A DNA stretch of 44,182 nt, from NCBI GenBank assembly GCA_018648265.1, contig JABGRN010000040.1, positions 1 to 44,182 on the forward strand. Direction: 5' to 3'. The stretch comes from Prolixibacteraceae bacterium (GTDB lineage Bacteria; Bacteroidota; Bacteroidia; Bacteroidales; Prolixibacteraceae). The notes beneath the pieces are model-generated. The model did not search any database. It was not told the DNA's origin and saw only the letters and a list, made by a program, of their open reading frames with translations. Below are positions 1-44,182 of this stretch, piece by piece (position 1 is the first letter of the stretch; each line of letters opens with the position of its first letter). Position numbers and translations under genes: made by a program.

Positions 1-56
1 AAGATAAAAGAAAACTTTTTATCCCACCAACCCGATAATTAAACTGATCCAAAAAG

Positions 57-235
57 ATGCCGAAATAAATTCGGCATGACGTTTTAATTCGCATTGTTTA
101 TTAGAACGTCATCCTGAACTTGTTTCAGGATCTTAAAAAACAATAGATCTGTCATTGGTAGCCTAGTAGAAGAATCTATTAATATGAAATACAGATGTTT
201 CGACTACGCTCAACATGACAATAAAACTGGAACGT
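57..235. repeat. Palindromic intergenic repeat cluster
   Basis: This gene-free stretch holds two perfect hairpins: an 8-bp stem at 57-64/70-77 with a 5-nt loop, and an 8-bp stem ATCCTGAA/TTCAGGAT at 111-118/124-131 with loop CTTGT. Further right, a CGACTACGCTCAACATGAC string near 200-219 looks like another short repeat type I recall as common in Bacteroidota genomes. The second hairpin recurs with altered bases at 31400-31420. No open reading frame or clear promoter is seen in 1-279. Confidence 0.6.
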
Positions 236-279
236 GACCTGTGAGAAAGCCGTTTTTATTGAATTGACAATTACAGGAT

Positions 280-1524
280 TTACAGTTTTCCAAAGTTTAT
301 CATTACCTGCTCCAGCATTTCCTTTGAGTCGATCATAATTTTTGTGCGCCATTTTTCGGATGAAGGATTGTACATTTCCATCAATGTAGCTTTCACTTTT
401 ACACTGTCTTTTACACTTTTATAACCGAACTGAGCGCCCTGGTTTTCAAGAATCATATTGTGTAACGATTTTACTGAACCAACCGTTGTTGACGAGTTTA
501 ATGTACCATATTCAAAAACCATTGGTAAATACAATTTGTTAGGTAGAATTTTTCCAATAAAGTCGGTAAACGATCCGTTTATTGTATAAAAATCATCCGA
601 GTCACCCCAATCAATTTTATATCCTTCCAACATATTTCCGAGCGTTGATTTTACCTTTTCATCGTCAATCGGATTTGGAAATAGGTGCAAAGTTGCGCGT
701 TCGCCATAACCCGTGTGTAAATCGATATTAAAAACAGTTTCGTAGTTTTCAGATGTTTTCTTAAAAACTTTAGCTAACAACGCCAATTGAGGCTCGAAAT
801 TATCGCCTCCAAAATAAAGTCCTTTTGAATGTTCGTATTGCCCCTGCAAAATTGCTTGTCGCAAACTTGCCATCGATTCTTGTAATAATTTATTAATGGC
901 AACCAACATAAAAAAACGGTTTCGCAAACTCCCAGAATTAACTTTCCCTTTGGGATTTAACATTCCATACAAATCGTTGTAGCCAGTGTTTTCTGACGAA
1001 AATAATGATTTATTGGTGTCGCAATTGCGGTTAAAATCGATGTTGTTTTCGGTTACCCGGCGCGTGTATTTAAATCCATACGGATTCATGCTGTGAACCA
1101 GTAAAGCTCCAACTTCGTCTAATAATTCGGGTTGAAGAATTTCGTTCATAAAAAGTTGCTGAACTGCGCTTCCAACATAACCTTCCACACCATGTGCACC
1201 AGAAGTAAGAATTAGTAGCTTTTTTTGTTCTTTTTGAGCCGGGATGTAACAGAAATCAATTGTTAAATCAGCATCGTTTTTCCCCGGAACCTGTCTCGAA
1301 AAAACCTGAACACTATCAAATTTTTGATGTAATTTTTCCGCGTGCAATTGAAAAGCCGTTCTACTGTTTACATACGAATCCTGAAAATACACCAACTTTG
1401 ATTGGTCAACTTCAACTTCGGGATCGGCAGGATTGTACGAATTAAAACTTATGTAGGTGTAAGACAAAACTCCGGCAACTACCAGTACAATTACCAGGGC
1501 AAAAATCTTCAGAATTTTTTTCAT
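280..1524 (-). CDS. Exported M14-like (DUF2817) metallopeptidase
   Basis: The product (414 residues from the chosen start) resembles DUF2817 proteins, a branch of the M14 zinc carboxypeptidase fold. The segment LTSGAHGVEGYVGSAVQQ carries the His and Glu expected of the zinc site, NRNCD follows in the middle, and FNIDLHTGYG supplies a later His. A hydrophobic segment (ILKIFALVIVLVVAGVL) just after MKK suggests an uncleaved anchor or signal peptide, so it should act outside the cytoplasm. The ATG at 1524 is preferred over one 11 codons upstream, because it places the basic residues directly before the hydrophobic run. The substrate is unknown. It is separated from the glycerol operon by about 70 bp and may or may not share its transcript. 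Confidence 0.75.
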   Translation of the reverse strand: MKKILKIFALVIVLVVAGVLSYTYISFNSYNPADPEVEVDQSKLVYFQDSYVNSRTAFQLHAEKLHQKFDSVQVFSRQVPGKNDADLTIDFCYIPAQKEQKKLLILTSGAHGVEGYVGSAVQQLFMNEILQPELLDEVGALLVHSMNPYGFKYTRRVTENNIDFNRNCDTNKSLFSSENTGYNDLYGMLNPKGKVNSGSLRNRFFMLVAINKLLQESMASLRQAILQGQYEHSKGLYFGGDNFEPQLALLAKVFKKTSENYETVFNIDLHTGYGERATLHLFPNPIDDEKVKSTLGNMLEGYKIDWGDSDDFYTINGSFTDFIGKILPNKLYLPMVFEYGTLNSSTTVGSVKSLHNMILENQGAQFGYKSVKDSVKVKATLMEMYNPSSEKWRTKIMIDSKEMLEQVMINFGKL

Positions 1525-1594
1525 GATATTAATGATTATATATAACCGAATGTACAATATAAAAATACTGTTTTTTACTCACATTTTAAGCGTT

Positions 1595-1801
1595 CTATTT
1601 TTTGGCAAATTTTACCATTTTATCTTCAATCATCTGTTGCAACTCGCTTAGCAAGGCACGTTCGTGTCTGTCGATTACTCCATCTTCGGTTGCAATATGA
1701 ATAATTTTATCATATTCATCGCGCGTAATTATGTGGTCTTCAATTGCTTTTTCAATCATTTCCCTTAACCGTATCGAACTGTCACTGATTTTATTTTCCA
1801 T
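1595..1801 (-). CDS. Small acidic helical protein, TerB-like
   Basis: This 68-residue protein is predicted almost entirely helical and highly charged, with no signal or membrane segment. The middle, DEYDKIIHIATEDGVIDRHE, looks like one helix-turn-helix unit of the TerB/DjlA-type fold, where an acidic DGxID turn can bind a cation. That fold assignment is by eye and weak. It begins 49 bp downstream of glpF on the same strand, so it is probably the last gene of the glycerol transcript, but nothing in its sequence ties it to glycerol. I do not recognise a named family. Confidence 0.6.
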   Translation of the reverse strand: MENKISDSSIRLREMIEKAIEDHIITRDEYDKIIHIATEDGVIDRHERALLSELQQMIEDKMVKFAKK

Positions 1802-1850
1802 TTCTATTTTCTTTTGAATTACTTAAATATAAAACTATGCTTTTTAAAAA

Positions 1851-2597
1851 CTAACTCATGCTAACAATAAATAAATAAACCGCCGCTGCGAGTCCAGCTC
1901 CGGCAACCGGGCCTAAAATCGGTATCCATGCATATGGCCAATCTGTGTTATCCTTGTTTTTTAGGGGTAAAAGTGCATGAACTATCCGCGGACCTAAATC
2001 CCGGGCAGGGTTAATCGCGTATCCGGTTGTTCCACCAAGGCTAAGTCCAATGGCAAAAACCACCAGTGCCACCGGCAACGCTCCTAACGATCCCATACCT
2101 ACTTTTGCACTTCCCAAAGTTTGGTAATCTAACTGAGGCAACGCAATTAGTAAAACTGCAAAAACTAAAACAAAAGTTCCGATTAACTCCGAGAAAAAAT
2201 TACTTCTATAATTTCGAATCGCCGGGGCTGTACAAAAACAATTCTTTTTGGAACCAGGAGTTTCTGTAATTTTAAAATGTTCAGCGAAAAACAGGTAAAC
2301 CACCGATGCACCCAACATTGCACCAAGTATTTGAGACAAAATAAAGGGAGCCACTTTTATCCACTCGAACAAACCGCTGAAAGCCAAACCTAATGTCACC
2401 GCCGGATTCAGATGTGCTCCGCTAATATCTGCCGTGGTTACAACCGCAACAAAAACGGCCATTCCCCAGCCCGCGGTTATTACAATCCATCCAGCACCTT
2501 TACTGTGGGTTTTATCTAAACTTACATTGGCTACCACTCCATTTCCAAGAAGTATTAAAATAAATGTACCTATAAACTCTCCAAAATATTCTATCAT
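1851..2597 (-). CDS. glpF: Glycerol facilitator (aquaglyceroporin)
   Basis: Six-helix MIP channel that lets glycerol cross the inner membrane. Both half-helix signatures are present: HLNPAVT (NPA at residues 64-66) and INPARDLGP (NPA at 196-198). The Asp directly after NPAR is typical of glycerol-conducting rather than water-only channels. Length, 248 residues, is normal. The gene starts 12 bp after the glpD stop, and glpK lies before glpD, so uptake, phosphorylation and oxidation of glycerol are encoded in one operon. A Cys-containing loop (KKNCFCTAP, about 118-126) between the two halves is lineage-specific. Confidence 0.95.
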   Translation of the reverse strand: MIEYFGEFIGTFILILLGNGVVANVSLDKTHSKGAGWIVITAGWGMAVFVAVVTTADISGAHLNPAVTLGLAFSGLFEWIKVAPFILSQILGAMLGASVVYLFFAEHFKITETPGSKKNCFCTAPAIRNYRSNFFSELIGTFVLVFAVLLIALPQLDYQTLGSAKVGMGSLGALPVALVVFAIGLSLGGTTGYAINPARDLGPRIVHALLPLKNKDNTDWPYAWIPILGPVAGAGLAAAVYLFIVSMS

Positions 2598-2609
2598 AAC
2601 TTATTAAAT

Positions 2610-4178
2610 TTATTTATCAAAAAAATAATTTTTAGCTACCTCTTCAAAATCTTTTAATTGTGTCTTTTTCCATTCTTCATCCTTGTCCAATTCTTTTACC
2701 ATTAGATCGGCAACTTCAGGTGCAATTCGAAAACTTTCGCGTGCATCGAGGAAAAGTGCGCGAGTTCGACGAGCCAACACATCTTCAACCGTGCAGGCCA
2801 TTTCTTTTCGCACGGCCCACGCCACCTGCGATTTGTAAATATGCAATTTTTCGCTTAAAAATCCAGCCAGCGATTCTTCTTCTTCTCCAAGATTCAGAAT
2901 CTCTTCTTTATCTAATCCGTACGGAGCCATCGGGTCGTTGTACGCATCAATATCCATTCTGAATCCGTGAATTGGTAGATGTTTGGTAATACACTCACGT
3001 TCAGGGAAACCACCCAACATAATTGCTTTTTCAATGGTGTCTTCCGCCATTTTACGGTAAGTTGTCCATTTCCCTCCGATAATAGTAATTAATCCTGATA
3101 TCGAAATAAGAATTTTATGACTTCGTGAAATTTCTTTCGTGGCCTTTTTCTCGTCTTCGGGTTTTGCGAGTGGCCGTAATCCGGCAAAAACACTCAATAC
3201 ATCTTTTCGGGTTGGTTGTTTTACCAAATATTGCCCGGCGGTTTCCAACACAAAATCTATCTCCGATTCAAGAGCTACCGGTTCCAGCGAATGGTTCTCA
3301 ATTAGTGTGTCGGTGGTTCCCACAACCACATGGTTATGCCATGGTACTGCAAACATTACACGATCGTCGGAAGTATGCGGAACCATAATTGCAAAATCGT
3401 TGGGAAGAAATTCTTTATTTAAAATAACGTGAATTCCCTGACTGGGAGTAATCATATCTTTTTTCTCCGGTTCGTCCATTTGAATAACTTCGTCGGCAAA
3501 AACCCCCGTGGCATTTATTACAACTTTCGATTTTATATTAAATTCTTCCCCCGACAATTGATCGACAACAACAACACCCGAAATTAAATCTCCTTCTTTA
3601 ATGAGTTTTGTAACTTTACAATGATTCAGTACCGTTCCGCCATAATCAACCGCGGTTTGTGCAAGACTAATTGCCATTCTCGAATCGTCGAACTGACCAT
3701 CGTGATAAATTACCCCTCCTTGTAAACCTTCTTGTTCTACAGTTGGAATTGCTTCGATTGTTTCTTCGCGCGTGAGATGTTTTGAAGGTCCGAGTCCCAG
3801 TTTTCCTGCCATTAAATCGTAAACTTTTAAGCCAACGGTATAAAATGGGCCGCCCCAAAAATCGTAAGCCGGAATAATAAACGACTGGTTAGTGACCAAA
3901 TGAGGTGCATTTTTAAACATTAAACCACGTTCCTGTAAAGCTTCAAAAACCATAGAAACATCGCCTTGTTGAAGATATCGAACTCCGCCATGAACCAATT
4001 TTGTACTTCTGCTCGATGTTCCTTTTGAAAAATCAACTTGTTCCAGCAAAAGTGTTTTGTAACCGCGCGAAGCTGCGTCAACCGCACATCCTAAACCAGT
4101 TGCGCCGCCACCAATAATTACAATGTCCCACTCCCTATCCTTTTTCCTTATTTTTTTTAGATTCTTTGTTCTATTCAT
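2610..4178 (-). CDS. glpD: FAD-dependent glycerol-3-phosphate dehydrogenase
   Basis: Membrane-associated flavoenzyme oxidising sn-glycerol 3-phosphate to dihydroxyacetone phosphate and passing electrons to quinone. The N-terminal dinucleotide motif DIVIIGGGATGLGCA is clear, followed by SSRSTKLVHGGVRYL, the GlpD family signature; GGKWTTYRKMAEDT near residue 380 is a second conserved block, and a helical C-terminal domain follows. I chose the ATG at 4178 (522 residues, the usual length). An in-frame TTG at 4211 would add 11 residues but starts only 9 bp after the glpK stop. Order glpK-glpD-glpF supports the assignment. The electrons could reach the cytochrome bd oxidase encoded at 27751-30427. 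Confidence 0.95.
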   Translation of the reverse strand: MNRTKNLKKIRKKDREWDIVIIGGGATGLGCAVDAASRGYKTLLLEQVDFSKGTSSRSTKLVHGGVRYLQQGDVSMVFEALQERGLMFKNAPHLVTNQSFIIPAYDFWGGPFYTVGLKVYDLMAGKLGLGPSKHLTREETIEAIPTVEQEGLQGGVIYHDGQFDDSRMAISLAQTAVDYGGTVLNHCKVTKLIKEGDLISGVVVVDQLSGEEFNIKSKVVINATGVFADEVIQMDEPEKKDMITPSQGIHVILNKEFLPNDFAIMVPHTSDDRVMFAVPWHNHVVVGTTDTLIENHSLEPVALESEIDFVLETAGQYLVKQPTRKDVLSVFAGLRPLAKPEDEKKATKEISRSHKILISISGLITIIGGKWTTYRKMAEDTIEKAIMLGGFPERECITKHLPIHGFRMDIDAYNDPMAPYGLDKEEILNLGEEEESLAGFLSEKLHIYKSQVAWAVRKEMACTVEDVLARRTRALFLDARESFRIAPEVADLMVKELDKDEEWKKTQLKDFEEVAKNYFFDK

Positions 4179-4220
4179 ATTAATTGGATTGTGTTTTGAG
4201 AAATTTTTCAATTGAAAATT

Positions 4221-5717
4221 CTAATGAGATTCGTACCAGTTTTTACTTCGTTCAACTGCTCTTTTCCAATCTTTTATTACTTTCTGAACTTCAGTTTTAT
4301 CAGAAATTGGCAAAAACTTTTTATCAACCTGCCATTGCTGTTTTACTTCATCAATATTTTTCCAATATCCGACAGCCAACCCGGCAAGATACGCCGCTCC
4401 AAGTGCAGTTGTTTCAGTTACTTTCGGGCGGACAACAGTTGTATCTATTGCATCAGACTGAATTTGCATTAACAGGTTATTTACCGCTGCTCCGCCGTCA
4501 ACGCGCAGTTCATTTAAATTAATATCTGAATCTTTAACCATCGTTTCAATTACTTCCATCGAGCGAAATGCGATAGCTTCCAATGCAGCCCGTGCGATGT
4601 GTGCCTTCCCTGTTCCACGGCTTAGACCAATAATAGCTCCGGTAGCGTACTGATCCCAGTGTGGGGCACCTAAACCAACAAATCCCTGTACAAAAGAAAC
4701 GCCACCATTATTTTCCACCTCATTTGCCAGTGCTTCAATTTCCGAAGAAGATTCAATTATTCCTAATTGGTCACGCAACCACTGAACTACTGCACCACCA
4801 ATAAAAATACTGCCTTCGAGAGCATAAGTTACTTTATCTCCAATTTGCCAGCCAATTGTAGTTAACAGTTTGTTTTTCGAAGCGATGGGTTTGTCCCCGG
4901 TGTTCATAACCACAAAACAGCCAGTTCCGTAAGTGTTTTTCACCATCCCTTCTTCAATGCACATTTGCCCGAACAAAGCTGCTTGCTGGTCACCTGCAAT
5001 TCCTGAAATTGGTATTTCTGCACCAAAAAGTTCAGCAGAAGTACTACCATAAATTTCGCTGCTGGGTCTTACTTCCGGAAGAATTTCAATTGGAATATCT
5101 AAAATATCCAATAATTCCGTGTCCCATTTTAACGTGTGAATATTATAAATTAAAGTACGACTTGCATTACTAACATCCGTAATCTGTAAATTGCCGTTGG
5201 TTAGTTTCCAAATAATCCAGGTATCGACGGTGCCAAAAGCCAATTTACCTGCTTTTGCCAGGTCGCGGGCACCCTCAACTTTATCAAGAATCCATTTAAT
5301 TTTTGTTCCTGAAAAATAAGCATCGATTACCAATCCGGTTTTTGCTGCAATGGTTTTTTCAAGTCCCTTTTCTTTTAATTGATCACAAAAACCTGCGGTT
5401 CGTCGGTCTTGCCAAACAATGGCATTGTGAATTGGTTCGCCGGTTTCTTTGTTCCAAATGATTGTGGTCTCGCGCTGGTTTGTAATTCCAATACCAGAAA
5501 TTTGGGTGGGAGATATTTTTTTCGATTCAATTACTTCACGCACTACTTTTAGCTGAGTTTCCCAAATGGTTTCCGGATTATGTTCAACCCACCCGGCTTG
5601 AGGATAAATTTGTTCGAATTCCTGTTGAGCAACGCTAACAATCTCACCCGAATGATTAAAAAGAATAGCCCTGTTGCTGGTTGTTCCTGCATCGAGTGAA
5701 AGAATATATTTCTCCAT
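4221..5717 (-). CDS. glpK: Glycerol kinase
   Basis: FGGY-family kinase making sn-glycerol 3-phosphate from glycerol and ATP. The ATPase-fold phosphate loop [14 protein letters not shown] is at the N-terminus. Glycerol-binding segments ([26 protein letters not shown]) and the C-terminal [19 protein letters not shown] signature are all intact. At 498 residues it has the usual length. It is the first gene of the glp operon, and the about 280-bp region upstream must carry the promoter, though I see no confident match to the Bacteroidota consensus. No glpR-type regulator is present in the window. Confidence 0.97.
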
Positions 5718-5856
5718 GTGTTTAGTTTAATTAGATTTCGTTTTTCTGATTATTTAAGTCTATGAAATTACAATAATATATTGAAATCCCTTGTTGTAAA
5801 AAAGTCTTTTTATTAAGGAATCCTAATTTAAAATAAACCTAAACCAGATAAATTGG

Positions 5857-5884
5857 AAAAGACAAATCTCAAAAGACAAATCTC
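5857..5884. repeat. 14-bp tandem repeat, two copies
   Basis: The unit AAAAGACAAATCTC occurs twice in direct tandem (5857-5870 and 5871-5884) in the region between glpK and the secreted protein gene at 5997, followed by an A-rich run. It could be simple replication slippage or a regulator site upstream of glpK. It is about 140 bp from the glpK start, which makes a regulatory role uncertain. Confidence 0.5.
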
Positions 5885-5996
5885 AAAAAAAACAAAATTT
5901 AAACAGTTTCTTAGAAATATGATACTAATTATCCGTTCAAATATTAGGATGATTTTGTTAACCGGGAAATCGAAAAAATGGAGATTAAATCAAAAT

Positions 5997-6566
5997 CTAT
6001 TCAATTGAACCCAGCGAAATTTCCAAACCAATTCTACCCTGCAATGCTGTGTGACTTCCTTCAACCAAATGACCGTCGGATGTAAATTCGCCAAAATAAA
6101 TTAATGAAGTGGCTACAAATGCACTTATATTTAAAGATTCAATTGGAAGACGATATCCTGCAAGAACTCCGGCAGCTACACCGCTTCCGCTCGGATTACT
6201 GTCCCAATAACTATCCTCGTAAACACTCACGTCGTGTACAAAACTTAACTCACCTCCATACCAAACTGGTGCAGTTTCAGCCCATCGTCGGGCTTGAACC
6301 CCAATTCTAAAAAAATTATCGAACCCGGTAGTAAAACAATATCTTTGAAGGGATGCCACACCTTCCAGGTTCCAAACATTGCAAATCGGAAAATTTCCAA
6401 GATTTAATATTAGACCACCTCCTATTTCACCGCCTTTTACACCACCGTTTATTGCTACTCTCTGTGCATAACTATTAGAAACAAACAATAATGAGGAAAA
6501 CATTAAAATTAAGAGAATTGCACTTTTTTTTAATGTTCTGTTTAGGTTTGACTTGACCATTTTCAT
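5997..6566 (-). CDS. Secreted beta-rich, outer-membrane-like protein
   Basis: This 189-residue product begins with a basic stretch and a hydrophobic core ending in SNSYAQ, a good type I signal peptide cleaved near residue 35. The mature part alternates short Gly-rich strands (GGVKGGEIGGGLIL, AAGVLAGYRL, LQGRIGLEIS) with aromatic residues, as in small outer-membrane barrels or secreted beta-sandwich proteins. I do not recognise a family. It is monocistronic between glpK and the divergent gpsA, with about 290 bp upstream in which I see no clear promoter for this strand. Confidence 0.7.
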   Translation of the reverse strand: MKMVKSNLNRTLKKSAILLILMFSSLLFVSNSYAQRVAINGGVKGGEIGGGLILNLGNFPICNVWNLEGVASLQRYCFTTGFDNFFRIGVQARRWAETAPVWYGGELSFVHDVSVYEDSYWDSNPSGSGVAAGVLAGYRLPIESLNISAFVATSLIYFGEFTSDGHLVEGSHTALQGRIGLEISLGSIE

Positions 6567-6807
6567 AGTTATATATTTTAGTTTTATTGATCAATTTACA
6601 ACTAAAGTTGCTAAATGTCAAGTATTTATATATTTATGTAAAATAAATAATGAGTATATTTTACTAATCCCAACTTGTCTGTTATTAAATTTTAAACATT
6701 AGCTCAAATAATTCATTATTTTTTGGGGGAGATGTTTTTTAAGACTTTCCGATTAGTGTTAATCCGGCAAATTTTGAAAACTCTTTATCTTAAAAATTAA
6801 GTTAAAT

Positions 6808-6836
6808 TTTGAACTGCAAAATTATTTTTAGTTTTG
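6808..6836 (+). promoter_or_regulatory. Bacteroidota-type promoter for gpsA
   Basis: TTTG at 6808-6811 and a perfect TAnnTTTG match (TAGTTTTG, 6829-6836) are separated by 17 nt, slightly shorter than the usual 19-21. Transcription would start near 6843, giving a leader of under 20 nt before the gpsA ATG at 6860. Confidence 0.5.
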
Positions 6837-6859
6837 TCGGCTGAAAAATGAAATAAAAT

Positions 6860-7858
6860 ATGAATATTAAAACGAATAAAATAGCAGTAATCGGGAGCGG
6901 AAGTTGGGCCACGGCAATTTCAAAAATGCTGCTTGAAAATGTTACTCAAATAAATTGGTTTTTTCGAAAAAAGGATACTGTTGAACAATTCGAAAAAGTA
7001 AAACATAATCCGAGGTATTTAAGAAGTGTTGAATTTGATACTTCCCGGATAAATTTTTATAACGATATCAATCAAATTATTGAAGAATCGGATATTTTGG
7101 TTTTTGCAATTCCATCTGCTTTTTTGCCTACAATTTTAGAAAACTTAAAAATCGATTTAAGTCATAAATATATTTTATCAGGAATAAAAGGCATCGTTTC
7201 TGAAGAAAATCTTTTAGTAGTTGAATACCTGAACAAGTTTTTTAATGTTCCGTTCGAAATGATGGGAGTACTTGCCGGGCCGTGCCACGCAGAGGAAGTT
7301 GCGCTTGAAAAACTATCGTATTTAACCGTTGCCAGCCTTGATGAAATTAGGGCTTCAAAATTTGCTGAATTAATTAAAAGCGACTACATTTTTACTTCGG
7401 TTTCAGACGATATTTGGGGAACGGAATATAATTCGGTTATAAAAAATATTATTGCCATTGCAGCTGGAATTACACACGGATTGCGTTATGGCGATAATTT
7501 TCATGCTGTTTTGCTTTCGAATGCAATTCAAGAAATAAAACGTTTTGTTGATACCGTTCATCCGATTACCCGCGACATAAAAAGCTCGGCTTACCTGGGA
7601 GATTTGCTGGTTACAGGATATTCACAGTTTAGTAGAAACCGGCAATTTGGAACGATGATTGGGAAAGGATATTCAGTAAAAACCGCTCAATTAGACATGA
7701 ATATGATTGCTGAAGGTTATTTTGCGGCACGTTCTATTTATGAAATAAATAAAAATTATAAAGTGGACATGCCCATTTCTGAAGCCGTTTATAAAATTTT
7801 ATATGAAGGTGTTTCGCCTAAAAAGGAAATTGCTCAATTAACCGAGAAATTGAGTTAA
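6860..7858 (+). CDS. gpsA: NAD(P)-dependent glycerol-3-phosphate dehydrogenase
   Basis: Soluble enzyme reducing dihydroxyacetone phosphate to sn-glycerol 3-phosphate, the backbone for phospholipid synthesis. The Rossmann motif IAVIGSGSWATAIS is at residues 8-21. The conserved GpsA block around the catalytic Lys is seen as VIKNIIAIAAGITHGLRYGDN, and LAGPCHAEEVA is also family-typical. Length is 332 residues, normal. It lies divergent to the catabolic glp operon and has its own promoter-like site, so synthesis and breakdown of the same metabolite are encoded within 5 kb but on opposite strands. Confidence 0.95.
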   Translation: MNIKTNKIAVIGSGSWATAISKMLLENVTQINWFFRKKDTVEQFEKVKHNPRYLRSVEFDTSRINFYNDINQIIEESDILVFAIPSAFLPTILENLKIDLSHKYILSGIKGIVSEENLLVVEYLNKFFNVPFEMMGVLAGPCHAEEVALEKLSYLTVASLDEIRASKFAELIKSDYIFTSVSDDIWGTEYNSVIKNIIAIAAGITHGLRYGDNFHAVLLSNAIQEIKRFVDTVHPITRDIKSSAYLGDLLVTGYSQFSRNRQFGTMIGKGYSVKTAQLDMNMIAEGYFAARSIYEINKNYKVDMPISEAVYKILYEGVSPKKEIAQLTEKLS

Positions 7859-7992
7859 TAAAATCAAGTTTTTTATTTCACCCTTTTGACATTTCAGAAT
7901 ACACACAATTATTAAACTTTAAGTTTTGCAAAAAACTTACCCTCGTTGCATTCATATAAAATAATGCTTCCTATTTTTACATAAAAAATCAG

Positions 7993-9225
7993 ATGGTGAA
8001 AAAATTCTCTCTCGATAAAAATAAAATTCGTGTTTTATTACTCGAAGGAATTCACGAATCGGCGGTAATTGCTTTTAATGAAGCCGGATATACCAATGTA
8101 GAATACATTAAAACTGCATTGGACGCAGACGAATTGGAACAAAAAATAAAAGATGTTCACATATTGGGAATACGATCCCGAACCAATCTTACACAAAAAA
8201 TCCTAAAAAAAGCAAAAAAACTATTTGCTGTGGGATGTTTCAGTATTGGTACAAATCAGGTTGATTTGCTTGCAGCCAAACAACTTGGGATCCCGGTTTT
8301 TAATGCACCATTTTCAAATACACGGTCAGTTGCCGAACTGGTAATTGCCGAAATAATAATGTTAATGCGCGAAGTGCCTGCAAAAAATGCAGCGGCACAC
8401 AAAGGCGACTGGTTAAAAGCTGCCCGAAATTCGTTTGAAGTGCGTGGTAAAAATCTCGGAATTATCGGTTACGGACACATCGGTTCTCAAGTTTCCATTC
8501 TTGCCGAGGCGATGGGAATGAATGTGTTTTATTACGATGTTGAAAAGAAACTTAGTTTGGGAAAGGCCACAGTTTGTAATTCGGTGGAAGAGTTGTTGCA
8601 CATTGCTGATGCGGTTACTTTACATGTTCCCGAAACGGAGTCAACTGCCAACATGATTTCCACAAGACAGCTTAACAAAATGAAAAAGGGCTCGCTTCTG
8701 ATTAATGCATCGCGAGGTTCTGTTGTTGATGTAAATTCGCTCGCCGAAGCCTTAAAAAGTGAGCATTTATCAGGTGCTGCTGCCGATGTATTTCCGAAAG
8801 AACCGGCATCAAACGACGAAGAATTTGTATCGGTACTTCAGGAGTTTGACAATGTTATTTTAACTCCACACATTGGAGGAAGCACTTCCGAAGCGCAGGA
8901 AAACATTGGGGCCGAGGTTACAGAAAAACTTATTCGTTACAGCGATAATGGCTCAACAATAGGAACGGTAAATTTTCCGCAAATATCGTTGGAGCCCAAC
9001 CAGAAAAAACAGCGTTTTCTGCATATTCACAAAAATATGCCGGGAGTACTAAAAGATATCAATTATGTTTTTACCGAAAAGGGTATAAATATTGCCTCAC
9101 AATTTCTGCAAACCGATGCTGACATCGGCTATGTAATAATTGATATTGAAAGCGATTTGGGCAAACCTATTTTACAGGAGCTTAAAAAAATACCTCACAC
9201 AATAAAAGCGAGGATTTTGTATTAA
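7993..9225 (+). CDS. serA: D-3-phosphoglycerate dehydrogenase
   Basis: First committed enzyme of serine synthesis, oxidising 3-phosphoglycerate with NAD. It has the D-2-hydroxyacid dehydrogenase layout: a split substrate domain, a Rossmann motif LGIIGYGHIGSQVSILAE around residues 155-172, the catalytic Arg in INASRGSVVDV, and the catalytic His in ILTPHIGGSTSEAQ. A C-terminal ACT domain (about residues 335-410, starting QRFLHIHKNMPGVLKDIN) is the serine-binding regulatory site in this type. Its length (410 residues) matches the short SerA form. It follows gpsA by 134 bp and is probably transcribed separately. Confidence 0.93.
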   Translation: MVKKFSLDKNKIRVLLLEGIHESAVIAFNEAGYTNVEYIKTALDADELEQKIKDVHILGIRSRTNLTQKILKKAKKLFAVGCFSIGTNQVDLLAAKQLGIPVFNAPFSNTRSVAELVIAEIIMLMREVPAKNAAAHKGDWLKAARNSFEVRGKNLGIIGYGHIGSQVSILAEAMGMNVFYYDVEKKLSLGKATVCNSVEELLHIADAVTLHVPETESTANMISTRQLNKMKKGSLLINASRGSVVDVNSLAEALKSEHLSGAAADVFPKEPASNDEEFVSVLQEFDNVILTPHIGGSTSEAQENIGAEVTEKLIRYSDNGSTIGTVNFPQISLEPNQKKQRFLHIHKNMPGVLKDINYVFTEKGINIASQFLQTDADIGYVIIDIESDLGKPILQELKKIPHTIKARILY

Positions 9226-9370
9226 TGTGAGTTTGATAAAATAAATCAGTTAAGTTGCTAATAATAAGAGATTTCGTTAATATGGGTGCGTCAAAATTGC
9301 GTGAATCAAGCTAAGATGTTGCAATGAAAAAACGCTAAGCTTAATTTTGACTTGATTTTTCTTTGCTTCG

Positions 9371-9423
9371 TTTCTTTTCATCTAAGGAAAAGAAATGAAG
9401 TGGGGTTTGGGGCTAGCCCCAAA
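9371..9423. repeat. Two inverted repeats after serA
   Basis: Within the 296-bp gap between the convergent genes serA and pgi there is an 8-bp stem TTTCTTTT/AAAAGAAA (9371-9378/9388-9395) and a perfect 18-bp palindrome (9406-9423) made of TTTGGGG, CTAG and CCCCAAA. The second resembles the GGGGCT...AGCCC hairpins at 24855-24896. Being between convergent genes it could end transcription on both strands, though no long T-run follows directly. Nothing else is seen in 9226-9521. Confidence 0.5.
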
Positions 9424-9521
9424 TATTACAATAATGAGTAGAATCTATTTATTTACGGCTTAAAATTAGGTCAATTCTTTTATCCAATTCACACTATTTA
9501 GTAAAACTGTCTGTACAAACA

Positions 9522-11168
9522 CTACCGCATTTCTTTCCAGGCATTAATCAAACCATTTGTTGAAGCATCGTGTCCTGCAACTTCATCGTCATTTGTTAAT
9601 TCGGGTAGAATTGCATTTGCCAGTTGTTTCCCAAGTTCAACTCCCCACTGGTCGAAACTATAAATATTCCAAATTACCCCCTGAACAAAAATTTTGTGCT
9701 CGTACATGGCAATTAAAGAACCCAAAGTGTGGGGCGTTAGTTTTTTTACCAAAATCGAGTTGGTTGGAATATTTCCCAGAAAAACTTTAAAAGGAAGCAA
9801 TTCTGAAATTTCTTTAATTGATTTGCCAGCAGCTAACAATTCAGATTTAACTTGTTCTTCGGTTTTGCCAACCATCATTGCTTCGGTTTGTGCAAAAAAG
9901 TTGGCTAATAATTTTGGATGATGATCGCCCAAATTATTATGGTTTTGAGCAGCTGCCATAAAATCGCATGGAATTAATTTTGTCCCCTGGTGAATTAATT
10001 GGTAAAAAGCATGTTGCCCGTTTGTTCCCGGCTCTCCCCAAATAATTGGTCCGGTTTGGTAATCAACCTGCTCGCCATTTCTATCCACATATTTTCCGTT
10101 GCTTTCCATATTTCCTTGTTGGAAATAAGCTGCAAAACGGTTCATGTATTGGTCGTATGGTAAAATAGCTTCACTTTCTGCACCATAAAAATTGTTGTAC
10201 CAAATTCCTATTAAAGCCAAGATTACCGGAACATTTTTATCGAAATCAGTTTCATTGAAATGTTTGTCCATTGCGTGTGCGCCTTCTAATAATTCCACAT
10301 AATTTTCGAAACCAATTCCGAGGGTAATTGAAAGTCCGATTGCCGACCACAAAGAATAACGTCCACCCACCCAATTCCAAAAACGGAACATATTTTTGGT
10401 GTCGATTCCAAATGCGGAAACGGCTTCAGCATTGGTAGAAACTGCTGCAAAATGATTTTTTACAAAACTTACTTCTTTTGCCGAATTCAAAAACCAATCT
10501 TTTGCTGAATTCGCATTTGTCATGGTTTCTTGTGTGGTAAATGTTTTTGAAGCCACAATAAAAAGTGTGGTTTCAGGATTTACCAATTTTAATGTTTCGG
10601 CAATGTGCGTTCCGTCAACGTTGGAAACAAAATGTAAATTAAGATGGTTTTTATAGGGTTTTAAAGCTTCGGTTACCATTAGCGGACCGAGGTCGGAACC
10701 ACCAATTCCAATGTTTACAATATCGGTAATTGCTTTGCCGGTGTACCCATTCCATTTCCTCGAAATTACTTTATCTGAAAAATCTTTCATCTGGTCGAGC
10801 ACCGCATTTACTTCGGGCATTACATTTTCGCCATCAACAATTATTGGATTGTTGCTCCGGTTACGCAATGCAACGTGCAAAACTGCCCGGTTTTCCGTTG
10901 CATTAATTTTTTCTCCAGAGAAAAAACTATGAATAGCATCTTTTAATCCGCATTCGCTGGCAAGGTCATTTAGTAATTCCAGCACATAATCGTCAACCAG
11001 GTTTTTCGAGAAATCAACCAAAATATCTTCGAACTTCAAAGAGTATTTTTGAAATCGTTTTGCATCATTTGCAAAAAGATCTTTCATGTGTGTTCCTTCA
11101 AAACCAAAATAATACTCTTCTAGTTTTTTCCAGGCCGCTGTTGTTGTTGGATTTATTTTTGGTAACAT
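9522..11168 (-). CDS. pgi: Glucose-6-phosphate isomerase
   Basis: Interconverts glucose 6-phosphate and fructose 6-phosphate in glycolysis and gluconeogenesis. The sugar-phosphate-binding segment [36 protein letters not shown] and the signature [14 protein letters not shown] are all present. The active-site block [23 protein letters not shown] carries the catalytic Glu and His. The 548-residue length is that of the large bacterial/eukaryotic PGI type. It stands alone, with a promoter-like site just upstream. Confidence 0.97.
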
Positions 11169-11206
11169 ATTTTATCTGTTTTTAATGATTCATTTTATAA
11201 CTAATG

Positions 11207-11235
11207 CAAAGATAATGGAAAATGGATATTGCCAA
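11207..11235 (-). promoter_or_regulatory. Bacteroidota-type promoter for pgi
   Basis: Read on the minus strand, TTG (11235-11233) is followed after 18 nt by TATCTTTG (11214-11207), a perfect TAnnTTTG match. Initiation near 11200 would leave a leader of about 30 nt before the pgi ATG at 11168. Confidence 0.5.
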
Positions 11236-11284
11236 TTAGTGAAAGACAAAGCTTAACATTTGCATTACCCAAATTTGACATGAG

Positions 11285-11426
11285 TTTGAGCTTCCTGCTC
11301 AAATATGCAATGATGTGAAACTCCGGCTCCCGAACAACGATTTGGGTGTGGCGGATTCCGATCTGCCGATAAAAAAAACGAGGTTTGGAAACGCCTTGTC
11401 ATTACAAACGCGAATCGGAATTCGCG
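11285..11426. repeat. Three-hairpin intergenic repeat
   Basis: Three stem-loops sit in the 269-bp gap upstream of pgi and downstream of the GMC gene: TTTGAGC/GCTCAAA (11285-11291/11297-11303), GGCGGAT/ATCTGCC with one G-T pair (11350-11356/11361-11367), and CGCGAAT/ATTCGCG (11409-11415/11420-11426). Loops are 4-5 nt. The set resembles remnants of a dispersed palindromic repeat. No gene is seen here. Confidence 0.5.
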
Positions 11427-11437
11427 CCATTCTCGTG

Positions 11438-13006
11438 TTACCCAATTTTATCAGGAATTTTGCTCATGGCAAATTCAGCTAAAGCAGTAATTGTAAAACT
11501 GGGGTTTACCCCTAAATTTCCCTGCACTACCGACCCGTCTAAAATATACATGTTCGGGTAATTATGAACTTCAAAATCAGGATTGATTAAACCTGTTTCA
11601 ACATTCGTTCCCATTGGCGATCCACCTAAAATGTGAGCAGTTGAAGGAATATTCATTAAAATTTCGGCAGTGGAATTTTGCGCTTGTGCATTTGCTTTTT
11701 TTGCAAACCGGTGCATAATTTCCTGCCCGATTGGAATGTACGATGGTACTTTTTGTTGATGATTATTTGAGAGAGTTAGCTTTTTTCGGAGAGGCCACTT
11801 TTTCAACACAAATTTCATTTTATTATCGAGGGTTTGCATAACCAAAAATACAACTGTGTTCTCTGCCCAATTTCGGTTAAATGCCATTCTAAAAAACAAA
11901 ATCGGATGTCTGATAATTTTTCCAAAAAAATGAAATAGCCGCCTCGCATTCGAACCCTTTTTATCGGTTGCCAGTGTTAGCAAATTACGCATTACATTCG
12001 ATTTGTTAGGGTATTTTACAATCTCGATGAAAGTGTCTTTGTCGGGTTTGAAAATGGAACTGATGGCAATGCTGTTATTTAATTTTCTGTCGGAAAGTGT
12101 TGCTGTACAAAGGGTTTCCGAGTTTGTGCGTACACTTTTTCCAAGAGATACTGATAAATCGGGCAGGGTTTTATAAATGTATTTTTGGTTTAGCAATAAT
12201 TTTAGTGTTCCCAAAACCCCACCAGAAACTATTAAGCCTTTCGATTTGAAAATTTTATTCTTTTTAGGAAAAATTCCGGCAGTTCGTTTTGTATGAATTA
12301 AATATTCGCCATTTATAAATTCAATTTTCCAAACATTGGTTTCTGGAAGAATTTCTGCACCATTTTTTTCGGCAAACCACAAATAGTTTTTGTCGAGCGT
12401 GTTTTTTGCGTTTTCGCGGCAGCCAACCATGCACCCGGCACAGTTTGTACACGGTTTTCGCAGTGGCCCCATGCCATTAAAATAGGGATCACATTCTTCT
12501 TCATCGTCATTAAAATAGACACCCACATAAACATTGTCGAAAGAATTTTCTTTCCCTAAATCTTTTGCAACTTCGTGCAGGATTTTGTCTTCGGTGTTTT
12601 GTTTGTCAAATTTTGTTCGCCCAAGCATAAACCCAGCTTTTTCGTAGAATGGCTTTAATTCATTTTCCCAATCATTAAAATCTGACCATTGTTGATTTAT
12701 GAAAAATTCTGAAGGAGGAACCATTAAGGTATTTGCATAAACCAAACTTCCACCACCAACCCCGGTTCCGCTCAAAATAAAGGCGTGTTTAAAAATATTT
12801 AATTTTTGAAATCCCAGAAACCCGATTTGTGGCATCCACAAATATTTTTTCAGGTTCCAGTTCGACTCAGGAAAATCTTCTGTCCTGAATCTCCGTCCTT
12901 TCTCGATGGTTAGCACCGAGTAGCCTTTTTCTGCCAGGCGCATCGACGAAACACTTCCGCCAAAACCAGAGCCAATAACTATGTAATCGTAGGTTTTTTC
13001 CATCAT
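11438..13006 (-). CDS. GMC-family flavin oxidoreductase with four-Cys motif
   Basis: Cholesterol-oxidase-like member of the GMC family, which oxidises alcohols or sterol-like substrates with FAD. The N-terminal FAD motif DYIVIGSGFGGSVSSMRLAE, the GTGVGGGSLVYANTL block and the C-terminal active-site region HILGGSPMG...GNLGVNPSFTITALAE are intact. Residues C186, C189, C192 and C196 form CxxCxxCxxxC, the spacing of a ferredoxin-like cluster; related bacterial GMC proteins carry a similar segment. No signal peptide is seen, so it is cytoplasmic. Two adjacent ATGs (13006, 13003) are possible starts. It follows the 809-residue lipoprotein gene by 7 bp and must be co-transcribed with it. The physiological substrate is unknown. 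Confidence 0.85.
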   Translation of the reverse strand: MMEKTYDYIVIGSGFGGSVSSMRLAEKGYSVLTIEKGRRFRTEDFPESNWNLKKYLWMPQIGFLGFQKLNIFKHAFILSGTGVGGGSLVYANTLMVPPSEFFINQQWSDFNDWENELKPFYEKAGFMLGRTKFDKQNTEDKILHEVAKDLGKENSFDNVYVGVYFNDDEEECDPYFNGMGPLRKPCTNCAGCMVGCRENAKNTLDKNYLWFAEKNGAEILPETNVWKIEFINGEYLIHTKRTAGIFPKKNKIFKSKGLIVSGGVLGTLKLLLNQKYIYKTLPDLSVSLGKSVRTNSETLCTATLSDRKLNNSIAISSIFKPDKDTFIEIVKYPNKSNVMRNLLTLATDKKGSNARRLFHFFGKIIRHPILFFRMAFNRNWAENTVVFLVMQTLDNKMKFVLKKWPLRKKLTLSNNHQQKVPSYIPIGQEIMHRFAKKANAQAQNSTAEILMNIPSTAHILGGSPMGTNVETGLINPDFEVHNYPNMYILDGSVVQGNLGVNPSFTITALAEFAMSKIPDKIG

Positions 13007-13013
13007 CCAAAAA

Positions 13014-15443
13014 TTAGCCTTTAATTTCTTCTGCCTTACCGGGAATTCTCACTTCAAATTTTGCTGTTGGTTCTTTATTTTTGTTACTAAATGTACAATC
13101 GAAAATAATAGAATGAGAGCCTTTGCCAATTTTAAATTGCTCAGAATTTATACTAATTTCTTTTACTTTTTTTAGAAGAGGAGTGTAAATCACAGCCGTT
13201 TTGCCACCTAAATATTTTATCGATTCGCCGGCTGCCAATGAAATAGGTAGTACTATTTCACGACTATTATCAATTTCAATTTTTATTTCAGAAATAGTTG
13301 CATCCTGAACAGTTAAAATAAAATTCATAGTGGCATTTTCTTCACTATTTTCGAATTCGAATGTGGAAAAAAGTGGTTCGCCGGGTTGCTTTATTTTTGC
13401 TTCGTGTTTAAATTTAAACGAATAAATTTGTCGCAAATTCCACTGGTTTTTGTCACTGGCATCTAAACTGAAATCGGTATTAATATCCTGCATCCGCTCT
13501 TTTTGTTCTTCAGTGAAAGCATTTGCCATTCTTGCTTTTTCCCATTCGCCAATTAATTTTAAGATTTCCGCAGATTGCCCGTTAGTTTGCAAAGGTCGGT
13601 CGCCGGTAACAAAAGCATAGCCTGCATTGTAAGCTGCAGATCGAGCGAGCATCCATTCAATATCTTCAACCGGAGTATTATTTCTCATGCTAAACCAACC
13701 CAACATTCCAGGCATTAAATTGCGTTGAAAATATTTTTGGTTTTTCATGCGGTATTCTGTTTGGCTTTCTCTAAAACCTGCATACCACGGTTCTCCCCAG
13801 TTCATTCTGCTGTAAATGTGCCAGAAATAATGGGTAGTCCGGCTTGCATCTGTAATCATGTGGTTTTTTTGCTTATCGGAAAGTTTGTCCCACCAGGTTT
13901 TTGTAAAAAGAATTTCTCCATAATTCCCCATTCCAGTCGAGCGGTTTCCTTCCAACCCGTCAAACGAAATCTGGCGTAAATCGCAATAATTGTACAATTC
14001 TGCCAAACGCTCTGCCTGCTCAATGCTCAGTTCGGTGTTTGTTAAAAACACCTTGTAACCGTGGTCGATTAATTTGCTTGTTTCATCACCTTTTTTATGC
14101 GCTGTTGCTTTGGTTTTCCATGCACCCCGTTCGCAATTTAATAATTTCCATGGTGCCGATTCAGAAACTGTTTCATAGCGAATTAGCTCTTCTCCAATCA
14201 TTACTCCATGTAAATGATTGTTTTTAAACTGGTTAAAAAAATCGGGCGATTGAATTTCAATTTCTATTTGAACGTCATCAATGTTTTGTGTTAAAACTGA
14301 CGAACCTACTTTTGCCAAGCGTGGGTCAGGTACTGGAGTTACGTATTGATCGTTTGTAGTTGTAAAATTGGAAAGTGTATGTAATCCAAGGAGAATTCCT
14401 TCCTTTTTTGCTTTTTCAACACACATTTTTAAACCGTCCCAACCATTGGGAAACTCACTTTCATTCAACTCGAAATGCCCCCAGTTTTTAAATGGACCGG
14501 GATGATATAAATAACGCAATCCGGCTTGTTTGGTGTAATTTATTGCCTCCTCAATGTTACGCTCATTAAAACTGTAAATAAGGTAAGCCGCTGAAGCAGA
14601 GCGGGCTTGTTTTCCCCAAACACCGTCAATCATGGGGTGGGGAAGCCCCTCTTCCATTTCAATCTTCCCAATTGTTTCCAATGTTTGGTCAACAGGGCAG
14701 CCAAACAATGCAATTTTTGATCCGATAATTCCACCATCATTAAAAACTGGAGATACAAATCTTTCGTGGTCCAGGTTTGAAATTATTCTTTCTTCAAAAC
14801 GATTTCTGCAATAAGTTTGCAATGTACTTCCAAATTTTTCAGGTTTGGCAGCTTCAACACGGTATAAAGTTTCACGTTTGTTTTCTTCGCTCAAATCTGA
14901 ATAATCATCCTGTTCAAAAATATCGAATTGGGGCATACAATCGTTTTCGGTCCACGGGTAACCACCTAATGTTTTTGGATTTAATGCCTGGATTCCAATA
15001 GTAAACTCCTCACCACGAACCACTCCAACTGTCTCACCGATTATTTTATTTATAGTGGTTGGAAACGGTCCCCAAACAACTAATTCTACTATTTCTGGCT
15101 GATTAATTTTGATAAGTTCAAAACTAATATGCGAGGATTTTTCTTCAACTTTAATTTTTGCTTCCAAATTCCCTTCAAATTTAACGCTGAGAATTTCTTT
15201 TTCAAAAGAAGCCTCAATGGGATATATCATTCTCTTGTTTACCTTGCATGAAATCAAAGGTGCAATGGTGTCGGTTGAAAGATATTCCTTTTGGTTTTGA
15301 ATATCAGTTAGTTTATTAATGAACCCAGCTTTGTTTATTCCTATTGAAAATTGTGCCGTATTAAATTCAACCAGATGTTGTTCTTTTTTACATGAAAAGA
15401 TAAGAAATGCAACAATAAATACTGTAAAGAATGTTTTTTTCAT
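13014..15443 (-). CDS. Large lipoprotein, possible TIM-barrel glycosidase
   Basis: This 809-residue protein starts with a lipoprotein signal whose lipobox ends IFSC (Cys18), placing it on a membrane outside the cytoplasm. Residues about 280-600 look like an alpha/beta barrel of the alpha-galactosidase sort: repeated strand-helix units such as AGLRYLYHPGPF, KEGILLGLHTLSNF and RQISFDGLEG, the last carrying an acidic residue at a strand end where a catalytic acid could lie. The N-terminal part and the last about 120 residues appear to be beta-sandwiches. I do not recognise a named glycoside hydrolase family, so the enzyme call is inference. It is the first gene of a two-gene operon with the GMC oxidoreductase and is divergent to the esterase-sulfatase operon. 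Confidence 0.6.
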   Translation of the reverse strand: MKKTFFTVFIVAFLIFSCKKEQHLVEFNTAQFSIGINKAGFINKLTDIQNQKEYLSTDTIAPLISCKVNKRMIYPIEASFEKEILSVKFEGNLEAKIKVEEKSSHISFELIKINQPEIVELVVWGPFPTTINKIIGETVGVVRGEEFTIGIQALNPKTLGGYPWTENDCMPQFDIFEQDDYSDLSEENKRETLYRVEAAKPEKFGSTLQTYCRNRFEERIISNLDHERFVSPVFNDGGIIGSKIALFGCPVDQTLETIGKIEMEEGLPHPMIDGVWGKQARSASAAYLIYSFNERNIEEAINYTKQAGLRYLYHPGPFKNWGHFELNESEFPNGWDGLKMCVEKAKKEGILLGLHTLSNFTTTNDQYVTPVPDPRLAKVGSSVLTQNIDDVQIEIEIQSPDFFNQFKNNHLHGVMIGEELIRYETVSESAPWKLLNCERGAWKTKATAHKKGDETSKLIDHGYKVFLTNTELSIEQAERLAELYNYCDLRQISFDGLEGNRSTGMGNYGEILFTKTWWDKLSDKQKNHMITDASRTTHYFWHIYSRMNWGEPWYAGFRESQTEYRMKNQKYFQRNLMPGMLGWFSMRNNTPVEDIEWMLARSAAYNAGYAFVTGDRPLQTNGQSAEILKLIGEWEKARMANAFTEEQKERMQDINTDFSLDASDKNQWNLRQIYSFKFKHEAKIKQPGEPLFSTFEFENSEENATMNFILTVQDATISEIKIEIDNSREIVLPISLAAGESIKYLGGKTAVIYTPLLKKVKEISINSEQFKIGKGSHSIIFDCTFSNKNKEPTAKFEVRIPGKAEEIKG

Positions 15444-15473
15444 TGTAGTTAGTTTTCAGTGCGGTTTAATTTT

Positions 15474-15481
15474 CAAACTTA
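15474..15481 (-). promoter_or_regulatory. -7 element for the minus-strand operon
   Basis: The minus strand reads TAAGTTTG, matching TAnnTTTG, about 30 nt before the lipoprotein ATG at 15443. No convincing TTG element is found at the right distance, so this is a weaker promoter call. Confidence 0.35.
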
Positions 15482-15545
15482 ATAAAAAAATCATCTAAAA
15501 ACCGATATTATTGGTTAAGTGGTGAACCATTTCTTCAAATATTAA

Positions 15546-15553
15546 TAGCTTTG
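15546..15553 (+). promoter_or_regulatory. -7 element for the esterase-sulfatase operon
   Basis: TAGCTTTG matches TAnnTTTG and lies 26 nt before the esterase ATG at 15580. The -33 region is poor. Together with the site at 15474 it makes the 136-bp gap a back-to-back promoter region that may be jointly controlled. Confidence 0.4.
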
Positions 15554-15579
15554 TTAACAATCAATAAATATTCTAATTC

Positions 15580-16443
15580 ATGAAAAAACTTCTCTTTTTA
15601 TTCATTGCACTTTGTTACGTAATTGCACTTTCTGCACAAAATGGTAAGGTGCTGGAATCGGTAGAATTTGAAAGCAATCTGGTAAATTACCCGGTTGAAT
15701 ATTCAATTTATTTACCACCCGATTATGAAACATCTATTAGAAGTTACCCTGTTTTATATTTGTTACACGGTTATTCCGACGATGAAACGGGCTGGATACA
15801 ATTTGGTGAAGCAAACACAATTGCCGATCGGGGAATTGCAAATGGCGATTTTCCTCCCTGTATTATTGTTATGCCCGATGGAAAAGTTTCGTGGTATATT
15901 AACAGTTTCGATGGAAAAGATCCGTGGGAGGAGATGTTTATAACTGAATTTATTCCTTTTATTGAAAAAGAATATCGTATTCGGCCGAAAAAAGAATTCC
16001 GTGCTATTGCAGGTCTTTCAATGGGTGGAAATGGAGCATTGTTACTTTCCATGCGAAATCCCGAATTGTTTTCGTCGTGTGTGGCAATGAGTGCAGGAAC
16101 ATTTACTGACAATGAAATTCTTGCCAACGATTCGTACGACGGATATTTCAAAAATATTTACGGCCCAAAACCTGAAGGAAAAGTTAGTGACCATTGGAAA
16201 GCAAACAGTCCACTTCATTTGCTGGAAAGTGTAGATGAAGAAAAATTAAAATCAATCCGGTTTTACATTGATTGTGGCGACGATGATTTTTTGTACAAAG
16301 GAAATTCTGCTTTGCACGTAAAAATGCGCGATTTAGGGATTCCACATGAATACCGTGTTAGAAATGGTGGGCACGAATGGAGTTATTGGCGTACCGGATT
16401 ATTTGATGGATTAAAATATATTTCGGAGAAATTTCATAGATAA
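15580..16443 (+). CDS. Exported alpha/beta-hydrolase esterase
   Basis: Esterase-D/feruloyl-esterase-like hydrolase of 287 residues. A signal peptide (MKKLLFLF...ALSAQ, cleaved near residue 20) sends it out of the cytoplasm. The oxyanion region YLLHGYSDDETGW, nucleophile elbow AGLSMGGNGAL (Ser147), the acid in CGDDDFLY (probably Asp236) and the base in NGGHEWSYW (His265) form a full triad. In this locus it probably removes acyl groups such as acetyl or feruloyl esters from a polysaccharide before or after the sulfatases act. It is the first gene of a four-gene run, with 9 bp to the next gene. Confidence 0.88.
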   Translation: MKKLLFLFIALCYVIALSAQNGKVLESVEFESNLVNYPVEYSIYLPPDYETSIRSYPVLYLLHGYSDDETGWIQFGEANTIADRGIANGDFPPCIIVMPDGKVSWYINSFDGKDPWEEMFITEFIPFIEKEYRIRPKKEFRAIAGLSMGGNGALLLSMRNPELFSSCVAMSAGTFTDNEILANDSYDGYFKNIYGPKPEGKVSDHWKANSPLHLLESVDEEKLKSIRFYIDCGDDDFLYKGNSALHVKMRDLGIPHEYRVRNGGHEWSYWRTGLFDGLKYISEKFHR

Positions 16444-16452
16444 AATTTTATT

Positions 16453-17886
16453 ATGAAATGTAAAAGCACTTTCCTGTTATTGTTTTTATTAACGTTTGGT
16501 TTTACAAATACACAAAGCCAAAATAAACCGAATGTGCTTTTCATAGCAGTTGACGATCTTCGCCCGGAACTTGGATGTTACGGACAGTCGCACATCAAAT
16601 CGCCAAATATTGATAAACTGGCTGAATCGGGATTGGTATTTAATCGCGCGTATTGCAACATTCCGGTTTGCGGTGCATCGCGTGCAAGTATTATGTCAGG
16701 CATCCGGCCAAATAAACATCGATTTTTAAATTATAGCTGCTGGCAGGATCTTGATGTTCCGGGAATTGTGAGTTTACCAATGCACTTCAAAAACAATGGC
16801 TACAAAACGGTTTCTCTGGGAAAAATTTATCATCATATAACAGATGGAAAAGGGAGTTGGTCTGAAACACCTTGGTCTCCAAATGGCGACTGGCAAGGTT
16901 GGCAGGCCTATGTTTTGCCAGAATCTCATGAACAAATTGAACCACGAAAAAATGGCATTGGAATAAACGGACCTTCATTTGAAAGTCCCGATGGTCCTGA
17001 CCATATTTATCCAGACGGAATAATTGCCAACGAAGCGGTTAGGAAATTAAATGAATTTAAAAATAACGAAAATCCTTTCTTTCTGGCGGTCGGGTTTTTA
17101 AAACCTCACCTTCCTTTTAATGCTCCAAAAAAATATTGGGATTTATATGATTTCGATAAAATAGAACTTCCTGAAAATATGCGTAAACCGGATAATGCAC
17201 CCGATGAATGTATGCATAATTTTGGCGAGTTGCGCAATTATACTGATGTGCCGGACAATGGTCCGATGGATGATGAATTTATGAGAAAACTTATTCATGG
17301 GTACTATGCTTGTGTGAGTTACACAGATACCCAAATAGGTAAAGTTCTAAATGAATTAAAAAGACTTGGCCTGGCTGAAAATACCATTGTTATTTTGTGG
17401 GGTGACCACGGCTGGCATTTGGGGGAGCACGGTTTGTGGTGTAAACATTGCAATTTTGAAAAAGTATTGCACACACCATTAATTTTAAAAGCTCCTGGCA
17501 AAAAGAAAAATATAAAAACAAATGCTTTGGTCGAATATGTAGATATTTACCCGTCGTTGTGTGAATTGGCGGGACTGGAAAAACCTTTCCATTTGCAAGG
17601 TAAAAGTTTTGTACCATTAACTGAAAATGCACAGCAACCTTGGAAAGAAGAGATTTATTGTAGATGGATAAAAGGAGAAACAATTGTAACACAAACCCAT
17701 ACTTATACCGAGTGGCTTAACAATAACACAGGAGAAACAACTGCACGGATGTTGTACAATTTGGTTGAAGATCCTGAGGAAACGGTAAATATTTCAGAAA
17801 AGAAGGGAAACAAAAAATTGATAAATGAACTTTCAGCAAAATTAGAAAAGCACATTTCAGATCGGGATAAATTAATCATTCCTTAA
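16453..17886 (+). CDS. Exported sulfatase, iduronate-2-sulfatase-like
   Basis: Type I sulfatase cleaving sulfate esters from sugars. A signal peptide ends near TQSQ (residue 23). The early metal-binding pair is in FIAVDDLRPELGCYG (Asp34, Asp35). The modification site is CGASRAS, with Cys73 to be converted to formylglycine and Arg77 following. Later metal ligands are in LWGDHGWHLGEHGLWCK, a run typical of iduronate-2-sulfatase-like enzymes. The length, 477 residues, fits. Being Cys-type it needs a maturase, and none is encoded in this window. It lies between the esterase and a second sulfatase in the same operon. Confidence 0.92.
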   Translation: MKCKSTFLLLFLLTFGFTNTQSQNKPNVLFIAVDDLRPELGCYGQSHIKSPNIDKLAESGLVFNRAYCNIPVCGASRASIMSGIRPNKHRFLNYSCWQDLDVPGIVSLPMHFKNNGYKTVSLGKIYHHITDGKGSWSETPWSPNGDWQGWQAYVLPESHEQIEPRKNGIGINGPSFESPDGPDHIYPDGIIANEAVRKLNEFKNNENPFFLAVGFLKPHLPFNAPKKYWDLYDFDKIELPENMRKPDNAPDECMHNFGELRNYTDVPDNGPMDDEFMRKLIHGYYACVSYTDTQIGKVLNELKRLGLAENTIVILWGDHGWHLGEHGLWCKHCNFEKVLHTPLILKAPGKKKNIKTNALVEYVDIYPSLCELAGLEKPFHLQGKSFVPLTENAQQPWKEEIYCRWIKGETIVTQTHTYTEWLNNNTGETTARMLYNLVEDPEETVNISEKKGNKKLINELSAKLEKHISDRDKLIIP

Positions 17887-17898
17887 ATTATAAATAAA

Positions 17899-19245
17899 AT
17901 GAAATCAACAACTCAGATTATTATTTTACTCTTCGTTTTTAGTATAACATTTTCATCTTGCAAACAGAATACTGAAAATGAAAGGCCAAACATTATTTTG
18001 ATAATGGCCGATGACATGGGTTACGAATGTATCGGGGCAAATGGTTCCACAGAGTATGAAACCCCAAATTTGGATCGCCTGGCAACCAACGGAATTCGTT
18101 TTGAACACTGTTATTCGCAACCGCTTTGTACGCCGTCGCGGGTTAAAATAATGACCGGGAAATATAATTTCAGAAATTACGAGGATTTTGGTTACCTGAA
18201 TCCGAACCAGAAAACTTTTGGAAATTTATTGCAGGAAGTTGGTTATGCGACCTTGGTTGCAGGAAAGTGGCAATTAAATGGCTTGAACCGAAATAACGAG
18301 GGAAATCAGGATGTCGATCGACCTTATCATTTTGGTTTCGACGAATATTGTTTATGGCAGCTAAATCGACAAAAGAAGGAAGGTGAAAGGTTTTCTGATG
18401 CGTTGATAACCCAGAATGGGGAGGATTTGCCAAGAGATCCCAATAATTACGGACCGCAGGTTTTTGCCGACTATATTTCAGATTTTATTGAACGAAAAGC
18501 AGATCAGCCATTTTTTGTTTACTATCCAATGGTGCTTGTTCACGACCCGTTTGTACCAACTCCCGATTCACCGGAATGGGCTGATCCTTCGCGGAGATAC
18601 GAAAAAGACACAGCCTATTTTGCTGACATGATGGCTTTTACCGATAAAATTGTCGGGCAGTTGGAAAATAAGTTGAAAGAAAAAGGAATTTGGGAAAATA
18701 CACTATTTATTTTTACTGGCGATAATGGAACACATCCGTCAGTGGTTACTTCAACAAATTATGCTAAGGTTGTTGGCGGAAAAGGGTTTACTAAAAACAC
18801 CGGAAATCACGTGCCAATGATACTTTCTTGGCCCGATAAAATGAAGGGTAAAAGAGTTGTGGAATCGGCAGTATCTTTTGCTGAAATATTGCCAACTTTA
18901 TGCGATGCAGCAGGTATAAATCCGAGTGAATATAAAACTGACGGGAAAAGTATCCTTTCAATAATTACAGGTGACGGGAAAAAAATACAAGACAATTTTT
19001 TTATTCACTACACTCCACGTTGGGGAAATAAAGACCATAATCGTTGGGTAATGAATGATACGTACAAATTGTACCGGGACGGACGTTTCTTTAATACAAT
19101 AAACGATACTTCAGAAATTTTTCCCCTTGAAAAAATGACAGAAACGGAATTAATATTAAAAGAAGAATTTCAACTTATTTTAAATGAAAAGGAAAACGAA
19201 ATTCCGTTTGCTTTAAACGACACAATTTTTAATCTGGCCAATTGA
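17899..19245 (+). CDS. Sulfatase lipoprotein
   Basis: A second type I sulfatase (448 residues), of a different subfamily from its neighbour. The signal ends in the lipobox FSSC (Cys21), so it is membrane-anchored. The metal-binding pair is in IILIMADDMGYECIG, the formylglycine motif is CTPSR (Cys77 to Arg81), and the C-terminal metal site is in FTGDNGTHP. It follows the first sulfatase by 12 bp and its TGA stop overlaps the next gene's TTG start by 4 nt. Two unlike sulfatases side by side suggest a glycan sulfated at two kinds of position. Confidence 0.92.
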   Translation: MKSTTQIIILLFVFSITFSSCKQNTENERPNIILIMADDMGYECIGANGSTEYETPNLDRLATNGIRFEHCYSQPLCTPSRVKIMTGKYNFRNYEDFGYLNPNQKTFGNLLQEVGYATLVAGKWQLNGLNRNNEGNQDVDRPYHFGFDEYCLWQLNRQKKEGERFSDALITQNGEDLPRDPNNYGPQVFADYISDFIERKADQPFFVYYPMVLVHDPFVPTPDSPEWADPSRRYEKDTAYFADMMAFTDKIVGQLENKLKEKGIWENTLFIFTGDNGTHPSVVTSTNYAKVVGGKGFTKNTGNHVPMILSWPDKMKGKRVVESAVSFAEILPTLCDAAGINPSEYKTDGKSILSIITGDGKKIQDNFFIHYTPRWGNKDHNRWVMNDTYKLYRDGRFFNTINDTSEIFPLEKMTETELILKEEFQLILNEKENEIPFALNDTIFNLAN

Positions 19246-20624
19246 AATCTATTACTCTAATATTAATTTTTATTCTGAATTTTGTTTTTTTTGGGAAAAC
19301 CCAGAATTCAGTTACCCCGGATTTTAAGTGGGGAAATTCATCATATTTTAATGTAAATGTTGGCGAAAGTATAACCTTCAATAACACGAAAATTAAATTA
19401 CTGAAGTTGGAAAACCACTTCAACCAAATACAAATTAACCTCGATACAATTTGGGTAAAAGTATGTAAACGTTCGGTGCCAACATCAATTAATAGTTTAC
19501 GAATTTTTGTGGCCGACAATAAAAATGTCAAAGCGTTAACCACCGATCATAGTGTTCATGGGCTTCTTACAAAAGATGCACTTATCTGCCTTTCGGATGC
19601 CAACGAGTTAATGTTGGATTCAGATGATTATATTTTTCCCGTAAGTTTTAATGATGGTTTTTTATGGAGCACAGAGGAAGACAGCCACATGTTTTCTTAC
19701 CAGGGCCAGGATGAAAAAAAGACGGAAAGTTATAATGGTTCTTATAAAGGTATTGGCTTTGATTTGCATGATGCGAGGGGAGTAGAAAAGCACTGGGCAG
19801 TTGCCCTGGAAAATAGTACCGTTGTTTGGGTAGAAGATAAAGGTATTGACGAAGCGGGAAAAGAGGCATGTGTTTTACTTGAAAGTGCAACACAACCGGG
19901 AATTTATTATGTGTATCAACATTTGTACAACAAAAATGTTGAGGTGAAAAAAGGACAAAAATTAATCAGGGGCGAGCTTGTCGGAACTGTTTGGGGCGAC
20001 GAAATTTGGGGACATTTACAACTGGCAGTTGTTAAATCCGACACTGTCCCAATCTTTCAAAACCGGTTCGACAATTTAATTTCTTTCTTTCCGCAGATGT
20101 ATGAACTTTATTTTAAGCAATCGTATAATTTCTCAAAATCGTTTACTAAAGGACGAATTTGTTTTGGGAAATTAAGGTCGCTAAACGGAAACGAAAAAAA
20201 TGCCCACGCTTTTGAGGAGTTTGCAGGTAAAGGATGGAAGCTTGGAAGATGGAATACTGCTAATAAAGTTGATTGGGTTTTAAAAGGTTTCGAAGGAAAT
20301 GTACGTTTAAAAAAGAAGATGTTCTCAGGCACCAAAGCTTTCTGTGTAAATCCCGAGAATTGGTACGAATACGAAATAAATGTCCCGAATGGCGTTTATC
20401 GGATTAGGGCAAAAGTAGGTGATTTATTTTTACCGTCGTGGCAAAAAATATCCTTTGAAGGGGTAAATGCTGTTACCTATTCACTCAAACCCGGTGAGTT
20501 AAAATGGACAACTGAAAGGGCTGTAAAAGTGACTGACAGAAGATTAACCGTCCGAATTTATGTGGACGAAACCAATAATACAATCGCGGGATTAAGTGAA
20601 ATTGTATTTCAGAAGGCATTTTAA
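19242..20624 (+). CDS. Secreted protein with degenerate M23-like domain
   Basis: A 460-residue exported protein whose hydrophobic signal ends near FFGKTQ. The start is a TTG that shares TTGA with the stop of the upstream sulfatase; no nearby ATG would keep the signal peptide. Residues about 165-265 follow the LytM/M23 endopeptidase pattern, with YYVYQHLYNKNVEVKKGQKL and WGHLQLAVV in place of the usual YxHL and HLHFEV. The first metal His appears missing before Asp174 and the second His of HxH is Gln260, so peptidase activity is doubtful. The last about 130 residues look like a beta-sandwich, perhaps carbohydrate-binding. Operon context suggests a glycan-related binding role. Family naming is tentative. 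Confidence 0.7.
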   Translation: MKSITLILIFILNFVFFGKTQNSVTPDFKWGNSSYFNVNVGESITFNNTKIKLLKLENHFNQIQINLDTIWVKVCKRSVPTSINSLRIFVADNKNVKALTTDHSVHGLLTKDALICLSDANELMLDSDDYIFPVSFNDGFLWSTEEDSHMFSYQGQDEKKTESYNGSYKGIGFDLHDARGVEKHWAVALENSTVVWVEDKGIDEAGKEACVLLESATQPGIYYVYQHLYNKNVEVKKGQKLIRGELVGTVWGDEIWGHLQLAVVKSDTVPIFQNRFDNLISFFPQMYELYFKQSYNFSKSFTKGRICFGKLRSLNGNEKNAHAFEEFAGKGWKLGRWNTANKVDWVLKGFEGNVRLKKKMFSGTKAFCVNPENWYEYEINVPNGVYRIRAKVGDLFLPSWQKISFEGVNAVTYSLKPGELKWTTERAVKVTDRRLTVRIYVDETNNTIAGLSEIVFQKAF

Positions 20625-20743
20625 ACGTAAAATAAAATCGCCATTAAATTGTGACATTATATTTATACTGTTATTATATTCAGGTATTTAGTTTTAATAA
20701 GATAAAACATCACATAAATAATATATTGCAATAAGCATTATAA

Positions 20744-20751
20744 TAATTTTG
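20744..20751 (+). promoter_or_regulatory. Possible -7 element upstream of the GH106-like gene
   Basis: TAATTTTG matches TAnnTTTG, 41 nt before the ATG at 20793. A TTG at 20726-20728 is only 15 nt upstream, too close for the consensus. The 168-bp gap after the preceding operon gene nonetheless leaves room for a separate promoter. Confidence 0.3.
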
Positions 20752-20792
20752 GTTGAAGTTATGAAAGTCACGTTTATTTAATTTTTTTGATT

Positions 20793-23700
20793 ATGAAAAA
20801 GATACTCTTTGTCGCTGGTTTAGTTATTTTGATTTCATGCAATGAAAAATCCGCACCTGTTTTACAGCCGGGTGAAAGGATTACTTCTTTTGATTTATTA
20901 GAGGACAATTTTCAAAATCCTTCGGCTGAATATCGTACCGCACCATTTTGGGTTTGGAACAACGATGTTTCCAAAGAAGATATTGACCGAACTCTTGGTG
21001 AATTTAAGGAAAAGGGAATTGGAGGGGTGTTTCTGCATCCGCGTTATGGAATGATTACAGAATATTTGTCGGACGATTGGTGGGAGTTGGTAGAATATTC
21101 TTTGCAAAAGGCCGAAGAATTGGATATGAAACTTTGGATTTACGACGAAAATTCATTTCCCAGCGGTTTTGCGGGTGGTCATGTTGCAGCTCAAATGCCC
21201 GAAGCAAACAGCGAAGGGGTGGCTTTGAAACCTTATTTTATGGATGTTTTGCAAATCCCGGAAGAGGCTGAAAGGGCAAAGCACATTTTCAAAAAAGAGG
21301 GTGAAGATTGGGTTGAAATTACTTCAGAATTGGAAAATGAAAAAGGGGGAAAAGGTGAATTTTGTGTTTTGGATTTAAACGATTACGAAACATCAAAATG
21401 GTTTGGGGGATATTCCTATATCGATTTATTAAAACCAGGGGTAACAGAAAAATTCCTTGAGATTACAATGCCAGGTTATGAAAAAGCTTTGGGCCACGAA
21501 TTTGGAAAACGCGTTCCGGGAGTTTTTACCGATGAGCCAAATACAAATACCCGTCGGGCCGGCCCAATTCGTTATACCCCCGATTTATACGAACAATTTG
21601 AAAAACAATGGGGTTACAGCTTAGAGCCTCATTTAATGTCGTTGATCACCGAAACCGGCGATTGGAAAAAAGTACGTCATAATTATCAATCAACTATTTT
21701 GCAACTGTTTATCGACCGCTGGTCCAAACCCTGGTACAAATACACCGAAGAGAAAAACCTGCAATGGACCGGGCATTATTGGGAGCACGGTTGGCCAAGT
21801 CCAAAAGAGGGCCCTGATAATATGGCAATGTACGCGTGGCACCAGGTTCCGGCAATAGATATGCTTTTTAATTCGGAAGAATTGCGGCCCGACCAGTTTG
21901 GTAATGTGCGCAATTTAAAAGAACTTTCGTCTGTAGTGAACCAGTTTGAACGGCACCGTGCACTGAGCGAAACTTATGGTGCAGCCGGATGGGAACTCAC
22001 CTTCGACGATATGAAACGACTTGGTGATTGGGAATATGTATTGGGTGTAAATTTTATGAACCAACACCTTGCGTACATGTCGCTGGCAGGAGATCGTAAA
22101 CATGATTTTCCGCAGTCGTTTGGAACCCATGCACCTTACTGGGGTTTGTACCGTTATCAGGCCGATTATTTTGCCAGGTTATCATTGGCACTTTCTTCGG
22201 GATATCAAAAAAATAATATTCTTGTAATTGAACCAACAACAACTGCCTGGATGTATTACAATCCAAACAGTCGTGCAAATGGTAAAATGTATGAAGTAAA
22301 AAACAAATTTGAACCATTTTTAGATAAGCTGGAACGATTTCAGGTGGAATATGATTTGGGTTGCGAAAATATTATTAAAGATCATGGTCGTATTGAGGAT
22401 GGTAAGCTTATAATAAATAAGGCCGGATACGAATTGGTAATTCTTCCGCCCGGGCTTAAAAATATAGACGATACATCATTTGAATTGTTGAAATTATTTG
22501 TCCAAGCAGGTGGAAAAGTTTTACAAATAGGTTCAAATCCTCAATTTGTTGATGGTGGAAATCAGTCGTTTGGTGAACTTCAAAATTATGAAAACTGGGA
22601 AATTATTACTGAATTAAACGAATCATTGTTTGTTGAATTATCGAATAATGAGAATATCCGGTTTGAAAACCTTGATTCAATTCGGGGTCGGGTATTTCAT
22701 CAGAGAAGGGAATTTGAAGATGGACAGTTGTTGTTTGTCACTAATTTCGATAAAGAGGAATTTGCTGAAATAAAAATAAATATGCATGGAAAATCTGTAA
22801 TCGATTTAAATGCAGCGGATGGAAAAATTGAACCTTATATTTTTGAAAAACAAAAGGGTAGGGTACACTTCTCAATTTCATTGCCTCCTTCAGGAAGCCA
22901 GTTACTTTTTATTTCGACAAAAAATGGGGATAGCAAAAAACCAAAAATAATCCCTTCATTAGAATTATTAGCTACGGGTAAAACAACAATTTCAAATGTT
23001 ACATCTAATATTTTAAACCTTGATTATGTGGAACTTACAATGGGTAAATTTCAATCGGAATCAATGTATTTTTATAAAGCAGCTAACGAAATCTGGAAGG
23101 AACATGGTTATCCCGATAATCCCTGGGTTTCCTCCAGTCAGTTTAAAACCGAGCTTGTTGACGCTGATACTTTCCCTGAAGGATCCGGGTTCTCGGTTAG
23201 TTACCTTTTTGATGTTGAAGAAGATTTTCAAACGAAAAATGTAAGGTTGGTTGTTGAACGTCCCTGGTTGTATCAGGTTATGGTTAACGGAATAGAAGTT
23301 ACTCCTATTGAAAATGAAAATTGGTTTGATTCCGATTTTCTTCTTTTTGAAATCGGGGATTTAATTCAACCCGGAAAAAATGAAGCGGTTTTGACGGCTT
23401 CACCTTTTTCAATTTATTGCGAATTGGAACCAGTTTATTTGTTAGGTGATTTTGCGGCATTATCTTTGGAAAAAGGGTGGGAAATCCAAACCAAAAAAGA
23501 ATTGCGTATAGGTTCGTGGAAAGAACAGGGAATGCCGTTTTACGGACAAACTGTTTCTTATACCAAATCTGTTGACATAAAAGTGGAAGGTGATTTTTTA
23601 ATACGTTTACCTGAATGGAAAGGGACTGTGGCTGAAGTAGTTGTCGGTGGTGAACACAGGGGCGTAATTCAATCGAAACCTTACGAATTGAGGATTCGCA

Positions 23701-23903
23701 TGGTCGTTGGAAGACATGACGTGAAGGTGAATGTTACAGGTAGTAATAAAAATACATTTGGGCCGCATCATAATTTTACAACACCCGGAATTGTAACACC
23801 TGGAAGTTTTAAAAATGCTCCGGTATTACAACCTCCTGGAGAAAAATACGATTTGCTGGATTATGGTTTGATGAAGGATTTTGAGGTTTACGAATTGAAA
23901 TAA
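20793..23903 (+). CDS. Large GH106-like glycoside hydrolase lipoprotein
   Basis: A 1036-residue lipoprotein (lipobox ILISC) starting at the ATG at 20793; an in-frame TTG two codons earlier is less likely. The N-terminal block PFWVWNNDVSKEDIDRTLGEFKEKGIGGVF, then YDENSFPSGFAGG and FTDEPN, match a group of glycosyl hydrolases related to GH106 alpha-L-rhamnosidases: a TIM barrel, then beta-sandwich domains. SETYGAAGWELTFDDMKR near residue 390 has candidate catalytic acids. The C-terminal about 250 residues look like a GH2-type sugar-binding sandwich. Together with the esterase and two sulfatases it points to a sulfated rhamnose-containing glycan. Exact family and linkage specificity are inference. 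Confidence 0.75.
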   Translation: MKKILFVAGLVILISCNEKSAPVLQPGERITSFDLLEDNFQNPSAEYRTAPFWVWNNDVSKEDIDRTLGEFKEKGIGGVFLHPRYGMITEYLSDDWWELVEYSLQKAEELDMKLWIYDENSFPSGFAGGHVAAQMPEANSEGVALKPYFMDVLQIPEEAERAKHIFKKEGEDWVEITSELENEKGGKGEFCVLDLNDYETSKWFGGYSYIDLLKPGVTEKFLEITMPGYEKALGHEFGKRVPGVFTDEPNTNTRRAGPIRYTPDLYEQFEKQWGYSLEPHLMSLITETGDWKKVRHNYQSTILQLFIDRWSKPWYKYTEEKNLQWTGHYWEHGWPSPKEGPDNMAMYAWHQVPAIDMLFNSEELRPDQFGNVRNLKELSSVVNQFERHRALSETYGAAGWELTFDDMKRLGDWEYVLGVNFMNQHLAYMSLAGDRKHDFPQSFGTHAPYWGLYRYQADYFARLSLALSSGYQKNNILVIEPTTTAWMYYNPNSRANGKMYEVKNKFEPFLDKLERFQVEYDLGCENIIKDHGRIEDGKLIINKAGYELVILPPGLKNIDDTSFELLKLFVQAGGKVLQIGSNPQFVDGGNQSFGELQNYENWEIITELNESLFVELSNNENIRFENLDSIRGRVFHQRREFEDGQLLFVTNFDKEEFAEIKINMHGKSVIDLNAADGKIEPYIFEKQKGRVHFSISLPPSGSQLLFISTKNGDSKKPKIIPSLELLATGKTTISNVTSNILNLDYVELTMGKFQSESMYFYKAANEIWKEHGYPDNPWVSSSQFKTELVDADTFPEGSGFSVSYLFDVEEDFQTKNVRLVVERPWLYQVMVNGIEVTPIENENWFDSDFLLFEIGDLIQPGKNEAVLTASPFSIYCELEPVYLLGDFAALSLEKGWEIQTKKELRIGSWKEQGMPFYGQTVSYTKSVDIKVEGDFLIRLPEWKGTVAEVVVGGEHRGVIQSKPYELRIRMVVGRHDVKVNVTGSNKNTFGPHHNFTTPGIVTPGSFKNAPVLQPPGEKYDLLDYGLMKDFEVYELK

Positions 23904-23912
23904 ACCGGCAAT

Positions 23913-24704
23913 TCAAAATTCAAATACCATTCCTGTTTTTACCTGTTCAATTTTAAAAGATTCGTAAAAAGTGGTTAATGCGGGAAGTTCTGTGCAATGC
24001 GATGGAAATAGTTTTTCAACTTTATTACTTTTGAAATAATCAACTGTTTTTTGAGTTTGCAGATTTTGATATTTTAAATGAAAACCACCGATAACCGCTT
24101 TTACTTTTGAAATGCCCGTGATTTTTTTAGCGTGTTCTACGATGTTGCAAATGCCAGAATGAGAACAGCCTGTAATTACAATCAACTCGTCATTTATTAT
24201 GGCTGTCAGAGCTGAATCGTCGGTGTTAAAATCATCGTCCCCATTTTCCAATTCAAATGGAGTAGTTAGACTTTCAAAATTTGTCAAACGGGAAATTTCA
24301 CCTAAAAAGAAAAGGATTTTATTGATTTGAAGGGCTTCATTTGTTTCAATTAAATTGAACTTTTTTTGAATTTCTTTTTTTGTTAAAGTTAATCCAATCG
24401 AGGAGTGGTTGGTTTTTCTGAAACGATTTAAAAACGAGTCGGGATGCGTAATTAATGTTTTATTTTCGATGAATTGCAGGCCGTCTCCGTGGTCCCAGTG
24501 TCCGTGACTAAGTACCACCGTTTGTACATTTTTTTTGATGTCAATTCCAAGTCGTTCTGCGTTTTTTAGAAATACATCGGAATGACCGGTATCAAAAAGT
24601 ATTTGTTCACCATTAATTTCGATTAAATAGGAAAGACCGTGTTCTGCGAGGAATTTGCCTCCGGCAACATTTTCAGTGAGAATAGTAATTTTTAAGTTGC
24701 TCAT
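23913..24704 (-). CDS. MBL-fold metallohydrolase, RFAP-synthase-like
   Basis: A 263-residue metallo-beta-lactamase-fold protein with the binuclear metal motif SHGHWDHGDG (His67, His69, Asp71, His72), a further ligand in GCSHSGICN and a C-terminal GGFHL segment. This last motif, with the N-terminal ILTEN and LIEINGEQILFDTG, is typical of the branch often named after 7,8-dihydropterin-6-yl-methyl-4-(beta-D-ribofuranosyl)aminobenzene 5'-phosphate synthase. In bacteria lacking methanopterin that name is misleading and the real substrate is unknown. No signal peptide, so cytoplasmic. It is convergent with the GH106-like gene, 9 bp away, and has a hairpin cluster upstream. Confidence 0.85.
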   Translation of the reverse strand: MSNLKITILTENVAGGKFLAEHGLSYLIEINGEQILFDTGHSDVFLKNAERLGIDIKKNVQTVVLSHGHWDHGDGLQFIENKTLITHPDSFLNRFRKTNHSSIGLTLTKKEIQKKFNLIETNEALQINKILFFLGEISRLTNFESLTTPFELENGDDDFNTDDSALTAIINDELIVITGCSHSGICNIVEHAKKITGISKVKAVIGGFHLKYQNLQTQKTVDYFKSNKVEKLFPSHCTELPALTTFYESFKIEQVKTGMVFEF

Positions 24705-24815
24705 ATTTTGATGTATTTAAAACTTATTTTTAACTGATAAAATTTAATCTAAATTATATCGATTTTTTTCAGTTTAATGAATAGATTTTGTCAAAATAAA
24801 TATAAATATCTTTTG

Positions 24816-24938
24816 CCCCGGGATTTATCCCGGGGATTGAAAAAAACAGAAGACTTGGGGCTTTAGCCCAATTCGTTTTTTATGGGCTGAAGCCCAGAGA
24901 TTTCAAATAACTCATAAACCGTTTGCTAAAGCAAACGG
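24816..24938. repeat. Array of four hairpins
   Basis: Within 123 bp lie four inverted repeats: a near-perfect 20-bp palindrome CCCCGGGAT/ATCCCGGGG (24816-24835), TTGGGGCT/AGCCCAA with one extra G (24855-24871), TGGGCT/AGCCCA (24883-24896) and CCGTTTGC/GCAAACGG with a TAAA loop (24919-24938). The spacers are T- or A-rich. The array separates the MBL gene from the methyltransferase gene, both on the minus strand, and the last hairpin could end the MFS-methyltransferase transcript. It looks like a mosaic of Bacteroidota palindromic repeats. No gene is seen here. Confidence 0.65.
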
Positions 24939-24961
24939 CAATAGATAGCAGCCAGATTCAC

Positions 24962-25621
24962 TTAACTTCCAGCTTTCACCGCTTTTAACAAACGCACGTA
25001 TTTTTTCAAATAAAAATTCTCTTCAAAGTCAGTAAATCCAGCTTCTTTTAATATATTTTTCCAATCGCGTTCAATGTAATCGAAAGCATATTTACACTCT
25101 ACTTTTTTAAAAATATATCGGTGATGTGCAGGCATTTTATTCATGTCGAATTCAGCAAAATCGAGAATATAAAATGCGCCACCCGGCTTTAAATGTTTGA
25201 GTGCATTTTGAATAACAGTACTTCTGATTTCGTGCGGGAAACCATGAATTACAAAGCTGATAAAAACTTTGTCGAATTGTTTTTCCAAATCGAAAAGCTG
25301 GTCGATTCGTTTATTTGCAAAAGTTATGTTAGTGCGGTCTTTAAACTTTTGCAAGAATTGGTTTTCCATTTGTTCCGAAATATCCAGCCCGGTTATTGCA
25401 CCACTTTCTCCAATATAATCCGACATTAAATTTGCATTTCTGCCTGTTCCGCATCCCAAATCAAGTATAGCATCTCCTTGCTGAATCGCCATGTTTTTTA
25501 TGGCTTTTTTTATAAAGCCGCGATACAATCCAAACGACATAGTATTCATTATTTTGTCGTAGTTTTTAGCCGTAAAACCCGTTAGTTCAACACCTGAATC
25601 AGGATAAATTTTTTTGTTCAT
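24962..25621 (-). CDS. Class I SAM-dependent methyltransferase
   Basis: A 219-residue cytoplasmic methyltransferase with the UbiE-like layout. Motif I, AILDLGCGTGRNANLMSDYIG (residues about 52-72), binds S-adenosylmethionine. It is followed by ITGLDISEQM (acidic residue for the ribose), FDKVFISFVIHGFPHE (motif for the post-I region) and LKPGGAFYILDF. The C-terminal part is Lys- and aromatic-rich. The acceptor cannot be told from the sequence. It starts 3 bp after the MFS transporter stop, so the two are co-transcribed and may act on the same small molecule, for example a modified compound that is exported. Confidence 0.88.
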   Translation of the reverse strand: MNKKIYPDSGVELTGFTAKNYDKIMNTMSFGLYRGFIKKAIKNMAIQQGDAILDLGCGTGRNANLMSDYIGESGAITGLDISEQMENQFLQKFKDRTNITFANKRIDQLFDLEKQFDKVFISFVIHGFPHEIRSTVIQNALKHLKPGGAFYILDFAEFDMNKMPAHHRYIFKKVECKYAFDYIERDWKNILKEAGFTDFEENFYLKKYVRLLKAVKAGS

Positions 25622-25624
25622 ATT

Positions 25625-26845
25625 TTATTTTTTGCAATCAATTTTAAAGATAAAAAATGTTGCCATTGCAATAATCACCATAAAAAGAATAAAAAAGGAT
25701 TGGAAACCAAACTGGCTGATTACTGCTCCTCCAATTAGTGGAAAAATTGCTGGCAGAATATTTCCTGCACCAGCAAAACCTGTGTACAGCGCACGATTTT
25801 CATTTCCCGAAACTTCAAGCAACAATCCATTCATCGACATGGTAAACAGCGAAAAAACAATTCCACCAAGAACAAAAATGTATTTTACCAACGAACCGTC
25901 GTTGATAAAAAGAGCCAGGGCAACTAACGAAAGTGAGAGGAAAACATTGCTGTAAAGTAACAGATTGTATTTTACTTTTTTTGCCCCGAGTAAAACCAAA
26001 ACACTCACAAAAACAATCCCTACAACTTTGTAAATCAGAAAAATACCGGTGTCGGAACTTTGAGTGTTAAATGTTTCTTTGGCGTACAAAATTATAAACG
26101 GCAAAAACGAGATTGCAATTCCCTGAGTGTTGATGTACCCAAGAAAATATCCTAATTTCTTGTTTTGTTTCAGCTCTGTTTTCAAAACATTGAAAAAGGC
26201 TTTTATACCCGAAATTTTTAATCGCGACGGAACTACTTCTTTTATGTTCCAAAATCCGGCAGTTGCAATTAACAACAGAATAGCTCCTATAAAAAACATA
26301 AAAGCATAATTTACCGGATATTCTTTCCAATCCAATACACGTTTTGCAAGAAATGCTGAACTAAGAACGATTACTCCCGAAATAATCTGGATGGTGGAAA
26401 AAAAGGATTTTCGTTTATCCTGATTCACCGATTTCCCTAAAATATCGACGTAACTAATATTGGCAAAAGCACCGGCCAGCGAAAAAAGTGTAATAAAAAA
26501 GAAAACAAACCAAAGCACATAATTTTGTTGTCCGCTGGTCAAAATAAACAAAAGTACACCCAAGCCTAAAAGCGCAAAAACACGCGTATTAATTGCGAAA
26601 AGCAGGTAACTTTTTTTATACTTTTTGTTGCTTAAATAGGGGGCAAAAAATAGTTGTGTAAAACTCGATCCGCCCATCATTATTGCGGTCAAAAATCCAA
26701 TGTGCATTGCTCCGCCACCGGCCTCTACAATCATCGCCGGGATTATTGTATCTACATCCATAAAATTTTTAGCGAATGCCAAAAAAGTGGCATGCCAAAG
26801 AAAGGATCTGAAATTGTGATTGGATATCTTTTTTGTTAAAGCCAT
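25625..26845 (-). CDS. MFS transporter
   Basis: A 406-residue polytopic membrane protein with about 12 hydrophobic segments and a middle cytoplasmic loop containing KEVVPSRLKISG, as in the major facilitator superfamily. The loop after TM2 reads APYLSNKKYKKS, a weak version of the usual MFS loop. Closest by appearance to Bacteroidota proteins labelled simply as MFS transporters; substrate unknown. It is the first gene of a two-gene operon with the methyltransferase. Confidence 0.85.
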   Translation of the reverse strand: MALTKKISNHNFRSFLWHATFLAFAKNFMDVDTIIPAMIVEAGGGAMHIGFLTAIMMGGSSFTQLFFAPYLSNKKYKKSYLLFAINTRVFALLGLGVLLFILTSGQQNYVLWFVFFFITLFSLAGAFANISYVDILGKSVNQDKRKSFFSTIQIISGVIVLSSAFLAKRVLDWKEYPVNYAFMFFIGAILLLIATAGFWNIKEVVPSRLKISGIKAFFNVLKTELKQNKKLGYFLGYINTQGIAISFLPFIILYAKETFNTQSSDTGIFLIYKVVGIVFVSVLVLLGAKKVKYNLLLYSNVFLSLSLVALALFINDGSLVKYIFVLGGIVFSLFTMSMNGLLLEVSGNENRALYTGFAGAGNILPAIFPLIGGAVISQFGFQSFFILFMVIIAMATFFIFKIDCKK

Positions 26846-26891
26846 TTACAAATTCTATAATTTGCAGCAAAGATCAGATTTTTTTTGAGAC

Positions 26892-27326
26892 TCAATCTTT
26901 TTTAACATGCATTTTCAATATTCCATTTTTGATGTGAAATAACATGTAGTTTTCTTTTCGGTTTTGAAGTTCATCTTTAAACCAGTTCATGTGTTTTTGC
27001 AAAACTTCAACCGCAATATTGTGGTCATTTTCAGCAATTATTACAGGCACAAAATGTTGGTTTACCATTTTAATATTTCGCCCAAACTGTTTTGAAACAA
27101 GCACTGAAACACCTTTTTCTTTCAAAAATGAGATGATTGCACTCCCTTTCTTTTTTGAGCCATGTTCCTGAACTTCATCCATAGTTTTGAATGTATTTTT
27201 CAATTCCTCTTTAAACGAGAGTTCCTGGTTCTCGTAGGTGTAAATGGCAAATTTATCGGTATCTCCAAAATGTTTTTTTTCAAAAATGCCGTTATTGTTT
27301 AATGCTAATGCAAATGTTATATTCAT
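26892..27326 (-). CDS. NifX/NifB C-terminal-like protein (144 residues)
   Basis: Shows the dinitrogenase iron-molybdenum-cofactor-binding fold in its NifX/NafY-like form: an N-terminal strand MNITFALALNNNGIFEKKHFGD followed by KFAIYTYENQ, the GSKKKGSAIISFLKEKGVSVLVSKQFGRNIKMV core, and a Lys-rich end. The family binds Fe-S or Mo-Fe-S precursors in nitrogen fixers, but many members occur without nitrogenase, and no nif gene is in this window, so the partner is unknown. Two shorter members lie at 38235 and 40216. It stands alone between the MFS gene and the cytochrome bd operon. Confidence 0.8.
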   Translation of the reverse strand: MNITFALALNNNGIFEKKHFGDTDKFAIYTYENQELSFKEELKNTFKTMDEVQEHGSKKKGSAIISFLKEKGVSVLVSKQFGRNIKMVNQHFVPVIIAENDHNIAVEVLQKHMNWFKDELQNRKENYMLFHIKNGILKMHVKKD

Positions 27327-27557
27327 ATAATTATGTTTAATGCTAATAAGTTGGCAGCCTTTTCTATCTCATTAATTTCATGTAGTCTCGAATCTTCCTA
27401 TTTTTTATATTCATTCATACAAATCTGTAAAGTTTCATAGTCCATCTGTGGCAAACGTACATATCAACAAACGCACCCACTTGATTGTTTTGTCTGTTCA
27501 TTCTCAATTGCAGTTTTATTTTGCTAAAAAAAATAACAAATTTTCCTTAAGTAAATT

Positions 27558-27587
27558 CAATTGGGATGTGAACTTACATCCCAATTG
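27558..27587 (-). terminator. 12-bp-stem hairpin after the cyd operon
   Basis: CAATTGGGATGT (27558-27569) and its exact complement (27576-27587) flank a 6-nt loop, 41 bp beyond the stop of the microprotein gene at 27629. On the minus strand the hairpin is followed by an A/T-rich stretch but not an immediate T-run, so it is either a terminator or a 3' end stabiliser. The remainder of 27327-27628 shows no gene. Confidence 0.5.
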
Positions 27588-27628
27588 TAAAATCAATTTC
27601 TAAGGTAATACAACATTAATTTTTCAGA

Positions 27629-27733
27629 CTAAAAAAGCTTTACTTTTTTAAGGAAATATTTTACCAGTTGATACGATACAATTATTAATACCGGCCAACT
27701 GATTATCCAAATTATAGATTCTAAATAACTCAT
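27629..27733 (-). CDS. 34-residue membrane microprotein, CydX-like
   Basis: An ATG at 27733 opens a 34-codon frame ending in TAG at 27629, 17 bp after the cydB stop. The product starts MSYLESIIWIISWPVLIIVS, a single transmembrane helix with two Trp, and ends in a basic tail with four Lys after YQLVKYF. This is the position and shape of CydX/CbdX-type subunits of cytochrome bd, which are single-helix proteins of about 30-40 residues encoded right after cydB. Sequence similarity to the proteobacterial CydX is not obvious, so the call rests on location, size and topology. It is too short for normal gene finders. Confidence 0.6.
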   Translation of the reverse strand: MSYLESIIWIISWPVLIIVSYQLVKYFLKKVKLF

Positions 27734-27750
27734 ATTTTAATTTTTAAAAG

Positions 27751-28905
27751 TCAATATTTCATTGAATCGTTCTCGATATCTGCTTCGCTAACTTTATTTT
27801 TGCTGAGCGATTTCCACGCATACCAAATGTATGCAATTACAACTGGCACAAGTAAAGAAACCCAGCTCATTGCAGTAAGTGTATATTTACTGGAACTTGC
27901 GTTTTCAATAGTGAGCGAACTTTGCAAGTCGAATGTTGAAGGATAAAATGCTGTGTTATTAAATCCAGCAAGCATTAAAACGGCAAGTACCGTAAGAACG
28001 GTTCCTGTTCCGGCAAACCAAATTCCTTTTGGAGAAGTTTTAAAAGCTCCAAGAAAAATTCCGTATAAAACCCCAACCACTCCAATTAAAAATAAGACGA
28101 GGACAATTGGCATTTCAATAAGATTATGCAGGTACTTGAATTTTTCCATAAACACCAGTTTAGTATCCGGGTCAACTGCAAAGCCCTCTTTTGTAAGAAT
28201 TAATCCAACAAAAAGCAGAAAAAATACCAGAAAAGCACTACTACATAATTTTAGTTTTTTGGCAGAACGTTTTATAATATTCTCGTTATCGATGTTATTA
28301 ATAAAATAGAGCATTGCCAAAACGCGTGATAAAAAAAGCAAGGCAAGTCCAAGCGATAAATTGGTAATGTTCAAAGCCGCTTCAAGTCCGTGTGTAGCAG
28401 TCTCCCAACGTGAAATTACAGGGTCGGCAATATTCGTAATATTCATCCTGTCAACCGAAAAAGCTGAGCCGGTAAAAAAAGTACCAACAGCAGCACCAAC
28501 TAAAACCGGTGCCAAAACTCCATTGATAAATAAAAAGGTATCGTAAGTTTTTCGTCCCAAGAAATTACTTGCTTTTGTACGGTATTCGTACGACACTGCC
28601 TGAATAATGAAACTAAACAGAATGAGTGTCCAAACCCAGTAAGCACCACCAAAACTTGTTGAATAAAAAAGAGGGAATGATGCAAAAAACGCACCTCCAA
28701 AAGTTACCAGCGTTGTAAAAGTAAGGTCCCATTTTCGACCAATTGAGTTTACTAAAAGCGACCTTTCCATATCGGTTTTTGAGAGTTGTTTCAATAAAGT
28801 TTGCCCGCCTTGAACAAACATTAGAAATACAAAAAGTGCAGCTAATAACGATACAATTATCCACCAATAAGCTTGTAGTGTTTCGTACGACATATTATTA
28901 AACAT
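27751..28905 (-). CDS. cydB: Cytochrome bd oxidase subunit II
   Basis: Second large subunit of the quinol:O2 oxidoreductase in the inner membrane: 384 residues with about 8-9 hydrophobic helices. Family-typical segments include WDLTFTTLVTFGGAFFASFPLFYSTS, SYEYRTKASNFLGR and GFNNTAFYPSTFD near the C-terminus. The ATG at 28905 overlaps the end of cydA by 8 nt and has AAGGAGGT 5 nt upstream inside cydA; a second ATG at 28893 lies 4 nt past the cydA stop. The first is preferred. Coupled translation with cydA is likely. Confidence 0.95.
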   Translation of the reverse strand: MFNNMSYETLQAYWWIIVSLLAALFVFLMFVQGGQTLLKQLSKTDMERSLLVNSIGRKWDLTFTTLVTFGGAFFASFPLFYSTSFGGAYWVWTLILFSFIIQAVSYEYRTKASNFLGRKTYDTFLFINGVLAPVLVGAAVGTFFTGSAFSVDRMNITNIADPVISRWETATHGLEAALNITNLSLGLALLFLSRVLAMLYFINNIDNENIIKRSAKKLKLCSSAFLVFFLLFVGLILTKEGFAVDPDTKLVFMEKFKYLHNLIEMPIVLVLFLIGVVGVLYGIFLGAFKTSPKGIWFAGTGTVLTVLAVLMLAGFNNTAFYPSTFDLQSSLTIENASSSKYTLTAMSWVSLLVPVVIAYIWYAWKSLSKNKVSEADIENDSMKY

Positions 28906-30427
28906 GGCTACCTCCTTCCTCGGGACCCTTTTTAATTTGGGCCATTAGTATTTTTATTTCGGCAATTAACAATACGGTGAACAGGGCAAAAAACATAAAA
29001 AATGTGGTTTGCACCGATCCAACGCTTAAATGAGAAGTAGAAACTCCGACGGGTAGGAGATCTTGAATAGTCCAGGGTTGGCGGCCAACTTCAGCAACAA
29101 TCCATCCCAACTCGGTTGCGATGTACCCGAGAAGTATCGACCAGACTGAAATGCGTAAAACAAATTTATTTTTGACTAGTTTATCTTTTATACTGGCATA
29201 AAGAAGGCAGGCAAAAAATGCAATAAAGAATAAACCCAGCGCAACCATTATGTGAAAAGAGTAAAAAGTTAAGGGTACGTTTGGTACAATGTCTTCATTG
29301 TTTTTGAAATAACCATAACCAAAGTGTGGATAATTTTTCTCAAATAGTTTTAGATTTGAATTGGCCAGTTCTGTATTACCGTCTTTTTTAGCTGTTTTAT
29401 AATCTGCCAGTGCCTGAATTGCGATTCTGCCTTTCTCCATTCTGGTCTCAGCCGAAAGAATACCTTGTTCTTCATTTCCATTTACCAGATCGTTAACACC
29501 CGGCACAAATGCATCGGCATCTCTAAATGCCATAATCGAGAGCATACTTGGCAATCGAATTCCTTTAAAGTTGAGATTGTCTGTGCGGTCATTTAAAAAT
29601 CCTAAAGCGTATAAATCAGCATTTTTTTCACCATCGTATAAACCTTCCATTGCAGCCAATTTCATGGGTTGTTTGTGGGCAACATCGTAGGCAGAGCTGT
29701 CGCCGGTGAAAGCTACAAATATTGAAGCTATTAAACCAAACACTGCTGCAATAAGAATACTTCTTTTTGCAAAAAGAAGATGCCGGTTTTTCAATAAAAA
29801 CCATGCGCTAACCGAGATCACAAACAAAGCCCCAATAATGTAAGCCTGCGAAATAGTGTGTAAAAATTTAAATACTGCTGTTTGCGAAAGGGCAACATCG
29901 AAAAAATTGACCATTTCGTTACGGGCAGTATCCGGGTTAAATTTTGTCCCCACCGGATTCTGCATCCAGGCATTTGCAATAAGAATCCACAGTGCCGATA
30001 AATTAGAACCAAATGCGACAAACCACGACGAAAGCATATGAAATTTTTTGCTAACACGTCCCCAACCAAAAAACATTACGGCAATAAAAGTCGATTCAAG
30101 GAAAAAGGCCAAAATTCCTTCGATTGCTAGCGGAGCACCAAATATGTCTCCAACAATCCACGAGTAATTCGACCAGTTTAATCCGAACTCGAACTCTAAA
30201 ATAATACCAGTTGCAACTCCAATTGCAAAGTTAATTCCGAATAATTTCATCCAGAATTTTGTCATAACCTTCCACTTTTCATCCCTCGTTTTGTAGTAAA
30301 ATGTGTGCATAAAAGCCACAATAAAAGACAAGCCAAGAGTAAGTGGAACAAAAATCCAATGGTACAGTGCAGTTAATGCAAACTGCGCTCTGGACCAATC
30401 TACTAAAGCTAAATCGAAATGTTCCAT
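28898..30427 (-). CDS. cydA: Cytochrome bd oxidase subunit I
   Basis: Haem-bearing subunit, 509 residues. The haem ligand His23 is in TALYHWIFVPLTLGLS, a second ligand is in FKFLHTISQAYIIG, and the acidic residues of the haem pocket are in IFGAPLAIEGILAFFLES. The quinol-binding loop begins with GDSSAYDVAHKQPMKLAAMEGLY, with the conserved Lys and Glu, and is followed by a long hydrophilic insert, so this is the long-Q-loop form. High-affinity oxygen reduction of this type fits an organism living at low oxygen. It follows the DUF4492 gene by 4 bp. Confidence 0.96.
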   Translation of the reverse strand: MEHFDLALVDWSRAQFALTALYHWIFVPLTLGLSFIVAFMHTFYYKTRDEKWKVMTKFWMKLFGINFAIGVATGIILEFEFGLNWSNYSWIVGDIFGAPLAIEGILAFFLESTFIAVMFFGWGRVSKKFHMLSSWFVAFGSNLSALWILIANAWMQNPVGTKFNPDTARNEMVNFFDVALSQTAVFKFLHTISQAYIIGALFVISVSAWFLLKNRHLLFAKRSILIAAVFGLIASIFVAFTGDSSAYDVAHKQPMKLAAMEGLYDGEKNADLYALGFLNDRTDNLNFKGIRLPSMLSIMAFRDADAFVPGVNDLVNGNEEQGILSAETRMEKGRIAIQALADYKTAKKDGNTELANSNLKLFEKNYPHFGYGYFKNNEDIVPNVPLTFYSFHIMVALGLFFIAFFACLLYASIKDKLVKNKFVLRISVWSILLGYIATELGWIVAEVGRQPWTIQDLLPVGVSTSHLSVGSVQTTFFMFFALFTVLLIAEIKILMAQIKKGPEEGGSHV

Positions 30428-30431
30428 AATT

Positions 30432-30635
30432 CTAATTATTTGTTAGTTGTTCAATTACGTAATCGCCTTTTTCTTTGTCGGAATCGAATTTTGAGTTCAG
30501 GAAGTTTGGGAAGAAAAATATTTTTAAAATGAAAAACATAATGAAAAGCTTCACCAAAATTATAATCCATAATTTTTTACTGTGAATTGACATGTTTTTA
30601 AATCCACTGATATAGAAATCAATTATTTTTTTCAT
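30432..30635 (-). CDS. DUF4492 single-helix protein of the cyd operon
   Basis: A 67-residue protein with one strongly hydrophobic helix (LWIIILVKLFIMFFILKIFFFPNFL) after an amphipathic start KIIDFYISGFKNM, and an acidic tail. This is the DUF4492 pattern, found in Bacteroidota and some Campylobacterota directly before cydA, as here (4 bp). Its role is not established to my knowledge; an assembly or accessory-subunit role in the oxidase is a reasonable inference from fixed linkage. Confidence 0.8.
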   Translation of the reverse strand: MKKIIDFYISGFKNMSIHSKKLWIIILVKLFIMFFILKIFFFPNFLNSKFDSDKEKGDYVIEQLTNN

Positions 30636-30669
30636 CGTATTTATACATTACAATTTGTTAGAAATCATT

Positions 30670-30948
30670 TCACCCTTCACTTTCACGTTTTAAAAACCTT
30701 ACTTTTTCCACTTCATTCATTAACCTCACTTTGTGAGAAAAACTATAGCTCAAACTTCTTACCCGATGTTTAACCGACTGAATTATTTCATCGGCTATTG
30801 GAATTTTGGGAAATGGAAATGCAAAAACCACAAATACTGTATTTTCTGTCAAGCGAACATCAGCTATAATTCCTAATTTAACCAACGAATAATTAATAGT
30901 TGGGTGTTTTACCTTTTCCAGTTCTAAAATTATTTGTTGTAAATTCAT
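30670..30948 (-). CDS. MIP18/DUF59-like protein, copy 1
   Basis: A 92-residue cytoplasmic protein from the ATG at 30948 (a TTG at 30975 would add nine residues). KHPTINYSLVKLGIIADVRL with FAFPFPKIPIADEIIQSV matches the layout of MIP18-family iron-sulfur assembly proteins (DPxL..LGxI.dv...v.v....tP.CP), but the usual Cys in the loop is replaced: the segment reads PKIPIAD. It is about half identical by eye to its neighbour at 31053. It lies 34 bp before the DUF4492 gene, so it is probably in the cyd transcript. A true role in Fe-S assembly is uncertain because of the missing Cys. Confidence 0.65.
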   Translation of the reverse strand: MNLQQIILELEKVKHPTINYSLVKLGIIADVRLTENTVFVVFAFPFPKIPIADEIIQSVKHRVRSLSYSFSHKVRLMNEVEKVRFLKRESEG

Positions 30949-31052
30949 TATAGTTTTTGTTATTGAATTGCGCAACCGGACACGATATTATTCATTTCCT
31001 ACAGTTGCTGCAATTTTCGTGATTTATTTTTGCTCTGCTATTTCTAATTGTA

Positions 31053-31346
31053 TTATAGGCCTTTCCAGGCCTCTCCTTCTAATTGTAAAAATGTTGCTTT
31101 TTCTTCTTCATTCATAACCTTAACAATGTATTCCAGTTTTAATCCCATTGCTTTAACCGGCTCTTCAATAGACGAAATAAGCCGGTCGGCAATTGGTATG
31201 CCGGGGAACGGAAATGCAAAGGTGAGAATAACTGAATCTTCAGCTAATTCAATGTCTTTTACTATCCCAAGTTTTATTAACGAATAACTAATTGCAGGGT
31301 GTTCCACTTCTGAGAGTACACTTAAAACGTTTTCAATTGTTTGCAT
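31053..31346 (-). CDS. MIP18/DUF59-like protein, copy 2
   Basis: A 97-residue paralogue of the previous gene with the same blocks: EHPAISYSLIKLGIVKDIEL, LTFAFPFPGIPIADRLISSI and a C-terminal KVMNEEEKATFLQLE. The loop again lacks the Cys usual in MIP18 proteins (PGIPIAD). A 104-bp gap separates it from copy 1, containing no other frame that I can support. Tandem duplication before cydA suggests a shared function, perhaps as a heterodimer, but that is inference. Confidence 0.65.
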   Translation of the reverse strand: MQTIENVLSVLSEVEHPAISYSLIKLGIVKDIELAEDSVILTFAFPFPGIPIADRLISSIEEPVKAMGLKLEYIVKVMNEEEKATFLQLEGEAWKGL

Positions 31347-31396
31347 AATTGTATTTTATAATTTTAAATGAGGCTGATTCAAAAGTCTCTAAAACC

Positions 31397-31457
31397 GTCA
31401 TTCTGAATTTATTTCAGAATCTGGACTATGCTGATCATGAAACGAGTTCAGGATGAC
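31397..31457. repeat. 61-bp palindromic repeat with GTCAT ends
   Basis: Bounded by GTCAT and ATGAC, with an inner 8-bp hairpin ATTCTGAA/TTCAGAAT (31400-31407/31413-31420) and, on the other side, an inverted imperfect copy (ATGAAACGAGTTCAGGATGAC). The first hairpin matches the one at 111-131 except for a compensated base pair (C-G there, T-A here). It lies between the MIP18-like genes and the flavoprotein gene. Confidence 0.6.
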
Positions 31458-31495
31458 CAACCAATAACTTTTGAGACAACCTCAATATTGTTTTT

Positions 31496-32857
31496 CTATT
31501 TCAAATTATTTTCAATTTTATCAATTATTATTTCGGCTGTTTTAATTAATATCGATTTTGTTGGGGCACTTGTTAATAAAGGATGTGAGCCAATTTGAAA
31601 TGAAATTAACTCGTAAACAGTAACCGATTTTTGAATGGCGAGGCTTATCGTATTAATCATTTCTCCGGCCGATTTTCCACCCCAGACTTCGCCACCCAAA
31701 ATTGAGCCGCAAGGAGAGGCATATAATTTAAGGGTGAGTGGTGAGGTATGCTTAAATGCAGCCGGGTGCGTGTCGAAATCGCTACATTCGGCAGAAACAA
31801 TTTTAATGTTTGAATCTTTTGCATTACTATCATTTACGCCGGCAGCAGCCATTGCAATGCCATTTATTTCAGTTGAAAAGACTGCAATTGTTCCGTTGAA
31901 ATTTTTCTTAATTTTTACGCCAAATAAATTATGGCCAAGAACACGGGCTTCTGCAGTTGCGGTAGAAGCTAGCATAACATAATCCGACCTTCCTGTTAAA
32001 AACCCAATTGTTTGAGAACAATCGCCAACAGCGCAAACGCCGTTTTCTTCGGTACGTTCGTAGCTGTCAACTTTTATGGCTCCCATTTTATTTAACTCCA
32101 ATCCGGCATTTTTTGCCAAATCGGTGTTTGGTTTGTAACCAATTGCCATAATTACGGCATCGCATTGTACCATTTCTCCAGAACTGAGCAAAACAGAAGA
32201 AACGTTTCCATTGTCACCATTTACTTTTTCTACACGTACCGATGTTTGTACATTTACCTTGGTTTCTGATAATGCTTTTGTTGCTTTCAGACTAAGTTCT
32301 CTTGAAAATGCTTTTGAAAAACATTGTTTTTCGCTTTCAATGAGTGTTACATTTTTATAGGAATGTAGAGCCAGTTGCTCCGCAACTTCAGCCCCAATAA
32401 ATCCGCCTCCAATTACAACAATATTCTTTTTCGTTTTTAATTCTTCGAACAATTGTTTGATGTAATTGTAACTTTTGCGGATATAGAAAACATTTTTTAA
32501 GTCGTATCCCGGAATAAAACTGGCTTCAATTACTTTTGAACCGGTAGCAAAAACAAGTTTATCATAAGTGTATTCTAATCCAGATTCTGTTTTTACAATT
32601 TTGTCTTTCAAATTAACATCAATAACACTGTCAGTTTGAATATCTCCTCCTAAATCAATAAAGGGTTTTGGCCCCATTACATTTTTATCTACACCATTAA
32701 GTTCGTGGAAAATATATGGAATTCCACACGGAACCAAACCTTTTTCTTCTTCCTTGAACATTAATATAGATTTGTTGGGGTATGCTTTTTTAGCAGTTAC
32801 CCCGGTAATTATGCCGGCCGGGCCAGCTCCAATAATTATAACATCGTAGTTTTTCAT
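31496..32857 (-). CDS. CoA-disulfide-reductase/Nox-like flavoprotein
   Basis: A 453-residue FAD- and NAD(P)H-dependent oxidoreductase. The FAD motif DVIIIGAGPAGIITGV is at residues 5-20, the NAD motif NIVVIGGGFIGAEVAEQLA near 145-163, and the second FAD motif GVCAVGDCSQ near 275. The Cys in LVPCGIPYIF (Cys44) is at the position of the single redox Cys of CoA-disulfide reductase, NADH oxidase and NADH peroxidase. A dimerisation domain follows. Which acceptor it uses (CoA disulfide, O2, peroxide or polysulfide) cannot be read from this. It is the last gene of the long metal/redox run, 9 bp after the radical SAM gene. Confidence 0.88.
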   Translation of the reverse strand: MKNYDVIIIGAGPAGIITGVTAKKAYPNKSILMFKEEEKGLVPCGIPYIFHELNGVDKNVMGPKPFIDLGGDIQTDSVIDVNLKDKIVKTESGLEYTYDKLVFATGSKVIEASFIPGYDLKNVFYIRKSYNYIKQLFEELKTKKNIVVIGGGFIGAEVAEQLALHSYKNVTLIESEKQCFSKAFSRELSLKATKALSETKVNVQTSVRVEKVNGDNGNVSSVLLSSGEMVQCDAVIMAIGYKPNTDLAKNAGLELNKMGAIKVDSYERTEENGVCAVGDCSQTIGFLTGRSDYVMLASTATAEARVLGHNLFGVKIKKNFNGTIAVFSTEINGIAMAAAGVNDSNAKDSNIKIVSAECSDFDTHPAAFKHTSPLTLKLYASPCGSILGGEVWGGKSAGEMINTISLAIQKSVTVYELISFQIGSHPLLTSAPTKSILIKTAEIIIDKIENNLK

Positions 32858-32866
32858 TTTAAAAAA

Positions 32867-33817
32867 TTAAGTAGTTGAAATCTTTTTGGTTTTTTTATAA
32901 AACAAGCCTCTTTCTTGTTCTATGGTTGTTATTTTTTTTTCGTTTTCTAATACATCGAGATATTTATTCACCTCGTTAATGTGTTTCCCCAGAATTTGAG
33001 AAAGGTCGATTAATGTACATGGCCTTCTTGAAATTGTTTCCAATATTGCAGATTCAGTATCTTTTCGGTACGATTTAATTTTTTTCCTGCTTGGTGCGGA
33101 AGCAATAATAACTACATTGTTTAAGTTCCAATAATCAACAATGTTTTGTAATTCAATATTACTTGCAGCTCGTAAATTTTTTATTGTTCCCGGTCGGTCG
33201 AGCGTATTAAGTTGTACTACATCTGGATTAATTTTTAGAATAGCTTCTTTTAAACTATCCAACTCTTTTCGGTGGTCGTTGTATCCGGGAATTATAAATA
33301 TTTCCAGGTTTATTTTTCCTGAATATTCATTTCTGAAATCTATAATTCCCTGAATGTAACTATCAATATTTAATGTTTTTTCAGGTAGATTAATTTTATG
33401 AAAAACGTGCTCGGTTGCTGCATCTAACGAAGGCAAAACAAGGTCGGCCTGCAATAATTCTATTCTTACTTGTTTGTTACTTAACAAGGTTCCATTTGTT
33501 AAAACTGCCACCGGAATACCGGGGTAATTTGTTTTAATAAAACTCAGTATTTCTCCAATTCCTGAGTTTAAAGTTGGTTCGCCCGCACCTGAGAAAGTAA
33601 TATAATCGGGAGTCGGGTTTTCTTTTAGAAAGTGATTTAATTCAGTAAAAATAGCATTAACAGGTACATATTCTTTCCGCTCGGTAGTAAGATTTGTTGT
33701 GCGTCCACATTCGCAGTACACACAATTTAACGAGCAAACTTTATGTGGCACCAAATCTATTCCTAACGACATTCCTAATCGTCGAGAGGGAACTGGTCCG
33801 AATAGATACTTATACAT
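32867..33817 (-). CDS. Radical SAM protein (COG0731-like) with C-terminal winged helix
   Basis: The N-terminus has FGPVPSRRLGMSLGIDLVPHKVCSLNCVYC: cluster ligands Cys28, Cys32 and Cys35 (CxxxCxxC), the S-adenosylmethionine-binding GAGEPTLN near residue 85, and a TIM-barrel-like middle. The first block is that of the COG0731 group. From about residue 240, RRPCTLIDLSQILGKHINEVNKYLDVLE looks like a winged helix. No SPASM cluster is visible, so it is not a sulfatase maturase. The reaction is unknown. It lies 9 bp before the flavoprotein gene and 93 bp after the ferredoxin fusion gene. Confidence 0.85.
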   Translation of the reverse strand: MYKYLFGPVPSRRLGMSLGIDLVPHKVCSLNCVYCECGRTTNLTTERKEYVPVNAIFTELNHFLKENPTPDYITFSGAGEPTLNSGIGEILSFIKTNYPGIPVAVLTNGTLLSNKQVRIELLQADLVLPSLDAATEHVFHKINLPEKTLNIDSYIQGIIDFRNEYSGKINLEIFIIPGYNDHRKELDSLKEAILKINPDVVQLNTLDRPGTIKNLRAASNIELQNIVDYWNLNNVVIIASAPSRKKIKSYRKDTESAILETISRRPCTLIDLSQILGKHINEVNKYLDVLENEKKITTIEQERGLFYKKTKKISTT

Positions 33818-33878
33818 AAAGCTTTGTTTTTATTTTACTAATTGATAAGGCATTGTAATGTTTTTCCTCTTATTCCTC

Positions 33879-33894
33879 TCCGCCAGTTGGCGGA
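33879..33894. repeat. Short palindrome in intergenic gap
   Basis: TCCGCCA (33879-33885) and TGGCGGA (33888-33894) form a compact inverted repeat in the 93-bp gap between the radical SAM gene and the fusion gene. It resembles GC-rich palindromes seen in other gaps of this window, and might reduce readthrough. Confidence 0.4.
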
Positions 33895-33910
33895 TGGTTG
33901 GGAGGGGCTT

Positions 33911-35851
33911 TCACAACTTAAATATTTTGAAAAAATCATCATCTATTTTTGTTTCAACAATTCCTTGTTCAACTAAAATATCAAAATAGGCTTTTACTTT
34001 TTTTACCAATTCATCTCCTTCAACATATTCAAATTTTACTCTGTTCAGAAAAAGTTCGATGCTGTCAACCGGTTGGCGCATTAAATCGAACGATAACTTT
34101 GCAGCCTCGTGTTTATTCTTGTTTACCCAGTTAATTGCATCTTTTAATTCATTTAAAAAAACTTCAGTCAGTTCCGGGTGATTTCGAGCAAATTCACCTT
34201 TTAAAACCAGCCCTGCATTTGGAAAACTTCCAAAATTTTCATTAATGTCGTTCCATATTTCGTTGTATGAAATGATTGAAATCTCTTCACCTTTCTTTTC
34301 CAAAGCTTTTATTGCGTAGCTGGCTTCAGGCTCTCGTAAAATAACGGTATCTGCTCGTCCGCTAACAAAATCTTTGAAAATTTGTTCGGGGCGACCAAAG
34401 GGTTGTCCATAAACAAAATTAAAATCATCGGTATTTAATCCTTTTGCTTTAAGCAGATATTTAGTGATTTTTGCTGGTGGAGCTTCCTCGAATAGGGGAG
34501 TATGAATTTGTTTTCCTTGAATATCTTCTAACTTGTTCGCTTTGTATCCACGAGTTAAAATGTAGAAGTTATCCCACACAAACAGAGAAGGAATAATAAT
34601 ATCGCTCTCTTTTAATTTGGCCGATGTAATAAGAGCGGAGAAACTAATGTCGGCTCTTCCGTTTACAATCCAGCTTAAATGTTTTTCAGTTTCTTCCCAA
34701 ACTTTAAGCTCTTTAATATTAATTGCTTTTCGAATTTTCTCGGATTGTAAAAGCCGCATAATAACCGGATAAGCAACCGGAGTAGCAGATTGAATTACTA
34801 CCGATGGTTTGTCGCTGGCAATTTCACCTGCTTCGGTTTCCGAAACTTTTTTGTGGAAATAGACCCATATTTCGCCCGCTCCTTTTTCTTCCGTAATACT
34901 TTCGAACCCCATTTCGTTAAGCATATTTATTAATGGGTAAGGTTCAAATGTTTGTATCAAAATAAAACCACTATCTTCTTCTATTTCGTACGAGTGTTTT
35001 ATAATAATATCAAATGGGTCGGTTTGCATATTTCGAACATCCAATTGCTCAAAATCCTCTTTTCGTTCAGTCCAGTCTTTTTCTTCCTTTATTGGTTTTG
35101 GGTTGAATATTGAAACTCTAAATTCCCGGGTTTTTTCGATATTGAATTTTAATCCCAGTCCGACAATGGTTTTCAATAGTGCATCAGGCCTCTCGATTGA
35201 AATAATTACAAAGTTTTGTTGTGGCCCAAGATTCGAAACTTTTTCAATTAATTCTGAAATAATATCAATGTTGTAAATAAATCGTTCTGTGCTTTCCTCC
35301 CATGTAATTTCTTCGCCGTCCATTTCAATCCCGTCCGATTCTTTCGAAATACATTCAGGCATATTTTTAACAAGCGCATCTTCAGTTCCTAGCTTATTGT
35401 TTAAGGCATGTAGAACTTCACAAACAGATAAATCGGCAAGTTTTGCAGCATCTCTAAATGTGGCAAAGCGGGCAATTGTATTGTACATTGCCGGGTTTTG
35501 TAGTTTTTTAAATCGTGGCGAAAGTTCTGTTAATACCGGTTTTAATTGTGGATAAGTGTCTAAGGTTGCCTTTACGGTATCTTTTGCAAGAATAGGATTT
35601 AAATCTGTCTTTTCATTTGAAGCTGCCTCATGTTCATCTTTTTCCGGTTTCGCTTTAACTTCTTCAACCGAAATTGCCATAACCGGACAAACATCAAGTG
35701 CCTGCTCGCATTCATCCTCTTCATCCTGGGATTTAGGTTGATTTTTAACAAATGCAATATTTTCATCGTTCATCTCAAAGTTTTTGGCAGCAACCATTGC
35801 ACAGGCTCTGCAACCAATGCACTCGTCAGCATCTACTTTTAATATTTTCAT
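33911..35851 (-). CDS. Ferredoxin-DUF1858-DUF2249-substrate-binding-protein fusion
   Basis: A 646-residue cytoplasmic protein (no signal peptide) with an unusual domain order. Residues 1-60: one-cluster ferredoxin, Cys11, Cys14, Cys17 and Cys55 (CxxCxxC...CP). About 86-152: a DUF1858 helical domain (LKPVLTELSPRFKKLQNPAMYNT). About 190-335: one or two DUF2249-like domains (GPQQNFVIISIERPDALLKTIV and FILIQTFEPYPLINMLNEMGF). About 349-640: an NMT1/THI5-type periplasmic-binding fold (VVIQSATPVAYPVIMRLL, GRADISFSALITSAKL, SGRADTVILREPEAS). Such a binding fold is normally secreted; here it is inside the cell and linked to an Fe-S cluster. The gene starts 11 bp after a MinD-type ATPase gene. I know of no described function; a ligand or redox sensor, or a cofactor carrier, are possibilities. 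Confidence 0.8.
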   Translation of the reverse strand: MKILKVDADECIGCRACAMVAAKNFEMNDENIAFVKNQPKSQDEEDECEQALDVCPVMAISVEEVKAKPEKDEHEAASNEKTDLNPILAKDTVKATLDTYPQLKPVLTELSPRFKKLQNPAMYNTIARFATFRDAAKLADLSVCEVLHALNNKLGTEDALVKNMPECISKESDGIEMDGEEITWEESTERFIYNIDIISELIEKVSNLGPQQNFVIISIERPDALLKTIVGLGLKFNIEKTREFRVSIFNPKPIKEEKDWTERKEDFEQLDVRNMQTDPFDIIIKHSYEIEEDSGFILIQTFEPYPLINMLNEMGFESITEEKGAGEIWVYFHKKVSETEAGEIASDKPSVVIQSATPVAYPVIMRLLQSEKIRKAINIKELKVWEETEKHLSWIVNGRADISFSALITSAKLKESDIIIPSLFVWDNFYILTRGYKANKLEDIQGKQIHTPLFEEAPPAKITKYLLKAKGLNTDDFNFVYGQPFGRPEQIFKDFVSGRADTVILREPEASYAIKALEKKGEEISIISYNEIWNDINENFGSFPNAGLVLKGEFARNHPELTEVFLNELKDAINWVNKNKHEAAKLSFDLMRQPVDSIELFLNRVKFEYVEGDELVKKVKAYFDILVEQGIVETKIDDDFFKIFKL

Positions 35852-35862
35852 ATATCTAGTAA

Positions 35863-36732
35863 TTAGTTCTGAATAATTTTATCCCAAATGGAATAAAATT
35901 CTTTGCTAATATTTTCTTCAGGAATGTATTCTACAATTGTTTTTCCATGAATCATCGACTCTACCATTTTAGTGTTAAAAGGTAAATTACCTACTAAAGG
36001 AATTTTGTTTTCGATTAGGTAATCTTCTACTTTTTTTGTAACCGATGAATTTAAATCGTATTTGTTGATTACCGCGTAAACCGGAATGTTAAAAGAATTG
36101 ACCAAAACAACCAATCTTTTTGCATCGTGAAGTCCAGAAAGTGTTGGTTCAATAACCAGCAACACTACATCGGTTCCGGTTACTGAAGCAATTGCAGAAC
36201 ATCCAATTCCCGGAGGGCCATCGTTGATAATAAAATCAGCTTTTATATCGGTTGCAATTTCTTTTGCTTTTCGCCTGACTTCGGTAACCAGTTTCCCAGA
36301 GTTTTCTTCACCCGGTCCCATTTTTGCGTGAACTAATTTTCCAAATCGTGTTTCTGAAACATACCAAAAGTTGTTGTTGTTATGAATCGATTCAATGGCA
36401 TTTTCAGGACAAACACGTTCGCACAAACGGCAACCTTCACATTGAAATGGATTCACTTCCAACTGTTCAGAGGAATTTGGATGAATGGCATCGAAGTGAC
36501 AGTGTTCAACACATAACCCGCAATTGGTACATACTTCGGGGTCGATTACAGCAACTGTACCGCTATCGAAATCGTAGGTTTCTTTTATTTCAGGATTAAA
36601 GATAAGGTGCAAATCAGCAGCATCAACATCGTTGTCGCAGAACACTGCATTTTTTGCAACGGATGCAATTGCCGCAGCCACACTTGTTTTTCCTGCACCT
36701 CCTTTACCGCTTAAAATGGTAATTTCCTTCAT
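35863..36732 (-). CDS. MinD-family ATPase with two 4Fe-4S motifs, copy 1
   Basis: A 289-residue P-loop ATPase of the MinD/Mrp/NifH superfamily with a bacterial-ferredoxin insert (COG1149 type). The deviant Walker A is LSGKGGAGKTSVAA (residues 7-20), and a second nucleotide region is FIINDGPPGIGCSA. The insert has Cys68, 71, 74, 78 and Cys98, 101, 104, 108, two complete CxxCxxCxxxC sets. Such proteins occur as tandem pairs in many anaerobes near NifX-like genes; the function is not established, probably ATP-driven delivery or reduction of Fe-S or metal clusters. It precedes the fusion gene and is the paralogue of the next ATPase. Confidence 0.88.
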   Translation of the reverse strand: MKEITILSGKGGAGKTSVAAAIASVAKNAVFCDNDVDAADLHLIFNPEIKETYDFDSGTVAVIDPEVCTNCGLCVEHCHFDAIHPNSSEQLEVNPFQCEGCRLCERVCPENAIESIHNNNNFWYVSETRFGKLVHAKMGPGEENSGKLVTEVRRKAKEIATDIKADFIINDGPPGIGCSAIASVTGTDVVLLVIEPTLSGLHDAKRLVVLVNSFNIPVYAVINKYDLNSSVTKKVEDYLIENKIPLVGNLPFNTKMVESMIHGKTIVEYIPEENISKEFYSIWDKIIQN

Positions 36733-36762
36733 CTATTCAATTTTTATTTAAATTATAATTTT

Positions 36763-36834
36763 CACCCCTGTCGCTCTTTCAGAGCTCCTATCCCCTTTGG
36801 GGGGACAATCGAAGCAAAGCGAAGATGGGGGGTG
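36763..36834. repeat. Branched palindromic repeat between the ATPase genes
   Basis: An outer CACCCC/GGGGTG pair (36763-36768/36829-36834) encloses two hairpins, GCTCT/AGAGC (36773-36777/36781-36785) and TCCCC/GGGGGGA (36791-36795/36799-36805). It occupies most of the 148-bp gap between the two MinD-type ATPase genes. On RNA it could fold as a multibranch structure. It is probably one more of the dispersed palindromic repeats. Confidence 0.45.
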
Positions 36835-36880
36835 TTTATTATAACCATCTGTTTATCAATGTTATTCTTCCATTCTCGTT

Positions 36881-37750
36881 TCATGATGGCAAATTCTTAC
36901 TCATTAACTCTTCTGCAATATCCATGTAAGTGCCTTCAATTTCTGCTGGTATATTTTCGAAAATTTTCCCCGATGCATAATTGGCAGCATATTCTTTTAC
37001 AAAAGGAATATCGCTTAAGAATTCAATATTTTGTTTGTTGAGATAGCTGTACACATCATCAGAACCCAATCCGGCTTTGTTTACAATTACACCAAATGGT
37101 TTTTTCAAATCTTTTAGTAATTCAACGGTAATTTTCAGGTCGTGCAATCCAAACGGCGTTGGCTCGGTAACCAAAACAATATAATCCACGTCTGAAACCG
37201 TTTCAACCACCGGGCAACTTGTTCCTGGAGGCGCATCAAAAATTATTGTAGAATTATTTTGCGACACCTCTTTTTTAACTTCTTTAATTAACGAGGTTTG
37301 CATGGCTGAACCTATTTCTAAACGGCCTTCTATTAAGCCATTTCCAATACCTGTATCGAAATGAGAAATTACGCCCAGTGGTTGAGGATATTCTGTAATG
37401 GCATCAAATTCGCAGGCAACACTACATGCACCGCACGAATGACAGAGGTCGTTATTCACTTCTGCAAACTCAAGGTTTTTAACAATTGTAATTGCGTTAA
37501 ACTCACACCAGTCGGCGCATTTATGGCAAAATGTACATTTTGTTGTGTCAATTTTCGGAATAAGCTGATGTACTTCTTTTTTTTCTATCAGTTTCGGGTT
37601 ATCAAAAAAAATGGCATCGTTTGGTTCTTCAACATCACAATCTACCAATCGAATATTTTTATCAAAAAATTTTCCAATTGTTCGGTACAGATTTACCGAA
37701 ACGGTTGTTTTTCCTGTACCACCTTTCCCACTTGCTACTGCAATCTTCAT
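36881..37750 (-). CDS. MinD-family ATPase with two 4Fe-4S motifs, copy 2
   Basis: Paralogue of copy 1, also 289 residues: Walker A VASGKGGTGKTTVSVN (residues 5-20), IIFDAPPGTSCPVVET in the second nucleotide region, and Cys72, 75, 78, 82 with Cys102, 105, 108, 112 for two 4Fe-4S clusters. Its ATG shares ATGA with the TGA stop of the trmO-like gene, a 4-nt overlap that implies coupled translation. The pair of unlike copies suggests a heterodimer in which each partner contributes an ATP site and Fe-S clusters; this is inference. Confidence 0.88.
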   Translation of the reverse strand: MKIAVASGKGGTGKTTVSVNLYRTIGKFFDKNIRLVDCDVEEPNDAIFFDNPKLIEKKEVHQLIPKIDTTKCTFCHKCADWCEFNAITIVKNLEFAEVNNDLCHSCGACSVACEFDAITEYPQPLGVISHFDTGIGNGLIEGRLEIGSAMQTSLIKEVKKEVSQNNSTIIFDAPPGTSCPVVETVSDVDYIVLVTEPTPFGLHDLKITVELLKDLKKPFGVIVNKAGLGSDDVYSYLNKQNIEFLSDIPFVKEYAANYASGKIFENIPAEIEGTYMDIAEELMSKNLPS

Positions 37751-38232
37751 TGTTTGTTTAATATTGTTTCATCGGGAATATTCCCATTTGCAAAATGCTT
37801 GTCAACCCAGCCCGATTTTACATTTTCCCTGTTATCAAAGTGTTTTATAAAAGGTTTAATATCAAGGAGGGGAGTGCCGTCGAAAATATCGACCTGAGAA
37901 AAAAACAATTTGTTTTTAATTATATTTTTAATTTTTACTACTGAAAAACCAATTTTGTTGGGACGGTGTGGACTGCGAATTGCAAAAATCCCGTGCTCAA
38001 CAGATTCAAGAAAAGGTTTGGATTTAATTTCTTCTTTTGTAGATTTATGAAAATGATAAATTAAAATTGCATGGCTAAATCCGTCAAGATGTAATAATCC
38101 ATCGGAATACTTGTTGTGCAAAACACAACAACCTTCCACGCTATCCTTAAAACGCCCCTGAATTGGAATATTTTTTAGCGATTTGTATGGTGTATTAATT
38201 ATTCCGATTGGATATAAAATTATATCCTCCAT
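37747..38232 (-). CDS. trmO: TrmO-type tRNA m6t6A37 methyltransferase
   Basis: Matches the UPF0066/TrmO family, which methylates N6-threonylcarbamoyladenosine at position 37 of tRNA-Thr in E. coli. The start YPIGIINTPYKSLKNIPIQGRF, the centre SVEHGIFAIRSPHRPNKIGFSVVKI and the end IFDGTPLLDIKPFI are the conserved blocks. At 161 residues it is the short form lacking a C-terminal extension. I chose the ATG at 38232, 2 bp after the NifX-like gene; a TTG at 38247 would overlap that gene. In anaerobes this family is often next to NifX-like and MinD-type genes, so another substrate is possible here. Confidence 0.85.
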   Translation of the reverse strand: MEDIILYPIGIINTPYKSLKNIPIQGRFKDSVEGCCVLHNKYSDGLLHLDGFSHAILIYHFHKSTKEEIKSKPFLESVEHGIFAIRSPHRPNKIGFSVVKIKNIIKNKLFFSQVDIFDGTPLLDIKPFIKHFDNRENVKSGWVDKHFANGNIPDETILNKQ

Positions 38233-38234
38233 TT

Positions 38235-38567
38235 TTAATGGGTACAAAGGTTGTCTCCAGTATCAAGCTGATTGTTCAAATAATTTTCAACTAACTCTTT
38301 GGAGGTTCCAGTGGCAACTCCCATAAAAACTTCAATATTATTTTGTGCAAACAAATTTTGTGCTTGTTGTCCCATGCCACCTGCAATAATTACCTCAACA
38401 CCCTTTTCTGCTAAAAATCTTGGGTAGGCTCCCGGTTGATGTACCGGAGGTGTAAGCATTTCTTCACTTATCACTTTATTATCTTTTGTTTCAACAACAG
38501 CAAATTTTTCACAATGACCAAAATGTGCTGTTATCTGGCCATTTAACATTGGAATAGCAAACTTCAT
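38235..38567 (-). CDS. NifX-like protein (110 residues)
   Basis: Dinitrogenase iron-molybdenum cofactor biosynthesis fold: MKFAIPMLNGQITAHFGHCEKFAVVE at the N-terminus, with His and Cys in the cofactor-facing position, then EVIIAGGMGQQAQNLF, the GGMG loop of the family, and the short tail GDNLCTH, a variant of the C-terminal Cys-His tail seen in many such proteins. It presumably binds an Fe-S or metal-sulfide unit in the cytoplasm. It is 35 bp after the cupin gene and 2 bp before trmO. No nitrogenase genes are present, so the recipient of the cofactor is unknown. Confidence 0.88.
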   Translation of the reverse strand: MKFAIPMLNGQITAHFGHCEKFAVVETKDNKVISEEMLTPPVHQPGAYPRFLAEKGVEVIIAGGMGQQAQNLFAQNNIEVFMGVATGTSKELVENYLNNQLDTGDNLCTH

Positions 38568-38602
38568 ATTACTTTCTTTTAAATTGGGTTATAAAATATA
38601 TT

Positions 38603-38929
38603 TTATTGTTTTTGTTTGTATGGATCCCAAACTACTAAAATTAAAGCTCCGTTTTCCGATTCGAAGGGACCATGATCTTCATGTGCCGCAATAAGTTGAT
38701 AGGAACCAGCAGGATAATTATTCCCTTTACTTGAATAGGAACCTTCTAAAACAAAATGTTGTTCTGTGGTGATGTGTGAATGTGGATCCATTTTAAATCC
38801 TTTTGGAAACTTAAGCAATATTGTTTTTGCACTGTTTTCGTCGCGCAAAACTTTTCTGAGTGTACCATTGGGATAATTATCAGCTTGTTCCCAACCTTTT
38901 TCGTTGAATACGTTCATTAAATTTTTCAT
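38603..38929 (-). CDS. Small cupin-domain protein
   Basis: A 108-residue single-cupin protein. The metal-binding motifs are visible as GFKMDPHSHITTEQHFVLEGSY (two His, Glu/Gln, His) and a later AAHEDHGPFESE. It is cytoplasmic. The ATG at 38929 has AAGGAGG nine nt upstream, unusually strong for Bacteroidota, which decides this start over the Met four codons later. Single cupins of this type bind Fe, Mn or Ni and act as small dioxygenases or sensors; the ligand here is unknown. It lies between the zinc-ribbon and NifX-like genes of the metal/redox run. Confidence 0.8.
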   Translation of the reverse strand: MKNLMNVFNEKGWEQADNYPNGTLRKVLRDENSAKTILLKFPKGFKMDPHSHITTEQHFVLEGSYSSKGNNYPAGSYQLIAAHEDHGPFESENGALILVVWDPYKQKQ

Positions 38930-38938
38930 GATTATATC

Positions 38939-38945
38939 CTCCTTG
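38939..38945 (-). promoter_or_regulatory. Strong Shine-Dalgarno for the cupin gene
   Basis: AAGGAGG on the minus strand, nine nt before the ATG at 38929. Bacteroidota genes seldom use such sites, so this gene may be translated more strongly than its neighbours. Confidence 0.6.
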
Positions 38946-39022
38946 TTTTAAATTTATTAAAACGAATTATTTTAACTTTTGTTCTCTCTGCTAATATGGG
39001 AGAGGTAGGTTGTCGGGGGATT

Positions 39023-39247
39023 CTATTTCTTATTTAACAACTCTTCGCGCACCATTGTATGCCCACATTTGGGACACTTGATTGTAGTACATTTTTCTCC
39101 GGTTTGATGTGATGCTTTTGCGCCGCATTTAGCACAAACACAATAACCACCTGTGCCAAAAGAACCGCCTTTATTTCTTCCTCGGCCACCGCCTTGGCCT
39201 AAACCACGACCCTGTCCCATGTTTATTCCTTTTCCTGAATTTCTCAT
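39023..39247 (-). CDS. Small Gly-rich zinc-ribbon protein
   Basis: A 74-residue protein with a Gly/Arg-rich N-terminus (GQGRGLGQGGGRGR) and two CxxC pairs, CVCAKCGAKA and CPKCGHTM, with a further Cys (TGEKCTTIK) between. This suggests one zinc ribbon or rubredoxin-like metal site. The Gly-rich part is like that of the neighbouring DUF5320 protein, and proteins of this sort often accompany NifX-like genes in anaerobes. An alternative ATG lies at 39220. The function is unknown. Confidence 0.7.
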   Translation of the reverse strand: MRNSGKGINMGQGRGLGQGGGRGRNKGGSFGTGGYCVCAKCGAKASHQTGEKCTTIKCPKCGHTMVREELLNKK

Positions 39248-39320
39248 TTCTTTTGTTTTTTATTCGATTAACTGAAAGATGGAACAACATTAATTTGAAC
39301 GTGTTCCATCTTTGAAAATC

Positions 39321-39629
39321 TCATTCTCCTTTTGTTTTTGAGAGTTTATCCTCTAACAAAGACAATTGATTTTTGAGTGTATTAATCTCATTTTCTATAA
39401 TTGTCTTGTCCGAAGTCTCAGGGATATTTTCAAAGTTTTGGTTTCGAAATCCATGTCTGAATCCCATTCCACGGTTGTGGGTAAAACCACTGCGAAATCC
39501 TCTACCAAATCCCCTGCCTCCATAAAAACGTTCATCATTTTCAGGATAGTTGTTGCTTGCGCAGGCTCCCATCCTTCTTCCCGTCATCGGACCTTGTCCG
39601 GCGGGCCCTGTTCTGTCAATTCCTGGCAT
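39321..39629 (-). CDS. DUF5320 protein
   Basis: A 102-residue protein that begins PGIDRTGPAGQGPMTGRRMGAC, the hallmark of DUF5320, continues with a Gly-Arg-Phe-rich middle (GGRGFGRGFRSGF) and ends in a coiled coil (ENEINTLKNQLSLLEDKLSK). The family is regularly next to NifX-like proteins and MinD-type Fe-S ATPases, as here, but its role is unknown. The single N-terminal Cys might be a metal ligand. Confidence 0.85.
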   Translation of the reverse strand: MPGIDRTGPAGQGPMTGRRMGACASNNYPENDERFYGGRGFGRGFRSGFTHNRGMGFRHGFRNQNFENIPETSDKTIIENEINTLKNQLSLLEDKLSKTKGE

Positions 39630-39647
39630 CTTGTTTAATTTTAAATG

Positions 39648-40190
39648 TTAAATTCCTAATATTCTGGCATCAATCGTAAAAATTGAATTAATGTCAATTG
39701 TATAATCTGTTAAGAGCAGCTTGTCGGTAACTGCGTTTACCCTCAAAGCTATTTGGTCGTTTTTAACGTATTCTTGCAAATCGTCGTTTGAAGTTTCAAG
39801 TATTATAATATTTCCTGCTTCAGGATCAACTGCTTCGTTCCAGGCAATCAATTTTTCTTCCAGGTTCTCGCTGCTAATGTATATTTTAATAGACTCTAAA
39901 AAACTAAAATCACCATCAATGGGATCTGAAATTTCAAGTTTTATTTGCTTCAACGTAACCTCTTCAATTAAATCTTTTCGTGTATCATTAATTTCGAAAC
40001 TCGATTCGGAGTTGGTTTCTATTTCAGGTGTTGCCAAATTAAAAGGAAGGTTTATTCCAATCAAAGATTCTATAACAACCTGCGAATCATAGTCTAAATC
40101 GAATACTGTGAGTTGATTTATTTTTTCACAACCAGACTGTGTAAATATAATCAGGCCTAAAATGAGGAGATATTTTAACTTTTGTTTCAT
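39648..40190 (-). CDS. Lipoprotein of unknown function
   Basis: From the ATG at 40190, 180 residues with a lipoprotein signal (KYLLILGLIIFTQSGC, Cys21). The upstream alternative start at 40235 would bury the signal and overlap the NifX-like gene. The mature part looks like a beta-rich domain with alternating acidic stretches (EINDTRKDLIEEVTLKQIKLEIS). No family recognised. It is odd as the only exported product in this otherwise cytoplasmic metal/redox run, 25 bp after the first gene and 18 bp before the DUF5320 gene. Confidence 0.7.
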   Translation of the reverse strand: MKQKLKYLLILGLIIFTQSGCEKINQLTVFDLDYDSQVVIESLIGINLPFNLATPEIETNSESSFEINDTRKDLIEEVTLKQIKLEISDPIDGDFSFLESIKIYISSENLEEKLIAWNEAVDPEAGNIIILETSNDDLQEYVKNDQIALRVNAVTDKLLLTDYTIDINSIFTIDARILGI

Positions 40191-40215
40191 CTCATCCAAA
40201 CAATATAGATATATT

Positions 40216-40533
40216 TTAGTTTTGAATTTTGTCAATTATTTCCTGAACAGTTTTACTCCCTTCATCCATAATAATCATTTGCACTTTGAAACGCTCTAAC
40301 AGAGATTTTGCTTTTGGACCAAAGTCGCCGGAAATTACTTTTTTTACTCCCAGCTCGGCTACTGTTTCAGCAGTTTTTGTACCGGCCCCTCCTTGTGCAT
40401 TCATATTTTCATTCTCAATGAAATCAGTTTCATTTGTTTCCGGATTATATACACAAAACCATGCAGCCCGACCAAACCTTAAGTCGAACTTCGATTTTAG
40501 ATTATTACCTGTTGATGTAATTAACATTTTCAT
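40216..40533 (-). CDS. NifX-like protein (105 residues), first gene of the run
   Basis: Same fold as the genes at 26892 and 38235: KMLITSTGNNLKSKFDLRFGRAAWFCVYN, then GAGTKTAETVAELGVKKVISGDFGPKAKSLLE. The Cys is in the second strand rather than next to a His. It has a well-matched promoter upstream and starts the long minus-strand run ending at 31496. Alternative ATG two codons downstream. Confidence 0.88.
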   Translation of the reverse strand: MKMLITSTGNNLKSKFDLRFGRAAWFCVYNPETNETDFIENENMNAQGGAGTKTAETVAELGVKKVISGDFGPKAKSLLERFKVQMIIMDEGSKTVQEIIDKIQN

Positions 40534-40613
40534 TATTTTTTTATTTTAAATTATTGCAATTTGATTTGTTTACTTTTATAAAGTATCTTGTTTACATAAC
40601 TTATAATCAGGTA

Positions 40614-40645
40614 CAAATTTAGAATAAAAAATTCAGTCAAACAAA
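40614..40645 (-). promoter_or_regulatory. Bacteroidota-type promoter for the metal/redox run
   Basis: On the minus strand TTTG (40645-40642) is followed after 20 nt by TAAATTTG (40621-40614), a near-ideal TTTG-N20-TAnnTTTG promoter. Initiation near 40607 leaves a 5' leader of about 70 nt before the NifX-like gene at 40533. Confidence 0.6.
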
Positions 40646-40763
40646 CTTTTAATGAACAAATGTTTAATAATTATGTCTATCCAAAGTTTAAAAACGCAAA
40701 AATTTTATATGAGTTTTCGATACAATAAAATTTGGGTTGTTTTATTTATTATCTCAGGAAAAG

Positions 40764-40793
40764 TTTCAGCATTTATAAAAATCGTTAAATTTG
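40764..40793 (+). promoter_or_regulatory. Promoter for the tRNA-Pro gene
   Basis: TAAATTTG (40786-40793) matches TAnnTTTG, with TTTC (40764-40767) 18 nt upstream as a weak -33 element. Initiation near 40800 gives a short leader of about 28 nt before the tRNA. Confidence 0.45.
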
Positions 40794-40827
40794 CAGCACC
40801 TATAAAATGAGGTTAAAATAAATTAAA

Positions 40828-40901
40828 CGGGGTATAGCGCAGCCCGGTAGCGCGCGTCGTTCGGGACGACGAGGTCGTCGGTTCAAATCCGGCTACCCCG
40901 A
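40828..40901 (+). tRNA. tRNA-Pro (anticodon CGG)
   Basis: Folds as a full cloverleaf: acceptor CGGGGTA/TACCCCG, D arm GCGC...GCGC, anticodon stem CGTCG/CGACG with loop TTCGGGA (anticodon CGG, reading CCG proline codons), T arm GTCGG/CCGGC with loop TTCAAAT, discriminator A. The CCA end is not encoded (the gene is followed by CAATT). Its 3' end borders a mobile element, as tRNA genes often serve as integration sites. Confidence 0.96.
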
Positions 40902-40925
40902 CAATTAAAGGAATTAAACGTTTGA

Positions 40926-40980
40926 TTATCAGCCTAATCTTTTTTTTATTGCCCGACATTTGCCCGACAATATCAGGAAC
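40926..40980 (-). pseudogene. Possible tyrosine-recombinase C-terminal relic
   Basis: On the minus strand, just after a TGA at 40983-40981, the frame reads VPDIVGQMSGNKKKIRLIIK and runs straight towards the tRNA. The VGQMSG stretch resembles the tail of Bacteroidota phage-type integrases, as I recall them. There is no start or upstream domain, so at most it is a remnant. The same bases contain a 10-bp direct repeat TTGCCCGACA (40949-40958, 40960-40969). Confidence 0.3.
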
Positions 40981-41064
40981 TCACCGTTTTTCAGGTGTTT
41001 TTAACCAAAATAAAATGATTACATTTGAACAACCTTTTTATATTGATAATAGGGTTAAAAGTTC

Positions 41065-41100
41065 AAAAAGGCAATAACATTTATTTGATGTTGCCTTTTT
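41065..41100. terminator. Hairpin terminator at the left end of the element
   Basis: AAAAAGGCAA (41065-41074) and TTGCCTTTTT (41091-41100) form a perfect 10-bp stem with a 16-nt loop, ending in T-runs on both strands. It lies just after the stop of the gene at 41106, and would end transcription of the element before it reaches the tRNA region. Confidence 0.7.
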
Positions 41101-41105
41101 TGAAA

Positions 41106-41405
41106 TTAAATCCCACCAATAGAAAAAAGTGCTGCTAATATTCCAACAATGAAGCAAATAAGAATTATTACTTTAATCGTTTTTAATTGTGATTCAATAT
41201 TTTTTAAAGTAGTTCTTAGAAAGTATTTCTGCATAATTTCAAATTCTGGGGAATCGTTTATTTCTTTTGCTAATTTATTTACATCCTGATCCTCATTTTT
41301 TTCTTTTATTTGAATAATTTCATCTTTGAACAGTTTGTAATTATCAAATCTCATTACTTTGTCGAAGTGTAATAATACATAAGAAGTTAATGCTTGTTTG
41401 GTCAT
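41106..41405 (-). CDS. Small protein with C-terminal membrane anchor
   Basis: From the ATG at 41405, 99 residues: a charged helical N-terminal part (IQIKEKNEDQDVNKLAKEIND) and a C-terminal hydrophobic helix IKVIILICFIVGILAALFSIG with nothing after it but two residues. A TTG start at 41447 is possible but less likely. Family unknown. A tail-anchored helical protein at the end of a mobile-element gene run could act at the inner membrane. Confidence 0.6.
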   Translation of the reverse strand: MTKQALTSYVLLHFDKVMRFDNYKLFKDEIIQIKEKNEDQDVNKLAKEINDSPEFEIMQKYFLRTTLKNIESQLKTIKVIILICFIVGILAALFSIGGI

Positions 41406-41512
41406 AACGATAGTTTTAAGGTAAATATTTATTTGAATTTTAACCAAATATAAGCCATTACAACCAATATGTTAGCCTCTCTGGTTAAAAATATGGAAAA
41501 TAAGGTTGGAAT

Positions 41513-41538
41513 AAAAAAGCCTCTTTAACAGGCACTTT
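41513..41538 (-). terminator. Rho-independent terminator within the element
   Basis: On the minus strand GCCT-GTTAAAG-AGGC is followed directly by TTTTTT (41518-41513), with A-rich bases before the stem. It lies 20 bp after the stop at 41559 and separates the gene at 41106 from the upstream run. Confidence 0.6.
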
Positions 41539-41558
41539 TCATAAAACTTTTGGGGAAT

Positions 41559-41774
41559 TTATTTAAAACTAATTCCAAAGATTGTTTGTCCAAGTTTATT
41601 GTAAATTTCCTTTAACGATTCAATTTCTTTCTGCCTTTCAGTTAATTCAACTCCCTCATGCTGAAATGTTACAGGTGCAGGAAAACCAATTTTCAGAACA
41701 GAATTAAATTGTTCATTTGTAATTTCATTATTAAAATATAGTTCTAATAATTTAATCCTGGCTTGTCTATCCAT
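41559..41774 (-). CDS. Small helical protein of the mobile element
   Basis: A 71-residue protein, mostly helical, with no signal: RIKLLELYFNNEITNEQFNSVLKIGF at the start resembles a short-helix DNA- or protein-binding segment, and ELTERQKEIESLKEIYNKLG is a likely amphipathic helix. I do not recognise a family. It follows the preceding gene by 3 bp, so it is translated in the same run. Confidence 0.6.
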   Translation of the reverse strand: MDRQARIKLLELYFNNEITNEQFNSVLKIGFPAPVTFQHEGVELTERQKEIESLKEIYNKLGQTIFGISFK

Positions 41775-41777
41775 ATC

Positions 41778-42068
41778 TTAAATATTTTTGATTCTTTCTA
41801 TTAATGATTTTAATTCCACATCTGTTAAACTTTCAAAATCAATAGAATTTGATAATGTTGTACTTTGCAATTTAGGAACTACAAATTCCGATAACCTGAT
41901 TATGAAGTTTAAAGCCTTATCGGGGTTTTCCTTTGAAACAATCTTTAACCAATTTTCCACATTTGAAAAGTTATTTTCAATTAATTTCTGATAAACCTCT
42001 CTAATCTCACAAGTTAATTTATTTGGTGTTCCTAATTCCCTGCCACCTGTTTTTTTTCCCTTTGCCAT
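41778..42068 (-). CDS. GGRxxGTPNK-motif small protein, copy 2
   Basis: A 96-residue protein that begins MAKGKKTGGRELGTPNKLT, the basic N-terminal motif of DUF5681-like and small-terminase-like phage proteins (GGRxxGTPNK), followed by a helical body (EIREVYQKLIENNFSNVENWLKIV). The first 19 residues are identical to those of the next gene (42092), while the rest has diverged. A DNA-binding role is likely from the basic motif; packaging is possible but not supported by other genes here. Confidence 0.7.
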   Translation of the reverse strand: MAKGKKTGGRELGTPNKLTCEIREVYQKLIENNFSNVENWLKIVSKENPDKALNFIIRLSEFVVPKLQSTTLSNSIDFESLTDVELKSLIERIKNI

Positions 42069-42076
42069 TTGTTAAT
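42013..42076. repeat. 64-bp direct repeat, copy A
   Basis: Covers the 5' end of the gene at 41778 and the bases before its ATG. It matches 42312-42375 over 64 bp with one T/C difference. The conservation is much higher than in the rest of the two genes. Confidence 0.85.
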
Positions 42077-42091
42077 TTTAAAGTTAACATA

Positions 42092-42367
42092 CTAATTGTC
42101 TGGAAATTGTTTCGATACATTTTTATATACAATCGTTTTGGGTTCATTTATAATTGCTTCTAATTGTGTTGCTTGCAACCGGGGCAAAGAATAATGGAGT
42201 AGCTTTTCAAATAATGCAATCCTTTTTTCAGGTTCTAAGTCTATAAAGTCATTTTCAATCTGTTCCCAGTTATCAGTTAAAAATTCACTTATTCTTTTTC
42301 TTAATTCAGAGGTTAATTTATTTGGTGTCCCTAATTCCCTGCCACCTGTTTTTTTTCCCTTTGCCAT
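42092..42367 (-). CDS. GGRxxGTPNK-motif small protein, copy 1
   Basis: A 91-residue paralogue of the gene at 41778 with the same first 19 residues and an otherwise different helical body (ELRKRISEFLTDNWEQIENDFIDLEPEKRIALFEKLLHY). The shared layout (basic motif, then helices ending in LPRLQAT or VPKLQST) shows descent from one gene. It is 23 bp upstream of copy 2. A role in DNA binding is likely. Confidence 0.7.
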   Translation of the reverse strand: MAKGKKTGGRELGTPNKLTSELRKRISEFLTDNWEQIENDFIDLEPEKRIALFEKLLHYSLPRLQATQLEAIINEPKTIVYKNVSKQFPDN

Positions 42368-42375
42368 TTGTTAAT
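42312..42375. repeat. 64-bp direct repeat, copy B
   Basis: Partner of 42013-42076 with a single mismatch, covering the start and leader of the gene at 42092. Confidence 0.85.
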
Positions 42376-42419
42376 ATTTTAAAGTCAAATATCTATTTTA
42401 CTCTACTTTAGATAATACC

Positions 42420-42453
42420 CGGTTACAAATTCAATGTACAAAACACATCTTAA
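42420..42453. repeat. 34-bp imperfect repeat downstream of Rep, copy A
   Basis: CGGTTACAAA, nine variable bases, then CAAAACACATCTTAA. It matches 43392-43425 at both ends with equal spacing. It lies beyond the Rep stop (42462) and in the leader of the gene at 42092. Confidence 0.65.
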
Positions 42454-42461
42454 TTTAGAGG

Positions 42462-43391
42462 CTAATAATTCCGGGCTGCCTCTTTTACTTTTTTATTTAA
42501 TTCATTTATTAACTCGTTACCCGTTTCATTAAATGTTTTTTTGCTTAATTGTTTTATTGAGTTCCTTAAATCATAAGCCTGTTTTTTGCTTATTTGCTCG
42601 CTTTCCTGCCACTCTTTTACTTTGTGCAGTACATGGGATTGCCCCATTTCTAAAACTGTAAATAAAGCCAGGTTCTCAATAAATTCCTTTTTGCTCCCGG
42701 TTGGTATCATACTTGTTAATTTTGAATTTATTTTTTGAATTGCTAAATATTCATTTTTCCAACGTTTTATAAGTTGCCGATAAAAGTCCTCATCATAAAG
42801 TAATCCGGCTGTAATCTCCGACCTGTTAAACTGTTCTTTCAACCGCTTTATAAACCTTAATTCATACCTTAAAACATTCCTGTTTTTGTATATTCCCGGT
42901 ATTGGTTGCCGCTTTTCTTTTTGTTCATGTACTTTGCCATAAAACAGTTTTTGCCTTAACTTATTATTGAAATATAAACCGTTGTTCTGTTCTAACCGGT
43001 TGTAATATTGTGCCTCTCCGAGATATGGGTAGTACAATTTTTCAGGATATTGCATGATGAAATTTTGTGAAAAGTCAATCCGGGTAACATTAGCCAAATG
43101 AAAAGGCAAATGTAAGTTATCGCTTATTTTCTGAATTGCTTGTTTGGTGTCACCTTTGCCCAAAGTTTTAAAATTATTACCAAACCAAAATTTACAAATG
43201 CTGCTATCATATATTTTAACCCGATTTTCTTTCACACTTACTTTCAGGCTACCTAAATAACCGTTCACATACTCACCAAACTTTGAAGTTCCACTACTTG
43301 TATATTCAGTTAAGTATTGTGGAATAGTTTCAAGTAAATTAATATCGGGGGTTGCTTCTTTGTACAAAGTCAAATCTAAATTATCATACAT
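42462..43391 (-). CDS. Phage/plasmid replication protein, II/X type
   Basis: A 309-residue protein resembling Bacteroidota replication initiators of the filamentous-phage gene II/X type. The stretch NVLRYELRFIKRLKEQF, the LYDEDFYRQLIKRWKNEYLAI block and the N-terminal RIDFSQNFIMQYP are the features I recall for this family, which nicks DNA to start rolling-circle replication; which Tyr is catalytic I cannot assign. The C-terminus is helical and basic. It is flanked on both sides by a 34-bp repeat. It supports the idea that the element replicates as a circle. Confidence 0.75.
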   Translation of the reverse strand: MYDNLDLTLYKEATPDINLLETIPQYLTEYTSSGTSKFGEYVNGYLGSLKVSVKENRVKIYDSSICKFWFGNNFKTLGKGDTKQAIQKISDNLHLPFHLANVTRIDFSQNFIMQYPEKLYYPYLGEAQYYNRLEQNNGLYFNNKLRQKLFYGKVHEQKEKRQPIPGIYKNRNVLRYELRFIKRLKEQFNRSEITAGLLYDEDFYRQLIKRWKNEYLAIQKINSKLTSMIPTGSKKEFIENLALFTVLEMGQSHVLHKVKEWQESEQISKKQAYDLRNSIKQLSKKTFNETGNELINELNKKVKEAARNY

Positions 43392-43425
43392 CGGTTACAA
43401 AAAAAGGGTATAAAACACATCTTAA
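43392..43425. repeat. 34-bp imperfect repeat upstream of Rep, copy B
   Basis: Abuts the Rep start codon at 43391. Same ends and spacing as 42420-42453 (CGGTTACAAA ... AAAACACATCTTAA). It could be a Rep or regulator binding site, or a shared promoter. Confidence 0.65.
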
Positions 43426-43442
43426 CATGGTGAAATGAAAAA

Positions 43443-43459
43443 GGGGGAATTTTTCCCCC
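43443..43459. terminator. GC-rich hairpin between two element genes
   Basis: GGGGGAA (43443-43449) and TTCCCCC (43453-43459) pair across a TTT loop, 9 bp after the stop at 43468. T-rich bases follow on the minus strand (CCCCCTTTTTC), so partial termination before rep is plausible. Confidence 0.5.
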
Positions 43460-43467
43460 CGGTTTCA

Positions 43468-43938
43468 TTATTTGCCGGTAACGTTTTTTGTAACCGCCTT
43501 ATGTCTTAATATTTCCATTTCTGGTTTCAGTTCCATATCAATAAGTAAATCCCAAAGGGCGTTTACATCATTCCTTAACCCCCTTGCAATAAATATTTCA
43601 ATTGTATTTATACCGATTTGTTTAAAGTCGGGATTGAAAACAATTATACACCCGTCATTTGTGCCGTTAATATCTCCAAAAGCATAATTTTTGTTTAAAT
43701 CGGGTCGGGTGAGACTTGTAATATTATGGCTGCCTTTGCTTATTGCCAAATCAGCATTTTTCTTTTTCCAACGGTCGGGGCGTTCACCACAATAAAACGA
43801 CAAACCCCCGACATTAAACCCCCGTTTGTTAATTAATAAACTTTCAAATAAATCATATTCACCAGTTGAGGTTGTAATATCGTACCTGCTTTTTGCATCG
43901 GTTAATTTTTCCCCTTTGTAATAATCTGTTAAAATCAT
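43468..43938 (-). CDS. Unknown protein preceding Rep
   Basis: A 156-residue soluble protein with a mixed alpha/beta look: KSRYDITTSTGEYDLFESL, a Gly-rich NVGGLSFYCGERPDRWKKK and a FNPDFKQIGINTIEIFIARG segment. No signal or membrane helix. I recognise no family. Its ATG shares ATGA with the stop of the HTH gene, so the two are translationally coupled. Confidence 0.65.
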   Translation of the reverse strand: MILTDYYKGEKLTDAKSRYDITTSTGEYDLFESLLINKRGFNVGGLSFYCGERPDRWKKKNADLAISKGSHNITSLTRPDLNKNYAFGDINGTNDGCIIVFNPDFKQIGINTIEIFIARGLRNDVNALWDLLIDMELKPEMEILRHKAVTKNVTGK

Positions 43939-44165
43939 TTGTCACCCCCTTTCAGACTTGTTAACCGCTTAATTTCACTTTCAGGATAAAATACCCTATT
44001 CCCGATTTTCTTACTTTCAATCAGTCTCATTTTATCCCAACGCCACAAAGTCGCTGAACAGATTTTAAATTTTTCAATCACTTCGTTTCTGGTATAAACT
44101 TTTTCATGGTTTTTTTCCAGAACGGTTTTAGCGGTTTGGGCTGCTATACTTTGCCCAAATTCCAA
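43935..44165 (-). CDS. Helix-turn-helix (excisionase/MerR-like) protein
   Basis: A 76-residue protein with a small winged-helix DNA-binding motif: VYTRNEVIEKFKICSATLWRWDKMRLIESKKIGNRVFYPESEIKRL. This is the HTH_17/excisionase layout (xRxEVxxxxxxSxxTLxRWxxxGLxPxxxxGxRxxYxxxDI), common as the first gene of replication modules in Bacteroidota mobile elements. It may regulate rep or act as excisionase. The gene starts 17 bp from the right edge of the window. Confidence 0.8.
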   Translation of the reverse strand: MEFGQSIAAQTAKTVLEKNHEKVYTRNEVIEKFKICSATLWRWDKMRLIESKKIGNRVFYPESEIKRLTSLKGGDK

Positions 44166-44182
44166 TAATTCACCGGCGTTAA

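Follow-up and report, generated by a model that had tools for sequence, protein, structure and literature searches.

The window, a stretch of 44,182 nucleotides from a Prolixibacteraceae bacterium (contig JABGRN010000040.1), encodes a 646-residue open reading frame (33911..35851, minus strand) in which four kinds of domain are joined. The evidence supports a cytosolic chain that ties a ligand-binding fold to a ferredoxin through DUF1858 and DUF2249. The middle of the fusion looks like a DrpB-type denitrification module, and the relatives point to nitric oxide (NO), two points that the initial annotation had overlooked. Through this module the fusion may act as a cytosolic Fe-S-wired ligand receptor of a nitrosative or anaerobic stress response, a tentative reading to which we give slightly less than an even chance.

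The ferredoxin, of the single-cluster [4Fe-4S] type, occupies residues 1-66 (35654..35851; all window features given here lie on the minus strand), and its ligands C11, C14, C17 and C55 are those of the CxxCxxC...CP pattern that the initial annotation had read at residues 11-55. DUF1858 follows at residues 90-146 (35414..35584; 7.8e-13, 48.8 bits against a cut-off of 32.2), and two cysteines, C144 inside it and C167 just past it, are invariant in the fusion family, as judged from 13 aligned rows and a fourteenth (L047) read separately. The one or two DUF2249-like blocks proposed earlier resolve into a clear copy without cysteine at residues 270-333 (34853..35044; 5.9e-7, at the cut-off) and a probable first unit at residues 188-255 (35087..35290), where the order of predicted elements is alike and the profile match weak; the DUF2249 score falls just under the cut-off in the fusion copies of L002, L007, L014, L027 and L047. 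Residues 346-646 (33914..34816) form a complete two-lobed periplasmic-binding fold of the SsuA/NMT1/PqqT kind, devoid of cysteine, which confirms the full fold earlier claimed for the C-terminal half; the structural evidence is one model covering the full chain. By Pfam NMT1 the window domain scores 20.4 against a curated sequence cut-off of 20.5, the domains of L005 (27.5) and L027 (21.0) pass it, and those of L002, L007, L014 and L047 are not listed at E 0.01. No export signal was found, the hydrophobic N-terminus being absent and the ferredoxin beginning at residue 1. Neither were permease or ATPase genes of an ABC importer present among the scanned neighbours of the window fusion, nor was an ATPase domain detected in the chain by domain profiles. 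Thus the cytosolic ferredoxin, DUF1858, DUF2249-like and binding-domain fusion first proposed was recovered in all its domains.

The middle domains, with the probable first DUF2249 unit included, stand in the order seen in DrpB of Thermus thermophilus. DrpB consists of DUF1858 plus two DUF2249; it acts with DrpA to control the expression of nitrate reductase and is required for the full activity of that enzyme (PMC6282519). A link to nitrogen-oxide respiration may also be common to DrpB and the fusion. DrpB differs in its size of about 273 residues and in carrying neither ferredoxin nor binding domain, and a nitrogen-oxide respiration locus such as that of DrpB surrounds the L047 and L005 fusions but not the window's. 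Proteins of DrpB size with DUF1858/DUF2249 domains occur elsewhere in Bacteroidota (L051 and L052), their DUF2249 also scoring as TusA; the next gene in L052 is weakly COX1-like (under the cut-off) and is followed by a DUF59 gene; at the corresponding places L051 shows an unprofiled gene of equal length and then likewise a DUF59 gene. The DUF1858-DUF2249 part is shared as well by pairs of DUF438/hemerythrin/PAS and DUF1858/DUF2249 genes in Bacteroidota (L048, L054, L055 and L103), which unlike the fusion encode separate small proteins without ferredoxin or binding domain, and in L054 and L103 the pair sits behind a homologue of the quinol NO reductase (qNOR). Another unusual mix of these modules, with DUF2249, hemerythrin, PAS and DUF1858 in a single chain, was seen at L056:8769-10541.

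The search for the same architecture in Bacteroidota suggested by the initial annotation retrieved the full fusion in 14 genomes, with copies 57-80% identical to that of the window. Such fusions are rare, occurring in four of 100 relatives (G021, G025, G027 and G069) and in one (G109) of 394 other genomes of the phylum sample; besides the window's, the remaining genomes come from the species collection, where they are represented by loci L002-L009. L001 and the G025 contig agree in length and coordinates, are one and the same, and were counted once; contig ends truncate the fusions of L003, L006 and L008. The peptide-pattern scan of the species collection gave nine loci, one of them labelled Chlorobiota; it detects close relatives only and so does not show that the fusion is absent elsewhere. 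Beyond Bacteroidota the search consisted of peptide patterns and PLSDB, the latter returning binding-domain matches and no full fusion. Among the papers listed in searches of open-access literature on DUF1858/DUF2249, nitric oxide and substrate-binding proteins, no description of the architecture was found.

Conservation within the family peaks in the binding domain, where 134 of 301 residues (45%) are invariant over 14 rows, including the runs QSATPVAYP, FVWDNF and LREPEA; in the ferredoxin 17 of 66 residues are invariant (gaps of contig-cut copies not counted). Since the strongest conservation lies there, a single ligand common to both genomic settings, the qNOR-linked one and the MinD operon, can be argued. 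Eight copies form one clade with support 100/99, namely the window, L001/G025, L025/G027, L002, L006, L009, L003 and L004/G497.

The nearest free relatives of residues 346-646 are about 19-30% identical and fall into two sets that tie at a best score of 76.3 bits each, NnrS-linked ABC-transporter substrate-binding proteins and lipoprotein-like binding proteins of Bacteroidota. Unlike the fusion, they look exported and have ABC permease and ATPase genes in annotated loci. A tree in which seven of the 14 fusion rows were placed among 16 free relatives did not decide which set is nearer, the fusion stem being long (2.3). Among plasmids, 31 records hold a free relative at E <= 0.01, many of them near-copies and 11 left out of the tally; in 11, tblastn places an NnrS gene at a distance of 1.6-4.4 kb (the query, a single alphaproteobacterial NnrS, matched in 56 of 72,556 records), four more have NnrS by annotation, and one carries hcp and hemerythrin. 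The small p-value obtained for this association takes no account of the near-copies. Three records with a free relative show no NO gene and one unannotated stretch no NnrS match. In the six loci of the lipoprotein-like set no NO gene was recognised by panel BLAST and by eye. The lipoprotein-like genes of L097-L102 have a recurring gene of 84-105 residues nearby, together with a long exported-looking gene taken for a TonB receptor by eye alone. ABC transporter genes travel with NnrS in L059, L060 and L127-L130, with a TonB receptor as well in L060, L128 and L129, and represent an NO-linked uptake system worth its own study.

In G109 (L047), Rrf2, a quinol NO reductase and the fusion follow one another on a single strand, the reductase standing in place of the MinD-type ATPase that precedes the window fusion. 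The same order, Rrf2, NO reductase and fusion, occurs in L005, whose fusion carries a PepSY_TM membrane module in front. There, PepSY_TM, ferredoxin, DUF1858, DUF2249 and binding fold constitute a single frame of 1157 residues (L005:7309-10782). In G070, Rrf2, NO reductase and a DUF438-like gene are followed by a free PepSY_TM protein, which shares 56% identity with the L005 module. The reductase was assigned from Pfam COX1 together with the cytochrome-c-like domain of NorB, no NCBIfam model naming it, and the Rrf2 proteins beside it pass as members of the superfamily, not as NsrR itself. A qNOR is present in six of the 14 fusion genomes, which are all six outside the window's clade (in one case just a 37-residue fragment), and was absent by homology search from all eight genomes of that clade, the window's own included; completeness figures, given for three of the eight, are 89-100%, and the absences in the others are softer. 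Because the eight without qNOR form one clade, so that the split follows the tree, the six-to-none distribution may represent a single event.

Only two of the 14 fusion copies, those of L047 and L005, adjoin qNOR. The other four copies in qNOR genomes have visible neighbours unrelated to NO: Na+/H+ antiporters; a TsuA-like gene; OMP/PorT-like and NAD synthase genes; and EgtD-like and Dus genes. In a sample of 101 genomes, DUF1858-bearing relatives distinct from the full fusion were found in 30, a qNOR homologue in 40 and both in 20 (p 7e-4, a value that ignores genome kinship; the 30 include some frames, longer or shorter, with a different architecture), and in 15 of the 20 genomes with both they lie at most 6 kb apart. 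NnrS matched in none of the 101 genomes, nor in the window's, but the search is uninformative as no control genome matched either. Hcp matched in none of the 14 fusion genomes, the window's included, against five of 14 control genomes. NrfA, matched at E <= 0.001 in nine of the 14 fusion genomes, six of them strongly and the window's among those having it, is not decisive. Against the NO reading, the window fusion sits among MinD, NifX and DUF59 genes, where NO is not implied.

Ahead of the window fusion lie two genes for MinD-type ATPases, each carrying a pair of inserted [4Fe-4S] motifs (35863..36732 and 36881..37750), the nearer stopping 11 nucleotides ahead of the fusion start. Further upstream lie TrmO (37747..38247; TIGR00104, 1.1e-36), a stand-alone Di-Nase (Nitro_FeMo-Co; 38235..38567) like the C-terminal part of MrpORP (NF041136, 3.3e-36 over 265-365 of 365), a ChrR-type cupin (38603..38929), a DUF5320 protein (39321..39629) and a second Di-Nase protein (40216..40533). 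The next gene downstream encodes a radical SAM protein (32867..33817), followed by a CoA-disulfide-reductase-like flavoprotein (31496..32857; below the equivalog cut-off), two DUF59 (FeS_assembly_P) proteins (31053..31346 and 30670..30975), cytochrome bd oxidase subunits cydA (28898-30427; 6.6e-140, strong but under the cut-offs of the two models listed) and cydB (27751-28905; over its cut-off), and a third Di-Nase protein (26892..27326). Just upstream of the operon there is a filamentous-phage G2P-type replication initiator (42462-43391; PF05144, 3.8e-17), surrounded by small open reading frames (41106-43938), perhaps a small ssDNA phage-like element.

This ORP-like MinD/NifX operon is the setting of most of the window's clade, MinD-type genes lying upstream in six of its eight copies (window, L001/G025, L025/G027, L002, L006 and L009); in the other two the contig begins inside the fusion (L003) or shows one unassigned upstream frame (L004). 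The second ATPase is widespread, at E <= 1e-40 in 58 of 101 genomes, and among 30 of its loci, compared by BLAST against a panel over about 1.5 kb on each side, the fusion stands behind three, a free ferredoxin occupies the same slot in one and neither is found in 26. At E <= 1e-30 the first ATPase goes unmatched in three of the 14 fusion genomes (G069, G109 and G497), of which G497, the genome of L004, belongs to the window's clade. The idea that two Fe-S ATPases serve the fusion, put forward in the initial annotation, consequently had to be cut back from a general statement to a possibility for one clade at most. Given how widespread the ATPase is and how few of its loci are followed by the fusion, the latter is an accessory of the MinD-type operon in one lineage. 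The free ferredoxin (L058:4049-4240, G021) begins 11 nucleotides after the ATPase stop, the same spacing as that of the window fusion. It shares 48-52% identity with its counterparts in the window, L001 and L025 fusions and 38-48% with those of eight other aligned fusions (L003, L004 and L005 left out). G021 also has a full fusion on another contig. The free form could be ancestral or a cut-down fusion.

A role in maturation or repair is a serious rival to the receptor reading, although we regard it as rather unlikely. The ferredoxin would reduce, and the DUF1858/DUF2249 part would dock, metal-sulfur centres damaged by NO or oxygen, and the binding domain would hold a small metal or sulfur species, the protein working in the window with the MinD-type ATPases, Di-Nase and DUF59. 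The MinD-type genes upstream of six window-clade copies agree with this, as do the DUF59 genes in the window row and directly after the fusion in L001 and L025. DUF1858 is known in fusion with SufT/DUF59 (PMC4982691) and DUF2249 in fusion with a P-loop NTPase that is an Fe-S carrier (PMC11218638); NarG is made with little activity in drpAB double mutants (PMC6282519), and MrpORP transfers clusters to Orp3/Orp4 (PMC6345978). However, the fusion is missing at 26 of the 30 MinD loci, G069, G109 and even the window-clade G497 possess it without a first-ATPase match at E <= 1e-30, and neither the binding domain nor the window DUF2249 offers a cysteine. TusA sulfur carriers have a cysteine; the window DUF2249 lacks one and is therefore no TusA-type sulfur carrier.

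An enzymatic function, in which the ferredoxin would feed the reduction of a substrate in the binding cleft, as in the binding folds turned enzymes of Thi5, MqnD and DszB, seems improbable. The pyrimidine synthase Thi5 has a cysteine-rich iron motif, whereas residues 346-646 contain no cysteine at all and the Thi5-type motif is absent; moreover, no pathway gene common to all fusion loci was seen, several contigs being short. More improbable still is a role on the sulfur side, in which the protein would bind thiosulfate, sulfite or a sulfonate and be coupled to persulfide chemistry. In its favour one may cite the SsuA-type score of the binding domain, the CoA-disulfide-reductase-like neighbour in the window and L002, an SQR-like flavoprotein (below the cut-off) after the L003 fusion and a partial flavoprotein frame after that of L009, a gene in L027 with weak likeness to TsuA, and in L006 an octaheme cytochrome of the tetrathionate-reductase family (over the cut-off). 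Each of these sulfur genes, however, is found in a minority of loci and the genes differ, and the CoA-disulfide-reductase-like gene stands also behind the fusion-free MinD loci L072, L075 and L087.

For the preferred reading as an Fe-S-wired receptor we infer the class of the ligand, the coupling to redox state, the partner and the way in which the signal runs as follows. The C-terminal fold would close on a small ligand, for which a nitrogen oxyanion or some other product of NO chemistry is the likeliest candidate; the ferredoxin may read or supply low-potential electrons; and the DUF1858-DUF2249 part might hand the state "ligand present / cluster intact" to a partner that would control or mature respiratory metalloenzymes. 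Clusters of such ferredoxins are sensitive to NO and O2. The most economical history is that the fusion unit was later adopted by the ORP-like operon in the window's lineage, an order of events that rests on a midpoint root. A more specific version, which we consider a doubtful proposition, is that of a new intracellular receptor, a ligand trap of periplasmic type transferred to the cytosol and joined in a single chain to a [4Fe-4S] carrier and a DrpB module, in which a nitrosative ligand (nitrite, nitrate or low-molecular nitrosyl-iron) and the state of the cluster would together gate electron flow or the repair of NO-damaged metal centres. An ORP-type Fe-S/Mo cofactor operon of the window's lineage would later have taken in this unit. 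DUF1858 and DUF2249 recur beside denitrification and NO genes without a known job. The fusion ties them to a small-molecule-binding domain and a spectroscopically visible Fe-S cluster and so provides a direct handle; once its ligand is found, the part played by the module can be put to the test. With PepSY_TM ahead of the other domains, the L005 protein would bring in an electron path through the membrane as well.

Among known systems, the ORP complex of Desulfovibrio resembles the window operon in having a pair of MinD-type ATPases that bear two [4Fe-4S] motifs apiece, and in its Di-Nase proteins, the ATPase pair belonging to the definition of the ORP complex; the five ORP proteins named in its description do not include a fusion of ferredoxin, DUF1858, DUF2249 and binding domain (PMC6345978). 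Orp8 with its Mo-Cu sulfide cluster is a further feature of the ORP complex. MrpORP, a P-loop NTPase fused to Di-Nase, is absent from the window, where the Di-Nase stands alone. The substrate-binding proteins of ABC importers are set apart by their export signal and adjacent permease and ATPase genes; the fusion has no such signal, and no such genes were seen among the scanned neighbours of the window copy. Comparable too are the C-terminal regulatory domains of CmpC and NrtC, cytosolic binding folds within multidomain proteins, of which that of CmpC senses nitrate, although they are joined to an ABC ATPase and not to Fe-S, DUF1858 or DUF2249 domains. CmpC (PMC13249358) thereby gives a precedent for a cytosolic binding fold that serves as a sensor.
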